From assembly GCA_029881435.1 (NCBI GenBank), contig JAOUMR010000014.1, positions 1-52,703 on the forward strand: a stretch of 52,703 nt of DNA. Reading direction: 5' to 3'. Source of the DNA: Nitrospira sp. (lineage in GTDB: Bacteria; Nitrospirota; Nitrospiria; Nitrospirales; Nitrospiraceae). The notes under the pieces were generated by a model. That model saw nothing but the letters and a program-made list of their open reading frames with translations. It made no database searches and was not told the DNA's origin. Shown piece after piece: positions 1 to 52,703 of this stretch. Every line of letters begins with the position of its first letter. Position 1 is the stretch's first letter. A program made the translations under genes and the position numbers.

Positions 1-322
1 AACGGTCCGATCAATGCGTACGGCAGACGTAGCCAACTTGAAAAATTATAGTGCATAGCGGCTTGAGGTGCTATATAGGATTACGTATGGTATTGAATAC
101 TTGCAAATGACTGATTGGCCATCAATGGCTGGATGGTCAATGACGTTCCAGGAGGCCATTGAATGAGGCCAAAACATTTGTTCGCACCTCAGTGAGGATA
201 CAGAGAGGGGGTGTATGCTGGGATGATCGGATAGTATCTGTCGGGCAACGTGGATTGGGAGGAGAGGACCGGCAAGTGTGGTTTCAAGGGAAGGAATCCC
301 ACAAGACGAAAAGGAGTTCTGT
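1..322. other. Upstream region without a supported gene
   Basis: No convincing gene is visible. An open frame on the minus strand exists but has no ribosome-binding site or recognisable composition. The stretch probably carries the promoter of the lipoprotein gene at 323. I could not pick a -35/-10 pair with confidence. Confidence 0.4.
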
Positions 323-709
323 ATGAGAAATGTGATTGGGCTGACCCTGGGTATTGCCATTTCGTGCAGTGCCATCGGCTGTGCGTCGAAAGTCGTCCCC
401 GTAACCCCGGCGCAACTGGCGGAAACTGAAGCCACGGTCCGGGGCGCTGAGTCGGCGGGCGCGTTCGAACGCGCGCCTGATCTGTTACGGAAATCCAGAC
501 AGGCGCTGAGTGCCGCCCAGCAGGCTACCGGGAAGGGCGATCATACGGTGGCCCGCAAGCGTCTTCTTGAGACGACGACCTATGCCGAAGCGGCGCGGGC
601 CCGAGCGGAAGCGGAACAGAAAAAGGGCGAGGCGGCCACGGTGCGGCAGCAAGCCGATGAGATTGAGGCCAAAGCCAAAGCGATGCAGCAACAATTGCAG
701 GTTCCATAA
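323..709 (+). CDS. Small DUF4398-like envelope lipoprotein
   Basis: A 128-residue protein. The start at 323 was chosen over an in-frame ATG at 278 because AAGGAG lies at 311-316 and because it places a signal sequence at the N-terminus. The signal ends in a lipobox-like stretch (SAIGCAS), so a lipidated periplasmic or outer-membrane protein is expected. The mature part is Ala/Glu/Arg-rich and helical (ARARAEAEQKKGEAATVRQQ), as in DUF4398 proteins. It sits 72 bases upstream of an OmpA-type lipoprotein whose N-terminal half has the same character, so the two likely form an operon and may interact. The DUF4398 assignment is by sequence character only, and no enzymatic role is suggested. Confidence 0.75.
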   Translation: MRNVIGLTLGIAISCSAIGCASKVVPVTPAQLAETEATVRGAESAGAFERAPDLLRKSRQALSAAQQATGKGDHTVARKRLLETTTYAEAARARAEAEQKKGEAATVRQQADEIEAKAKAMQQQLQVP

Positions 710-781
710 CGCGGGCGTGTGATGGAGTCTGAGGAGCAAGAAGCTGGAGCCATGAAGAACCAAGCGGACAAAGGAGATCCT

Positions 782-1903
782 ATGCGAAACAGAAGGGTGA
801 GTCTCAGTTCCATTCTCTTGGGCGTCTTGACCGTCGCGGCTTGTGCGGCTCCCGGGCCACCGCCGAAAGAGCTTGTCGAGGCACGCCTTGCCGTCGAAGA
901 TGCCAAGTCGGCGAAGGCAGACAAACGCGCAACGCGGACCTACGACTCGGCTGTCGCGAACTTAGAGGCTGCCAATAAGTCTTGGGAAAAGGACCACGAC
1001 GCGTCGGCCATTCTCCACCGAGCACGGCTGGCGGAGGCTGAGGCCCGGAAAGCGCAGTACGCCGCAGAAACGCAGGCGGCAGACGAAGCCCTCCGCCGTG
1101 AAACAGATCGAAAGACTCGTCAGGATATTGCCCTGCGTGATGCTGAGCTGATCCTGCTCCGAAAGAGAGGGCAGGAAGCAGAACTGGGACGGATGAAGGC
1201 GCTGGCCAACGAGCAGGAGCAGGCGCTGCTTGCCGCCAAAGAAAAGCTAGCAGCTGAGCGGGCCCGCGCTGAGCAGGAGGCCGCCCGGCTTCGCGAGGAG
1301 CAGGGAAAACTTGAGCTGGCGGCCGAGCAACAGGAGAAACGTGCGCTGGCAGCCGAGCAGGCCCGTGCCGAGGCGGAGGGTGTCCGGCTTCGGGAGGAGC
1401 AAGAAAAGCTCGCGGCGCTGGCGGCTGGGCAGGCCCGTGCAGAACAGGCAGAACATGAGCTCGCGCGACTTCGTGCTGAGCACGAAAAATCACGCGCGGA
1501 GCTGACCGGCACGTTGTCACGCCTGGCGAAGGTGCGGGAGGAATCCCGGGGGGTCATCGTCACGTTGCCCGGGAATATCTATTTCAACTTTAACAAAGCG
1601 GACGTCAAGCCGGCGATGCAGATGCAGCTGACGAAAATCGCGAAGGCGCTGGCGGCGGTGCCGGATCAAAACCTTCTCATCGAGGGCCATACCGATTCGG
1701 TCGGGTCGAACGAGTACAATCAGTCCCTCTCTGAGTCGCGTGCCCAATCGGTTCAAAAGATTCTCCTTGACGGCGGAATCGCGGCAGAACGGATGGACAT
1801 CCAAGGGTATGGGGAAAGCAAGCCGCTAGCGGACAATGCGACGCCGGCCGGTCAGGCCCAAAATCGCCGGGTTGAGATCGTGCTGGTGCCGATGAAACAG
1901 TGA
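782..1903 (+). CDS. OmpA-family lipoprotein with long coiled coil
   Basis: A 373-residue protein. The start at 782 is preferred because AAAGGAG is at 770-776; an upstream in-frame ATG at 719 lacks a site. The N-terminus is a lipoprotein signal (VAACAAP). Residues from about 40 to 255 form a charged coiled coil that includes near-repeats built on ARLREEQ and AEQARAEAE. The C-terminal 110 residues are a classic OmpA peptidoglycan-binding domain (IEGHTDSVGSNEYNQSLSESR, then GYGESKP and NRRVEIVL). Known members tether the outer membrane to peptidoglycan. The coiled coil could act as a spacer across the periplasm. Identity of the OmpA domain is secure; the biological partner is unknown. Confidence 0.88.
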   Translation: MRNRRVSLSSILLGVLTVAACAAPGPPPKELVEARLAVEDAKSAKADKRATRTYDSAVANLEAANKSWEKDHDASAILHRARLAEAEARKAQYAAETQAADEALRRETDRKTRQDIALRDAELILLRKRGQEAELGRMKALANEQEQALLAAKEKLAAERARAEQEAARLREEQGKLELAAEQQEKRALAAEQARAEAEGVRLREEQEKLAALAAGQARAEQAEHELARLRAEHEKSRAELTGTLSRLAKVREESRGVIVTLPGNIYFNFNKADVKPAMQMQLTKIAKALAAVPDQNLLIEGHTDSVGSNEYNQSLSESRAQSVQKILLDGGIAAERMDIQGYGESKPLADNATPAGQAQNRRVEIVLVPMKQ

Positions 1904-1956
1904 GCGCTGGAACGTAGCTCAGCCTCGGCCTGAATCAATCGTGTAGGCACGTATGT

Positions 1957-1995
1957 CACCACCAGGGCGACGGCAGAATCGTCGCCCTGGTGGTG
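1957..1995 (+). terminator. Perfect 15-bp hairpin, probable terminator
   Basis: Bases 1957-1971 and 1981-1995 are exact reverse complements around a 9-base loop, 53 bases after the OmpA-lipoprotein stop codon. No clean T-tract follows directly, although a T-rich stretch starts about 13 bases later. It may act as a terminator or as an mRNA 3'-end stabiliser. Confidence 0.55.
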
Positions 1996-2764
1996 ATTCA
2001 GGGAGATTGTTCTTTCGTACATGGCAAATAGTCTCCGTAGACCTCATCAAAGCCTCTCAAGCCTCGCCAGTCTGATCGGCAACTCGTTGCGATCGATAGG
2101 AAGAAGAAAGAGGAGAACCATGGAAAATCAACATTAAAGGGATAAGGGGGTACTGATTCGACATTCGTTCTGGTGAGTGTACTTCTCTTCTCTGGACAGG
2201 AAAATCTGCGTGCGTGACCGTGGTTTCCCCATTGCCTCCCTGCTGATGCGAATTTGGATCACGTCTGAGCACTTTCTAGCCAAATTCCGACCAATATTCT
2301 TCTGATCGATAGCCGGCACGGACGGTGTACTGTGCCAACAGTAAGTCATGGAGTATCACGAAAATGTGGCGTTTTCCCGCAATGTTCGATTGCGCCATGT
2401 CCTAAGAACCCGCAAGAGCGTCGAATCATCTACGATCAGGCGTGAAGGCCGGAACGAGACGATCCCGGAACTGCGGCTCCGTCACGCAATGGCTTTGTGA
2501 CGATGATTCGCATCACGATCCAGAGGCATCCAGAACTCAGACATTGGCGTAGCGGGCGGGAGCGAAACAGGGCGATTTCGACAAATATGAGTGTGGCGGG
2601 TCGTGGGTCAGGCTGAATTCAGCGACGCCACTGCACGAAAATTTCGAAACTGATGGTATGGCGTCCTGGCTCCATGAAGTGATGTGCACTATTGACCATT
2701 CTTTGTTTGACGGAAATGCGACCATGTTCTTTCAAAATCACCCACGACCGATCGGTGGAAGGAT
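1996..2764. other. Long intergenic stretch with no supported gene
   Basis: About 770 bases with short open frames on both strands, none with a ribosome-binding site or recognisable protein sequence. No RNA fold, repeat or transposon end was recognised. It precedes the strong promoter at 2765. Confidence 0.4.
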
Positions 2765-2793
2765 TTGACAGGGCTACTGGGAAATGTTATAAA
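2765..2793 (+). promoter_or_regulatory. Strong sigma70-type promoter
   Basis: TTGACA at 2765-2770 and TATAAA at 2788-2793 are separated by exactly 17 bases, close to the sigma70 consensus. The downstream forward run begins with the PilZ-like gene. The -10 box is overlapped by a palindrome, which implies repression. Confidence 0.7.
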
Positions 2794-2811
2794 GTGACCA
2801 GTCAGTCACTT
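2792..2811. promoter_or_regulatory. Palindromic operator, probably TetR-type
   Basis: AAGTGAC (2792-2798) and GTCACTT (2805-2811) are perfect inverted arms around CAGTCA. The inner TGAC...GTCA form is of the kind TetR-family dimers often bind. The site overlaps the end of the -10 box and the expected transcription start. The only TetR gene in the window (5708-6352) ends the gene run driven from here, so autorepression is the simplest model (inference). Confidence 0.6.
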
Positions 2812-2948
2812 ATGAGCAAAGAGTCGGTAGTGACTGTTATGACGGATCGGAGGTGGTTTCGGTGCTCATCGCGGTGGTCAGAGCAGGCAGTGGTCAGCAG
2901 GAAAGAAGACCCGCTGAACCTAGGAAACCAGAAGAGAGGGCAGTTGGT

Positions 2949-3344
2949 ATGTCAGGCACCAACCTGGTCCTGACGGAGACCATGGATATGGACCAAGCTT
3001 CAGTGCGTGAGGAAGGTCTTCAAGAGGAAGGAAGGCGACATCCCAAGCTTTTGGTCTGGGATGAGGATGGAAGCTGCCACGAGGGGAGGACGCCGGGTAT
3101 CGGGAACACAACGATGTTTGTTGAATCGACATGGATGGCACCTGTTGGTTCCGAAGTCACCATGAGCGTCGTTCCAAGAGAAGGGGATGCTGTAGGGCAA
3201 GAACTCGTCACGGGAACGGTCGTGTGGCACTGCCCGTTGGGCGACGAATTTAAGAACCAAGCGGGGTTCGGCGTTCTTCTCCAGCGGCACCGACCGCAAG
3301 GGCTTGGTCCGGACATCACGGACGGATCAAAGGAGGCAGCATGA
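2949..3344 (+). CDS. PilZ-like domain protein
   Basis: A 131-residue protein. The frame extends to 2853, but the start at 2949 is favoured by a purine-rich site (GAGAGGG) just upstream and by the poor composition of the extra residues. The second half looks like a PilZ fold: a glycine-containing loop followed by short strands (GSEVTMSVVP, VTGTVVWHCP) and a final strand with FGVLLQ. PilZ domains often bind cyclic-di-GMP, but no clear RxxxR arginine motif is visible, so ligand binding is doubtful. It is the first gene after the promoter at 2765. Its stop overlaps the next ATG in an ATGA junction. Confidence 0.55.
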   Translation: MSGTNLVLTETMDMDQASVREEGLQEEGRRHPKLLVWDEDGSCHEGRTPGIGNTTMFVESTWMAPVGSEVTMSVVPREGDAVGQELVTGTVVWHCPLGDEFKNQAGFGVLLQRHRPQGLGPDITDGSKEAA

Positions 3345-3559
3345 GGACAATGCGCGGACTCGTCAGGCAGGCAGGACGCCATGAGGGGCGAATCGGCCGT
3401 GTGTGGCGCAGAATCTCTCAAGCCGCCGCCCCAATGTTGCCGAAGCGTGGAGTCTCGTCTCAATTGTATCTCACACGATGTGCTCCGGGAATGACGGACA
3501 AGATGGGGAAGAGGAATCACAGTAACACTTCATTACACAGAAAGGGAGGTGCAGCATGA
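3341..3559 (+). CDS. Possible small basic protein, 72 residues
   Basis: No family is recognised. The frame begins in an ATGA overlap with the PilZ-like gene, has GGAGG about 5 bases before its start, and ends in another ATGA overlap with the YtxH-like gene at 3556. The protein is Arg-rich, with no signal peptide, membrane segment or obvious domain. The two tight junctions and good ribosome-binding site favour a real coupled gene. The composition argues for a translated spacer, so confidence is low. Confidence 0.35.
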   Translation: MRTMRGLVRQAGRHEGRIGRVWRRISQAAAPMLPKRGVSSQLYLTRCAPGMTDKMGKRNHSNTSLHRKGGAA

Positions 3560-3852
3560 CAGAGGGACGTTGTGGATTGATGGAAGTAGGACTGTCATTT
3601 TTGGTGGGGTGCGTGGTCGGAGGAACGGCCGCATTGCTCTATGCCCCACAATCGGGGACTCGAACTCGCCGTCGAATTGCGGACTTTGCCGAAGATGTCC
3701 GTGACCGGGCAGGAGACGTCACAGAGCAAGCGACCGAGAAGTTCCAGAAGGCAACAGAACAGGCGACCGAAAAGATCCATAGTGCAAAAGAGCAGGCCTC
3801 CGAGAAGTTCCAGAAGGCCATTGAGCGAGGCCGTAACTTTGTCAACACCTGA
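3556..3852 (+). CDS. YtxH-like membrane-anchored protein with LEA-like repeats
   Basis: A 98-residue protein with GGGAGG just upstream of its ATG. Residues 8-30 form one membrane segment (SFLVGCVVGGTAALLYAP) followed by the PQSGTRTRRR junction typical of YtxH/gas-vesicle-like proteins. The rest is an amphipathic helix built from 11-residue repeats (TEQATEKFQKA, TEQATEKIHSA, KEQASEKFQKA). Such 11-mers resemble group 3 LEA proteins, which protect membranes and proteins during drying. Proteins of this class are stress-associated in other bacteria. It sits in the run leading to a trehalose island, which fits a protective role (inference). Confidence 0.75.
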   Translation: MTEGRCGLMEVGLSFLVGCVVGGTAALLYAPQSGTRTRRRIADFAEDVRDRAGDVTEQATEKFQKATEQATEKIHSAKEQASEKFQKAIERGRNFVNT

Positions 3853-3910
3853 GGTGAGCAGTGAATGACGACCTTCGGTCCGAATATGGAAGGCTTGAAG
3901 GAGGACGGTT

Positions 3911-4126
3911 ATGAGGTGCGAACGTTGCCAAGGGTGCATGATTCGTGATTCTTTCGTTGATCTGAGAGATGACACAGGACGTGTCCTGTTCGAGGGCTGG
4001 CGCTGTATCAATTGCGGCGAAGTCGTCGACCCCGTGGTGCTGACGCATCGGATTGATGTGCCGGCGAAACCCTATCGAGGGCAAACGAGGGATCGCCGCA
4101 TGTGGGAACGTTTGACGGCTGTGTGA
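3911..4126 (+). CDS. Small zinc-ribbon protein
   Basis: A 71-residue protein with AAGGAGG at 3898-3904. Two cysteine pairs (CERC near the start, CINC at about residue 33) make a plausible zinc ribbon, with an extra cysteine at CQGC. The C-terminus is basic. No catalytic motif is visible. Small proteins of this pattern are usually conserved hypotheticals, and a nucleic-acid or protein-binding role is possible but unsupported. It lies 58 bases after the YtxH-like gene in the same run. Confidence 0.65.
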   Translation: MRCERCQGCMIRDSFVDLRDDTGRVLFEGWRCINCGEVVDPVVLTHRIDVPAKPYRGQTRDRRMWERLTAV

Positions 4127-4234
4127 TGTGACGGGGAGGGAAACGCTCAAAGGAGGAGCGTGCGGTCTGTCCCGCTGATCCAACAGATCAAACGGCAGGA
4201 CGCGAGTGCGGGAGTGAAAAAGGGGGGGGGATCC

Positions 4235-5221
4235 ATGACTCTACCAACGACTCTACTAACCACGAAAAAATCGACAGTACGAGACGAAGAGAATGTCATT
4301 CCTCACCTCTGGTCGATCGTTCTGGCCGGCGGAGAGGGAACGAGATTGGCTCCGATGATCAGAGAGTGGCTCGGAGAGGATCGCCCGAAACAATATTGCA
4401 CCTTCACGGGCACCAGGTCCATGCTTCAACATACCGTGGACCGGGTTGATCGACTCGCTGCGCCCACCCAACGCGTGACTGTCGTCGGTGCGAGCCAGGA
4501 GGAGACGGCCCGCAATCAGTTGGATGACAGAGGAGGATTGCTCGTGGTGCAACCGGCGAACCGTGATACGGCCCCGGGAGTTTTTCTTCCCCTCTCCTAT
4601 GTCCGTGCGGCGGATCCTGACGCCACCGTGGTGATCTACCCATCCGACCACTTTGTCCACCCCGAAACACAATTGGTTGAGGCGATCAGGCACGCCGTCC
4701 GTGCCATCGATTTGCTTGAAGATCGATTGATTCTCGTGGGTATCCAGCCGGATGGATTCGATCTGGATTATGGCTACATTCAGGTGGATCGATATGTCGG
4801 TGGGTACGGAGCCCACTCTCTGTGGCATATCGGACGGTTTGTTGAGAAACCGGAACGGCACATGGTGAGGACCTTCGCGGAAGGACAGGTGCTGTGGAAC
4901 ACCATGATCATTGTGGCGAAGGTCCAAACGCTCTGGAAACTGGGGACGAAAGTGCTGCCATCGATGATGCGCCTGTTTGAAGCGCTCGCGCCAGCCGTCG
5001 GCACGACGAAAGAAGAGCGAGCGCTGCACGGCATCTATCAGACGATGCCGACGAAAAATTTCTCCAGAGATTTTCTCGAGCACGTGTACCACAAGGTCTC
5101 GGCCTTAGATATGACAGACGTGCTCTGGAGTGATTGGGGAAGACCGAAACGGATCGCCCAGAGCCTACGAAGAATTGGGAAGGCCCCGGCGTTTCCAGTT
5201 GAGCTGGTGGGGGTTGCATAA
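4235..5221 (+). CDS. Mannose-1-phosphate guanylyltransferase-like nucleotidyltransferase
   Basis: A 328-residue protein. An upstream in-frame ATG at 4160 exists, but the start at 4235 follows a 9-base G run that serves as the ribosome-binding site. The N-terminal VLAGGEGTRL is the signature of sugar-1-phosphate nucleotidyltransferases, followed by RPKQYCTF and PSDHF, as in GDP-mannose pyrophosphorylases. VVQPANRDTAPG matches the conserved Asn-Arg-(Asp/Gly)-Thr-Ala segment. The enzyme should activate a hexose-1-phosphate, with mannose the best guess and GTP the likely donor. It lacks the C-terminal isomerase domain of bifunctional enzymes. It lies 107 bases upstream of the CBM48 gene. The true sugar and base are not certain. 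Confidence 0.7.
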   Translation: MTLPTTLLTTKKSTVRDEENVIPHLWSIVLAGGEGTRLAPMIREWLGEDRPKQYCTFTGTRSMLQHTVDRVDRLAAPTQRVTVVGASQEETARNQLDDRGGLLVVQPANRDTAPGVFLPLSYVRAADPDATVVIYPSDHFVHPETQLVEAIRHAVRAIDLLEDRLILVGIQPDGFDLDYGYIQVDRYVGGYGAHSLWHIGRFVEKPERHMVRTFAEGQVLWNTMIIVAKVQTLWKLGTKVLPSMMRLFEALAPAVGTTKEERALHGIYQTMPTKNFSRDFLEHVYHKVSALDMTDVLWSDWGRPKRIAQSLRRIGKAPAFPVELVGVA

Positions 5222-5328
5222 TGATTGCCGGATGAAAAGAATGAAGCCGGTCAGCATGTTGTCGCCAGGATCGCGCAGCGACTCGGCAGAGACATCATTC
5301 GCAATTCATGCCTATTAAGGAGGAAGGA

Positions 5329-5688
5329 ATGAAAGAGCCAGTGAAGAAAAAGTCTTCTTCGCCCCGACCGACACGCTCACGGAAGGGACCCAAAAAAGAA
5401 TCGGTCTTATTTGAATATTTTGATCCTTCGGCCCAAGTCGTGGCCTTGGTGGGAGAATTTAATCAGTGGAACTCGCAGGGCAAGCCGATGAAACGAGATG
5501 CCGGTGGCCTCTGGAAGATCAAGGTCTCGTTGGCCCCAGGCACCTACCACTACAAGTTCGTAGTCAACGGGGAGCGATGGGAAGAGGATCCGCTCAACCT
5601 CCACCGAGTCATGAACGAGCATGGCAGCTTCAATTCCATACGCAACGTTGGGATCAATGTCGACGGGAGTGAGAGGCCGACTACCTAG
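5329..5688 (+). CDS. Stand-alone CBM48 (AMPK glycogen-binding type) protein
   Basis: A 119-residue protein. AAGGAGG at 5317-5323 selects the start at 5329 over an ATG at 5308. After a Lys/Ser/Arg-rich N-terminal tail of about 30 residues, the protein is one carbohydrate-binding module 48: VALVGEFNQWN, then GLWKIKVSLAPGTYHYKFVV and the Asp-Pro stretch near EEDPLN. The Trp and Lys residues expected to stack on alpha-glucan are present. There is no catalytic domain, so it probably senses or docks onto glycogen. It stands 19 bases upstream of the TetR gene. Domain identity is clear; its role as a glycogen sensor or adaptor is inference. Confidence 0.85.
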   Translation: MKEPVKKKSSSPRPTRSRKGPKKESVLFEYFDPSAQVVALVGEFNQWNSQGKPMKRDAGGLWKIKVSLAPGTYHYKFVVNGERWEEDPLNLHRVMNEHGSFNSIRNVGINVDGSERPTT

Positions 5689-5707
5689 GGAGGTGAAGGG
5701 GACGACG

Positions 5708-6352
5708 ATGAGTACACTAGCGGAAGGGTCGCTCTCTCGGGTTGAGCGGCGAAAGGCCAGGACTAACAGGCGGTTTTTGGAAGTCTCACGACGGCTGTTT
5801 TCCGAAAAGGGAATCTATTGGGCTAAGATCGAAGACATCACGGAGTTGGCCGACCAGGGTAAGGGGACCTTCTACAAGTATTTTGATTCCAAAGAAGCGA
5901 TCATTTGCGCGTTGCTCAAAGAAGGCTTGGACGAATTGACGTTCCAGACGGAGCAGGCCGTTCAGAAGGTCCCGACAGGACCGAAGACTCTCTCTGCAGC
6001 CATTGAAGCGCGGGTGGACTTTTTCCTGAATTGCCCCGAGTATTTGCTTTTTTTTCACCAGGTCAGGGGCCTGATGCAGCTTCAGGTGGCTGTCGCAAAT
6101 GACTTGCGGGCTATCTACGACGCCCACTTGGACCGGCTTGCAGAACTCATCAAACCAGCCATGAATGGTGTCGATCAGTCTGGGAGCGCACGGGACATCG
6201 CCAGAGCGATGGCAGCCTATACCTCGGGAGTGTTGACCTACGATGTGTTGTTCGAAGGCCAGGAATCCACTGAGCGCAGACGCAACTATTTTGTAGATAT
6301 GCTCGATCGGAGCCTTCAACCGCTGCTGAAGCCCAACAAAGGATCTCGTTGA
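5708..6352 (+). CDS. TetR-family transcriptional regulator
   Basis: A 214-residue protein. The start at 5708 is preferred over an upstream in-frame ATG that overlaps the CBM48 gene; GGGAGGTGAAGGGG precedes it. Residues 12-70 are a typical TetR DNA-binding domain (ARTNRRFLEVSRRLFSEKGI, then GKGTFYKYFDSKEAI). The rest is the variable helical ligand-binding domain. It is the last gene of the forward run starting at the promoter at 2765. A palindromic site overlapping that promoter suggests negative autoregulation, and the next gene downstream is glgC. The ligand is unknown; a sugar metabolite is only a guess. Confidence 0.9.
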   Translation: MSTLAEGSLSRVERRKARTNRRFLEVSRRLFSEKGIYWAKIEDITELADQGKGTFYKYFDSKEAIICALLKEGLDELTFQTEQAVQKVPTGPKTLSAAIEARVDFFLNCPEYLLFFHQVRGLMQLQVAVANDLRAIYDAHLDRLAELIKPAMNGVDQSGSARDIARAMAAYTSGVLTYDVLFEGQESTERRRNYFVDMLDRSLQPLLKPNKGSR

Positions 6353-6585
6353 GGAACAGACGACCATACCTGTCATATGAAGGCAACGGCCACTTGCGGA
6401 AAGATCGCAGAATGGGCAGTATGTGCATCCGAGTAAGAAAGCCATGGACTGGCCGGTGGTCGACCTGCAATGTTAGATGTCGCGATGCGATCTCGGGGTA
6501 CGTCAGGGCTGTTCGAAGATGTGCGTCATGAAAGAAGAGGGTCTCCGACGGATGGGCCATACGGAATGGTGAGGGAGGAAGTGAC
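6353..6585. other. Gap between TetR gene and glgC
   Basis: There is no supported gene in this 233-base gap. It should contain the promoter of the alpha-glucan/trehalose run if that run is transcribed separately, but no clear -35/-10 pair or copy of the 2792 palindrome was seen. Confidence 0.35.
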
Positions 6586-7851
6586 TTGAGCCGCGCAGGC
6601 AACCGGGTGCTGGCGATTATCATGGCCGGAGGAAAAGGCGAACGGCTCATGCCGCTGACGGAATTCCGCAGCAAGCCGGCGGTGCCATTCGGAGGGAAGT
6701 ATCGTATCGTTGACTTTGTCCTCAGCAACTTCTTGAACTCCGACATCATGGCTATGTACGTGCTGGTGCAGTATCGTTCTCAATCGCTGATCGAACATTT
6801 GCGGCGCGCGTGGCGGATCGGTGGGCGGATCAAGCAACAATTTATTACAGTTGTCCCGCCGCAGATGAAGGCTGGTGGCGGCTGGTACGCAGGAACCGCC
6901 GATGCGGTCTTTCACAATCTGAATCTCATTGAGGATTTTTCGCCGGACCTTGTAGCGGTGTTCGGTGCCGACCATATTTACCGGATGGATATCGGGCAGA
7001 TGGTGCAGTTCCATCAGGAACGACGAGCGGATGTGACGGTCGCAGCAAGGCCGGTCCCGCTCCATGCCGCGCGTGGCTTTGGGATCATCGAGACCGACAC
7101 GAATGGTCGTATTGTGGGTTTCGCAGAAAAACCCAAACATCCGAAACCGATGCCCGATGATCGAGAGCATGCCTTCTCATCGATGGGCAATTATATTTTC
7201 GAGACGGATGTCTTGTTGAAAGTGCTGTCCGAAGATGCCAGAAAAGGTGGGTCTCACGACTTTGGTCGCGACGTGATTCCGGCCATCATGAAAAAGAACC
7301 ACGTCGTGGCCTATAATTTCATGCAGAACGTGGTGCCGGGGCTCAAACCCTATGAGGAGCGCGGATATTGGCGGGATGTCGGTACGTTGGAGGCCTACTG
7401 GCAGGCGCATCTCGATATTCTCGGGGAATGTCCGATTTTCGACCTGCGGAATGGAGACTGGCCCATCCTGAGTGACACGTTCGACGGCCCAACCGCGAGC
7501 TTGGCGAAAGCCTATGTCGAGGATTCCATGATCGGGCAGGGGAGTCAGGTTCTCGATGCTGAAATTAGGCGATCGGTCATCGGTCGTAATGTGCGTATCG
7601 AATCCGGCAGCAAGATCGAAGAGTGTATCATTCTCGACGGTTCAATCGTTGGGTCAAAGTCGCATCTGCGACGAGTGGTTGCAGATCGGTTCAACGTGAT
7701 CCCCGCCGGGTCCGAGATGGGATTGGATTCGACACCGAAGCGCAAACGATCTCACGTCTCACGGTCCAACCTGGTCGTGCTACCCAGACAGTTCCGTGGG
7801 ATTCCCCGTGATCGACCAAGGGACACTCAGGTGCAGGAAGGAGCATCATGA
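6586..7851 (+). CDS. glgC: Glucose-1-phosphate adenylyltransferase
   Basis: A 421-residue protein that starts with TTG, supported by GAGGGAGG at 6571-6578. It makes ADP-glucose from ATP and glucose-1-phosphate. Diagnostic stretches are IMAGGKGERLMPLTEFRSKP at the N-terminus, GTADAVFHNL, FGADHIYRMD and the C-terminal left-handed beta-helix repeats (VEDSMIGQGSQV, RRSVIGRNVRI). Length and domain order are normal. It is the first enzyme of the island and supplies the donor used for glycogen synthesis and potentially by TreT. The stop overlaps the start of the next gene by four bases. Confidence 0.95.
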   Translation: MSRAGNRVLAIIMAGGKGERLMPLTEFRSKPAVPFGGKYRIVDFVLSNFLNSDIMAMYVLVQYRSQSLIEHLRRAWRIGGRIKQQFITVVPPQMKAGGGWYAGTADAVFHNLNLIEDFSPDLVAVFGADHIYRMDIGQMVQFHQERRADVTVAARPVPLHAARGFGIIETDTNGRIVGFAEKPKHPKPMPDDREHAFSSMGNYIFETDVLLKVLSEDARKGGSHDFGRDVIPAIMKKNHVVAYNFMQNVVPGLKPYEERGYWRDVGTLEAYWQAHLDILGECPIFDLRNGDWPILSDTFDGPTASLAKAYVEDSMIGQGSQVLDAEIRRSVIGRNVRIESGSKIEECIILDGSIVGSKSHLRRVVADRFNVIPAGSEMGLDSTPKRKRSHVSRSNLVVLPRQFRGIPRDRPRDTQVQEGAS

Positions 7852-8498
7852 AGAAGCATAGGCTGAGGTTGAACAAGCCCGTGAAGATGCTGACCCTGGT
7901 TGGTAATCTTGATCCGTCACTCAGGCCTGCCGGCTCGGACCTGGTCCCACTGGGAACTCGGGTGCATCTGTCATCCAGTCGTGCAGGGCATATCGCACGG
8001 GTCTGTTCTCAGCAGGCGGCTACCCTCGTCAGATGGATGTGGGGAACGTCCCGAAGGGTGGCAGACCTGGGTCGAGTGACAGTCAAAGGTCTGGGATACG
8101 GAGCCGCTTCTGCTTTCCAGGGAGCGAGAGCAACAGCCGAAATCATTCGAGATGGAACAACCAAGGTGATCGGTCTGGCTCTGCCTGGAAATCGGTCGTC
8201 TGAAGAGCGGCGCATGATTGCTGCAGCCCCTTCTCTGGAGACAGTGTCACACGATACCGATCTCATCCACGAGGTCCGAATGCTACGGGCGCAGGTACAG
8301 GCACAGAACAAGATCCTGGCGGAACTGACCTATGTATTGCTGGAGGACAGGAAACGAGTGCGCGAGTCGGATCGGCTGATAGGACACCACGACCGACAAA
8401 CCGAAAGCCGGTTATTGCACGTCCTGCAGGCGAACGCAGGAGCCGAGGAGAACTGGGGGAACACCAAATCCACCAGCGCGCAGGTTATTGCCGACTAG
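7848..8498 (+). CDS. Uncharacterised protein coupled to glgC
   Basis: A 216-residue protein of no recognised family. It starts in an ATGA overlap with glgC and has AAGGAG upstream, so it is translationally coupled. The N-terminus is basic. The middle (about residues 60-110) is Ala/Gly/Arg-rich and may be a weak amphipathic or membrane-associated helix. The segment from about 145 to 175 is a likely coiled coil (EVRMLRAQVQAQNKILAELT). No signal peptide or catalytic motif is visible. The overlap suggests a structural or regulatory partner of GlgC or of the glycogen particle (inference). It is not a known GlgC subunit type. Confidence 0.65.
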   Translation: MKKHRLRLNKPVKMLTLVGNLDPSLRPAGSDLVPLGTRVHLSSSRAGHIARVCSQQAATLVRWMWGTSRRVADLGRVTVKGLGYGAASAFQGARATAEIIRDGTTKVIGLALPGNRSSEERRMIAAAPSLETVSHDTDLIHEVRMLRAQVQAQNKILAELTYVLLEDRKRVRESDRLIGHHDRQTESRLLHVLQANAGAEENWGNTKSTSAQVIAD

Positions 8499-8558
8499 CT
8501 GTACCATTCCATTCGAGTGCTCGACTGTTGACCAGGTTGCTCTAACGTGCTGTAGGAC

Positions 8559-11477
8559 ATGCTCTTGACACCACTCGCCATGCCACGAATCCCAGCCGCC
8601 ACGTACCGCATTCAGCTGAATCACACATTCACGTTCCAAGACGCGACACAACTCATCCCATATTTGAATGACCTTGGCATCACGGATCTCTATTCCTCTC
8701 CCTATTTCAAGGCAGTCCCCGGGAGTCTCCATGGGTACGATGTAGTCGACCCGACGACGCTGAATCCGGAAATCGGAAGCGAAGACGACTATCGGGCGAT
8801 GATCGAGGAGTTGCATCGACGTGGTATGGGGCATCTGCTGGATGTCGTGCCGAACCATATGGGGATCACCCAGCAACTCAACGAATGGTGGAGAGACGTG
8901 CTGGAGAACGGGCCTAGCTCGCGCTATGCGCCCTTTTTCGATATCGATTGGAATCCGCTGAAGTCGGAACTGCGGGAGAAGGTTCTCCTGCCGATCCTCG
9001 GCGATCAGTATGGGGCTGTCCTGGAGCGGCAGGAGCTACAACTCGTGTGCGAGGATGGGAAGTTTTTGATTCGTTACTTCGAGCATTGCTTGCCGCTTGC
9101 GCCGAAGTCGTCGTCGTGGATCCTCTCGCATCGCTTGCCGACTTTGATCGAGGAACTGGGTGGAGACAGTCTGCACGTGATGGAACTCCAGAGCATCATC
9201 ACGGCCTTGAAACACCTACCATCGCGGCATGAGCTTGCGCCTGAGCTGGTCGCTGAACGGTACCGGGAAAAGGAAATCATCAGGCATCGCCTGGCGACGC
9301 TCGTGGCGGGCAGCACCGCGATCCGAACGTTTCTCCAGGACAATGTCGGATTGATCAACGGCGTGAAGGGGGAGCCACACAGTTTCGATATCTTGGACGG
9401 GATCCTGAACGATCAAGCCTATCGGTTGGCCTACTGGCGCGTTGCAGCCGAAGAAATCAACTATCGCCGGTTTTTTGATATCAACGAGTTGGCCGCCATT
9501 CGAATGGAAGATCCTACGGTCTTCGACGAAACCCATCGGTTTCTCTTCCGGCTGGTGAAGGATGGAGCGGTGACGGGACTCCGAATCGACCACGTGGATG
9601 GGCTGTATGACCCGGCGGACTATACTGAGAAGCTGCGACACTGGGCAAGCCAGGAGCTGCCGGTTGATCCTCAGTCTGCAGCACTTCCACTGTATGTCGT
9701 CGTTGAAAAGATTTTAGGTGTCGGTGAAGAGCTTCCCAGGAATTGGCGGGTTTGTGGGACCACCGGCTACGATTTTCTGGTCTCGCTGAACGGGTTGTTT
9801 GTCAGTCGCGCTAATGAACGCGCGTTCGATGCCCTCTATGCTCAATTCATCGGGAAACACGAATCCTTTGAAGAGCTGATCTATCAATGCAAGCGATTGA
9901 TCATGCAGGCTGCGATGGCCAGTGAGTTGAGCGTGCTCGGCCATCAACTGGATCGACTATCAGAGCGGGATCGCCGATCGCGTGATTTCACGATCAACAG
10001 CCTGACCTATGCCATTGAGGAAATCGTGGCCTGCTTCCCGGTCTATCGGACCTACATCACGGGAAGCGAGGACGGGGTTCCAGCAAAGGATCGGAGCTTT
10101 ATTGGGCAGGCCGTGACGAAGGCCAAACGTCGGAATCCAGCGATGAGCGGCCTGGTCTTCGATTTTGTCCGCGATCTGCTGTTGAAAGAACCGGATCAAG
10201 CAGAAAGCATCCAGGAGCGGGAAGAGCGGTTGAGCTTCGTGACAAAATTTCAACAGACCACGAGTCCTGTGGCGGCGAAGGGGATCGAGGATACGGCCTT
10301 CTATCGATATCACCGGTTCGTGTCGCTGAATGAAGTCGGGTCCGATCCACAGCAATTCGGCATCACCCCGTCGCTCCTTCATGATCAGATGAAGGTCCGA
10401 CAGCAGTACTGGCCCGCTTCGCTGTCCGCCACCTCGACGCACGATACCAAGCGAGGCGAAGACGTCCGGGCACGACTCAACGTGCTCTCGGAAATCCCGA
10501 AGCAATGGAAAGGCCATGTTACAGCCTGGCACAAGATGAACCGAAGCTGCAAAACCAAAGCGGCGGGAGAGCTGCTCCCCGGTCCCAACGAGGAATATCT
10601 CTTGTACCAGACGTTGATTGGGGCATGGCCGTTCGAGAAGATGGATGAGGAGGGCTATGGCGTCTTTGTCGAGCGCATTCAGGGCTACATGAATAAGGCG
10701 GTCAAGGAGGCGAAGGAACACACCAGCTGGGTCAGTCGGGATGAGGAGTATGAAGATTTGGTACGGCAATTTATCGCCCGGGTGCTGGACCGGTCCAGAG
10801 CAAACGTCTTTTGGGACGATTTTCTTCCGTTTCAGGATTGGGTGGCTCAGTACGGCATCTACAACTCCTTGTCGCAACTGCTGATCAAGATGACGGCGCC
10901 CGGCGTGCCGGATTTCTACCAAGGGACGGAACTCTGGGATCTCAACCTCGTTGACCCGGACAATCGACGGCCGATCGATTTCCCAAGACGAATCAGCCTG
11001 TTGGCTGAGTTGGACAAGGCCTCAACGACCGAGCCTGATCGCATGGCCTTAGTGCAGGAGTTAGTCAAGGAACGGGTCGACGGGCGAATCAAATTGTTTC
11101 TGACAGCAGAGATGCTGCGGTACCGGCGGGCTCATCCCTTGCTGTTTCAGCACGGCGACTATGTGAAACTCGAGGGGATGGGGACAAAGAGCGAGCATGT
11201 GTTTGCGTTTGCCCGTCTCCACACCGAGGGATCGATCGTATCCGTTGTTCCTCGCCTGCTGACAGGGATGACACAAGACCCCCACGAGCTCCCTCTTGGA
11301 GACGAGGCGTGGAACGATACCGAGCTTGTGCTACCGGCTTGGCGGGAGGGCACGATCTTTCGGAACATTTTCACCGGCGAGATACTCAGCTCGGTCACAC
11401 GGGGTGAGCGGCAAGTGCTCCCCATGGGAAAGATTTTCATGCACTGCCCGGTAGCCTGCCTCGAAAAGACGACCTAG
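8559..11477 (+). CDS. treY: Maltooligosyltrehalose synthase
   Basis: A 972-residue GH13 enzyme that isomerises the reducing-end alpha-1,4 bond of maltooligosaccharides to alpha-1,1, giving maltooligosyltrehalose. The family hallmark PRIPAATYRIQLN opens the protein. The catalytic set is visible: GLRIDHVDG with nucleophile D344, VVVEKILG with acid E383, and STHDTKRGEDVRAR. Near the end, TAPGVPDFYQGTELWD is characteristic of TreY. The start is 8559 or an ATG at 8580 that gives the usual MPRIP N-terminus; neither has a strong ribosome-binding site. The partner TreZ, needed to release trehalose, is not in this window. Confidence 0.95.
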   Translation: MLLTPLAMPRIPAATYRIQLNHTFTFQDATQLIPYLNDLGITDLYSSPYFKAVPGSLHGYDVVDPTTLNPEIGSEDDYRAMIEELHRRGMGHLLDVVPNHMGITQQLNEWWRDVLENGPSSRYAPFFDIDWNPLKSELREKVLLPILGDQYGAVLERQELQLVCEDGKFLIRYFEHCLPLAPKSSSWILSHRLPTLIEELGGDSLHVMELQSIITALKHLPSRHELAPELVAERYREKEIIRHRLATLVAGSTAIRTFLQDNVGLINGVKGEPHSFDILDGILNDQAYRLAYWRVAAEEINYRRFFDINELAAIRMEDPTVFDETHRFLFRLVKDGAVTGLRIDHVDGLYDPADYTEKLRHWASQELPVDPQSAALPLYVVVEKILGVGEELPRNWRVCGTTGYDFLVSLNGLFVSRANERAFDALYAQFIGKHESFEELIYQCKRLIMQAAMASELSVLGHQLDRLSERDRRSRDFTINSLTYAIEEIVACFPVYRTYITGSEDGVPAKDRSFIGQAVTKAKRRNPAMSGLVFDFVRDLLLKEPDQAESIQEREERLSFVTKFQQTTSPVAAKGIEDTAFYRYHRFVSLNEVGSDPQQFGITPSLLHDQMKVRQQYWPASLSATSTHDTKRGEDVRARLNVLSEIPKQWKGHVTAWHKMNRSCKTKAAGELLPGPNEEYLLYQTLIGAWPFEKMDEEGYGVFVERIQGYMNKAVKEAKEHTSWVSRDEEYEDLVRQFIARVLDRSRANVFWDDFLPFQDWVAQYGIYNSLSQLLIKMTAPGVPDFYQGTELWDLNLVDPDNRRPIDFPRRISLLAELDKASTTEPDRMALVQELVKERVDGRIKLFLTAEMLRYRRAHPLLFQHGDYVKLEGMGTKSEHVFAFARLHTEGSIVSVVPRLLTGMTQDPHELPLGDEAWNDTELVLPAWREGTIFRNIFTGEILSSVTRGERQVLPMGKIFMHCPVACLEKTT

Positions 11478-11610
11478 GATGCGGCGCATCGAAGAAATGG
11501 AAGAACGGCGAAAGTAGTGGAACGGTTGGGGTGATGAAACAAGCGGATTCGGAAATAGCACAGATGCGTCAGTAGCGGTATGGATCTCATATCGCACGAG
11601 AGGAGGTGGA

Positions 11611-11964
11611 ATGATGGAGCGAGAATGGGCGAATGAAAGACTGAGGCATGATGGAGGAGTCGACGCGATAGGTATTGGAGCAATCTTGGCTGCGTTCGGA
11701 TTGGGGCTGCTGGCGGGTACAGTGGCGACGCTATTGACCACACCGGAAGCGGGCTCATCGGTTCGCAATCGGTTGAAGAGGGGGGTGGAGACGGCCAAAA
11801 AGGAGATAGATGACGTGGTGGAAGAAGCCAAGCAAGATTGGACCACAGTGGGTGGTGATCTCAGTGACGCGGTGAAGCGAACGGCGTCACGGGTGAAGAA
11901 GGCTGCTGAGGTGACCAAAGGTGCGTTGGCTTCCGGGCATGATCCTGTTCAGAGGGTGCCATGA
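11611..11964 (+). CDS. YtxH-like membrane protein coupled to glgE
   Basis: A 117-residue protein with AGGAGGTGGA just before its ATG. Residues 22-42 form one membrane segment (GIGAILAAFGLGLLAGTVAT) followed by TTPEAGSSVRNRLKRG, the YtxH junction. The C-terminal part is a charged helix with spaced alanine/lysine heptads. It is the second YtxH-like protein in the window, but less repetitive than the first. Its stop overlaps glgE's start by four bases (ATGA), indicating translational coupling. A role as a membrane or stress-associated helper of the glucan pathway is inference. Confidence 0.75.
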   Translation: MMEREWANERLRHDGGVDAIGIGAILAAFGLGLLAGTVATLLTTPEAGSSVRNRLKRGVETAKKEIDDVVEEAKQDWTTVGGDLSDAVKRTASRVKKAAEVTKGALASGHDPVQRVP

Positions 11965-14027
11965 AACGGCGTGCCACCGGATCCGCTGACCAACAGACGA
12001 GCCGATCCAATGTAGAAACGAAGGAACATCGTACGAAGGCGCCGTCGATGCCATCGACCTCGTCGTCCATCGTCATTGAGCACGTACAGCCGGAGATCGA
12101 TGGAGGCCGTTGGCCTGCCAAGCGCGAAGTTGGCGATCGCTTGGAGGTCTCCGCCGACATCTTCAAAGAAGGACATGACGTGTTGGTCTGTGTGCTCAGG
12201 TATCGAACGGTTGAGGAAACCGCATGGCATGAAACGGCCATGCAGCACGTCGATAACGATCGATGGGCCGGTAGCTTCGATCTCCAGGAGAACACCCGCT
12301 ATCTCTACACTATCGGGGCGTTCACGAACACATTTGAATCCTGGCGCCAGGAAGTCACCAAGAAATCAGCGGCGGGCGAGCGCATCGAGAGCGAATTGCT
12401 GGAAGGGCGGGCGCTGGTCGAGCAGGCCGCAAAACGGGCGGATGAGCCGGGCAAAGGCAAGCTGGAAGAATTCCTGCGCCGCTGGCGATCATCGGATGCG
12501 CAGGAGGCACAGCTAAGTCTGGTGCTTAACGAAGAACTCTTGAAGCTTGTCGAACGTCATCAGGAGCGGACGGCTTGGACCCTGTACGATCGAGAGCTGG
12601 AGCTGGTGGTCGATCGTGTCCGGGCGCGATACGGAGCCTGGTATGAAATCTTTCCCCGTTCACAGGGGACGATCCCGGGGGAAGGCTCGACATTCAAGGA
12701 GTGCGAAAAGCGGTTGCCGGCGATCAAGGCGATGGGGTTCGATGTGCTGTATTTGACCCCGATCCATCCGATCGGGCGCACGAATCGCAAGGGCAAGAAC
12801 AATTCGCTCACGCCGTTGCCGACCGACCCCGGTAGTCCCTATGCAATCGGGAACGAACTGGGCGGCCACGACGCGGTGGAGCCGAGCCTCGGTACGATCG
12901 AAGATTTCGGTCGATTGGAAAAGGCCGTGCGGAAGCATGGGATGGAAATCGCGCTGGATTTTGCGATCAATTGTTCGCCGGACCATCCCTATGTGAAAGA
13001 GCATCCGGAGTGGTTTGCGCACCGTCCGGACGGGACGATTAAGTATGCGGAGAACCCACCCAAGAAATATCAGGACATCTACAACGTAGATTTTTATTGT
13101 CAGGATTGGCGCGGGCTGTGGAACGAGATGAAACGCGTCATCCTTTTTTGGGCGAGTCACGGCGTGAGAATCTTCCGCGTCGACAATCCGCATACCAAGC
13201 CGGTGAGTTTTTGGGGCTGGCTGATCGGGGAGGTGCAGGCGCAGTATCCCGACGTGCTGTTCCTCTCCGAAGCGTTCACCAAGCCGAAGATGATGAAGGC
13301 GCTGGCCAAAGCCGGGTTTACCCAATCGTATACCTACTTCACCTGGCGGAACTTCAAGCAGGAACTGACGGAGTATATGACGGAGTTGTCCCAGACCGAG
13401 ATGAAGGAGTATTTTCGGCCGAACTTTTTCACGAATACGCCGGACATTTTACCGGAGATTCTCCAGCAAGGCGGCCGACCTGCCTTCAAATTCCGACTGG
13501 TGCTGGCGGCGACGTTATCGCCTTCGTACGGCATCTACAGCGGGTACGAGCTGTGCGAAAACAGGGCTTTGCCGGGGAGAGAAGAATATCTTGATTCGGA
13601 GAAATATGAGATTACGGTGTGGGATTGGGATCGACCTGGCCATATCGTCGACTATGTCACGTTGATCAATCGAATCAGGCAGGACAATCCCGCGCTGCAT
13701 GAACTAGAGAATCTTGAATTCTATGAGTCCAGTAACGACCAGGTAGTGTTCTATGGAAAAAGTACGGCCGATAAGCGGAACTCGGTGCTCGTGGCGGTCA
13801 ATCTCAGTCCGTTCCACTATCAAGAAGCCCATCTCCAGATTCCGATCGAAGCGCTTGGTATCAAAGCGCAAGACACCTATCAACTGCACAATGTGATCAC
13901 CGATCGGCGTGATCTCATGATAGGCGACCGCTATATCGTGCGATTGGATCCGCAGGTCGAGCCGGCGGCGATTTTTGTGGTACGGCGTTGGACGCATCGA
14001 GAACAGGAAGTCGATTTCTTTGCGTGA
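11961..14027 (+). CDS. glgE: Alpha-1,4-glucan:maltose-1-phosphate maltosyltransferase
   Basis: A 688-residue GH13_3 enzyme that transfers maltosyl units from maltose-1-phosphate to growing alpha-1,4-glucan. The order is normal: N-terminal beta-domain (IEHVQPEIDGGRWPAKREVG), a helical insert, then the barrel. Nucleophile D408 lies in FRVDNPHTKP and acid E437 in FLSEAFTKP; their 29-residue spacing matches characterised GlgE enzymes. Other family stretches are YEIFPRSQG and ELGGHDAVEPSLGT. It is followed two bases later by the maltokinase gene, its substrate supplier. The first 30 residues are Lys/Ser/Thr-rich and probably disordered. Confidence 0.95.
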   Translation: MKRRATGSADQQTSRSNVETKEHRTKAPSMPSTSSSIVIEHVQPEIDGGRWPAKREVGDRLEVSADIFKEGHDVLVCVLRYRTVEETAWHETAMQHVDNDRWAGSFDLQENTRYLYTIGAFTNTFESWRQEVTKKSAAGERIESELLEGRALVEQAAKRADEPGKGKLEEFLRRWRSSDAQEAQLSLVLNEELLKLVERHQERTAWTLYDRELELVVDRVRARYGAWYEIFPRSQGTIPGEGSTFKECEKRLPAIKAMGFDVLYLTPIHPIGRTNRKGKNNSLTPLPTDPGSPYAIGNELGGHDAVEPSLGTIEDFGRLEKAVRKHGMEIALDFAINCSPDHPYVKEHPEWFAHRPDGTIKYAENPPKKYQDIYNVDFYCQDWRGLWNEMKRVILFWASHGVRIFRVDNPHTKPVSFWGWLIGEVQAQYPDVLFLSEAFTKPKMMKALAKAGFTQSYTYFTWRNFKQELTEYMTELSQTEMKEYFRPNFFTNTPDILPEILQQGGRPAFKFRLVLAATLSPSYGIYSGYELCENRALPGREEYLDSEKYEITVWDWDRPGHIVDYVTLINRIRQDNPALHELENLEFYESSNDQVVFYGKSTADKRNSVLVAVNLSPFHYQEAHLQIPIEALGIKAQDTYQLHNVITDRRDLMIGDRYIVRLDPQVEPAAIFVVRRWTHREQEVDFFA

Positions 14028-14029
14028 GG

Positions 14030-15610
14030 ATGAAACCGATGGGGCACGCTGAACAACAGGCATGGATCCAACAGGCCTTGGTCGCCCTGGCTGGACAGGG
14101 GCGTCGTCCCCTGATCGACTTTCTTCAGCGGCAACGCTGGTTCGGTGGGAAGGGGAAGCCGATAACCGATATGCGCATTGCCGATGCGTTTGACCTGTCT
14201 CATGGGGCAGGCCGCCGCCTGTTGGTGATGGTGTCGGTCGAGTATCGGGGCGGCGCAAAGGAACAATATGTGATGCCGTTGACGATCAGGCCAAGGATGG
14301 GTCAGGACGATGCTGGGGTGATCGCCGAGCTGACAAGCGATTCAGCCAATGAGTGGGTCTGCGATGCTACCAGAGATTCAGAAACCTGGATCAGGCTGTA
14401 CGAGATGGTGGCACAAGGCCGGGAGCTGGTAGGGCAGTTCGGATGTTTGATCGGTCGCGCCGTGTCGCAGGGGCGGGAGGAATTGGAAAAACCTGTGCGC
14501 GAGGCGAAGGTTCTGTCCGCTGAACAGAGCAATACGTCGGTGATCTTCGACCGGCGGGCGATCGTGAAGCTGATCCGAAAACTGGACGCAGGGATCCATC
14601 CCGACAGCGAGGTCTTGGAGTTCCTGACGACGCACACCACCTGTCGTGACGTACCGGCCCTGCTCGGCACCATCACGTATGACAACGAGGTGGCGGATGA
14701 GACGCAGCCGGCGACCGTTGCGGTACTCCAGCGATTTGTGCCGAACGTCGGTGATGGATGGTCCTATACGGTGTCCCATCTTGGGAAACTCTTGGATGAA
14801 GGTGGGAAGGCGGGTTCGGACCGCGGGGACACCCTTTCGGACACAGTCGCGGCGATGTCCGGTCCGCTCTTGGCCCAGTTTCGACGGCTCGGAGAGATTA
14901 CGGCAGGCTTGCACGTGGCGCTGGCTTCTCGGCAAGAACCGGAGGCGTTCCGTCCGGAACCGATCACACTGCAGGATGTCGATCTGTGGAAGGCCGGAAT
15001 GACGAAACAGCTTACAGACGTGTGTCATGATTTGCGTGCGCTTCAGCCGGAGCAGCAGTCGGCGGTCGGTTTGATGGGTGACGATGTGACTGGGATAGAA
15101 ACGGCTTGCCGTGACCGGTTCGGCGACCTCCGACTCTTAGCTCAAGGAAAGGCGGCAAAGATTCGCCATCATGGAGATTATCATCTCGGTCAAGTGCTCA
15201 AGACGACCGATAGTTTTGTGGTGATCGATTTTGAAGGGGAGCCTGCCAGGCCGCTTGAAGAGCGGCGCGCCAAAGTGTGTCCCTTAAAAGATGTCGGGGG
15301 GATGCTGCGCTCATTCAATTATGCGACGCACGCCGTCTTGAAACAACGCCCGGAGATGTCTTCAACGGCTGTCGCGTTGATGAGGGAGTGGGAAGCCGCC
15401 GTTCGCGCCTCGTTTTTCGACGGCTACAGTTCGGTCGCTCGACCGGGGGAGGCCGCCTTTTTACCGGCGACCTGGGAAGAGGCGCTCCAGATCATTCGCG
15501 TGTACGAACTCGATAAGGCCCTCTACGAATTGCGGTATGAAATGAGGAATCGACCGGATTGGTTGTCGATCCCGCTCCAAGGAATCAGGAGCTTGGTTCA
15601 GAGTGTCTAG
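14030..15610 (+). CDS. mak: Maltokinase
   Basis: A 526-residue kinase that phosphorylates maltose at the reducing end using ATP, feeding GlgE. The N-terminal cap has the family signature RQRWFGGKGKP. The kinase core shows HHGDYHLGQ with catalytic D383, the metal-binding IDFEGEPARPLEERR with D400, and LKDVGGMLRSFNYA. The Ser usually found before PLKDV is Cys here. The start is 14030 or an ATG at 14039, both just after the glgE stop; a longer reading from 13988 would overlap glgE. In the known pathway TreS makes maltose from trehalose and maltokinase activates it. Confidence 0.93.
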   Translation: MKPMGHAEQQAWIQQALVALAGQGRRPLIDFLQRQRWFGGKGKPITDMRIADAFDLSHGAGRRLLVMVSVEYRGGAKEQYVMPLTIRPRMGQDDAGVIAELTSDSANEWVCDATRDSETWIRLYEMVAQGRELVGQFGCLIGRAVSQGREELEKPVREAKVLSAEQSNTSVIFDRRAIVKLIRKLDAGIHPDSEVLEFLTTHTTCRDVPALLGTITYDNEVADETQPATVAVLQRFVPNVGDGWSYTVSHLGKLLDEGGKAGSDRGDTLSDTVAAMSGPLLAQFRRLGEITAGLHVALASRQEPEAFRPEPITLQDVDLWKAGMTKQLTDVCHDLRALQPEQQSAVGLMGDDVTGIETACRDRFGDLRLLAQGKAAKIRHHGDYHLGQVLKTTDSFVVIDFEGEPARPLEERRAKVCPLKDVGGMLRSFNYATHAVLKQRPEMSSTAVALMREWEAAVRASFFDGYSSVARPGEAAFLPATWEEALQIIRVYELDKALYELRYEMRNRPDWLSIPLQGIRSLVQSV

Positions 15611-15633
15611 CGTGACGTCGGGGAAGGACGGGT

Positions 15634-17457
15634 ATGGCCTATAAGCCGATCGGGGATTACGGAGTGATTGGAGACCTCCACACCGTGGCCCTGGTCGGGA
15701 AAGACGGATCGATCGACTGGTGCTGTTTCCCGAATTTCGATTCGCCCAGCATGTTCGGCGCGTTGCTGGATGATCAGCGAGGGGGATGGTTCCGCATCGC
15801 ACCCTTGGAGGATGGGAAACGTCAGCAGCTCTATCTGCCTGAGACCAACGTGCTGCTGACCCGCTTTTTGCACCAGGACGGCGTCGCCGAGTTGACGGAT
15901 TTTATGCCGGTCGAATGCGATGATCCGGAAACCCGTCCGAAACGGCATCAGATTGTTCGCATGTTGTCGGTGGTGCGGGGCAGAATCCGCTTTCGGCTGG
16001 AATGCCGTCCGGCGTTCAACTTTGGTCGGGATGGCCATGAGGTTACCCTGCGTCCGCAAGGCGCGTTGTTTCGATCCTCGTCAATGGCCCTCGGGTTGGT
16101 GAGTCCTATTCCGATCACGATTTCCGACGGGGCCATCGAGGCGGAATTCACGCTGGCTGCGGGACAGCAGATCTCGTTTTTCTTGGAGCATCTGGAATCC
16201 ACCGGTGCGGAGGGTATTTTGGATACTCCGCAAACGGCCGAGACGGCCTTTCATGACACGATCCGTTTTTGGCGGAAATGGATCGGACAATGTCGTTATG
16301 TCGGTCGGTGGCGGGAGATGGTGCAACGTTCCGCTCTCACGCTCAAATTACTGACCTATGCGCCGAGCGGTGCGATCGTGGCGGCGCCGACGACGAGTCT
16401 GCCGGAGGCCGTGGGCGGAGTCAGAAATTGGGATTATCGGTATACGTGGATTCGGGACGCAGCCTTTACGCTCTATGCGCTGATGCGCCTCGGGTTTTCG
16501 AAGGAAGCGGGCCGATTCATGCAATGGTTGGATGCCCGCTGTCACGATTTGAACGTGGACGGTTCACTGCAAGTGTTGTATGGAATCGACGGACGTCGGA
16601 TCGGGCCTGAAGAAGTTCTGCTCGATTGGAAGGGATATAAAGCGTCAACACCCGTCCGTATCGGGAATGGTGCGGCCCACCAACGGCAGCTGGATATGTA
16701 CGGAGCGTTGATGGATGCAGCCTATCTGTACAACAAACATGGATCGCCGATCAGTTACGACACGTGGATTGGCCTCTCTCGGCTGGTGGAGTATGTCTGT
16801 GCCAACTGGGACCAACCGGATGAGGGCGTGTGGGAGGTGCGTGGTGGACCGCGCCAGTTCGTGTACTCGAAGGTCATGTGCTGGGTTGCCTTGGATCGGG
16901 GCATTCGCTTGGCGGACAAGCGGGGGTTCCCGGCGGATCGGGCCAAGTGGATGGATATGCGTGACCGGATTTACCTGGATGTGATGTGCCGCGGGTGGAA
17001 TCATGAACTCAACTCGTTTGTTCAGGAATACGGCAGCTCGGCCTTGGATGCGAGTGCGCTGGTATTCCCATTGGTGTTCTTCCTCTCGCCGACAGACCCG
17101 CGTATGCAAACAACGCTGGAACGTCTTCGGACCAACCTGGCATCCGATGCGCTGGTCTTTCGGTATCTTCCCGAGAAGGCGGCTCCGGATGGGCTCCCAG
17201 GTCAGGAAGGGACCTTTACACTTTGCTCGTTCTGGATGGTCGAGGCTTTGACCAGAGCCGGCCGGTTGGAAGAGGCCCGTCTCTTGTTTGAAAAGATGTT
17301 GAGTTATGCCAACCATGTGGGTCTCTATGCGGAAGAATTGTCAGTGACAGGAGAGCACTTGGGCAATTTCCCTCAGGCGTTTGCCCATATCGGGCTGATC
17401 AGTGCCGCGTACAATCTGGATCGGGCGTTGAGTTCATCGCGGACTGTGGCGGTCTAG
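15634..17457 (+). CDS. Glycoside hydrolase family 15 protein (glucoamylase or trehalase type)
   Basis: A 607-residue protein with GGAAGGA just upstream. It begins with the GH15 hallmark YKPIGDYGVIGDLHTVALVG, and the Trp-rich substrate loop IDWCCFPNFDSPSMFG. The catalytic (alpha/alpha)6 part contains NWDYRYTWIRDAAFTLYAL, WEVRGGPRQFVYSKVM with a probable general acid near E401, and AEELSVTGEHLGNFPQAF with a probable base near E567/E568. Family members cut terminal glucose from alpha-glucans, and some related actinobacterial enzymes cleave trehalose. The latter would fit this neighbourhood, but sequence alone does not decide. It sits 23 bases after maltokinase. Confidence 0.9.
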   Translation: MAYKPIGDYGVIGDLHTVALVGKDGSIDWCCFPNFDSPSMFGALLDDQRGGWFRIAPLEDGKRQQLYLPETNVLLTRFLHQDGVAELTDFMPVECDDPETRPKRHQIVRMLSVVRGRIRFRLECRPAFNFGRDGHEVTLRPQGALFRSSSMALGLVSPIPITISDGAIEAEFTLAAGQQISFFLEHLESTGAEGILDTPQTAETAFHDTIRFWRKWIGQCRYVGRWREMVQRSALTLKLLTYAPSGAIVAAPTTSLPEAVGGVRNWDYRYTWIRDAAFTLYALMRLGFSKEAGRFMQWLDARCHDLNVDGSLQVLYGIDGRRIGPEEVLLDWKGYKASTPVRIGNGAAHQRQLDMYGALMDAAYLYNKHGSPISYDTWIGLSRLVEYVCANWDQPDEGVWEVRGGPRQFVYSKVMCWVALDRGIRLADKRGFPADRAKWMDMRDRIYLDVMCRGWNHELNSFVQEYGSSALDASALVFPLVFFLSPTDPRMQTTLERLRTNLASDALVFRYLPEKAAPDGLPGQEGTFTLCSFWMVEALTRAGRLEEARLLFEKMLSYANHVGLYAEELSVTGEHLGNFPQAFAHIGLISAAYNLDRALSSSRTVAV

Positions 17458-17486
17458 TTATGCTGCCGAATGAACAAGGAGGGATC

Positions 17487-18161
17487 GTGCCGACGACGGA
17501 TGCCGACACAACATTCCGATTCCTGGGATGCAGCGAAATTCAAGAGATTCTTGGGAAACAGGCTGTGGACGAACGCCAGTTGGCGGAGTTGCTGGAAGAG
17601 GTCCCGCTCGACTCGGTGTATTACCATACACACAGCTATTTTCTTCGGAGCCGGTTCATCGAGCGCACCTATCCGAACGACTTTGCGCAATGGGTGGCCC
17701 AGCAGCTCCAGGATCATGTGCTCGCTGAACGACTGTCCGTGGTGGATCCATTCGATTTTCAGAGTTTGGAGGCGCTTCGGGAAGAATTGATCTCCCTGAT
17801 CGACGACCATCTATCCGGTATGAGGACGGTCCCGCGCGCAACGTTCGGGACGCCGTTCTACTTCAACCGATCGCGCATCTTGGAAGTGCCCACCGGGATA
17901 GAAGTGCAGACGCTTCGCGAGTTTCGTGATGCGATTTCGGACGTTGATTCCAGCGCCATTTATTTTCACGTATTCGAGGCGCATCTGCGGTTGCAGCGCG
18001 AAGAGAACGACTTTTCTGCCTGGTTCAGAGGCAGCCTGAAGCTGCCGGATCTGGCCGATCGAATGAAAGCATTGAACCCCTATCTTGGCAGTTTGGAACG
18101 ACTGCGGTCGAACATGCTCACCATGTGTGATGAGCAGTTGGCGAAATCAGGTCGGGGATAA
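17487..18161 (+). CDS. DUF5752-like protein of unknown function
   Basis: A 224-residue protein. The GTG at 17487 is chosen because AAGGAGG lies at 17476-17482; an in-frame ATG at 17460 lacks a site. It appears to be an all-helical soluble protein with conserved-looking His/Tyr clusters (SVYYHTHSYFLR and SSAIYFHVFEAHLRL), which form an internal repeat: two halves each with an acidic helix, then YxHxxxxxLR. It matches my recollection of the DUF5752 family, often found beside trehalose genes, but this was not searched. The doubled His motif could bind metal or sugar phosphate (inference). It lies between GH15 and TreS in a tight operon. Confidence 0.75.
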   Translation: MPTTDADTTFRFLGCSEIQEILGKQAVDERQLAELLEEVPLDSVYYHTHSYFLRSRFIERTYPNDFAQWVAQQLQDHVLAERLSVVDPFDFQSLEALREELISLIDDHLSGMRTVPRATFGTPFYFNRSRILEVPTGIEVQTLREFRDAISDVDSSAIYFHVFEAHLRLQREENDFSAWFRGSLKLPDLADRMKALNPYLGSLERLRSNMLTMCDEQLAKSGRG

Positions 18162-18179
18162 GGAGTAGGTGATCGAAGT

Positions 18180-19859
18180 ATGTTGAGAGCAGATCCCCTC
18201 TGGTACAAAGATGCGGTATTTTACGAGATCCACGTGAAAGCCTTTGCCGACGGTAATGGGGACGGCATCGGTGATTTCCAGGGCTTGATTGGGAAACTAG
18301 ACTACCTCCAGTGGCTCGGTGTGGATTGCCTCTGGCTGCTCCCCTTTTATCCTTCGCCGTTGCGGGACGATGGGTATGATGTGGCCGATTTTCGCAGTGT
18401 GGCTGAACAATACGGCACGACAGAAGATGTACGCCGTTTCCTGGACGAAGCGCACCGGCGAGGGATGCGTGTCATCGTCGATTTGGTGTTGAATCACACC
18501 TCCGACCAGCATCCGTGGTTTCAGGAAGCACGGCAGTCGCCGCAATCGCTTAAGCGCCACTTCTATGTCTGGAGCGACAACGATCGTAAGTACGGCAAAG
18601 CTCGAATCATCTTTATCGATACCGAAAAATCAAATTGGACATGGGATTCGGAGGCGAAAGCGTTCTACTGGCACCGATTCTTCAGCCATCAGCCGGATTT
18701 GAATTATGACAATCCAGAAGTCCGGCAAGCCATGCTCGATACGATGGTGTTTTGGCTTGACCAGGGACTGGATGGATTCCGCTGCGATGCGGTGCCGTAC
18801 TTATTTGAGCGTGAGAGCACGATTTGTGAGAATTTGCCCGAGACGCACGACTATTTGAAGGACATTCGTCGTCGTCTCGATGAGACGTATCAAGAGCGCA
18901 TTCTGCTGGCCGAAGCAAATCAATGGCCGTCCGATGTGCGGCCCTATTTTGGAAACGGCGATGAATTTCATATGGCCTTTCACTTTCCGCTTATGCCGAG
19001 ACTCTATATGGGCGTACGGAGTGAAACGCGCGATCCGATCGTCGACATGTTTACCCATACGCCGGAGATCCCACCGAATTGCCAGTGGTGCCTCTTTCTC
19101 CGCAATCACGACGAGCTGACGCTTGAGATGTGTTCCGGTGAAGAACGGGACTACATGTATTACACGTATGGTCGTGATCCGAAGATGAGGCGAAATATCG
19201 GCATTGCACGGCGGCTCGCCCCGCTCTTGGATAACGACCGGCGCAAGATCGAGCTGCTCAATAGTCTGGTCTTCACGATGCCGGGCAGCCCGATTATTTA
19301 TTACGGGGACGAAATCGGCATGGGAGACAACATCCAACTGAAGGACCGTGACGGCGTGCGGACTCCGATGCAGTGGACAATGGATCGGAACGCGGGGTTT
19401 TCTCCTTGTGACCCGGCCCAACTCTATCTGCCGGTTGTGGCAGATGCCTTGTATGGGTATCAAGTGGTCAACGTCGAGTCGCAGAAGGAGGCGCCGCATT
19501 CGCTCCTCCATTGGATGAAACGGATGATCGCGGTCCGCAAGCGATTCCCGACGTTTGGACGAGGAACGATTACCTTTCTACGTCCGGCCAACGGGAAGGT
19601 GCTGGCCTATGTGAGACGGCACGAGAACATTGCGCTGCTGCTCGTCCATAATCTGGCCGGGTCTGCACAGTCGGCGGAGCTGGATCTCAAAGAATTCGCC
19701 GGCTCCATGCCGATTGAACTGTTGGGCGAGTCGCAGTTTCCTCAGGTGACCGATCGTCCTTATGCACTGACGCTGGCCCCTTACGGGTATTACTGGTTGA
19801 ATCTCAAACCGGAACATGCGGGGATGGAACCCTATGGAATCGAACTGACGGCGCTGTAA
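18180..19859 (+). CDS. treS: Trehalose synthase (maltose-trehalose isomerase)
   Basis: A 559-residue GH13_16 enzyme that interconverts maltose and trehalose. It opens with [20 protein letters not shown] and contains [18 protein letters not shown]. The catalytic residues are D203 ([10 protein letters not shown]), E245 (LLAEANQWP) and D311 ([12 protein letters not shown]). The TreS-specific stretch [19 protein letters not shown] is present. It lacks the C-terminal maltokinase domain found fused in some bacteria; the kinase is the separate gene at 14030. It lies 18 bases after the DUF5752 gene, with AAGGAG somewhat far upstream. Together with mak and glgE it forms the trehalose-to-glucan route. 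Confidence 0.95.
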
Positions 19860-20026
19860 CAGGGTGTCTGAAAAGCGCATCGTTTGAGTGGCCAATAGGG
19901 TGTGGTCCCGGTGTGTCAGGAGTGACGTGCAGAGGGCTGCCGTGTTTACAGAGTTGTTCTGTAGCCGGGAGGACCATTGCGGACGTCGATGACGATGGAT
20001 GCTGAATTGACGAGGGAGCACGGTTG

Positions 20027-21226
20027 ATGATCAGAGAATTGGAACAATATCGCGAGGTGGCTCCAAAGGGGACCATCGACTTCTTATATCGATTGAGTGA
20101 TCTCGTGCAGGATAAGAGATTTCTCCATATCAGCGCCGTACGCTACGGCGGTGGGATGGTCGAAATCTTGCGCCGGATCGTTCCCATCATGAAAGCCATG
20201 GGAATCGAGGCACGCTGGGAAGTCATCGCCGGCACGCAGGAGTTCACCGATGTTACGCGCCGGATCACCGACGGCCTACAAGGACGCGAGGAAACCATTA
20301 CCAACGAGATGTACCAGACGTATCTGGACGTCAACGCCAGAAATGCCAAGGTCTTGAATCTTGATGCCGATCTCGTCTTTGTTCACGACCCGCAGCCTGC
20401 TGCGCTCGTCGACCATCGTAAAGGTGGCAAGTGGGTCTGGCGTTGCCACCTCGATGCCGGCCTGCCTCATCGACCGGTATGGAGTCTGTTTCGTCGGCAT
20501 GTGTTGAAATATGACGCGGCTGTCTTTTCGCTGCCTGGATTTGCTCAGCGGTTGCCTATCCCGAAGTTTTTGCTCTATCCCTCAATCGATCCATTGACGG
20601 AAAAGAACCGGGAACTCTCCCGCGCCGAGATTACGCAGGTACTCGATCAATTCGGAATCGCCCGAGGGAAACCGATACTTCTGCAAGTGGCGAGTTTTGA
20701 CCGGTTCAAGGACCAGATCGGCACGATTCGCGCCTATCGGATGGCCAAAAAACACCACCATTGTCAGCTCGTCTTGGCCGGCAGCGGTGTGGCGCATGAT
20801 CCGGAAGGTGAGGCCGTGCTGGCTGAGGTGCAGCAGGCGGCGGAAAATGATCCGGACATCCATATTCTCCAGTTGCCGCCGGAGGCCGACCGGGAAATCA
20901 ACGCGCTGCAGCGAGGCGCCACGATCGTGGTCCAAAAGGCGCTCAAGGAAGGGTTCGGTGTGTCTGTGTCTGAAGCGATGTGGAAGGGAAAGCCGGTGAT
21001 CGGGGGAACCGCCGGCGGGGTGTCCACTCAGATCGTGGACGAGGCGACCGGATTCATCGTCCATTCCGTGGAGGGGGCGGCCTTCCGAATCCGCTATCTC
21101 CTGAGCAATCCCAGCGTGATGAGCCGGATGGGTGCGATGGCGAAGGAGCATGTCAGGAGAAACTTCCTGATTACGAGACATTTGAGCGACTATTTCACAA
21201 TCCTGAAAATCCTCAGCTCCGAGTAG
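20027..21226 (+). CDS. treT: Trehalose glycosyltransferring synthase-like GT4 enzyme
   Basis: A 399-residue GT-B glycosyltransferase. The ATG at 20027 follows GAGGGAG; a TTG directly before it is less likely. TreT enzymes make trehalose from a nucleotide-activated glucose and free glucose. Supporting stretches are ISAVRYGGGMVEILRRIVP, ARWEVIAGTQEF, VFVHDPQPAALVDHRK and WVWRCHLDAG, all in the TreT pattern, then the retaining-enzyme signature KEGFGVSVSEAMWKGKPVIG with the Glu-x7-Glu spacing. A 167-base gap after treS may hold another promoter. The donor could be the ADP-glucose made by GlgC. Activity in the reverse direction is also known for this family. Confidence 0.85.
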   Translation: MIRELEQYREVAPKGTIDFLYRLSDLVQDKRFLHISAVRYGGGMVEILRRIVPIMKAMGIEARWEVIAGTQEFTDVTRRITDGLQGREETITNEMYQTYLDVNARNAKVLNLDADLVFVHDPQPAALVDHRKGGKWVWRCHLDAGLPHRPVWSLFRRHVLKYDAAVFSLPGFAQRLPIPKFLLYPSIDPLTEKNRELSRAEITQVLDQFGIARGKPILLQVASFDRFKDQIGTIRAYRMAKKHHHCQLVLAGSGVAHDPEGEAVLAEVQQAAENDPDIHILQLPPEADREINALQRGATIVVQKALKEGFGVSVSEAMWKGKPVIGGTAGGVSTQIVDEATGFIVHSVEGAAFRIRYLLSNPSVMSRMGAMAKEHVRRNFLITRHLSDYFTILKILSSE

Positions 21227-21276
21227 CTCTGCTCGTCGTCTGAGAACATTGTTTATGTTCTGTGGAGGGTGCATCG

Positions 21277-22545
21277 GTGGAAGACTCGTTTCTTCCGGAG
21301 TCGGCCCGCATATGGCTGGAAGGCGCGGAACCGGTCGATCTCGTTATCGGTCTGCTCACGTTCAACGATACGACGACGGCGCCGTCGCTTGTACGCGCGA
21401 TGATTGAGGGCTGTGCCCGTTCCCTTCCGCAGCAACGCATCCTCGTGGTCAACTGTGATGCCGGCTCGCAGGATGGGACGACCCAGGCCATTGAGCAAAG
21501 TGTCGGCGACAAGGCACGCCTCTTGACCATCCCTCATGCTGTTCTGGGCTCGTCCTACAAGCTGGTATCGGAGTCCGGCGTGCCAGGACGTGAATCCGCC
21601 TTCCGCATTCTCGCCACTGTAACGGACAAGCTCAACGCGGCTGCCTGCGTGGTCGTGGACGGGAACGTGAAATCGGTGGACGAGCACTGGTCGCAGCTTC
21701 TTGTCGATCCGATTGTCGAGAAAGGGGTCGATTGTGTCCTGCCCTGGTTCCTGCGCAATCGGTACGAAGGGACACTGACGAATACCCTGCTCGCGCCGTT
21801 GACCACCGCCCTCTACGGGAAACGCATCCCCTATCACTTGGGGGGCGCGTATGCCTTTTCGGCCAACATGATTCGTTCGACGTTATTGCCGCAGCCGTGG
21901 GGCGAAGAGATCGCGCGCCATGGAATCGACGGATGGGTCATGACGCTGGCGGTTGCCGAATCGCTTCAGATATGCCGCGCTGCGCTTGGACCGCGTCTGC
22001 AGCAGGTCAAGCCGATGGGCGAGTTATCCGACCTGGTGGCTCAGTCTGTCGGCTGTCTTTTTTATCTGATGGAGCGTTACCAGGAGAAGTGGGAGACTGT
22101 AAAGGGCTCGGCGCCCATCCCTACGGTCGGCCCTCCAATGGGAATGGGAGCAGCGACCGGAGCCATCAACGTGGAGCGAATGGTCAACGGATTTCGCCAA
22201 GGGCTTCGTGATTTGCTTCCGGTGTGGCAGATCATTCTGCCCGCCGAGACATTTCAACAGGTTCTGGAGCTCGGTGTTGAAGACACGGACGGCTTTCGTT
22301 TTTCTCCCAGCCTATGGGTCCAAGTCGTCTACGACTTCGCTCTGGCCTATCATGAGCGTCTGTTGCACCGTGAACATCTCCTGAAGGCCTTGACGCCCCT
22401 ATATCTTGGATATACGGCGTCGTTTGTGAGTGGAACGCGCGCGCAGGGTGTCGAGCAGGTTGAGCGTGAACTTGCGCGCCTGAACGATCACTTCGAGACG
22501 ATGAAACCGTATCTGGTTCAGCGATGGAGGTGGCACGATGAATGA
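21277..22545 (+). CDS. GT81-like glycosyltransferase (glucosylglycerate-type candidate)
   Basis: A 422-residue protein. The GTG at 21277 has GGAGGGT six bases upstream and is preferred over an earlier GTG at 21262. The N-terminal half is a GT-A fold: LVIGLLTFNDTTTAPSLVRA, ILVVNCDAGSQDGTTQAIEQ and LNAAACVVVDGNVKSVDEHW, where VVDGN sits at the usual metal-binding DxD position. The HLGGAYAFS and GIDGWVMTL stretches resemble the acceptor region of glucosyl-3-phosphoglycerate and glucosylglycerate synthases. Such enzymes make compatible solutes, which fits the neighbours. Donor and acceptor are inferred, not shown. The gene overlaps the next by eight bases. Confidence 0.7.
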   Translation: MEDSFLPESARIWLEGAEPVDLVIGLLTFNDTTTAPSLVRAMIEGCARSLPQQRILVVNCDAGSQDGTTQAIEQSVGDKARLLTIPHAVLGSSYKLVSESGVPGRESAFRILATVTDKLNAAACVVVDGNVKSVDEHWSQLLVDPIVEKGVDCVLPWFLRNRYEGTLTNTLLAPLTTALYGKRIPYHLGGAYAFSANMIRSTLLPQPWGEEIARHGIDGWVMTLAVAESLQICRAALGPRLQQVKPMGELSDLVAQSVGCLFYLMERYQEKWETVKGSAPIPTVGPPMGMGAATGAINVERMVNGFRQGLRDLLPVWQIILPAETFQQVLELGVEDTDGFRFSPSLWVQVVYDFALAYHERLLHREHLLKALTPLYLGYTASFVSGTRAQGVEQVERELARLNDHFETMKPYLVQRWRWHDE

Positions 22546-23245
22546 CCTATGGGGCGATGCCATGATGGCGGCCTTCCAAGACATGATGAAACGGGTGGCC
22601 GTTTTCCTGCCGAAGCTGCTGGCCTTGTTCAGTTTCATTCTGCTCGGCATCATACTCGCGTGGGTGCTCAAGCTCGCTCTTCAGCGGCTGCTCCAGGCTG
22701 TGCGGGTCGATGTGTTGAGTGAGCGGTGGGGGGTCCAGGCAACGCTGGCCAAATCGGGGTTCAAACAACCGCTTTCACAGATCGTGGGCCGTCTAGCTTT
22801 TTGGATGGTGTTCGTCCTCTTTGTATTTATGGGAGTCGATGCGCTAGATCTCCCTGCGACGGCCGCCCTGATGGGCCACCTGTTGGGATTTTTCCCGAGT
22901 CTCGTGACGGCCAGTCTCTTGCTTTTGGTCGGCGTCCTGCTGGGGAACTTCCTTGGCGAGGCGACTTTGATCGCGATGGTGAACGCGCAGATCCATGAAG
23001 CGCGGCTTATCGCTAACTGCGTCCGGTGGGGGGTTTTCCTATTCACCATTTCAATGGTGCTGACCCAACTGGGGATCGCTAAGGAAGTTGTCGTGTCGGC
23101 CTTCTCCATCATCCTTGGGGGCGTCGTGCTGGCGCTGTCAATTGCCATCGGCCTGGGCGGGCGGAACATTGCGCGCGATGCGCTGGAGCGGCGGTGGCGG
23201 AAGGCGAAGGACAAGGAAGAGCGAGACGAAATGGCGCATTTATAG
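22538..23245 (+). CDS. Small mechanosensitive-channel-like membrane protein
   Basis: A 235-residue protein with about five hydrophobic segments, in the pattern of the conserved TM-helix domain of MscS-related proteins (LPKLLALFSFILLGIILAWV; FSIILGGVVLALSIAIGLGG). The last segment ends in GLGGRNIARDALERRWR, similar to the pore-lining helix and following region of MscS relatives. The large cytoplasmic beta-domain of MscS is missing. It overlaps the preceding solute-synthesis gene by eight bases, so the two are coupled. A channel releasing solute after osmotic downshift would complement the trehalose genes (inference). Confidence 0.75.
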   Translation: MNDLWGDAMMAAFQDMMKRVAVFLPKLLALFSFILLGIILAWVLKLALQRLLQAVRVDVLSERWGVQATLAKSGFKQPLSQIVGRLAFWMVFVLFVFMGVDALDLPATAALMGHLLGFFPSLVTASLLLLVGVLLGNFLGEATLIAMVNAQIHEARLIANCVRWGVFLFTISMVLTQLGIAKEVVVSAFSIILGGVVLALSIAIGLGGRNIARDALERRWRKAKDKEERDEMAHL

Positions 23246-23334
23246 ACCGGAGGCCGCGCTGGAGGTCAGACGTGACAACCGGTTCAACTCAGGACAACAC
23301 GAAGCCATGCAGGGATGAAAGTGAAGGCTTAGCG

Positions 23335-23410
23335 TGGTGCGCCCGACAGGACTTGAACCTGTAACCTTCTGATCCGTAGTCAGATGCTCTATCCATTGAG
23401 CTACGGGCGC
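23335..23410 (-). tRNA. tRNA-Arg(ACG)
   Basis: The minus strand folds as a full cloverleaf: acceptor GCGCCCG pairs with CGGGCGC, D-arm GCTC/GAGC, anticodon arm TCTGA/TCAGA around loop CTACGGA with anticodon ACG, and T-arm ACAGG/CCTGT around TTCAAGT. The discriminator is A and CCA is encoded (23335-23337). ACG reads CGU and, after inosine modification, CGC/CGA. Confidence 0.97.
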
Positions 23411-23423
23411 AAGCTGAAGAATG

Positions 23424-23498
23424 ACTGAGGTTTGAGTGCTGGACTCCGAGCCGGAGGATGAACCTGGTGGTCGGCTCAAACCCGCACTCTCTCTCAGT
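23424..23498. repeat. Imperfect inverted repeat upstream of tRNA-Arg
   Basis: ACTGAG at 23424-23429 and CTCAGT at 23493-23498 are inverted. Inside them GGTTTGAGTGC is answered imperfectly by GCTCAAACCCGCACTC. The ACTGAG/CTCAGT ends recall the inverted repeat at 30212-30261, so this may be a divergent member of the same dispersed family. Confidence 0.35.
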
Positions 23499-23596
23499 AC
23501 TGACCGGAAGCAGCTGTTATACAGTTCTCGAAGAGAGGGGGTCAAGTGAGGAATAATGGGGAAGTGCGGATTCGAGATGCGGCGGCGGTCAATCAG

Positions 23597-23962
23597 TTAG
23601 AGGATGCTCGTACTTGCCTCGTTGGAGAAGGGACTTTCGGTCCCATCCGAATTATATGCAGTGACGACGAAGAAATAGGTGGCGCCCGATTCCAGACCAG
23701 TAACGGCGTAACTCGTCACATCCATGGGTATGGCCGCAATCGGCGCACCATACACACCTGATGATGTTGCCTGATAGATCTTGTATCCGGCAACATCCAG
23801 TCCGGCACTCGCATTCCACGAAAGTGTGGCAGTTGTATTGGAAACCGTGTCCATTTCACCGGTTGGGGAGGAGTCGGGAGACGCGCAGGCCGTAGCGACG
23901 AGCAGAACAAAAGAGATCTGAAGCAAGTGGTAAGACCTGATCATCCATTTCGATGGCTCCAT
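23597..23962 (-). CDS. Fibronectin type III domain lipoprotein
   Basis: A 121-residue protein. The start at 23962 is selected by AGGAG six bases upstream. The signal peptide (LLQISFVLLVATACAS) ends in a lipobox with Cys at about residue 27. The mature part is a single fibronectin III domain: TATLSWNAS, VAGYKIYQATSSGVYGAP, then TSYAVTGLESGATYFFVVTA and SPFSNEAS, which cover the canonical strands. Such domains bind proteins or polysaccharides at the cell surface. A decayed relative lies about 330 bases upstream of it (24290-24490, same strand). No enzymatic domain is attached. Confidence 0.85.
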   Translation of the reverse strand: MEPSKWMIRSYHLLQISFVLLVATACASPDSSPTGEMDTVSNTTATLSWNASAGLDVAGYKIYQATSSGVYGAPIAAIPMDVTSYAVTGLESGATYFFVVTAYNSDGTESPFSNEASTSIL

Positions 23963-24289
23963 ATCGAACTCCTGGGTTGTGTAGTTCGTATAGAGAGCTA
24001 TTGGCAAAGCTTGTGCCGATGTCAGGACGCCTGGAAATTCGTGCAAAAGTCTGCGGAAACATGAAGAATCGGAGTGGAATGCAAACAGCGATCTCGGCTG
24101 TAGGCTTCAAGGTGCGCAGTCACAGAATCGTACGACTAGGTCAAAATTTGTCCATTGATTGTAGAGGTGCCCCCGATAGGACTTGAAGGATTTAATTGTA
24201 CGGTTTTTGGGAAGAGGGGGTAGCGCGCTACGTTGAAACAGTTAAGAGTTCACGAGGTATCCGATTCAAGACTCACTGCGTGAGGAAGG
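23963..24289. other. Gap with a tRNA remnant and no gene
   Basis: No supported coding sequence. The only recognisable content is the tRNA 3'-end fragment at 24166-24187. Base composition drops in GC toward the middle of the gap. Confidence 0.4.
24166..24187 (-). pseudogene. Remnant of a tRNA 3' end
   Basis: Read on the minus strand, TTCAAGTCCTAT then CGGGGGCACC look like a T-loop, the 3' half of the T-stem, acceptor strand, discriminator and two bases of CCA. The 5' T-stem strand no longer pairs, and no other arms exist. The acceptor sequence differs from the intact tRNA-Arg at one position, so it could be a decayed duplicate or a scar of an element that had integrated at a different tRNA. 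Confidence 0.45.
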
Positions 24290-24490
24290 CTAGAAGATGC
24301 TCTTGCTCACTTCGTTTGAGTAAGCACTTTCACTTCCTGCCACATCATATGCGGTGATGACAAAGACTACGTTGTGCGAGTCTCCAAGCCTTTGACGATG
24401 CAGTCTGTGGCGGTCTTAGGCACGGTGACAAGTGGTGCCCCGTAAGTCCCTGATGCACTAGCTCCTACGACATGGTGCGTAATTGTTCGG
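24290..24490 (-). pseudogene. Frameshifted fibronectin III gene remnant
   Basis: Minus-strand translation gives ASASGTYGAPLVTVPKTATD and IVKGLETRTT, then a frame change, then VVFVITAYDVAGSESAYSNE and a stop at 24290-24292. These align with the intact gene at 23597 (SSGVYGAPI, VTGLESGATYFFVVTAYNSD). The frame break falls exactly between the GLE and VVFVITAY segments. No N-terminal part or signal is recognisable upstream. It is a decayed paralogue, probably from a tandem duplication. Confidence 0.75.
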
Positions 24491-24494
24491 GCTC

Positions 24495-24513
24495 CCTGGT
24501 TTTATGAACCAGG
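24495..24513. other. Small hairpin at edge of decayed gene
   Basis: CCTGGTT (24495-24501) and AACCAGG (24507-24513) form a 7-bp stem with a 5-base loop. It has no T-tract on either side, and the function is unclear. Confidence 0.3.
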
Positions 24514-24568
24514 TCCGCACAGTTCCGAGGTTGCGAGAGAAGAGTGTTTTTGCAGGGATATCGAACGA

Positions 24569-24600
24569 CTTGGGGGCTCTCAATACAGAAAGCCCCCAAG
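24569..24600 (-). terminator. Hairpin after small secreted peptide gene
   Basis: CTTGGGGGCT and AGCCCCCAAG are perfect 10-bp arms around a 12-base loop. The element lies 56 bases beyond the stop of the minus-strand gene at 24657-24809, with a modest T-rich stretch following in that direction. It is probably that gene's terminator. Confidence 0.55.
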
Positions 24601-24656
24601 CTGACTTGGTTTCGAAATCAGGCAAGGCTTAGAAGGCTCTTGCCTAGCGGCGTCCT

Positions 24657-24809
24657 TCAGTGGCCGCCCTTCTTCTCGTCCTTCTTATCATCGCCGTAGA
24701 GGACATATCCGCCCTTCTTGTCTTCCTTTTTGTCTTCGCCCGCGAAGGCTGGGGCGCTAAAACTTATTGCGACTGCTACTGCCATCACTGCCATCAACAT
24801 GCGCCTCAT
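24657..24809 (-). CDS. Small secreted Lys/Asp-rich peptide
   Basis: A 50-residue preprotein; the frame extends upstream, but the ATG at 24809 has AGGGGG eight bases before it and starts a clean signal peptide (MLMAVMAVAVAISFSAPAFA). The predicted mature peptide is only about 26 residues, with two similar charged blocks (GEDKKEDKKGG and GDDKKDEKKGG) flanking YVLY. It is very hydrophilic and could bind metal or anionic surfaces. No family function is known to me. A sigma54-type promoter lies upstream and a hairpin downstream, so it is probably expressed as a single-gene unit. Confidence 0.7.
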   Translation of the reverse strand: MRRMLMAVMAVAVAISFSAPAFAGEDKKEDKKGGYVLYGDDKKDEKKGGH

Positions 24810-24879
24810 TATGAAAACCCCCTGTAAGAAGTTTATAAAAAAGTATGGGCCACCCCTTTGGCACTTGATCGGTACAAGC

Positions 24880-24895
24880 AGCAAGGGTAGTGCCA
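24880..24895 (-). promoter_or_regulatory. Candidate sigma54 promoter
   Basis: The minus strand reads TGGCACTACCCTTGCT, which matches the -24/-12 consensus at all fixed positions but one and has the exact GG-N10-GC spacing. The expected start is near 24870, giving a leader of about 60 bases before the small secreted peptide gene. A sigma54-dependent activator is encoded at 31067-32431, though no link is shown. Confidence 0.55.
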
Positions 24896-25117
24896 CGACT
24901 GTTCCAGTTGCAAGATGAAAAGCAGAGGTTTAGCAATCAGTGGGTGACAAAACGTGTCTCTTGAAAGCGCGAAAGATTTTTCCCACGTGACGCTTCGATT
25001 CCGCGGGCGGAGCGACTCTACTGAGTGCTGCCTTCTCAATCACGCTTCTTGCGGGTTGTGCGGGCCTTTTCTTGGAATTCTTTGCGCGGCAAACCCTTCT
25101 GTCCTACAGTGATCTCT

Positions 25118-25645
25118 ATGCGAATCCAGGATCCGTTAGCCCGTCGCGAGAGTATTGTGGCTTGCCCAAAGTGTAGTTTTGAGCAGGAAGATGGACCGGA
25201 GTGTCATCGTTGCGGGATCATCTTTGCGAAGTTCAAGTCATCGACGAAGTCCGTTCCCGAGACAGGGAGCGGCCCCGTTCTTGATAAGTCTCAGCCAAAA
25301 ACATCTGGATTATTGGCCAGGGTGCTTCAAGTTCTGCCGTGGCTCTCGCTCGCGACTACCGTGGGTGTGCTGCTCTTGATCCTTCAGCAAACCTCGCCAG
25401 TGCCGATCCAGGCTGATCCTCAGGCCGCACAACGACTGACTGACAAAATTGCTCACTTGCAGATGGCGATGCAGGCCAGCATGCCCCATACGCTGACGCT
25501 CGACGAATCAGAGCTCAATCAGTGGATGCGAGAGAATTTGGCCATCGCTTCTGCGCATCAAGCCCAGCAGGCCGGCATCCCATTCTCGGCCGGGCATGAG
25601 CCCACGGTCCAAGAGGTGCAGTCTGCACTGAAGGACGTGGTATGA
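25118..25645 (+). CDS. Zinc-ribbon membrane protein, first part of a probable split gene
   Basis: A 175-residue protein. The start at 25118 (RIQDPLARRE) is preferred to an ATG at 25025, whose extra residues look non-coding; no strong ribosome-binding site is seen. CPKC near residue 17 and CHRCGIIFAKF near residue 30 form a zinc ribbon. One membrane helix follows (VLPWLSLATTVGVLLLILQQ), then a soluble part with LTLDESELNQWMRENLA. That motif normally opens a beta-rich domain whose continuation appears in the next gene in another frame. The stop overlaps that gene by four bases. Confidence 0.65.
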   Translation: MRIQDPLARRESIVACPKCSFEQEDGPECHRCGIIFAKFKSSTKSVPETGSGPVLDKSQPKTSGLLARVLQVLPWLSLATTVGVLLLILQQTSPVPIQADPQAAQRLTDKIAHLQMAMQASMPHTLTLDESELNQWMRENLAIASAHQAQQAGIPFSAGHEPTVQEVQSALKDVV

Positions 25646-25923
25646 ACCTCATGGGAAATCAACTCAGAGCCTATGCGCTCTTTGTGTTGTACGGGAAGGA
25701 CATTTCGTTGCAACTTGAGGGAACGATTGAAACCCGAGAGGGCTATGTCCGATTGATTCCTACCGCTGGGAGGCTGGGCTCACTTCCAATTCCGTCCTCA
25801 ACACTGGAGCTTGTCGTGCAGCGAGTATTTGAGTCTCCACAGAATCGCGACAAGTTTCAGTTGCCTCCCCAAGTTGAGGCGATTCGCGTTGAGAATAGTA
25901 CGTTGGTGATGTCTATTCGGTAA
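25642..25923 (+). CDS. Beta-rich domain protein, second part of a probable split gene
   Basis: A 93-residue protein beginning at an ATGA overlap with the zinc-ribbon gene. Its sequence (LRAYALFVLYGKDISLQLEG, then GRLGSLPIPSSTLELVVQRV) starts in the middle of a domain rather than at a natural N-terminus. It looks like the continuation of the upstream protein's ELNQWM region. No signal peptide and no start-site purine run exist beyond the overlap. It is therefore either translationally coupled or separated by a recent one-base frameshift. Function unknown; it is probably a periplasmic lipid- or envelope-associated domain. Confidence 0.6.
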   Translation: MNLMGNQLRAYALFVLYGKDISLQLEGTIETREGYVRLIPTAGRLGSLPIPSSTLELVVQRVFESPQNRDKFQLPPQVEAIRVENSTLVMSIR

Positions 25924-25930
25924 TCCAGGA

Positions 25931-26125
25931 TTATCCGCCAGAAATGACTGGTCTGATTTCAATTTGATCCTGGTCGGACAGCATCTCGTCTTCCGTCACC
26001 AACTCGTCGCCACGAATGACCAAGTGCGCTTCGACGACGAGATTTAATTCACGCAGCAGATCCTTGACCCGCTTTGGCCCTTTAACTTCGATTGAGCGCA
26101 CAGGGTGATTGAGTTGCACTTGCAT
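25931..26125 (-). CDS. MoaD/ThiS-like sulfur-carrier protein
   Basis: A 64-residue beta-grasp protein ending in Gly-Gly (PVISGG), which is thiocarboxylated in ThiS, MoaD and tRNA-thiolation carriers. The core VKDLLRELNLVVEAHLVIRG and DEMLSDQDQIEIRPV match the family. The ATG at 26125 is used because the longer TTG reading adds residues that do not fit the fold; no good ribosome-binding site is seen for either. It lies 88 bases from the CCA enzyme gene on the same strand. A role in tRNA thiolation is attractive because of that neighbour, but thiamine or molybdopterin use is not excluded. Confidence 0.75.
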   Translation of the reverse strand: MQVQLNHPVRSIEVKGPKRVKDLLRELNLVVEAHLVIRGDELVTEDEMLSDQDQIEIRPVISGG

Positions 26126-26213
26126 AAGAGAATGATAAACGGTACACAGCTCGAGGAGCAAGGGGCATCACGAATGAGAGAGAATTAGATTTTTGAGAGG
26201 GAAAGGAAGCCGC

Positions 26214-27599
26214 CTAGCACAACGTAGAGAGTTTGCTCTTCGCATAAATGACGCCTTCTTCTACCGTCGCAAATGCTCCATCGAGTTGGGCCTCGTAGCA
26301 CTCCTCGAGCAGCTGGCCCATCTCAGGACCAGGCTGAACTCCCAATTCCAGCAAGTGCCGTCCCATTAGAATTGGAACTGGGGCCTGAGCCTCAACCTCC
26401 AGCTGTCTCGCTCGGTTCAGTAACCACTCGCCGGCTGGGAATCCATCAAAGGGTTTTGGTGGGCGGCCTGCATGGTCGGCCCGCGCCACGCGTACCAAAC
26501 GATCGAGCCGTTGGACCTGTCTTGCGAGGCGACGGACGGCGCTGTCCGTCGCTTTTGCATCATAGAGTGCGCGGGGGCGGAGATGGCATAGGACTAAGGG
26601 CATCACCTCGTCCATGATATCTTGCTGGTTGGTCAGTCGTTCAAGAAAGCATCTCGTCGGATCCTCGCCTGTGGATTCATGCCCACGGGAGGTAATGCGC
26701 CCGTCATCCTCTCGAGTGGTGGCTGGTTTGCCGAAGTCGTGACAGAGTACACCAAGCCCAATGATCAGGTCGTCCTGTTCATGGCCGGTTCGCTCAGTAG
26801 CGAACCAGTCCAAACAGTGGAGCGTGTGAATCCAGACATCGCCTTCGGGGTGCCACACGGGATCCTGTCTACAGTTTTGTAGTGCTGCTAGTTCCGGATA
26901 GAAGCGCAGCCACCCACATTGATTCATGAAATACAAGCCCATCGACGGCTTGCGACCTTGCAGCAGAAGTTTTTTCCATTCTTCCCAAAGACGTTCACGA
27001 GGTTGACTGTCTTGTGAGAGGGTTTGGCACAACGTCACGGTTTCCGGCGCGGCGGTTAATTCAAAGCGGGCGGACAACTGCATCCCACGCAGGACACGCA
27101 GCGGATCTTCGGCAAGCTGCGGCGACACGTGCCGCAAGATGCGTGAGGTGAGGTCATCGCGCCCATTGAAAGGGTCACGAAGCTCTCTCGTGTCTGGATC
27201 CCAGGCCATGGCATTGATGCTGAAGTCCCGTCTGGCGAGGGCCTCGTCGATCGACATGCCAGGATCAGCCTGTCGCACCAGACTAGGGATCGAGGTGGTG
27301 CTGCTGGGGAGGATGCGGGAGGGGATGGAAATGTCGATGGGCAGACCTTGCAGCTTGAATACGGCGAAGGCCTTCCCAACAAATTGGACGGAGAACTGTT
27401 CAGACAGTAGAGCGTGGAGTTGCCCTGGCGGAAGACCGGCGACTTCAATATCCAAATCGCGGGGTTGTCGCCCGAGCATCAGGTCGCGGACACAGCCGCC
27501 GACCAGCCAGGTTCTTCCGCCATTGCGGCGAACCAGTTGCTCAATCTTGCGGAGTGTTCCTGCAAGCAAGGCGTCTTCGATGCGAAAGCGGACCGGCAT
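26214..27599 (-). CDS. CCA tRNA nucleotidyltransferase / polyA polymerase family with HD domain
   Basis: A 461-residue protein. The nucleotidyltransferase head has WLVGGCVRDLMLGRQPRDLD with metal-binding D48 and D50. RRDFSINAMAWD, DPLRVLRGMQLSARF and the downstream helices are typical of class II CCA-adding enzymes. The C-terminal half carries an HD phosphohydrolase domain (GVLCHDFGKPATT), as in the larger bacterial type. It repairs or completes tRNA 3' ends. Its ATG comes directly after the stop of a galT remnant, so it may have inherited an upstream promoter. A-adding or CC-adding specificity cannot be settled from sequence reading. Confidence 0.9.
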   Translation of the reverse strand: MPVRFRIEDALLAGTLRKIEQLVRRNGGRTWLVGGCVRDLMLGRQPRDLDIEVAGLPPGQLHALLSEQFSVQFVGKAFAVFKLQGLPIDISIPSRILPSSTTSIPSLVRQADPGMSIDEALARRDFSINAMAWDPDTRELRDPFNGRDDLTSRILRHVSPQLAEDPLRVLRGMQLSARFELTAAPETVTLCQTLSQDSQPRERLWEEWKKLLLQGRKPSMGLYFMNQCGWLRFYPELAALQNCRQDPVWHPEGDVWIHTLHCLDWFATERTGHEQDDLIIGLGVLCHDFGKPATTREDDGRITSRGHESTGEDPTRCFLERLTNQQDIMDEVMPLVLCHLRPRALYDAKATDSAVRRLARQVQRLDRLVRVARADHAGRPPKPFDGFPAGEWLLNRARQLEVEAQAPVPILMGRHLLELGVQPGPEMGQLLEECYEAQLDGAFATVEEGVIYAKSKLSTLC

Positions 27600-27965
27600 C
27601 TAGAGTGTCACCTCATTCTTAAAAATGAGGATACAGCGAAGCTGTGTGTCTTTTCTGAGATCGAGCATGCGGTCGCGATAGGCCCAGAAGAGATCTTCAA
27701 TGTTTTTGGGTAGGAGGTCGGCGAGACGGTCGACGTGATTGGGGGTCTCAATGATGACTTCGTGCGCTCCCACGCCGTTCATGCGATCATAGAGGCCGAT
27801 TCCCTCGCGGCCCATATCTCCTTCAATTTGTAACGCAGGAAACTTATTCGGGATGACGCCGATGCTCCAGTTTGGAGAGTTAGGCTCGGCGAGTTGAGGT
27901 CTGTAAGCCATGATCTCCTTCGCGTGAGCCGCAATAAAAATTTCTGAGTCTCGGACCGTGAACGT
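27600..27965 (-). pseudogene. galT remnant (galactose-1-phosphate uridylyltransferase)
   Basis: The intact frame is about 103 residues from an ATG at 27911, with readable homology-like sequence in frame up to a stop at 27966-27968. It contains WSIGVIPNKFPALQIEGDMG and NGVGAHEVIIETPNH, which are strongly conserved in GalT. The frame ends at ILIFKNEVTL, exactly where the catalytic His-x-His region should follow (FKN then His/Gly). The N-terminal zinc-ligand part is absent too. It is truncated at both ends and cannot be active. The fragment abuts the CCA enzyme start codon. Confidence 0.85.
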
Positions 27966-28040
27966 TCAGTGTCCTAGAGTGGGAGAAATTTCACAACTCA
28001 AACCTGCATTCGATGCGCACATCGCTTTATCTTAGACCCT

Positions 28041-28181
28041 TCAAAGCCCTGCGTCGAATTCCGGTCCAGGCACGGTCAGAACGGCCAGCCGTGGACTGGG
28101 ATAACGGGCCGCTTTCAAGCCATGCTCTTGCATGACGATCGACACCTGTACCGTCTGCCTCTGTTCGAGAGGGATCTCCGT
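28041..28181 (-). pseudogene. Unassigned C-terminal gene fragment
   Basis: After the GH57 remnant's stop, the same frame stays open for 47 codons to a stop at 28041-28043 (VQVSIVMQEHGLKAARYPSP, then AVLTVPGPEFDAG). The composition is protein-like, but no family is recognised. It may be the tail of another deleted gene lying between the GH57 and galT remnants. Confidence 0.3.
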
Positions 28182-28526
28182 TTAACCAGAATTCATGGTA
28201 TCGTAGGTCGGGGCGACCCAATTGGCCGAAAAAGAATGACTGACCAGACAGTCCTTTTCCTCAAGAGTCAGGCTAGCCGATGGGCCTGTTCGAAGAAGAG
28301 ATCGAGAACCATGCCGCTGTCGATTTCTTGTAACTGCAAGAGGAGCGATGGGGTAGAATCGAACGCTGCGTGCATCTCTGGGAATTGCTCCAAGAAAGAG
28401 GCCATATCATAATAGGCTTTGGTCGCATGCAAGTGGACTCAAGGCGTCCTGGCTGAGCCCGTCCGTGGGGGCGCTGTGGTAAGGTTGGTGCATGGGCCAG
28501 AGAAAGCATACGTGGACATGCTTCAT
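28182..28526 (-). pseudogene. GH57 glycosidase remnant with frameshifts
   Basis: From an ATG at 28526 the minus strand gives KHVHVCFLWPMHQPYHSAP, the GH57 N-terminus. A frame change near 28440 leads to LHATKAYYDMASFLEQFPEM and PSLLLQLQEI. A second change near 28268 gives LTLEEKDCLVSHSFSANW and ends at a stop at 28182-28184. These segments follow the family order (HQPY, LHATK-YYDM, PSLL-QL, SANW). The remaining several hundred residues of the enzyme are missing. GH57 enzymes include alpha-amylases and branching enzymes. Confidence 0.85.
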
Positions 28527-28637
28527 TGACCGTGATTTCCCTTCGTTTCAGAAGTATGGCTAGAGGGATAGTGAGCATGCAATCTGTGGGCAATATCTGT
28601 AGCGTGTTGTCATATTGATTATCATATGGGGAGTGAG

Positions 28638-29036
28638 ATGCTGAGCGTTCTTCGACTCTGGGGGCCGGTGTGTGCGTATGCTGTGCTCATTTTTTATATG
28701 TCATCTCAGTCCCATCCTGAGGAGAGTCTGCCGTCGTTTGTCTTCAATCTCAGCGACAAGGTTCTGCATGCCGCCGAATACGCGTTGTTGGGTGCGTTAT
28801 GCTACCGTGCTCTCCGTGGTAGCTCAAACGACGTGTGGCGACAACAAGCGATTCCGGTGGCCATTCTGTTGGCCTCGGTGTACGGGATCAGTGACGAAGT
28901 TCACCAATCATTCGTTCCCTTTCGAGACTCGAGTTGGCTCGATTGGGTGGCGGATACGATTGGGTCTATGCTCGGTGCCTTCGTCATGCATCGAGTGGGC
29001 CATTTCAGGGCGACGAACTCAATTCCCGCCGCGTGA
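28638..29036 (+). CDS. VanZ-like membrane protein
   Basis: A 132-residue protein with three or four membrane segments (VCAYAVLIFYMSSQ; AIPVAILLASVYGISDE; WVADTIGSMLGAFVMH). The SDKVLHAAEYALLGALCYRA and YGISDEVHQSFVPFRDSSWLD stretches are the VanZ core. VanZ proteins are linked to glycopeptide tolerance or envelope lipids in other bacteria, but the function here is unknown. GGGGAG lies four bases before the ATG at 28638; an in-frame ATG at 28626 has no site. It is transcribed away from the decayed region. Confidence 0.8.
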   Translation: MLSVLRLWGPVCAYAVLIFYMSSQSHPEESLPSFVFNLSDKVLHAAEYALLGALCYRALRGSSNDVWRQQAIPVAILLASVYGISDEVHQSFVPFRDSSWLDWVADTIGSMLGAFVMHRVGHFRATNSIPAA

Positions 29037-29064
29037 CTGTAGCTTGACCGAATAAGGTGTCTGC

Positions 29065-29093
29065 GTGACAAGCCGTAAGGGGCTCGATATAAT
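29065..29093 (+). promoter_or_regulatory. Sigma70-type promoter giving a leaderless mRNA
   Basis: GTGACA (29065-29070), 17 bases, then TATAAT (29088-29093), a perfect -10 box. Transcription should begin near 29100, only a few bases before the ATG at 29103, leaving no room for a ribosome-binding site. Confidence 0.65.
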
Positions 29094-29102
29094 TTCTTGC
29101 CT

Positions 29103-30206
29103 ATGGTGACAGCGAACCCAGCACATCCTAAATTTCCCTTGCCTCCTCCCGATCACGCGCTGGTCGCACAGACCATCAAGGCCTACCTTCCGGCTGACTT
29201 GGTTTTCAGGGAATTGGTTCCGTTGGCAGGCGATGCATCGAATCGGCGGTACTACCGCGCCATGGTGACGGGTGGACCACCGCATTCTGTGATCGTGATG
29301 CAACTGGCCGAACCAGAAGCATTTAAGCAGTCTGAAGAGGCAGTCAGCGGCGCGGCGCATCAAATTTTAGAGCTACCGTTCATCAACATCATGGCGCATC
29401 TCGCCAAGGTGAATGTTCCGGTTCCGGCGCTGCATCACTATGATCGATCTGCCGGATTGCTCTATCTCGAGGATTTCGGAGATGTGACCTTGGCGGAAGC
29501 CGTCACTCGCGTGGATGCCCCGATCCTAGAATCTCGATACAAACAAGCCATCAATGTGTTGGTGCAGATGCAATTTAACGCGACAACTCCGGCAGATCGT
29601 GGTTGCTTGGCGTTTCACCGCAGTTTCGATGTGCCATTGCTGATGTGGGAATTCGATCATTTCTTAGAGTACGGGATCGAGGCGCGCAATGGTCAACCGT
29701 TGCCTGACGAGGATAAAACGGCAATTCGGCGTGAGTTTGAAAGCATCGCCGACCTGTTGGCCGACCAGCCCCGCGTTTTCACGCATCGCGATTATCACTC
29801 GCGCAACTTGATGGTCGACGGACTACGGCTTGGGGTCATTGATTTTCAGGACGCCTTGATGGGGCCGGCGACCTACGACCTCGCGTCACTCTTGCGAGAT
29901 GCATATATTCAGCTTGATGAAACCCTCGTGGATGATTTACTGGATTACTATCTCGATCAACTAGCAGAACGCCGTTTCGTTTGGGCCAATCGTGCCGCGT
30001 TTCGCCGGCTGTTTGATCTAACGAGTATTCAGCGAAATTTGAAGGCAGCCGGCCGGTTTGTCTATATTGATCGAGTCAAGGGCAACCCAAAATTCCTGGA
30101 GGACATCCCTCGCGTCTTGGGCTATGTCAAACGCAATTTAGCAAAATATCCAGAACTGGATACACTTCGAAAGTACCTCACTCCCTATGTGCTGGAAATG
30201 CAGTAG
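29103..30206 (+). CDS. amgK: Sugar kinase, AmgK-like (anomeric amino-sugar kinase)
   Basis: A 367-residue APH-fold kinase. Supporting motifs are AGDASNRRYYR near the start, YLEDFGDVTL, the catalytic HRDYHSRNLMV and the metal-binding DFQDALMGPATYDLASLLRD. This set is characteristic of AmgK, which phosphorylates N-acetylmuramic acid and N-acetylglucosamine at C1. The neighbour 66 bases downstream is a MurU-like uridylyltransferase, the next step of that cell-wall recycling route. The ATG at 29103 is used; a TTG six bases earlier is possible. There is no ribosome-binding site because the promoter ends ten bases upstream. Substrate is inferred from the pair. Confidence 0.85.
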   Translation: MVTANPAHPKFPLPPPDHALVAQTIKAYLPADLVFRELVPLAGDASNRRYYRAMVTGGPPHSVIVMQLAEPEAFKQSEEAVSGAAHQILELPFINIMAHLAKVNVPVPALHHYDRSAGLLYLEDFGDVTLAEAVTRVDAPILESRYKQAINVLVQMQFNATTPADRGCLAFHRSFDVPLLMWEFDHFLEYGIEARNGQPLPDEDKTAIRREFESIADLLADQPRVFTHRDYHSRNLMVDGLRLGVIDFQDALMGPATYDLASLLRDAYIQLDETLVDDLLDYYLDQLAERRFVWANRAAFRRLFDLTSIQRNLKAAGRFVYIDRVKGNPKFLEDIPRVLGYVKRNLAKYPELDTLRKYLTPYVLEMQ

Positions 30207-30211
30207 AGGAC

Positions 30212-30261
30212 TGAGGACTGAGGGTCGGATCATCGACTCCGCACCCAGCTCTCAGTCCTCA
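30212..30261. repeat. 11-bp inverted repeat of a dispersed family
   Basis: TGAGGACTGAG (30212-30222) and CTCAGTCCTCA (30251-30261) are perfect arms around a 28-base loop, in the amgK-murU gap. The right side continues as CAGTCCTCAGCACTG, which recurs with one change at 44214-44228. Confidence 0.6.
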
Positions 30262-30272
30262 GCACTGATCGC

Positions 30273-31031
30273 GTGAAGGCCATGATTCTTGCGGCGGGTC
30301 TTGGGACCCGCCTCCGTCCCTTAACGAACACCATTCCTAAACCCCTCTTGTCGGTCGGAGGAACTCCGCTCATTGTTTGGAACGTCCTGCTCATGAAGCG
30401 GCATGGGTTTCATGAAATCGTCGTCAATCTTCATCATCTGGGTCCAATGATTGAACAGGCCCTGGGTGACGGCTCGAAATTCGGCGTTCGGATCATGTAC
30501 TCACAGGAGCCCGTTATCCTGGGCACCGGCGGGGGAATCAAACAAGCCGAACACTATTTTTCAGGTGAGCCGGTACTGATCATGAACGGAGATACGCTGG
30601 TTGAATTGGACCTTGGGGCGCTTTGGGATTTCCATCACACGCGTCAAGCGGCGGCGACATTAGTGCTGCGAGAAGATTCAGATGCTGCGCAGTGGGGGCT
30701 CGTTGAGGTGGGAGCGAACGATCAGATTCTACGCATTACGGGAAAAGGTCTCCCGAGTCCGTCTCCAGCCATTCCCAGGATGTTCGCTGGGATTCACATT
30801 TTACATCCGCGACTTCTCCGGCAGGTGCCGAAGGGAGTCCCCTCTTCGATCATCGCTCCTTACGTGGCAGCCATTGAGGGAGGAGAACGGGTACTGGGTT
30901 ATGATCTACAGGGCTACTGGTCGGACATTGGAACCGCCGAGCGGTATACGCAGGCCGAGAAGGATACTCGAGCTGGGCTGATTCGTTTGGCTGATCGCCA
31001 GCCTTTAGAGACACATGGACCACATGACTGA
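30273..31031 (+). CDS. murU: MurU-like N-acetylmuramate-1-phosphate uridylyltransferase
   Basis: A 252-residue nucleotidyltransferase that starts with GTG. KAMILAAGLGTRLRPLTNTI is the nucleotide-binding signature, followed by PKPLLSVGGTPLI, LGTGGGIKQA and VLIMNGDTLVELD with the catalytic Asp. Length fits MurU and short RmlA-like enzymes. The pairing with an AmgK-like kinase is what points to MurU: together they turn MurNAc into UDP-MurNAc without de novo synthesis. An alternative is another sugar-1-phosphate uridylyl- or guanylyltransferase. The intergenic hairpin at 30212-30261 precedes it. Confidence 0.8.
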   Translation: MKAMILAAGLGTRLRPLTNTIPKPLLSVGGTPLIVWNVLLMKRHGFHEIVVNLHHLGPMIEQALGDGSKFGVRIMYSQEPVILGTGGGIKQAEHYFSGEPVLIMNGDTLVELDLGALWDFHHTRQAAATLVLREDSDAAQWGLVEVGANDQILRITGKGLPSPSPAIPRMFAGIHILHPRLLRQVPKGVPSSIIAPYVAAIEGGERVLGYDLQGYWSDIGTAERYTQAEKDTRAGLIRLADRQPLETHGPHD

Positions 31032-31066
31032 AGACGGGGTCAGGTCGGCTAGCTTGCGTGTTCTTG

Positions 31067-32431
31067 CTAGTCTTTTTGTTGTTTGAGCAATCGGGCAAGA
31101 TAGGTGCGCTGGAGCTTAAGCGAGTCCGCGGCCTTCGTTTGGTTACCATCGGCCCGTTCCATCGCACGATGGATAATATAGCGGCTATGGTGCTCCATCG
31201 ATTCGTGATAGGGCAAGTCCAGATAGGGCAGTGAGGTATCATCTCGTTGGTGGAGGCCGGCGCCGTCCGCCATCAGCGCCAACATATCCGGCTCAATGGT
31301 ATCTTTTGGACTCAAGACAACCGCGCGGGCGATCACATTGTCCAACTCGCGAATATTTCCCGGCCACGGATACCGGACCAAGGCATCGAGCGCGGACGGA
31401 CTGAGGGTCATGCCGGGTCGCTTCGCGTCTCGGGTGTGGCGATCGAGGAAGAACTGTGCAAGGGCCGGGACGTCTCCCTGTCGTTCACGAAGCGGTGGCA
31501 GCGTCAGGGTCACGACATTCAGCCGAAAATAGAGATCTTCTCGGAACTGCCCTGCCTTCACGGCTTGCCTGAGATCTCTGTTGGTGGCGGCGATGATGCG
31601 AATGTTGACCGAAACCGTCTTGGTTCCTCCGACACGCTGGAATTCACGGTCTTGCAGAACTCTGAGCAGCTTGGCCTGCAGCGGCAGTGACATATCGCCG
31701 ATCTCGTCGAGGAAGACGGTGCCGCCGTCGGCCATCTCCAATTTCCCCTTCTGTTGGCGATCGGCCCCGGTAAAGGCGCCGCGTTCGTGTCCAAACAGCT
31801 CGTTCTCAAGCAGCGTCTCCGTCAAGGCCACACAATTAATCACGATGAGCGGCATGGAAGAACGATGACTCCATTGATGGATCGATCGTGCGAAGAGTTC
31901 TTTCCCGGTTCCGCTTTCTCCAAGGAGCAATACACTAGCATCAGACTTGGCGGCTCGCTGTGCTGCCTCCACGACGGCGCTCACGGATGCGCTGTTCCCG
32001 ACGATGGATGCATAACGGCCGTCGACCTCGGATCGTAGATAGGCAACTTGCCGTCGAAGCGAGTCACGCTCCAAGGCTTTGCGGATGACGATCAGGAGGT
32101 GTTCATTATCAAGTGGTTTAGTCAGAAAGTCGTAGGCCCCTTCTTTCATCGCGCCCACCGCCGCTTCAATAGACCCATGTGCGGTCATCACAATGACGGG
32201 AAGGGGCTCCGACGGTTTCATCTGGGAAAGGCGCTTCAGCACATCCAGGCCCGACAACTTGGGCAGGGTGAGATCCAGTAAGACCAGCTGAGGGGATTCG
32301 TGAGAGATTTGCTCTAGTGCGTGCTGCCCTTCCGATGCCGTGATGGTGTCATACCCGGAAGCGTGAAGCCGGTCCTCAAGCATCATGACGATGTCGGCAT
32401 CGTCGTCCACGATAAGAATCTTTGCATGCAT
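31067..32431 (-). CDS. Sigma54-dependent response regulator (NtrC family)
   Basis: A 454-residue protein. The ATG at 32431 has AAGGA eight bases upstream. The receiver domain (residues 1-120) has phospho-acceptor D53 in LLDLTLPK. The AAA+ domain has the Walker A GESGTGKE at 171-178 and GAFTGA at 218-223, the sigma54-contacting loop. The C-terminus is a Fis-type helix-turn-helix (GNQTKAADSLKLQRTYLARL). It activates sigma54 promoters after phosphorylation. No histidine kinase is adjacent, so it is an orphan regulator here. A sigma54-like promoter lies at 24880-24895, but its dependence on this regulator is unknown. Confidence 0.93.
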   Translation of the reverse strand: MHAKILIVDDDADIVMMLEDRLHASGYDTITASEGQHALEQISHESPQLVLLDLTLPKLSGLDVLKRLSQMKPSEPLPVIVMTAHGSIEAAVGAMKEGAYDFLTKPLDNEHLLIVIRKALERDSLRRQVAYLRSEVDGRYASIVGNSASVSAVVEAAQRAAKSDASVLLLGESGTGKELFARSIHQWSHRSSMPLIVINCVALTETLLENELFGHERGAFTGADRQQKGKLEMADGGTVFLDEIGDMSLPLQAKLLRVLQDREFQRVGGTKTVSVNIRIIAATNRDLRQAVKAGQFREDLYFRLNVVTLTLPPLRERQGDVPALAQFFLDRHTRDAKRPGMTLSPSALDALVRYPWPGNIRELDNVIARAVVLSPKDTIEPDMLALMADGAGLHQRDDTSLPYLDLPYHESMEHHSRYIIHRAMERADGNQTKAADSLKLQRTYLARLLKQQKD

Positions 32432-32535
32432 TACGATAATCCTTGGTCCATGGTCATGGGTGCGCATCGTGCAGTGAAGAGCCCATCACACTCGGACCTT
32501 TTCACACCAGCGTGACGCGTCGCAAGCCGCGATGT

Positions 32536-33858
32536 TCAGCCATTCATGACGTTGAGCACCAGTCCTGTGAGCGGCTTCGGGTAAAAGTAGGTTGATTTGT
32601 GCGGCATCCGTTCCCCTGCAGCGGCAACGGCTTGGACTTCACTGACCTTCGTGGCATTCAGCAGAAAAGCTCCGGTTCCTGTTCCCTTGGCCACCCAGTC
32701 GAGCGCTTCGTGATCGTCTTTGGTGTACAGGATGGCTTCCTGCTCGTGTTGCGTCGGGCAGAGCGTTGTCACGAGCAGTTGTTGCAGCAGAGAGACGTCG
32801 AGTTTGGCCCGAGGGGAGGCTTGGCTTGAGGGGCGATAAGCTGCTTTCAGCGTGAGCATGATGTACCGGTCGTCGCCCTGTCGAGTCAGTCCGAACACCG
32901 GAGCATTTTCCCCTTCTGTCCTCAACGAGGTCAGGAACTGCTGGCGGATCTGAGTCTGTGTGGATGGGGTAAAGGGGAACTCTCCAAAATCGAACAGGTC
33001 GCTAAGCGTCTGTTTGATCTGATCAGCAGGCGGCAAGGCCGTGGTCGCTACCCGATGCGTCGGCAACACCGTCAACCCCGGATCTTCGAGCGAAGTCAGC
33101 AGCATCAAGACCGAGTCATATGGCTGCAGCCCGGTCGGAGAGCCAGCCTGTTGCCGGCGGAGCTTTTGATAGTTCAACGCCGTTTCATAGCGATGGTGAC
33201 CGTCGGCGATGAACAGCGGCTTGCTGTGCATGAGATCGGTCATCTGTTTCAAGACGGCTTCGTCGGTCACGGCCCATAGGCATTCACGGCATCCCGCATC
33301 GTCTAGAAAGTCGTACTGCGCAGGCTTCCCTTTTGTCTGGGTTTCGAGCAAGCGGAGGATGGCACCGGCCGGATCGGAGTAGAGAGACCAGATCGGGCTG
33401 AAGTTCGCACGACAGGCCTCGATCAGGTTCAGCCGATCGGTCTTGGCTGCGGCGCGCGTATTCTCATGTGGATAGATATGCCCGGAGTCCAGCGCTTCCA
33501 GCTTTGCCAGAGCCAGAAACCCTCGGAGCACTTTTCTTGGGGCATCAGGTGCCGAGTACGGAGGACTGTATTCAATCGTGTGATAGTAAACGGCAGGCTG
33601 CGAGTCGCGTTTGAGGACGCCATCCTTGATCCAGGTTTGGAGTGTCGCAGCGGCGCGTGTGTATCGGTTATGGGTAGGGCTGTCACCGGTCTGTTCCAGA
33701 CCCAATTCCATGCGGATGATGTTGTGAGGATGTCGATCATGAAGCCGTTGTTGCCCTTCCGCATCGATAATGTCGTACGGTGGAGCCACGACATCCTTGA
33801 TGGAGCCCACGATGGCTTGGTCGTACAATATACCGTGAAACGGGAAAATCTGGGACAT
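32536..33858 (-). CDS. DUF1015 family protein
   Basis: A 440-residue protein. The ATG at 33858 follows AGAGGTG; a GTG two codons earlier is possible. The N-terminus has the family pattern FPFHGILYDQ and DVVAPPYDIIDAEGQQ, and the middle has PLFIADGHHRYETALNY. The DGHHRY motif is the most conserved feature of DUF1015. Some members are linked to inositol or serine phosphate metabolism, but I cannot assign a reaction here. It is on the same strand as the response regulator gene, about 100 bases away from it. Confidence 0.88.
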   Translation of the reverse strand: MSQIFPFHGILYDQAIVGSIKDVVAPPYDIIDAEGQQRLHDRHPHNIIRMELGLEQTGDSPTHNRYTRAAATLQTWIKDGVLKRDSQPAVYYHTIEYSPPYSAPDAPRKVLRGFLALAKLEALDSGHIYPHENTRAAAKTDRLNLIEACRANFSPIWSLYSDPAGAILRLLETQTKGKPAQYDFLDDAGCRECLWAVTDEAVLKQMTDLMHSKPLFIADGHHRYETALNYQKLRRQQAGSPTGLQPYDSVLMLLTSLEDPGLTVLPTHRVATTALPPADQIKQTLSDLFDFGEFPFTPSTQTQIRQQFLTSLRTEGENAPVFGLTRQGDDRYIMLTLKAAYRPSSQASPRAKLDVSLLQQLLVTTLCPTQHEQEAILYTKDDHEALDWVAKGTGTGAFLLNATKVSEVQAVAAAGERMPHKSTYFYPKPLTGLVLNVMNG

Positions 33859-33991
33859 GAACACCTCTTGGTGATGTCGTGACAGCGACGACGGTTTACA
33901 GTTTTGATGGTTACAGGAGAGGGCAGGGTCCTTTCACCCTACGCTGCGCCGATTCCCCGGCCCAGCGTCTTACCGGCTGGCTGGAAAACAC

Positions 33992-34996
33992 TTACCGGTC
34001 GCGGGTAATCATGTAATCAGCAGCGACCGTTAATGCACGCCGCGGCGTACTATCGTCGAAGCGATCGAGTTCATGCTTGGCGGCGGCGATATAGGCCCGA
34101 GCCCGATCCATGGCATACGTGATCGACCCAAACTCGCTCATGAGGAACAGAATGCGTTCCAAATCGGTGGTGCTGAGCGTCCGAGTTTCCATGCGATCTT
34201 TGATCATCTGACGGTCCTGCTCCGAACAATGCTGTAGGAGATGGAGCAGCGGCAGCGTGGCCTTGCCTTGCCGGAGGTCTTGTCCGATTGTTTTTCCCAG
34301 CGATTCGCCGTTCGCGATGTAGTCTAAGGTATCGTCGGCCACCTGGAATGCAATGCCGAGATATTGCCCAAAGCGGAACAACGCCTGCTGCTGAGTCTCA
34401 GTCGCCTCGGCTAGAATCGCGCCCATCTGGCAGGCAGCGGCGATCAGTCCGGCGGTTTTGTGTTCGACGATTTTGATGTAATCGATTTCCGGCATCGCGG
34501 GATTCCCGTTGTAGTGCAGCTGAAGGACTTCACCCTCGGCCATTTTTTTACAGGCCCCGGCGATCACCTCGTTGATGTCCTGACTGTGAAACTCGACGAC
34601 ATTACACATGGCCTTCGTATAGAGAAAATCGCCGACTAAAATGCTGATCTGGTTTCCCCACACCTTTCGAGCGGTTCTTCTCCCTCTCCGTAGATCGGCT
34701 TCGTCCACGACGTCGTCATGTAGGAGGGTGGCGGTGTGGATGTATTCCACGATGCTGCCGAGCTGATAATGTTCGGTACCGGGGTATCCGCAGAGGCGGG
34801 CCGACAAGAGCAACAATAACGGCCTCACGCGCTTGCCGCCACCGCTCAGGATGTGGGCGGCAACGGTATTGACCAGGGTGACACTGGAGTCAAGGTTCTT
34901 TCGGACGCGGTCCTCCAGTCCGTCTAGCTCACCACGGTAGGCGTCCCACACGTCAGACATGCTCTGTGGAGTTGCGATGACTGGACCTTGCGTCAT
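33992..34996 (-). CDS. Polyprenyl diphosphate synthase
   Basis: A 334-residue trans-prenyltransferase. The first aspartate-rich motif is HDDVVDEADLRRGRRTA with D94, D95 and D98; the second is VADDTLDYIA. GGGKRVRPLLLLLSARL is the substrate-binding region. Such enzymes elongate farnesyl diphosphate to C35-C45 chains for quinones, the membrane electron carriers. The residues before the first motif (ATLL) have no bulky aromatic block, which fits a long product. The ATG at 34996 gives a 12-residue extension over an ATG at 34960; neither has a strong ribosome-binding site. Confidence 0.9.
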   Translation of the reverse strand: MTQGPVIATPQSMSDVWDAYRGELDGLEDRVRKNLDSSVTLVNTVAAHILSGGGKRVRPLLLLLSARLCGYPGTEHYQLGSIVEYIHTATLLHDDVVDEADLRRGRRTARKVWGNQISILVGDFLYTKAMCNVVEFHSQDINEVIAGACKKMAEGEVLQLHYNGNPAMPEIDYIKIVEHKTAGLIAAACQMGAILAEATETQQQALFRFGQYLGIAFQVADDTLDYIANGESLGKTIGQDLRQGKATLPLLHLLQHCSEQDRQMIKDRMETRTLSTTDLERILFLMSEFGSITYAMDRARAYIAAAKHELDRFDDSTPRRALTVAADYMITRDR

Positions 34997-35217
34997 GCGG
35001 CGGATGGTATGGCAGCCGGGGAAATAAAGTCAAGCAAATGAAAGGGGTATAGGCCCATTGTCACCTTGACAGAGGAATAACCCTTCCAGTAAGTTCCGAG
35101 CGTGGTAATCGGCTGAGGATCAGCCTGCAGACTATGGGGTTAATCCGCCCCAGGCCTCTTGCTCGCGCTTAACTCCATCCGATAGGGAAAGCCTCAATAT
35201 TTTAATGAGATAGGCAG

Positions 35218-38200
35218 ATGAATACTCCCGGTTTCCCCAGTCAACAAGGGCTCTATGATCCACGGCACGAGAAAGATTCGTGCGGGGTCGGTTTTGTCGT
35301 CAATATTAAAGGGAAGAAGTCCCATGGTATCGTCCGTCAAGGACTTCAAGTATTGGAGAACCTGACCCATCGCGGGGCGCAGGGCTCCGATCCCTGTACG
35401 GGAGATGGAGCGGGGATTCTTTTGCAGGTGCCGCACACCTTTTTCAAGCGGGTTGCAGGGGATATTGGTGTGTCATTGCCGGAGCTCGGCGAGTATGGGG
35501 TTGGGCAGTTGTTTCTGCCGCCGAATGCGGAGTCCCGACGACTGTGCGAAAAGTTGTTTGCCGACACCATCGGCGAGGAAGGTCTACGGCTGCTGGGGTG
35601 GCGCGATGTGCCGGTCAAAAGCGACAGCATCGGCGTGCAAGCGCGAAAGACTGAGCCGTTCATGCGGCAAATTTTCATCGCGCGGGACGCGCTCAACGAA
35701 GCGCAGTTCGAACGAAAACTGTACGTGATCCGAAAGCGGGTAGAAAAAGCCGTTGCCGAGTCGGCCATTCAGGGGCGCGAACATTTTTACGTATCCAGTT
35801 TATCGGCCTATACGATCGTCTATAAAGGCTTGCTTCTACCGCATCAAATGGCCGCCTATTACCAAGATCTCACCGATGAACGGATGGTGAGCGCGCTGGC
35901 GCTGGTGCACTCTCGCTTCAGTACGAACACCTTCCCGACCTGGCCGTTGGCACACCCCTATCGGTATGTCTGTCACAACGGAGAGATCAATACCCTGAAG
36001 GGGAACGTCAACTGGATGAAGGCTCGTCAGGGCCGCCTGCATTCCGATCTGTTCGGCAAGGATATGGAGAAATTGTTCCCGATCGTGACCGAGGATCAAA
36101 GCGACTCGGCATGCCTGGATAATACCCTCGAATTTCTTCTGCTCGGGGGCCGGTCACTTCCGCATGCCATGATGATGTTGATTCCCGAGCCATGGGTGGC
36201 GAATTCGCACATGGATCTGGATCGTCGAGGCTTTTACCAGTATCACGCGGCGATGATGGAACCGTGGGATGGTCCAGCCGCCGTCTGTTTTACTGATGGC
36301 AAGATGATCGGGGCGACCTTGGATCGTAACGGACTTCGTCCGTGCCGCTATCAGGTGATGTCAGATGAGACGGTCGTTCTGGCGTCTGAAGCGGGCGTGT
36401 TACCGGTCCCAGCTAAGGAGATCCGGATGAAGGGCCGGCTCATGCCCGGACGGATGTTTCTCGTCGATACTGTCCAAGGCCGGATCATCGACGATGAAGA
36501 GATCAAGGCCGGCATTACCAAGCGGAAACCGTACCGCAGCTGGGTGACGCAATACGGAGTCTCACTTGACGAACTGCCGGAACCCTTGAATGTCCCGCAG
36601 CCGGATCATCCGACGATCAGGCAGCGCCAGCAGGCCTTCGGCTACACGGTGGAAGAGCTCAAGATGGTTGTCACGCCGATGATCGTCAATGGTGAGGAGC
36701 CCATTTCCTCGATGGGTACGGATACCCCGTTGGCGGTGTTGTCTGATCGACCACAACTCTTGTTTAAGTACTTCAAACAGCTGTTTGCTCAGGTCACCAA
36801 TCCGCCGATCGATCCGATTCGCGAGCAGCTCGTGATGTCGCTTGTCACGAACATTGGGCCGAAACCCAATCTGATGGACGAGTCGCCGGAATCGTGCCGC
36901 CGGATCAAGGTACAGCAACCGATTTTGACCAATGCGGATCTTCAAAAGATCCGTGGGATTTCCGATCCACATTTCAAGAGCAAGACCTTGCGCATGCTGT
37001 TCCGTGTGGCTGAAGGAGCCGACGGCCTCGGGGCCGCGGTCGATGGGCTGTGCCGAGAGGCGTCGCTCGCGATTAAGGAAGGGTACAAGTTTTTAATTCT
37101 GAGCGATCGTGGAGTGGGGGAAGATTGGGCGCCGATTCCGAGCCTCCTTGGCATCTCGGCCGTGCATCATCATCTGGTGCGGGAATGCACGAGGACGGAA
37201 GTTGGATTGATCGTTGAAACTGGGGAACCGCGTGATGTCCACCAGTTTGCCTGCTTGATCGGCTACGGTGCCGGGACGATCAATCCCTACCTTGTCTTCG
37301 AAACGCTTGTTGACATGGAACGTGATGGCTACCTTCCTGAAGGACTCGATGCGCAAACAGCGGAGAGCAAGTTTATTAAGGCCATCAACAAAGGCCTGCT
37401 CAAGATCTTTTCAAAGATGGGTATCTCGACCGTACAATCCTACTGTGGGGCGCAAATTTTCGAAGCCATCGGATTGAATCACGAGCTCATCGATCGATAC
37501 TTTACCGGGACGGCGTCGCGTGTCGAAGGGGTTGGAATTCGCGAGATTGGCGAGGAAACCTTGCGCCGGCATCGGATGGCCTACGAACCGGCTGCGATTC
37601 GCCAACTTGAGTTCGGTGGGGAAGTCCACTACCGTATTCAGGGCGAACATCACAATTGGAACCCAGACACGATCTATAAACTGCAACATGCCAGCCGTGC
37701 GAACGACGCGAAGACCTACGCGGAATTCGCCCAACTCGTCAACGATGAGAGTCAACGGCGCTCGAACTTGCGCGGATTACTCGAGTTCAAGTTCACGTCT
37801 CAGCCGATTCCCATCGAAGAGGTGGAACCGGCCAAAGAAATTGTCAAGCGTTTCAATACGGGCGCGATGTCGTTCGGATCAATCAGTAAAGAAGCGCATG
37901 AGACGCTGGCGATTGCCATGAATCGACTCGGCGGCAAGAGCAACACCGGGGAAGGCGGGGAAGATCCTGAGCGCTTCAAGCCCATGCCGAACGGCGACTC
38001 GAAGAACAGCTATATCAAGCAAGTTGCGTCGGCCCGATTCGGCGTGACCGCGCATTACCTGGTCAATGCGCGCGAATTGCAGATCAAGATGGCGCAGGGC
38101 GCGAAACCGGGCGAGGGAGGGCAGTTGCCGGGGCACAAGGTCGACGAACAGATCGCGCGCTTCCGATATTCCACGCCGGGCGTACAGCTGATTTCGCCCC

Positions 38201-39735
38201 CGCCGCATCACGACATTTACTCCATCGAAGACCTGGCGCAGTTGATCTTTGACCTGAAGAACTCCAATCCGGAAGCCGGCGTCTCGGTCAAGCTCGTGGC
38301 GGAAGTCGGCGTCGGCACGGTTGCAGCCGGTGTCGCAAAAGCGCACGCGGACAAGGTGCTGATCAGTGGGGATTCAGGCGGGACCGGAGCGTCCCCCTTG
38401 TCGTCGATCAAGTACGCCGGTATTCCCTGGGAGTTGGGGTTGGCGGAAACTCACCAAACCTTGGTGCTGAATGATCTGCGCGGGCGTATTCGGGTTGAAA
38501 CGGATGGACAGATGAAGACGGGCCGTGACGTGGTAATCGCCACATTGCTTGGTGCAGAGGAGTACGGGTTTGCGACGGCGCCACTCATCGTCGAGGGCTG
38601 CATCATGATGCGGAAGTGCCATCTCAATACCTGTCCGGTCGGCATCGCGACGCAAGATCCCGAGCTCCGGAAGAAATTTAACGGCAAGCCGGAACACATC
38701 GTCAACTACCTGTTTTTCGTCGCCGAGGAAGTCCGGCAACTCATGGCGAAGCTGGGGTTCAAGACGATCAACGAAATGGTTGGCCGTGTCGACATGCTCA
38801 AAATCACCAAGGCGGTCGATCACTGGAAGGCCAAGGGGTTGGATCTCTCACCGCTTTTGGCTGTACCCGACGTCGAGCCGAACGTGGCACGCTATTGCGT
38901 GCAGAAGCAGGACCATGGCCTTGATCACATTCTTGATAACGAACTGGTGAAACTCTGTCGCCCGGCGATTGAGAAGGGCGAAAAGGTGACCATCGAGTTA
39001 CCGATTCGCAATGTGAATCGGACGACGGGCACGGTTTTGTCAAGCAAGATTGCGAAACAATACGGTCTCGAAGGGCTTCCAGAGGATACGATCTCGATCA
39101 AGTTCAACGGATCGGCTGGGCAATCCTTTGGCGCGTTCCTCACACGTGGCGTCACACTGACGCTGGAAGGGGAGTCGAATGACTATATCGGCAAAGGGCT
39201 TTCCGGCGGAAAAATCATCGTGTATCCGCCGAAGGATGCGCTCTATGATCCAGCGGAAACCATTTTGATCGGCAATACCTCGCTCTATGGGGCGACGCAG
39301 GGCGAAGCGTACTTTTACGGCCGGGCTGGTGAGCGGTTTGCGGTTCGGAACAGCGGGGCACAAACCGTCGTGGAAGGGACGGGCGACCACGGGTGCGAAT
39401 ACATGACGGGTGGTGTGGTCGTGGTGCTCGGTAGAACGGGCCGTAACTTTGCGGCAGGCATGTCTGGCGGCGTGGCATTCGTGCTCGATGATCTGGGCAA
39501 GTTCGAAAGCCGCTGTAATACAGGTATGGTAGAATTGGAGGCAGTCGTGACGAAGGACGATAAGCAACTTCTCCATGATCTGATCACGAAACACTTCATG
39601 TATACCGGGAGTCGGAAAGCGAAGCAGATCCTCGATACCTTTGAGGCCACCGCGCCAAAATTTGTGAAGGTGATGCCGGTCGATTACAAGCGTGTTCTGG
39701 AAGAACGGAAACGCAAAGCGAGTGCGGTGCACTAA
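35218..39735 (+). CDS. gltB: Glutamate synthase large subunit
   Basis: A 1505-residue protein with full domain order. A short propeptide precedes Cys22 of CGVGFVV, the N-terminal nucleophile of the glutaminase domain. The central and FMN domains follow, with [20 protein letters not shown] and [15 protein letters not shown]. The 3Fe-4S cysteines are C1128, C1134 and C1139 ([15 protein letters not shown]). The C-terminal GXGXG beta-helix closes the protein. It transfers the glutamine amide to 2-oxoglutarate. Pairing with GltD 119 bases downstream indicates the NAD(P)H-dependent bacterial enzyme. Ammonia assimilation is its role. Confidence 0.97.
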
Positions 39736-39757
39736 TGGGTGATCCGACCAGGGTAAG

Positions 39758-39777
39758 GCGCACGTCTCGGCGTGCGC
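39758..39777 (+). other. Hairpin between gltB and gltD
   Basis: GCGCACG (39758-39764) and CGTGCGC (39771-39777) form a perfect 7-bp GC-rich stem with a 6-base loop, 22 bases after the gltB stop. No T-tract follows, so a role in mRNA processing or partial termination is more likely than a full stop. Confidence 0.4.
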
Positions 39778-39854
39778 AGGGTTGGGCGGGTGAGATTGAG
39801 GGTTTCCTAGTCAACAGCTAAATAGTGATTTGAGGGAGAGAAAATTAAGTAGCC

Positions 39855-41288
39855 ATGGGAGACCCGAAAGGTTTTCTGAAATACGCCCGCGAGGGCCCGA
39901 AACGCAAGCCGATCGAGTTGCGTGTGCTCGATTGGAAGGAGATGTATGAGCCCATCTCGGAGGAGAAGCTCAAGACCCAGGGCGCACGCTGCATGGATTG
40001 CGGCGTGCCCTTTTGCCAAGGCAGCACTGGTTGTCCCGTGGTCAATCTCATCCCAGAGTGGAACGATCTTGTGTACCGCGGCCGCTGGAAAGATGCCCTC
40101 AAAGCCCTGCATACAACGAATAATTTTCCCGAGTTCACAGGGCGACTCTGTCCGGCCCCCTGTGAAGGAGCCTGTGTGCTCGGAATCAATGAAGATCCGG
40201 TCTCCATCCGCATCCTCGAATGGAACATCGTCGATCGCGGGTTCAACGATGGACTCGTGACCCCGATCTTGCCGGTCATCAAGACCGGGAAGACGGTTGC
40301 GATCGTCGGTTCCGGTCCGGCTGGGCTTGCCGCTGCGCAACAGCTGGCTCGCGCCGGCCATGACGTGACGCTCTTCGAAAAATCAGATCGAATCGGCGGT
40401 CTACTGCGCTACGGCATCCCCGACTTCAAAATGGAGAAATGGGTCATCGACCGACGATTGGAACAAATGAAGGTCGAGGGAGTGAAGTTCCAAACCGGCG
40501 TCACAGTTGGGAAGGACATCACCAGTGAGCAATTACGCAAGCAGTTCGATGCGGTGGGGTTGACACTCGGTGCCGAACAGCCGCGTGAGCTACCGATCCC
40601 TGGGCGTGAGCTCAAGGGTGTGCATCTTGCCATGGAATATCTGACTCAACAAAACAAGCGCACCGCCGGCATTTCGGTGACCGATGAGCCGATCACCGCA
40701 AAGGGCAAGCGGGTGGTCATCATCGGCGGTGGCGATACTGGGTCCGACTGCCTCGGCACCGCGCACCGTCAAGGTTGTGTCGAAACACATCAATTTGAAT
40801 TGTTGCCGGAACCGCCCCTGCAGCGGGCCGGCTCCACCCCCTGGCCGCTCTGGCCAATGCAACTGCGCACTTCCCACGCTCATGAGGAAGGCTGTGATCG
40901 GCAATGGAGTGTGTCGACGACCAAGTTCTCCAGTCATAATGGCCATGTCACCAAGCTCCATGCACAGCGCGTGAAGTTTGAGAGTGGGAAATTCACACCT
41001 GTTCCTGGAACTGAGTTTGAGATGAATGCCGATCTAGTGCTGCTCGCCATGGGGTTTACCGGTCCGATCAAGATCGGTCTACTCGACGACCTGGGTGTGA
41101 AGTATGACCAGCGTGGAGTCGTGGTAGTCGACCAGAACTTCATGACCAATCTCGACGGCGTCTTCGCCGGCGGCGATACCAAACGCGGCGCGTCGCTCAT
41201 CGTCTGGGCCATCGCCGAAGGCCGAAAGATGGCGGCGGGGATCAATCAGTATCTGCATGCCGGCAAGTCGGCGAAGAACGGTCGTTGA
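39855..41288 (+). CDS. gltD: Glutamate synthase small subunit
   Basis: A 477-residue protein. It has N-terminal 4Fe-4S cysteines (CMDCGVPFCQGSTGCP and CPAPCEGACV), an FAD-binding GxGxxG (VAIVGSGPAGLAAAQQLARA), an NAD(P)H-binding GGGDTGSDCLGTAHRQG and the C-terminal FAGGDTKRGASLIVWAI. It passes electrons from NAD(P)H to the large subunit. The ATG at 39855 gives the usual MGDPKGFLKY start; GAGGGAG is about 20 bases away, so initiation may be weak. The stop codon lies at the edge of a degraded palindromic repeat. Confidence 0.96.
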   Translation: MGDPKGFLKYAREGPKRKPIELRVLDWKEMYEPISEEKLKTQGARCMDCGVPFCQGSTGCPVVNLIPEWNDLVYRGRWKDALKALHTTNNFPEFTGRLCPAPCEGACVLGINEDPVSIRILEWNIVDRGFNDGLVTPILPVIKTGKTVAIVGSGPAGLAAAQQLARAGHDVTLFEKSDRIGGLLRYGIPDFKMEKWVIDRRLEQMKVEGVKFQTGVTVGKDITSEQLRKQFDAVGLTLGAEQPRELPIPGRELKGVHLAMEYLTQQNKRTAGISVTDEPITAKGKRVVIIGGGDTGSDCLGTAHRQGCVETHQFELLPEPPLQRAGSTPWPLWPMQLRTSHAHEEGCDRQWSVSTTKFSSHNGHVTKLHAQRVKFESGKFTPVPGTEFEMNADLVLLAMGFTGPIKIGLLDDLGVKYDQRGVVVVDQNFMTNLDGVFAGGDTKRGASLIVWAIAEGRKMAAGINQYLHAGKSAKNGR

Positions 41289-41340
41289 AAAGACCTTCAA
41301 CTGAGTTCTCGCCTCGCTCAAGCTCCAACGTACCTAAAAC
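41284..41340 (-). repeat. Degenerate copy of the 51275 palindromic element
   Basis: The forward sequence resembles the reverse complement of the element at 51275-51396: GTTGAAAAGACC then GTTCTCGCCTCGCT, a short gap and CGTAC. Only one half is recognisable. It begins within the last codons of gltD and includes its stop codon. Confidence 0.5.
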
Positions 41341-41367
41341 AGCATGTCTCAGGCTTTTGCTTGGTGT

Positions 41368-41390
41368 AGCCTTATGGAAAGGCTGTTTTG
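41368..41390 (+). terminator. Probable gltBD terminator
   Basis: AGCCTT (41368-41373) and AAGGCT (41379-41384) form a 6-bp stem with a 5-base loop, followed directly by GTTTTG, about 80 bases after the gltD stop. The stem is short, so the call is moderate. Confidence 0.4.
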
Positions 41391-41612
41391 AGCGGCAAAT
41401 GCTCACCGCATCTTTCCCAATGCTCGATTTTAGAAAGTAGCCTGGCACTGCTTTTCGCAATTAACGGATTAGATGAAAGCGGTGGGTGTGCACGCTTCTT
41501 CGCCAATGCGAGACCGTTCGATAGATAGAAGCTGCGGGCTGGTTGAGGAAGAGCTTGCCGATATCTGTGGTTCTGCAGCAGCAGATAGAATGATTAGGCT
41601 GCTCTACACACC
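41391..41612. other. Gap before Sel1-like gene
   Basis: No supported gene or clear promoter pair in these 222 bases. It should hold the promoter of the gene at 41613. Confidence 0.35.
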
Positions 41613-42131
41613 ATGAGTAATTTACACGATCTTTATGACCGGTATCAGGCGGCTTGGCGCGCGTATCGCGATACATGCACTGTGGATGCGCAGAGCTGGC
41701 ATCGACCTGATGTTGCCGAGTTCACAGAGTTGCGGCGATTGCTTCTGCCGCATGCGGAGTCAGGCGATATAACTTCCCAATATGCACTCGCTACAATTCT
41801 CTGGATGGGGTTTTGTTGCGAGTCGGAGGAGCAGTTTGTCGCAGGTCATGCTGCTGCGATGGAGGAGGCGACGCGTTGGTGGCTTGCTGCAGCGAGGCAG
41901 GGATATTGGCCTGCACTCGACAATCTCGTCACTTCCGGTGTGGGCGCGGAGGCTAAGAGAACCAGCGAGGCGTGGAATCAGCTTGAGAAGGAACGGGGCG
42001 ATTTGGTCGGCTCATCGCATGGCATGACGGTCTACGGACCGGAGTTCGTCCAAGAGCTGAGCAGAAGATTATTTGGGCGGGTCATCAGAGACGAGGACGG
42101 ATTAAAAGTAGAAATGGAAAGAGGAATCTGA
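41613..42131 (+). CDS. Sel1-like (TPR-related) repeat protein
   Basis: A 172-residue soluble protein without signal peptide. The central part has the Sel1/TPR pattern of paired helices: HAESGDITSQYALATILWMG and then EATRWWLAAARQGYWPALDN, where AAARQGYWPA is typical of Sel1 units. Only about one and a half repeats are recognisable. Such proteins scaffold protein interactions. No ribosome-binding site of note precedes the ATG. It stands alone between gltBD and hcp, with a loose 8-bp inverted repeat after its stop (42135-42142 with 42168-42175). Confidence 0.6.
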   Translation: MSNLHDLYDRYQAAWRAYRDTCTVDAQSWHRPDVAEFTELRRLLLPHAESGDITSQYALATILWMGFCCESEEQFVAGHAAAMEEATRWWLAAARQGYWPALDNLVTSGVGAEAKRTSEAWNQLEKERGDLVGSSHGMTVYGPEFVQELSRRLFGRVIRDEDGLKVEMERGI

Positions 42132-42336
42132 GGTCCCATCTTATTAGTCAGGGACTATGGCCGAAACAAGATGGGCTGAGATTCCTTCTTTGATGAACAA
42201 TTCTGAATTTGCAGCGGAAAAGCCTCCAAGAACCATTGATTTTACTGGCTCCAGTTCACCTCGTTGACAGTGTTCCATCCAAGAACGTAGCCTGTCTCCC
42301 ATCCGACCACATTCAAAAGTTCATAGGAGGGCTGTT

Positions 42337-42825
42337 ATGGCGGCTGTTGATTATTTCCTCAAGATCGCCGGGATTGAGGGCGAGAGCAATGCGTTGATGC
42401 ACAAGGGAGACATCCAGCTGGATTCATGGTCTTTTGGAGGTACGCAAACCGGTGGCGAGCATTTCGCCGGCCATGGAGGAGTGGGAAAATTCTCGGCTCA
42501 AGATTTTAATTTCACGATGAAGCTCAGTAAGGCCTCACCGAAGCTCTTTCAAGCCTGTGCCACTGGTCAACATTTGAAGGACGCCACGCTCGTCGCGAGA
42601 AAGGCAGGCGAGGGCCAGCAGGAGTACTATCGGATCACGTTCAGCGACTGTTTGGTGTCCTCCTATCAACAGGGTGGTGCTGCCGGATCGGATCTCATTC
42701 CAACGGATCAGGCATCGCTGAGTTTCGGAAAGATTGAGATTGAGTACACGGAGCAGAGACCGGACGGGTCGCTCGGAGAGGTTGTCAAGGGTGGCTATGA
42801 CTTGAAACTAAATAAGTCTGTGTAG
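42337..42825 (+). CDS. hcp: Hcp-family protein (type VI secretion tube or effector)
   Basis: A 162-residue protein with TAGGAGG just upstream. VDYFLKIAGIEGESNAL, IQLDSWSFGGTQTGG and FNFTMKLSKASPKLFQACA follow the Hcp1 beta-barrel pattern, and SLSFGKIEIEYTEQ is the conserved end. Hcp hexamers build the inner tube of type VI secretion systems. No sheath, baseplate or membrane-complex gene is nearby, so this is an isolated gene. Such lone Hcp genes can serve a distant system or have another role. Confidence 0.9.
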   Translation: MAAVDYFLKIAGIEGESNALMHKGDIQLDSWSFGGTQTGGEHFAGHGGVGKFSAQDFNFTMKLSKASPKLFQACATGQHLKDATLVARKAGEGQQEYYRITFSDCLVSSYQQGGAAGSDLIPTDQASLSFGKIEIEYTEQRPDGSLGEVVKGGYDLKLNKSV

Positions 42826-42991
42826 GGGAGGCTGGTAATCCGATGTCCGACCATCACCATCGCTTGGGCTGGGATGATGAGGTAGCCGGATGTCGACTCG
42901 AATATGAGGATACATGGCGTTCGGGGAGTGAGGAAGCAGCAGAAGTGAGGTGCCAAGGACGTATTCAGGAAAAGTTCTAGGGAGAAGGCGC

Positions 42992-43357
42992 CTAGCCGGC
43001 AATTGCGCTGAGAGCCAGTTCGGTTTGAACAGGTTGGTTGGAAATGGCAGGAGCTTCACGACCTTCGATCAGATCACTGACTTGCTCACGGACTCCCTCT
43101 GCATAGCGAAGAAACTCAATACCAAACTGATTATCTTTGTGCCAGCGCACGACTGAGACTTCGACGGCAACCGGGGATTCCGTTTCAGGGGCTTCAATGT
43201 GGAGTGCGAGATAGCTGCCTGGCGCTAAAGGTATGGTGCTTTGCATTCGGCATCCCGTTGCAGAGAGATCGAAGAGGGTTCCGTCTCCGGCCCCGTTGTC
43301 CGTCTGGACGCTGGCGGAATACCGCACATACTTTCTTGGCCTACTCCGTAGCCGCAT
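42992..43357 (-). CDS. PilZ domain protein
   Basis: A 121-residue protein with CGGAGG upstream of the ATG. RSRPRKYVRYSASV carries basic residues where the RxxxR cyclic-di-GMP motif is expected (RKYVR), and DLSATGCRMQS is the second PilZ motif (D/NxSxxG). Strands with YLALHIEAP and VEVSVVRWHKDNQFGIEFL complete the barrel. Cyclic-di-GMP binding is likely. The C-terminal tail of about 25 residues is not part of the domain. It is divergent from the DUF5069 gene. A small hairpin (CCTGT/ACAGG at 43377-43391) lies in its leader. Confidence 0.85.
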   Translation of the reverse strand: MRLRSRPRKYVRYSASVQTDNGAGDGTLFDLSATGCRMQSTIPLAPGSYLALHIEAPETESPVAVEVSVVRWHKDNQFGIEFLRYAEGVREQVSDLIEGREAPAISNQPVQTELALSAIAG

Positions 43358-43504
43358 GCGTGCCTCCGTGCTAGTGCCTGTATCGGACAGGCTTCAAAAA
43401 ACTTAAAGGGGTGAGATGAAATTTCACTTCTCACGTTTTTCGCTAGACGTGACTGGTTCAGTTTTTGTATCGTTCGTACAACTCGCAGAGTGGAGGACTG
43501 ACCG

Positions 43505-43942
43505 ATGACTCGGCAAAATTTTCCCAGTAGTCCCAAGGTCCTCCTCGGCGGGATTGCTCACCTTGGACGCTTTATCGACAAGATCCGTTTACGCCACGAT
43601 GGACAGATTCAGGACTACAACTACGTTACTGTGGGGTTCGACAAATATCTCGTCGATTTCCTCGGCATCGATGCGAAGGCATTCGAACAGCGGGTCTTGG
43701 CCGGTGGGACCGATGAAGAACTACTTGCCTGGGTGAAGGCTAACGGCCGCATGCCGTCCGATGAAGAGATTGTAGAGTGGAGCAAGGATCTTCTCGCCTC
43801 CGGCCCGAAGGATGAGGCGGCTCGCCAGCGGTTCCAAGGCCGACTTGAAGAAGTCGCGACCAATCGCGGCGTGCCGGTCAGTTCCCTTCCTCCGGTGACC
43901 ACCTGGGTGGATGTCATCGAGCTTGACGAAGAGCGCATGTAG
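43505..43942 (+). CDS. DUF5069 family protein
   Basis: A 145-residue protein of the DUF5069 type: the N-terminus has LLGGIAHLGRFIDKIRLRHD, then QDYNYVTVGFDKYLVDFLGI and DEELLAWVKANGRMPSDEEI. The family is found in diverse bacteria, and no reaction is known. The His/Arg/Asp pattern near the start could be a small active site. The region upstream contains TTGTA/TACAA inverted arms at 43465-43481. It is 11 bases upstream of the next gene, suggesting co-transcription. Confidence 0.8.
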   Translation: MTRQNFPSSPKVLLGGIAHLGRFIDKIRLRHDGQIQDYNYVTVGFDKYLVDFLGIDAKAFEQRVLAGGTDEELLAWVKANGRMPSDEEIVEWSKDLLASGPKDEAARQRFQGRLEEVATNRGVPVSSLPPVTTWVDVIELDEERM

Positions 43943-43953
43943 TAGCATGAGAC

Positions 43954-45093
43954 ATGAGCCGAGCTGGCGTCATCTGTGCCTTGCTTGCCCTGGTACTCGG
44001 GCTTCCACTCCTTGGCGTGCTATTGGCCGGTGAACCGGTCTGGCGCTATCTTGAATTTCCTCCTCGCACCGGTTATGTGCAGCATGACCAGTTCTCTTGG
44101 CCGGTCTTCATCGCTCTGGCGCTTCTAATCGCTCTCATAGTTGGGCTGATTCTTCTACGAGTAGTGAGCGGAAACCTTCCTCGTTCAACTCTCCTAGCGC
44201 AGCACTCAACACGCAGTACTCAGCACTGTAGACGGTCATTTCCCTGGTGGGGGTGGCTTGGAATCGGATGGACAGGACTCTGGTGGGCGGCAGCCTGGAC
44301 TCGCGTCCCCTGGCTCGCTGCGGTTCAGGAGCATACGTTCACGCCTCTGTGGCTCGGCTATATCGTGATCGTGAATGCCTGCACATTATGGCGGACCGGC
44401 CGATGTATGATGCTACATCGACCCCGGTATTTTCTGTCGTTGTTCCCTCTGAGCGCCGCCTTCTGGTGGCTGTTTGAGTACCTGAATCGTTTTGTGCAGA
44501 ATTGGTATTACATCGGTGTCGGCGAATTGTCCTCGGTCGAGTATTTCCTTCGAGCCACGATTCCATTTTCTACGGTGCTGCCAACCGTCATCGGCACGAT
44601 GGAGCTGTTGACCGCGTATCCTGTTTTGAGCGCGAGGATGGAGCGGTTCAAACCAATTCACTCCGTGGCCAGGAACTGGGTAAGTCGCTCCTTGCTGATG
44701 CTGTCCGGTCTCGGACTCCTCGGCATCGGACTGTGGCCCAACTATCTCTTTCCACTCGTTTGGGTTGGACCCATGTTGCTGATCGTCTCGTTGGAATCAC
44801 TGGCTGGACGACAGACGATTCTTTCACCGCTTGCGCAGGGCGATTGGCGTGGAGTATGGGTCGCGGCACTGGCGGCGCTAATTTGTGGAGTGTTTTGGGA
44901 GCTGTGGAACTGGAAAAGTCTTGCGCATTGGGAGTATGCCATTCCGTTCGTGCAGAGTTTCCAATTGTTCGAGATGCCCTTGCTCGGCTACGCGGGGTAT
45001 CTACCCTTTGGTCTCGAATGTGTGGCGGTTGCCGATCTCTGTTTGAGTCGTCAGTCTTCCGGCGGTGTTGAGTACTACCGCCATAAAAATTGA
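43954..45093 (+). CDS. Multi-spanning membrane protein with a repeat insertion
   Basis: A 379-residue membrane protein of unknown function with about eight or nine hydrophobic segments, beginning VICALLALVLGLPLLGVLLA. Between the second and third segments lies a polar stretch (LLAQHSTRSTQHCRRS, residues about 79-94) that is unlike the rest. Its DNA (44199-44229) is a dispersed repeat also seen at 30253-30267. The insert keeps the frame open. Tryptophan-rich loops and FWWLFEYLNRFVQNWYYIG may bind lipid. The next gene, another small membrane protein, follows after 26 bases. Confidence 0.65.
   Translation: MSRAGVICALLALVLGLPLLGVLLAGEPVWRYLEFPPRTGYVQHDQFSWPVFIALALLIALIVGLILLRVVSGNLPRSTLLAQHSTRSTQHCRRSFPWWGWLGIGWTGLWWAAAWTRVPWLAAVQEHTFTPLWLGYIVIVNACTLWRTGRCMMLHRPRYFLSLFPLSAAFWWLFEYLNRFVQNWYYIGVGELSSVEYFLRATIPFSTVLPTVIGTMELLTAYPVLSARMERFKPIHSVARNWVSRSLLMLSGLGLLGIGLWPNYLFPLVWVGPMLLIVSLESLAGRQTILSPLAQGDWRGVWVAALAALICGVFWELWNWKSLAHWEYAIPFVQSFQLFEMPLLGYAGYLPFGLECVAVADLCLSRQSSGGVEYYRHKN
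44199..44229. repeat. Dispersed ACTCAGCACTC-type repeat inside a gene
   Basis: The stretch carries near-tandem blocks related to GCACTCA and CAGTACTCAGCACTG. The second matches 30253-30267 at 14 of 15 bases. It is in frame within the membrane protein gene. Confidence 0.5.
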
Positions 45094-45119
45094 ATGTTGC
45101 CAAGATCTGAGGTCTCTCT

Positions 45120-45539
45120 ATGCCCGATCGTCGCCTCATCCAACTTCTTGGAGTGATCGTTCTCCTCAACATCTTGCATCTCGTGGACCACATCTTTCGT
45201 GGGGATTTTCACTGGCCGATCGATGAGCAGTCGGTAGGATTCATGGTTGTGGCGACGGTCATCTTGGGTGGGATGGCACTTGGGGTCTGGCTGTATCGTG
45301 CAGGCCGCGTGGGACCTCGGTTCTGGACGATGGTCGGAACGCTCGGTCTAGGGTTGGGCTGGCTCTCGCATTTCAGTTCGATGACCGATCAGCCATTGAC
45401 GGTTATCTATCAGGGGTATACGGCTCCATGGGCAGGAGCCCTAGCCGTCGGTTGTCTGTTTCTACTTATGTTGTCTGTGTTCGGAGCAACGGTCTATGCG
45501 GGGTATCTTTGGACGCGAATCAAGTCACGTGATGAATGA
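45120..45539 (+). CDS. Small four-helix membrane protein
   Basis: A 139-residue protein with four membrane segments (LLGVIVLLNILHLVDHIF; GFMVVATVILGGMALGVWLY; WTMVGTLGLGLGWLSHFS; ALAVGCLFLLMLSVFGATVY). The first contains two histidines (HLVDH) that could bind metal or haem. No family is recognised. It lies 26 bases after the larger membrane protein gene and may be co-transcribed. It ends 12 bases from the convergent gene at 45552. Confidence 0.65.
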   Translation: MPDRRLIQLLGVIVLLNILHLVDHIFRGDFHWPIDEQSVGFMVVATVILGGMALGVWLYRAGRVGPRFWTMVGTLGLGLGWLSHFSSMTDQPLTVIYQGYTAPWAGALAVGCLFLLMLSVFGATVYAGYLWTRIKSRDE

Positions 45540-45551
45540 CCTGGAAGCATC

Positions 45552-46199
45552 CTATCTCAACTCCATCCATCCGCCGATCTGGGAACGAAGACTCAATTGA
45601 CGGGTTGAAGTGCGAATCAGCACGGCGTCCCTCGTATGGTCGATGGACTGTACGTGCTCATTGGCCGACCAGCGTGCCGTGAAGAAGCCTCCCGTAAAAG
45701 CTGAAATAGCGAGGGCTCGCTCAGTGGTGATGGCGACGAGGATATGACCATCTCCGTGCAGTTCCTTCACGGTTTCATTCGGCCCCAATGCTTCGCTGAA
45801 CCAATGGCCACGACTCTCTTGAAATCCATGGACTCGGCGGTTTGTCTGGACGATGATCAGGCGAGGTAGTAGTTGATGGTGATCGACATGTTCCTCGCCT
45901 CCCAACTGCACCTCAGTCCATCGGTGCAGTCCTGAGGAAAACCCCAAGAGTCGGCGAGATGTCTGGGCAAAGCCTGCTGGTCCTTTCGCCGCCATGGCGA
46001 CGATCGTTTCATTGACTCCCAGCGGTTCCTCTACCGGACTTCCTCCTCCCGGTAGGGCGACGATCCTATCTTTTACGACCGTGACCAAGACATCAATCTG
46101 CCGAGTTTGTCCGAATGCCGGATCAGGTACGACTGGAAGGAGACACAGAGCGAAAACCAGTATAGATCGTGCTGCGACGAACGGCATGTGCCCTCTCAT
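45552..46199 (-). CDS. Secreted beta-repeat protein of unknown function
   Basis: A 215-residue protein. The ATG at 46199 is chosen because it opens a signal peptide (ARSILVFALCLLPVVPDPAFG) without the polar extension of the longer frame. The mature part contains four similar units of about 45 residues, each with a pattern of strand, NETI/NETV/EEHV/NEHV and strand (GVNETIVAMAAKG, GGEEHVDHHQLLP, GPNETVKELHGDG, SANEHVQSIDHTR). This looks like a small beta-propeller or similar repeat fold. Ligand unknown; it is presumably periplasmic. Confidence 0.65.
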   Translation of the reverse strand: MRGHMPFVAARSILVFALCLLPVVPDPAFGQTRQIDVLVTVVKDRIVALPGGGSPVEEPLGVNETIVAMAAKGPAGFAQTSRRLLGFSSGLHRWTEVQLGGEEHVDHHQLLPRLIIVQTNRRVHGFQESRGHWFSEALGPNETVKELHGDGHILVAITTERALAISAFTGGFFTARWSANEHVQSIDHTRDAVLIRTSTRQLSLRSQIGGWMELR

Positions 46200-46353
46200 T
46201 GAGTGGCCTTGTATCATACCATCCATGGAGCATGGGATAGACCCCTCACACGCCTCGGTGAAATCGATGGCATAGATGAACGGTGCTCCGGGAAGTAAGG
46301 CTTGTACTGTGGCGTCCGCGTGGAGTTTTCGAGGGGAAAGGCGTGCGACGGGT

Positions 46354-46785
46354 CTAAACCGAAGGCAATGTCAGCAGTTTTTTCATTTCACAGTGCGCGA
46401 GTACGACATCAGGAGCCCTCTGGAGTGCCTCATAGTAGCTCCGCTCATACCCATCACCGAGTTCTGAAGGGCGAATCAACACCCGGATCTCAGCCAAGAG
46501 CATTGCGACCTCATCAACAGACGGCTGATCAGGGCCATCCAACAGCTCGTCAATGCGGACGACCATGTTGGAAAGAGGGTGGAGCCAGGTAAACCAGGGG
46601 TCGTTCATGACGAGCTGCAGGAGCTGCCCCGTGGAGTCTACGCGGCCATAAATTCGTTCATAGGTCAGCTGTTCGGCGACGATCAGGGCCTTGTGCAAGC
46701 CTAGGAGCCCGTGCCGGACATCCGTCAAGGTCCGACGGAGCGCGTTGGTTTCTCGGACATGTGCCTGTTTTGATGAGATAGCCAT
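46354..46785 (-). CDS. Conserved-looking helical cytoplasmic protein
   Basis: A 143-residue all-helical protein, no signal peptide. It has LRRTLTDVRHGLLGLHKALI and YERIYGRVDSTGQLLQLVMN, followed by a Trp-Phe-Trp stretch (DPWFTWLHPLSNMVVRIDEL). I do not know a family name for it. The aromatic cluster and regular heptads suggest a helical bundle. The ribosome-binding site is weak. It stands alone; 205 bases of unassigned sequence separate it from the next gene on the left-to-right map. Confidence 0.6.
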   Translation of the reverse strand: MAISSKQAHVRETNALRRTLTDVRHGLLGLHKALIVAEQLTYERIYGRVDSTGQLLQLVMNDPWFTWLHPLSNMVVRIDELLDGPDQPSVDEVAMLLAEIRVLIRPSELGDGYERSYYEALQRAPDVVLAHCEMKKLLTLPSV

Positions 46786-46990
46786 AGGGGTAATTTTACC
46801 AGGTCAAATGAAAAATGGAAGTTTGAAGATTGTTCTCATAATGGGCGACGTACTATGTTCCTTATCGGATATCAGGTGCATCTTCTAAAGTCCTGATGAG
46901 GATTATTGCGATCCCTCGATCTGAAGCACATTCCAAGCCGATCCATGAGAATAGGCCCTGTATGAGGTGTCACAGGTCGATCGTGCAGCA

Positions 46991-47824
46991 TTATCGTTCC
47001 AGTATCGCTGAGGTGGGCGGGCTGGAAGTGTGCTGTCGGTCTTGAATCTGGACCACCCTTTCGTCGAGGGAGGTCTCTTCCCGGGAGCTCAACGGGTTTC
47101 CGTAGACGGAGAAAAGCTCCCCAGTCAATCGAGCGGTGTTGGTTGGGTCTGTCGGACGTTTACGCCGAATGTAGTCGTTGAGTACGCGGCCGTCAGGCGC
47201 CTTATGGATATGAGGTTGCTCCAAGTTCATTCGATAGCGTTCGATGGCACTCGCAACGCGGCTGATGAAGATCACGGTTCCGTCCGGCTCCACGCCCTCT
47301 ACGATGCCGACATGGGTGAGGGGATCGTTTGCCTTCCCGTCGCCATTGAAATCCCATGTGCTATCAAAAAATACGAGGTCACCTGGCCTGACCTCCGGTC
47401 CGTGATGCAGGGTGCCATATCGGCGCACATGGTTATAAATGAGTCGGACGCCGTTGGCATTCACATCATGTCTGTCTGAGCGGTAGAGATCGATACCATG
47501 TTCAAGGAAGATAGCATGTGCGACTCCGGCACAGTCGTAGGCGATACGCCGTCCTTGGCTGGTAATTGTCCGCGCCCCGATCAATCGTGTTGCGGATTGA
47601 ACGATAGCCGATCGACTCGGCAACCACGCCGTAAACGGAGCTGGGAGATCCTCCGGGGTCAATGTGGCTTGAGGTTGGGCCGGTAGAGAAGATGATGTGT
47701 GGAGGGGCAACCTATCGACGGACATCGATGGCCCACTTACGACTCTCGCAGACTTCTGCATCGGTTTCGTGCAGCCGGCCAGCGGCATCAGGGTAACCAC
47801 GGCGATGATGCATAAGAATCTCAT
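46991..47824 (-). CDS. NlpC/P60-like cysteine peptidase lipoprotein
   Basis: A 277-residue protein with a lipoprotein signal (AVVTLMPLAGCTK). The catalytic-domain pattern runs from ATRLIGARTIT to YDCAGVAHAIFLEHG with the probable nucleophile Cys, then VRPGDLVFFDS and LTHVGIVEGVEPDG with the probable catalytic His. Such enzymes cut peptide crosslinks or stems in peptidoglycan. The C-terminal 60 residues are low-complexity and probably disordered. Its start is six bases from the stop of the AAA ATPase gene upstream, so both are in one operon. Confidence 0.8.
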   Translation of the reverse strand: MRFLCIIAVVTLMPLAGCTKPMQKSARVVSGPSMSVDRLPLHTSSSLPAQPQATLTPEDLPAPFTAWLPSRSAIVQSATRLIGARTITSQGRRIAYDCAGVAHAIFLEHGIDLYRSDRHDVNANGVRLIYNHVRRYGTLHHGPEVRPGDLVFFDSTWDFNGDGKANDPLTHVGIVEGVEPDGTVIFISRVASAIERYRMNLEQPHIHKAPDGRVLNDYIRRKRPTDPTNTARLTGELFSVYGNPLSSREETSLDERVVQIQDRQHTSSPPTSAILER

Positions 47825-47830
47825 TAGTGC

Positions 47831-49390
47831 TTATCGTACGTTCACAAAGCGGCCTTCGGCCGTTTGTCGGAGCGCATCGATGTCTTCGCGTCTGGTGACC
47901 GAAAGCGGAACCGTGTGGGTTACTTCTTCGATAAGTAGATCGGTTGTGAGCGGCGTTTTCCGATGAAGTGCCCGGTAAAGCCCTGCCACCACCGCCTGTT
48001 CAATTTCAGAACCGCTGAAGCCGTCACTGGCGCTGACGATCTTGCCGAGGTCGAATTGCGTGCTGTCCTGTTTGCGCAGGCCCAGATGGATCTTCCAAAT
48101 TACTGCACGTTCAGCATCGTCAGGGAGATCCACAAAAAAGATCTCGTCAAACCGCCCTTTTCGCAAGAGCTCAGGTGGTAACGACGACAGGTCATTGGCT
48201 GTGGCGATCACGAACACATCCTGCTGTTTTTCCTGGAGCCATGTGAGGAATGCACCGAAGAGTCGGCGGCTTAGGCCAGCATCGGCAGCGCCGCTCCCTC
48301 CTCCGGCGACCATGGCCTTCTCAATTTCGTCGATCCAGAGAACAATCGGAGATAAGGATTCTGCCATTTCAATGGCCTTACGGAAATTCTTTTCTGATTC
48401 GCCGACGAACTTGTCAAACAATCGACCAGCGTCGAGCTTCAAGAGCGGGAGCTTCCATTCACGTGCGATCGCCTTCGCGGCCAGCGATTTACCACAGCCT
48501 GGCACACCCACCAGCATGATGCCGCGCGGCGGGGTGAGGTTGAGTGCTTTGGCTTCCTCTGTAAATCCGACTTGAGCGCGCTCCAGCCATGACTTGAGAT
48601 TGGTGAATCCCCCCAGTTCAAACCGGTTATCTTCCAAGGGGTAATATTCCAACAATCCGCCATCCTTGATTGCCTGTACCTTGCGCTTGAGGATAGTCTG
48701 CACGTCGTCGGCCGAGAGAGGGCCACCTTCCACGAGGCATTGGGCGACGACCTGGCGCGCTTGATGGAGCGTTAAACCCTGCAAGGCACGGAGGATCGCC
48801 CCGGCATCTTGACTGGTCGGACCTCTATCTGCTGACTTGGTCTCGTGTATTGAGCGGAGCATGCTTTGTACGACGGTAGTGGAACGTGGGCGAGCGGAGG
48901 TGCGAGGCCCCAATGACTGAAGCAGGCCGCGCAGCATGGAGCGAAGCTCTTCTCGATCCGGGAGTTTCAGATCGAGTCGTACCGCAAGTTGTTCAAGGTC
49001 CGGGGGTAGGGTAATCGGCTGACCGGTCAGCACACACGTTGCGCGTGAACGGCTGTGCACTGCCGCGACCTCACGTAGCTGCCGGCACACGGCTGGTTCT
49101 TGGAGATGGGGGCCAAGATCCTTGAGCCAGAACACCGCCTCTACCGTCAAACCGTGGAGGTGTTGGAGCACTGCCAAGGGGGTAGCAGTCATTTTACTAA
49201 GAGTTAGGACATCGTCGGCACGCGTGAGCCCTCTGGTAACCGACCACTCGAAAAGTGGCATCCGTTCCTGGGCCGTGACCGATTGCAGCAAGGCCAGCAC
49301 CCGCTCTTCTTCCACTGTTTCGATCACGACGAGTGGGTGAGAGGAACGGATCAGAGTGCGAAGATCATGCACGCTGGTCGATAAAGCCAT
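47831..49390 (-). CDS. Ycf46-like AAA ATPase
   Basis: A 519-residue protein. The N-terminal 230 residues resemble a degenerate P-loop domain (HPLVVIETVEEERVLALLQS, VFWLKDLGPHLQEP), as in Ycf46-type proteins. The C-terminal AAA+ module is complete: Walker A GVPGCGKS, Walker B IVLWIDEIEKA, sensor VIATANDLSSLPPELLRKGR with the arginine finger. Ycf46 homologues occur in cyanobacteria and plastids and are tied to carbon use and photosynthesis, but the molecular task is unknown. It is upstream of, and probably co-transcribed with, the NlpC/P60 lipoprotein gene. Confidence 0.88.
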   Translation of the reverse strand: MALSTSVHDLRTLIRSSHPLVVIETVEEERVLALLQSVTAQERMPLFEWSVTRGLTRADDVLTLSKMTATPLAVLQHLHGLTVEAVFWLKDLGPHLQEPAVCRQLREVAAVHSRSRATCVLTGQPITLPPDLEQLAVRLDLKLPDREELRSMLRGLLQSLGPRTSARPRSTTVVQSMLRSIHETKSADRGPTSQDAGAILRALQGLTLHQARQVVAQCLVEGGPLSADDVQTILKRKVQAIKDGGLLEYYPLEDNRFELGGFTNLKSWLERAQVGFTEEAKALNLTPPRGIMLVGVPGCGKSLAAKAIAREWKLPLLKLDAGRLFDKFVGESEKNFRKAIEMAESLSPIVLWIDEIEKAMVAGGGSGAADAGLSRRLFGAFLTWLQEKQQDVFVIATANDLSSLPPELLRKGRFDEIFFVDLPDDAERAVIWKIHLGLRKQDSTQFDLGKIVSASDGFSGSEIEQAVVAGLYRALHRKTPLTTDLLIEEVTHTVPLSVTRREDIDALRQTAEGRFVNVR

Positions 49391-49464
49391 CGCGTGAAAA
49401 TGCTAGCACGAGGCTTCGATCGGACCAAGAAAAGCAGTGATTGTGACCGTCGCTCGTCGAAGAC

Positions 49465-50142
49465 TTATGTCTTGGCTGGGGTTGCGAGGGCCTTGCTGAG
49501 CTCACGAATCAAGCGTTGTTCGATTTCCACTGTTTCTTCGGCGCTCACGCTCAAGACACGTCCGCCCTGCGCAACCCGTTCAAACTCGGCTTTGACAGCG
49601 AGTTTCGTTTGATTGTCGGGAAGGGATTCCAGGGACACGAGGTATTGGTTCCGCGAGCCTGTTACTTCGAGCGTGACGGGATTGGAGACCTTGCGCTCTG
49701 TGACATAGACCGCCCTGTGATCAGTTTTGACGCTGACTTTCAGGCGATACCCGTTTCGTGACAGCGCCTCCTCAACGACTTTTGACACAATCTCCAGAGA
49801 GCGGGGGAGCGTCTCAGCCTGTGCACCTTTGTCTTCGACTTTGAGAGATTGCGCGACCTGTGTCCCAATCATCTCTTTGGCTTCATCCAGCTGTTGGTCC
49901 AGTTCTTCGTTCAGGTTTTTTGCGTCACGGAGTTCTTGATTGAGCAGATCAATCTGTTGCTGCATAACCTTGCTGCCATCCTGCAGAGAACCGAGCAACG
50001 ATTCTTGTCTGGCGACCTGTTTCTTGAGGACCTCATTATCGGCGCGAATGGGGCTGTCGTCTGGGTTGCAGCCTGACAGAGCCAAGAACAAGATACCGGA
50101 GAGTCCAAGTAGCGATTGACCGTCAAGTGTTGTGTCTCGCAC
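49465..50142 (-). CDS. Coiled-coil lipoprotein
   Basis: A 225-residue protein that starts with GTG, supported by TAGGAGGA just upstream. The signal is LLGLSGILFLALSGCNPDDS with the lipid Cys near residue 25. Residues 35-90 form a coiled coil (LKKQVARQESLLGSLQDGSK, ELRDAKNLNEELDQQLDEAK). The C-terminal part is beta-rich (VYVTERKVSNPVTLEVTGSR, YLVSLESLPDNQTKLAVKAE), unlike known families to me. It is divergent from a small secreted-protein gene, with the shared promoter area between 50142 and 50253. Confidence 0.75.
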   Translation of the reverse strand: MRDTTLDGQSLLGLSGILFLALSGCNPDDSPIRADNEVLKKQVARQESLLGSLQDGSKVMQQQIDLLNQELRDAKNLNEELDQQLDEAKEMIGTQVAQSLKVEDKGAQAETLPRSLEIVSKVVEEALSRNGYRLKVSVKTDHRAVYVTERKVSNPVTLEVTGSRNQYLVSLESLPDNQTKLAVKAEFERVAQGGRVLSVSAEETVEIEQRLIRELSKALATPAKT

Positions 50143-50252
50143 GCGCGTTCCTCCTAATGAACGTTGTGGGATTATCCACGCTTCTGCTCAACTTGTCCAT
50201 GTGATATCTCATAGTTTGACCGTCCTGATGGATCACCGGCATGCTCTTCACG

Positions 50253-50593
50253 ATGAAAGCTTCAGTGGCGCTCTTTATCGGGGTATTGCCTTTTCTTGTT
50301 GTGCAGTCGCCTCTTCCAGTGGAGAGAGGGCAGGCGGCGTGGCTGTGCTGGAGGAGGATTATAGTCTGTACGACCGAGTCATTGGGGACAATTTTCTCAC
50401 GTCTCAGATCCAATTGGTCCTATTGGAATGTATGACCGTGTCTCGACTTATGCCCGAAGTGGAGAATAGGCGACGCGATGGGACCGGTGCAGGGTTCCTG
50501 GTGTGGGTTCGCCGACAGGGACAGGAATGGAGGCTCTTCGATACCGAGAGGCAGAAGGTTCCTAGCTTGCGCTCGCAGATCATTGGGCTGTAG
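50253..50593 (+). pseudogene. Small secreted protein gene with apparent frameshift
   Basis: From the ATG at 50253 one frame gives a good signal peptide (KASVALFIGVLPFLVVQSPL) but then runs into poor sequence and a stop at 50433. A second frame, open to 50593, gives no signal but a well-formed C-terminal part (VLEEDYSLYDRVIGDNFLTS, QLVLLECMTVSRLMPEVENR). Joining the two near 50335-50350 would make an ordinary small secreted protein of about 110 residues. This points to a one-base frameshift, either real or a sequencing error. Function unknown. Confidence 0.5.
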
Positions 50594-50605
50594 CATGCCT
50601 CTGCG

Positions 50606-51244
50606 ATGCCGGCATTGATTCGGAAAACCTTCTCGGTCCCTCCGCTCGGCTGTAATTGCTCCATCATCGGTGATCCGGTTACGAAGCAAGCGGTGGTGAT
50701 CGACCCGGGTGGCGCACCTGAGCGAATTCTCCATGAGGTGCAGCAGCTGGGGTTGACCGTCAGTCATATCCTTCACACGCATGCCCACCTCGACCACTTT
50801 CTGGCCTCCGGCGAAATCAAGAAATCAACCGGTGCGGCGATTTGTCTGCATCAGGACGATCTCCAACTATGGAACAACCTAGAGCTCCAATGTCGTGTGT
50901 TTGGGGTCTCGTATGTGCCGGCCCTGCCGCCTGACTATTGGCTGGCGGATGAAGAAAAAGTCATGCTGGGGCAGATTCCGATCGTGGCCATTCATACACC
51001 GGGCCACACGCCTGGGTCGATCAGTTTTTACCTGCCCAATGACAAGCTGGTGTTGGCCGGTGACACGCTCTTTCGGGGAAGCATCGGCCGGACCGACTTG
51101 TGGGGTGGGAACTTTGAGGCTATCGAACAGTCGATTCGCGAGCGACTCTATACGCTCGATGAGGCTACGACAGTTGTAACCGGGCATGGACCGGACACGG
51201 AAATCGGGTTCGAAAAAGAATCGAATCAGTTTATCCGCGTGTGA
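50606..51244 (+). CDS. Glyoxalase II-like metallo-beta-lactamase hydrolase
   Basis: A 212-residue protein. The metal-binding signature HTHAHLDH is at residues 57-64 (H59, H61, D63, H64), followed by the third ligand region IHTPGHTPGSISFYL, the bridging Asp in VLAGDTLFRGSIGRTDL and the last His in VVTGHGPDTE. NCSIIGDPVTKQAVVIDPGG is the usual opening. Candidates are hydroxyacylglutathione hydrolase-like or persulfide dioxygenase-like activity. The short length and GSIGRTDLWGG stretch favour a generic glyoxalase II-like hydrolase. It is not tied to a clear pathway here. Confidence 0.85.
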   Translation: MPALIRKTFSVPPLGCNCSIIGDPVTKQAVVIDPGGAPERILHEVQQLGLTVSHILHTHAHLDHFLASGEIKKSTGAAICLHQDDLQLWNNLELQCRVFGVSYVPALPPDYWLADEEKVMLGQIPIVAIHTPGHTPGSISFYLPNDKLVLAGDTLFRGSIGRTDLWGGNFEAIEQSIRERLYTLDEATTVVTGHGPDTEIGFEKESNQFIRV

Positions 51245-51274
51245 CGGTTTTGAAGGACGTGTGCCCTCGACTGG

Positions 51275-51396
51275 CAGCTATTCAAAAAGGTCGTCCTGCT
51301 AGGCCGCAGCGAGCGAAGAGGCGAGTCGTACTTTTGGCTGTACGGTGAGCCTCTAAGCGATGCGAGAACAACGCAAGCGGTGTTTTTCAATAGCTG
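51275..51396. repeat. Palindromic repeat element (MITE-like)
   Basis: The ends are inverted: CAGCTATTCAAAAA at the left is answered by TTTTTCAATAGCTG at the right with one mismatch. Inside are nested inverted arms, AGAGGC/GCCTCT and CGTAC/GTACG, so the whole 122 bases can fold into one long hairpin. There is no coding capacity. A partial degraded copy is at 41284-41340. It lies between convergent genes and may act as a terminator or as a non-autonomous mobile element. Confidence 0.7.
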
Positions 51397-51398
51397 CG

Positions 51399-51719
51399 CT
51401 ACTCGCTGGCCATACGTTCCTTGAGACGCGCAATCCTTTTTTCGGTCGATTGTTTGATGAAGATCATGTTCTCGGCAAGATGTTGCTGGGCGTTGATCTT
51501 CCCGTCATCGCGCCGCTTTTGCTGATCGAGGCCAAATTGCGCAATGATCGGGCCATCTTCCTTGTTCAGCTCTTTCCAGATTTCGGCACAGTGAGATTGC
51601 TTGGCTGAGGGATACGTGTCGCAGGGCGGATCGGCGGCCGCCGAAACTGAAGCGGTGAGGAACGAACTGAGGAGCAGAGCGGAAATACTCCACCAATAGT
51701 GATTCATGCGCGTCTTCAT
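51399..51719 (-). CDS. Small secreted protein of unknown function
   Basis: A 106-residue protein. The ATG at 51719 has GGGGGGT eight bases upstream; the frame's longer start at 51755 reads through it. The signal peptide (WWSISALLLSSFLTASVSAA) precedes a Cys pair (CDTYPSAKQSHC) that may form a disulfide. The rest is a charged helix (EKRIARLKERMAS at the end). No family is recognised. Its start codon is four bases from that of the divergent methyltransferase, and its stop lies three bases from the palindromic element. Confidence 0.6.
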   Translation of the reverse strand: MKTRMNHYWWSISALLLSSFLTASVSAAADPPCDTYPSAKQSHCAEIWKELNKEDGPIIAQFGLDQQKRRDDGKINAQQHLAENMIFIKQSTEKRIARLKERMASE

Positions 51720-51723
51720 CTGA

Positions 51724-52389
51724 ATGACCCCCCGTAAGCCCCAGCACCATATCACAAGTCGCGATGTCGCGCAGACCCTTCAGACCTATGAGCGGGATGC
51801 CGACGTCTTTCTCAAACATTGGGGCCGGAAGCAATACAAGCGACCGCCGCTGTTAGCTGAGTGGGTGAAGGTGTTGCCGACGCGAGCGGCATTACTCGAC
51901 CTGGGTTGCGGGGCCGGCCAAGATGCGCGATACCTTACCAGGGTCGGCCACCGAGTCATCGGATTGGATCGGGCCATGTCGCTGCTGCTGTTCGCGCACG
52001 GGCGGATTCCGTCGGTGCCGCTCGTCCTCGCCGATATCAGAGCGCTTCCTATTCGAGCGGACAGCCTAGACGGGGTTTGGGCGGCGGCCTCACTGATTCA
52101 TGTGCCGAAGCGGAACGTGACCGGTGTGTTGGCGGAACTTCTTCACCTCGTGAAGCCAGCAGGTCTCTTCGCTGCCACATTTACCTATGGGAACAATAGT
52201 CGCATCAAGCGAACAGGCTGGATGCCCGGCCGGTACTTTGCTCGATGGAGAAAAGACGAGTTGGCGCGGGCGCTACAGCGCGCAGGCTGGACGGTGCTGT
52301 CGTTACGCGTGGTGAGTAATCAAGAACGCAAGGGGAGGTGGATTAATGTGATTGCCAAGAGAGGGGAAGCCTGGGAAGTTGATTCTTAA
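51724..52389 (+). CDS. Class I SAM-dependent methyltransferase
   Basis: A 221-residue protein. LLDLGCGAGQDARYLTRVGH is motif I of the SAM site, followed by VIGLDRAMSLL (ribose-binding acid), LADIRALPI and VWAAASLIHVPK. Motif order and length match small-molecule methyltransferases (Methyltransf_11/25). The substrate is unknown. The ATG at 51724 is the only start available because a stop codon directly precedes it; no ribosome-binding site is visible. This gives a divergent arrangement with just four bases between the two start codons. Confidence 0.85.
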   Translation: MTPRKPQHHITSRDVAQTLQTYERDADVFLKHWGRKQYKRPPLLAEWVKVLPTRAALLDLGCGAGQDARYLTRVGHRVIGLDRAMSLLLFAHGRIPSVPLVLADIRALPIRADSLDGVWAAASLIHVPKRNVTGVLAELLHLVKPAGLFAATFTYGNNSRIKRTGWMPGRYFARWRKDELARALQRAGWTVLSLRVVSNQERKGRWINVIAKRGEAWEVDS

Positions 52390-52699
52390 CCTGGTGCTAT
52401 TGAACGTGTGTTGGGCCAATAGAGGTGAGGATATGGATGGGGCGCTAGTAAAGTGGGTAAATCAAAGCTTAGTTGGGGATTAAGGTTTAATCATTCCAAC
52501 GGTTTATCTGCCTAATCGTTCTCACCAGAACCCACAAATCAAAGGCGAATAGACTTGCGGAAATGGTCGTGTAACTCCAAAACTGTACTCCTAGCCGGGA
52601 TAATTCACGACTCTGGGAATAAAAAAACCACCGAGGCTCCCAACTGTGCTATAGGAGCGGCGACCAAGCAGCTTCTACATACAGAGAGGAGGTTCCTCG
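52390..52699. other. Gap before gene at right edge
   Basis: 310 bases without a supported gene. It likely contains the promoter for the gene that begins at 52700; the last part has short A-rich and T-rich runs but no pair I would defend. Confidence 0.35.
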
Positions 52700-52703
52700 A
52701 TGG
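52684..52703 (+). CDS. Start of a gene cut by the window end
   Basis: GAGAGGAGG (52684-52692) is followed at the proper distance by ATG at 52700-52702. Only the first codon is inside the window, so the product cannot be identified. Confidence 0.5.

Follow-up and report, generated by a model that had tools for sequence, protein, structure and literature searches.

Acyl-CoA-responsive repressors of the FadR type use palindromic operators of the TGA...TCA type, and BetI is the TetR-family repressor of choline/glycine-betaine osmoprotection, i.e., of compatible-solute genes. The genus Nitrospira comprises key nitrite oxidisers, the stress regulation of which is little known. Cooperative binding and autoregulation have been described for CprB (PMC4150764). 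In Pseudomonas aeruginosa, trehalose provides osmotic tolerance and GlgE glucan provides desiccation tolerance, and the signalling behind the up-regulation of the GlgE/TreY operons was left unsettled (PMC8084333), while in N. marina trehalose is a predicted osmolyte (PMC8115632). The autorepressed TetR operon is a known type of switch, and what is striking in the locus described here is the constancy of an operator phased at 18 bp, together with a link to compatible solutes that crosses phyla.

The whole stretch of Nitrospira DNA that was analysed (the window) has 52,703 nucleotides. Its positions 2765-2844 very probably form a regulated promoter, that of a six-gene operon which closes with tetR, is repressed by its own product through one operator (O1) and probably two more (O2 and O3), and is released by a ligand, with probable read-through into the genes that follow and a second operator array. 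On the + strand, the -35 box TTGACA (2765-2770) is separated by 17 bases (2771-2787) from the -10 box TATAAA (2788-2793), and a palindrome at 2792-2811, which consists of AAGTGAC (2792-2798), CAGTCA and GTCACTT (2805-2811), overlaps both the -10 box and the position at which transcription should start. All of these elements can be read directly from the DNA, and both the promoter and the palindrome were present as the sequence-only reading had described them. The core of the palindrome, TGACCAGTCAGTCA (2795-2808, + strand), follows the pattern TGACY-N4-RGTCA and is referred to here as operator O1, which the outer arms widen to 2792-2811.

The promoter itself is unusual for the window, where only two sites match TTGACA-(16-18)-TATAAT with one mismatch or fewer, against a mean of 0.2 in shuffled sequences; a promoter scan of the window returned no entry at 2765-2793, because the scan demands a T as the last base of the -10 box. 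The palindrome by itself is weak evidence, given that nine perfect 7-6-7 palindromes occur in the window and 4.0 in the shuffles, and the fact that palindromes of this size are common there would suit a chance palindrome within a constitutive promoter. The 20-mer pattern occurs once in the 3.72-Mb genome. The evidence for the site is rather its conservation, which in the genomes compared goes far beyond chance: the palindrome keeps a fixed position over TetR proteins that are 41-88% identical, and it does so across phyla. The chance palindrome was rejected as refuted by this conservation, and its probability is practically negligible.

An orthologue of the TetR protein was found in 16 of the 79 Nitrospira genomes, with 50-88% identity, a count that includes the genome of the window. 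The sequence-only reading had proposed a search of related genomes, and in this search the palindrome proved to be kept upstream of the orthologous clusters, both within the genus and at loci beyond it. In all 16 TetR-positive genomes, tetR lies in the orthologous operon and TGACY-N4-RGTCA lies just 3' of the -10 box of the promoter, while in the Nitrospira genomes that lack the TetR the operator is absent from that promoter, with the exception of G086. A strict pattern of promoter plus operator was matched by 14 of the 16 TetR-positive genomes versus 2 of the 63 TetR-negative ones (Fisher p ~1e-11), the two missed genomes being those in which TTGACG replaces TTGACA. One of the two TetR-negative matches, G086, is the orthologous operon on a contig that stops right after cbm48, where tetR would begin; the other, G085, is near dnaA and looks like a chance match. 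In G003, which has an otherwise similar cluster, there is a tetR remnant with the first 44 codons (L035:4092-4231) and a broken manC, and the operator was not found upstream of this cluster, which is consistent with a joint loss.

The 16 TetR-positive genomes and G086 provided an alignment of 17 cluster promoters, in which the -35 box is TTGACA, TTGACG or TTGACT in 17/17, an AT-rich, -10-like block lies in the equivalent place, and the TGAC and GTCA of O1 are invariant in all 17 whereas the flanks have diverged. The O1 site is also found in other taxa. This pattern bears on the proposal that the inverted repeat acts as RNA, in the form of a 5' leader hairpin or an attenuator, for which the potential pairing of the two 7-base arms could be invoked. 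However, the expected start at ~2800 falls within the palindrome, so the transcript would be devoid of the 5' arm, and invariant TGAC/GTCA halves with variation elsewhere fit a protein site, not a compensatory stem. Given the position of the start and the pattern of invariance, the RNA hairpin was rejected, as a highly improbable reading.

The palindrome is the first of a putative series with a pitch of 18 bp (O1 at 2795, O2 at 2813 and O3 at 2831, all on the + strand), which the sequence-only reading had missed. The candidate operator O2, TGAGCAAAGAGTCG (2813-2826), lies 18 bp 3' of O1 and is invariant in 17/17 promoters at +19 (G) and at +28 to +30 (GTC), while O3, TGACTGTTATGACG (2831-2844), lies 36 bp 3' of O1 and retains its left half site, with the T and the G at +36/+37 kept in 15/17 each. 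As half sites stand at +19/+28 and +36 in the promoter alignment, the sites recur every 18 bp. The Nitrospira versions of O2 and O3 are both degenerate, whereas second copies at 18 bp are perfect in distant relatives. The O1-O2 tandem pattern matches 16 of the 79 Nitrospira genomes, each of which is either TetR-positive or G086, and the reversed control gave no match. Over 395 Nitrospirota genomes, the pattern was found in 13 of the 19 that are TetR-positive versus 3 of the 376 others (p ~2e-17). These three matches in TetR-negative genomes (G035, G050 and G263) look like chance, as the relevant neighbours are absent. In one relative, a second contig carries an extra copy of the operator pair together with the first gene (L250, G022:C100:406-930).

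These data also bear on the possibility that the palindrome belongs to a regulator other than this TetR, be it a second TetR or a global factor, with the nearby tetR as a bystander. The plain 14-bp TGACY-N4-RGTCA motif occurs nine times in the genome, against 13 in the reversed control, i.e., at background level and with no signal of a wider regulon for this motif in the genome, which would favour a bystander. However, the tandem form occurs in the genome as one exact pair, at O1-O2, and one pair with a single mismatch, at 108-138, both at this locus, and the distribution of the site matches that of this TetR subfamily over genomes, genera and phyla, including cases in which tetR has other genes around it. 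A different owner of the site is therefore improbable, and the comparison strongly suggests that the TetR protein encoded at 5708-6352 binds the palindrome.

The operon begins with a gene of 131 aa (2949-3344), the product of which has no match to Pfam or NCBIfam families and the orthologue of which heads the operon in most relatives. It is followed by genes for a YtxH-domain protein (3556-3852, PF12732), a Cys-rich protein of 71 aa that is kept in the operon across relatives (3911-4126), a sugar-nucleotidyltransferase similar to mannose-1-phosphate guanylyltransferase (4235-5221), a CBM48/AMPK1_CBM protein (5308-5688) and, as the final gene, a TetR-family repressor (5708-6352), the proposed binder of O1-O3. 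All six are on the + strand, and Pfam matches confirmed the CBM48 gene and the tetR gene with which the run had been described as ending.

The operator is thus located in the promoter of the very operon that contains tetR, the arrangement of an autorepressed operon. TetR homodimers would bind O1 and cover the start point (~2800) as well as the end of the -10 box, and a dimer bound over both should exclude RNA polymerase. The operators O2 and O3, in the leader, are probably bound as well, which could strengthen occupancy, and the bound TetR would block RNA polymerase. With tetR as the final gene of the operon, the outcome would be negative feedback, until an intracellular ligand frees the DNA from the repressor and the operon is turned on. 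The TetR operator and the self-repressed switch of the sequence-only reading are supported by the comparative evidence, given that the site tracks this TetR.

Transcription probably continues into the trehalose/alpha-glucan island, which opens with glgC (6586-7851, + strand), a probable read-through target, and extends to treY (8559), glgE (11961) and a maltokinase-like gene (13988). No terminator-like sites were found on the + strand in the interval between tetR and glgC. The gap between these genes is ~40-90 bp in three relatives, N. moscoviensis among them, in which read-through is thus likely; some others have ~0.9-2.9 kb there, which means that read-through is not necessarily a general feature.

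The pair with one mismatch forms a second, weaker array, TGACTGATTGGCCA TCAA TGGCTGGATGGTC (108-138, + strand), which is the second-best tandem match in the genome. It is placed upstream of an operon with the genes of a DUF4398 lipoprotein (323-709, + strand) and an OmpA-family envelope protein (782-1903, + strand), both of which are probable second targets, as the array may put this operon under the control of the same TetR. Two relatives (G073 and G087) have exact tandem pairs in this position, and the DUF4398-OmpA operon sits within the tetR operon in several relatives. No promoter hexamers are evident at 108-138 in the genome of the window. Sequence near the left end of the window (1-140), including the pair with one mismatch, is found again where contig C69 begins (G000:C69:1-36), probably as a contig-end overlap.

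Beyond the genus, in G038, which belongs to another family of the same order, a tetR with 41% identity is found apart from this operon, behind a promoter of its own with the sequence TTGACA-17-TACAAT-TGACTAGCTAGTCA. The site is likewise retained at loci of Nitrospirota MAGs that are unranked or come from other genera; at two of these loci, L146 and L148, no promoter hexamer stands out clearly. Among 38 distant relatives with 26-35% identity, from Planctomycetota, Myxococcota, Deltaproteobacteria and others, [TC]GAC-N6-GTC[AG] is found within 200 bp upstream of tetR in 37, and the strict form in 26, versus 1 of 19 control TetRs, which are proteins matched mainly in the DNA-binding domain; the Fisher test of this contrast was run with the slightly low count of 36 of 38. 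The spacing of 22 pairs of neighbouring sites is 18 bp in 17, 36 bp in three, and 108 and 114 bp in the remaining two. The operator-bearing TetRs group together in the tree, one control row excepted, with weak basal support. The position of the window in the tree is also that of a Nitrospira.

A KamA-family 2,3-aminomutase gene lies directly 3' of tetR in 34 of the 38 relatives and is fused to it in two; in most cases, genes for one or two ATP-grasp ligases and for a GNAT acetyltransferase come next. This order (tetR-kamA-ATP-grasp(x1-2)-GNAT) is conserved in Planctomycetota and relatives (L150-L186), some of which also have a histone-deacetylase-like protein. The cluster is probably a pathway of a beta-lysine-derived solute, and by analogy its pairing of KamA with an acetyltransferase is reminiscent of the osmolyte pathway to N-acetyl-beta-lysine. 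In the fusions (L149:9989-12457 and L152:9995-12466), which have ~820 aa, the TetR is N-terminal to the KamA radical-SAM aminomutase, and a TGAC-N6-GTCA site lies upstream. Both adjoin a TreT-like trehalose synthase, in L152 with TreZ and TreY as further neighbours. In the tree, these two and L157, next to which lies an OmpA-like protein, make up the clade that is sister to the Nitrospira TetRs (support 83/78).

The TetR protein belongs to the family by its TetR_N helix-turn-helix (PF00440, 42.4 bits vs a cut-off of 24), and its AlphaFold model, with a pLDDT of 88.5, has the all-helical two-domain fold. Alignment of the model to solved TetR-family structures with VIA-align gave Z values of up to 18.6, and the predicted fold is that of a normal TetR repressor, closest to FadR-type proteins. 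The region of the DNA-reading helix, GKGTFYxYF, is kept between TetRs that are 41% and 88% identical. The named NCBIfam equivalogs FadR, FasR, BetI and AcrR all scored under their cut-offs (best 38.5 bits vs 250). Assignment of a ligand from the fold neighbours was dropped, since FadR, FasR, EthR2, DarR and others fall within ~2 Z units, and the ligand is thus not nameable from the fold. The glucan or sugar signal that had been suggested for this switch found no support, as no sugar-binding domain was recognised in the TetR, the closest folds are those of acyl-CoA-responsive proteins of the FadR type, and the gene context favours compatible solutes in general over a glucan in particular. We infer a signal of water or osmotic stress, or of the metabolism of compatible solutes.

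Compatible solutes are the common thread of the regulated genes, which suggests a family of water-stress repressors. Tentatively, and with confidence well short of even, the multi-phylum TetR subfamily may be a dedicated water-stress repressor that reads an array of 14-bp palindromes with an 18-bp pitch and governs the synthesis of compatible solutes. Its targets would be the beta-lysine-type clusters of Planctomycetota and relatives and, in Nitrospira, the trehalose/alpha-glucan genes along with envelope genes, and the KamA fusion of some Myxococcota and Deltaproteobacteria would couple sensing to an enzyme. A literature search on the operator string found no paper, and no description of this regulator was found in the literature on TetR proteins with Nitrospira trehalose genes or KamA clusters. 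The locus provides a precise and testable candidate operator for the switch that precedes the GlgE/TreY trehalose-glucan island of Nitrospira, and also for a wider TetR subfamily without an assigned function. Given that the operator is so constant, regulons become predictable even for bacteria that are not in culture. A named, fully sequenced strain suited to tests is available in Nitrospira moscoviensis (NZ_CP011801.1).

Compared with the known systems, the locus shares its pathways with the GlgE-pathway and TreY operons of P. aeruginosa. The repressors FadR of Bacillus and its kin are the best structural neighbours (Z 18.6 for FadR of B. halodurans and 18.2 for that of B. subtilis), but identity is ~15%, the 35 bits obtained with the NCBIfam FadR model fall below its cut-off of 200, and FadR targets fatty-acid degradation, whereas the genes here are for trehalose/alpha-glucan, beta-amino-acid and envelope functions. 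As a TetR repressor tied to compatible-solute genes, BetI is similar in role, yet it acts on other genes in another operon, and its models score weakly here (25 bits vs cut-offs of 118 and 201). Finally, QacR and CprB resemble the system predicted here in having more than one TetR dimer per promoter region, but in the QacR-like mode two dimers share one operator, whereas at this locus the dimers would occupy separate 14-bp palindromes at an 18-bp pitch.
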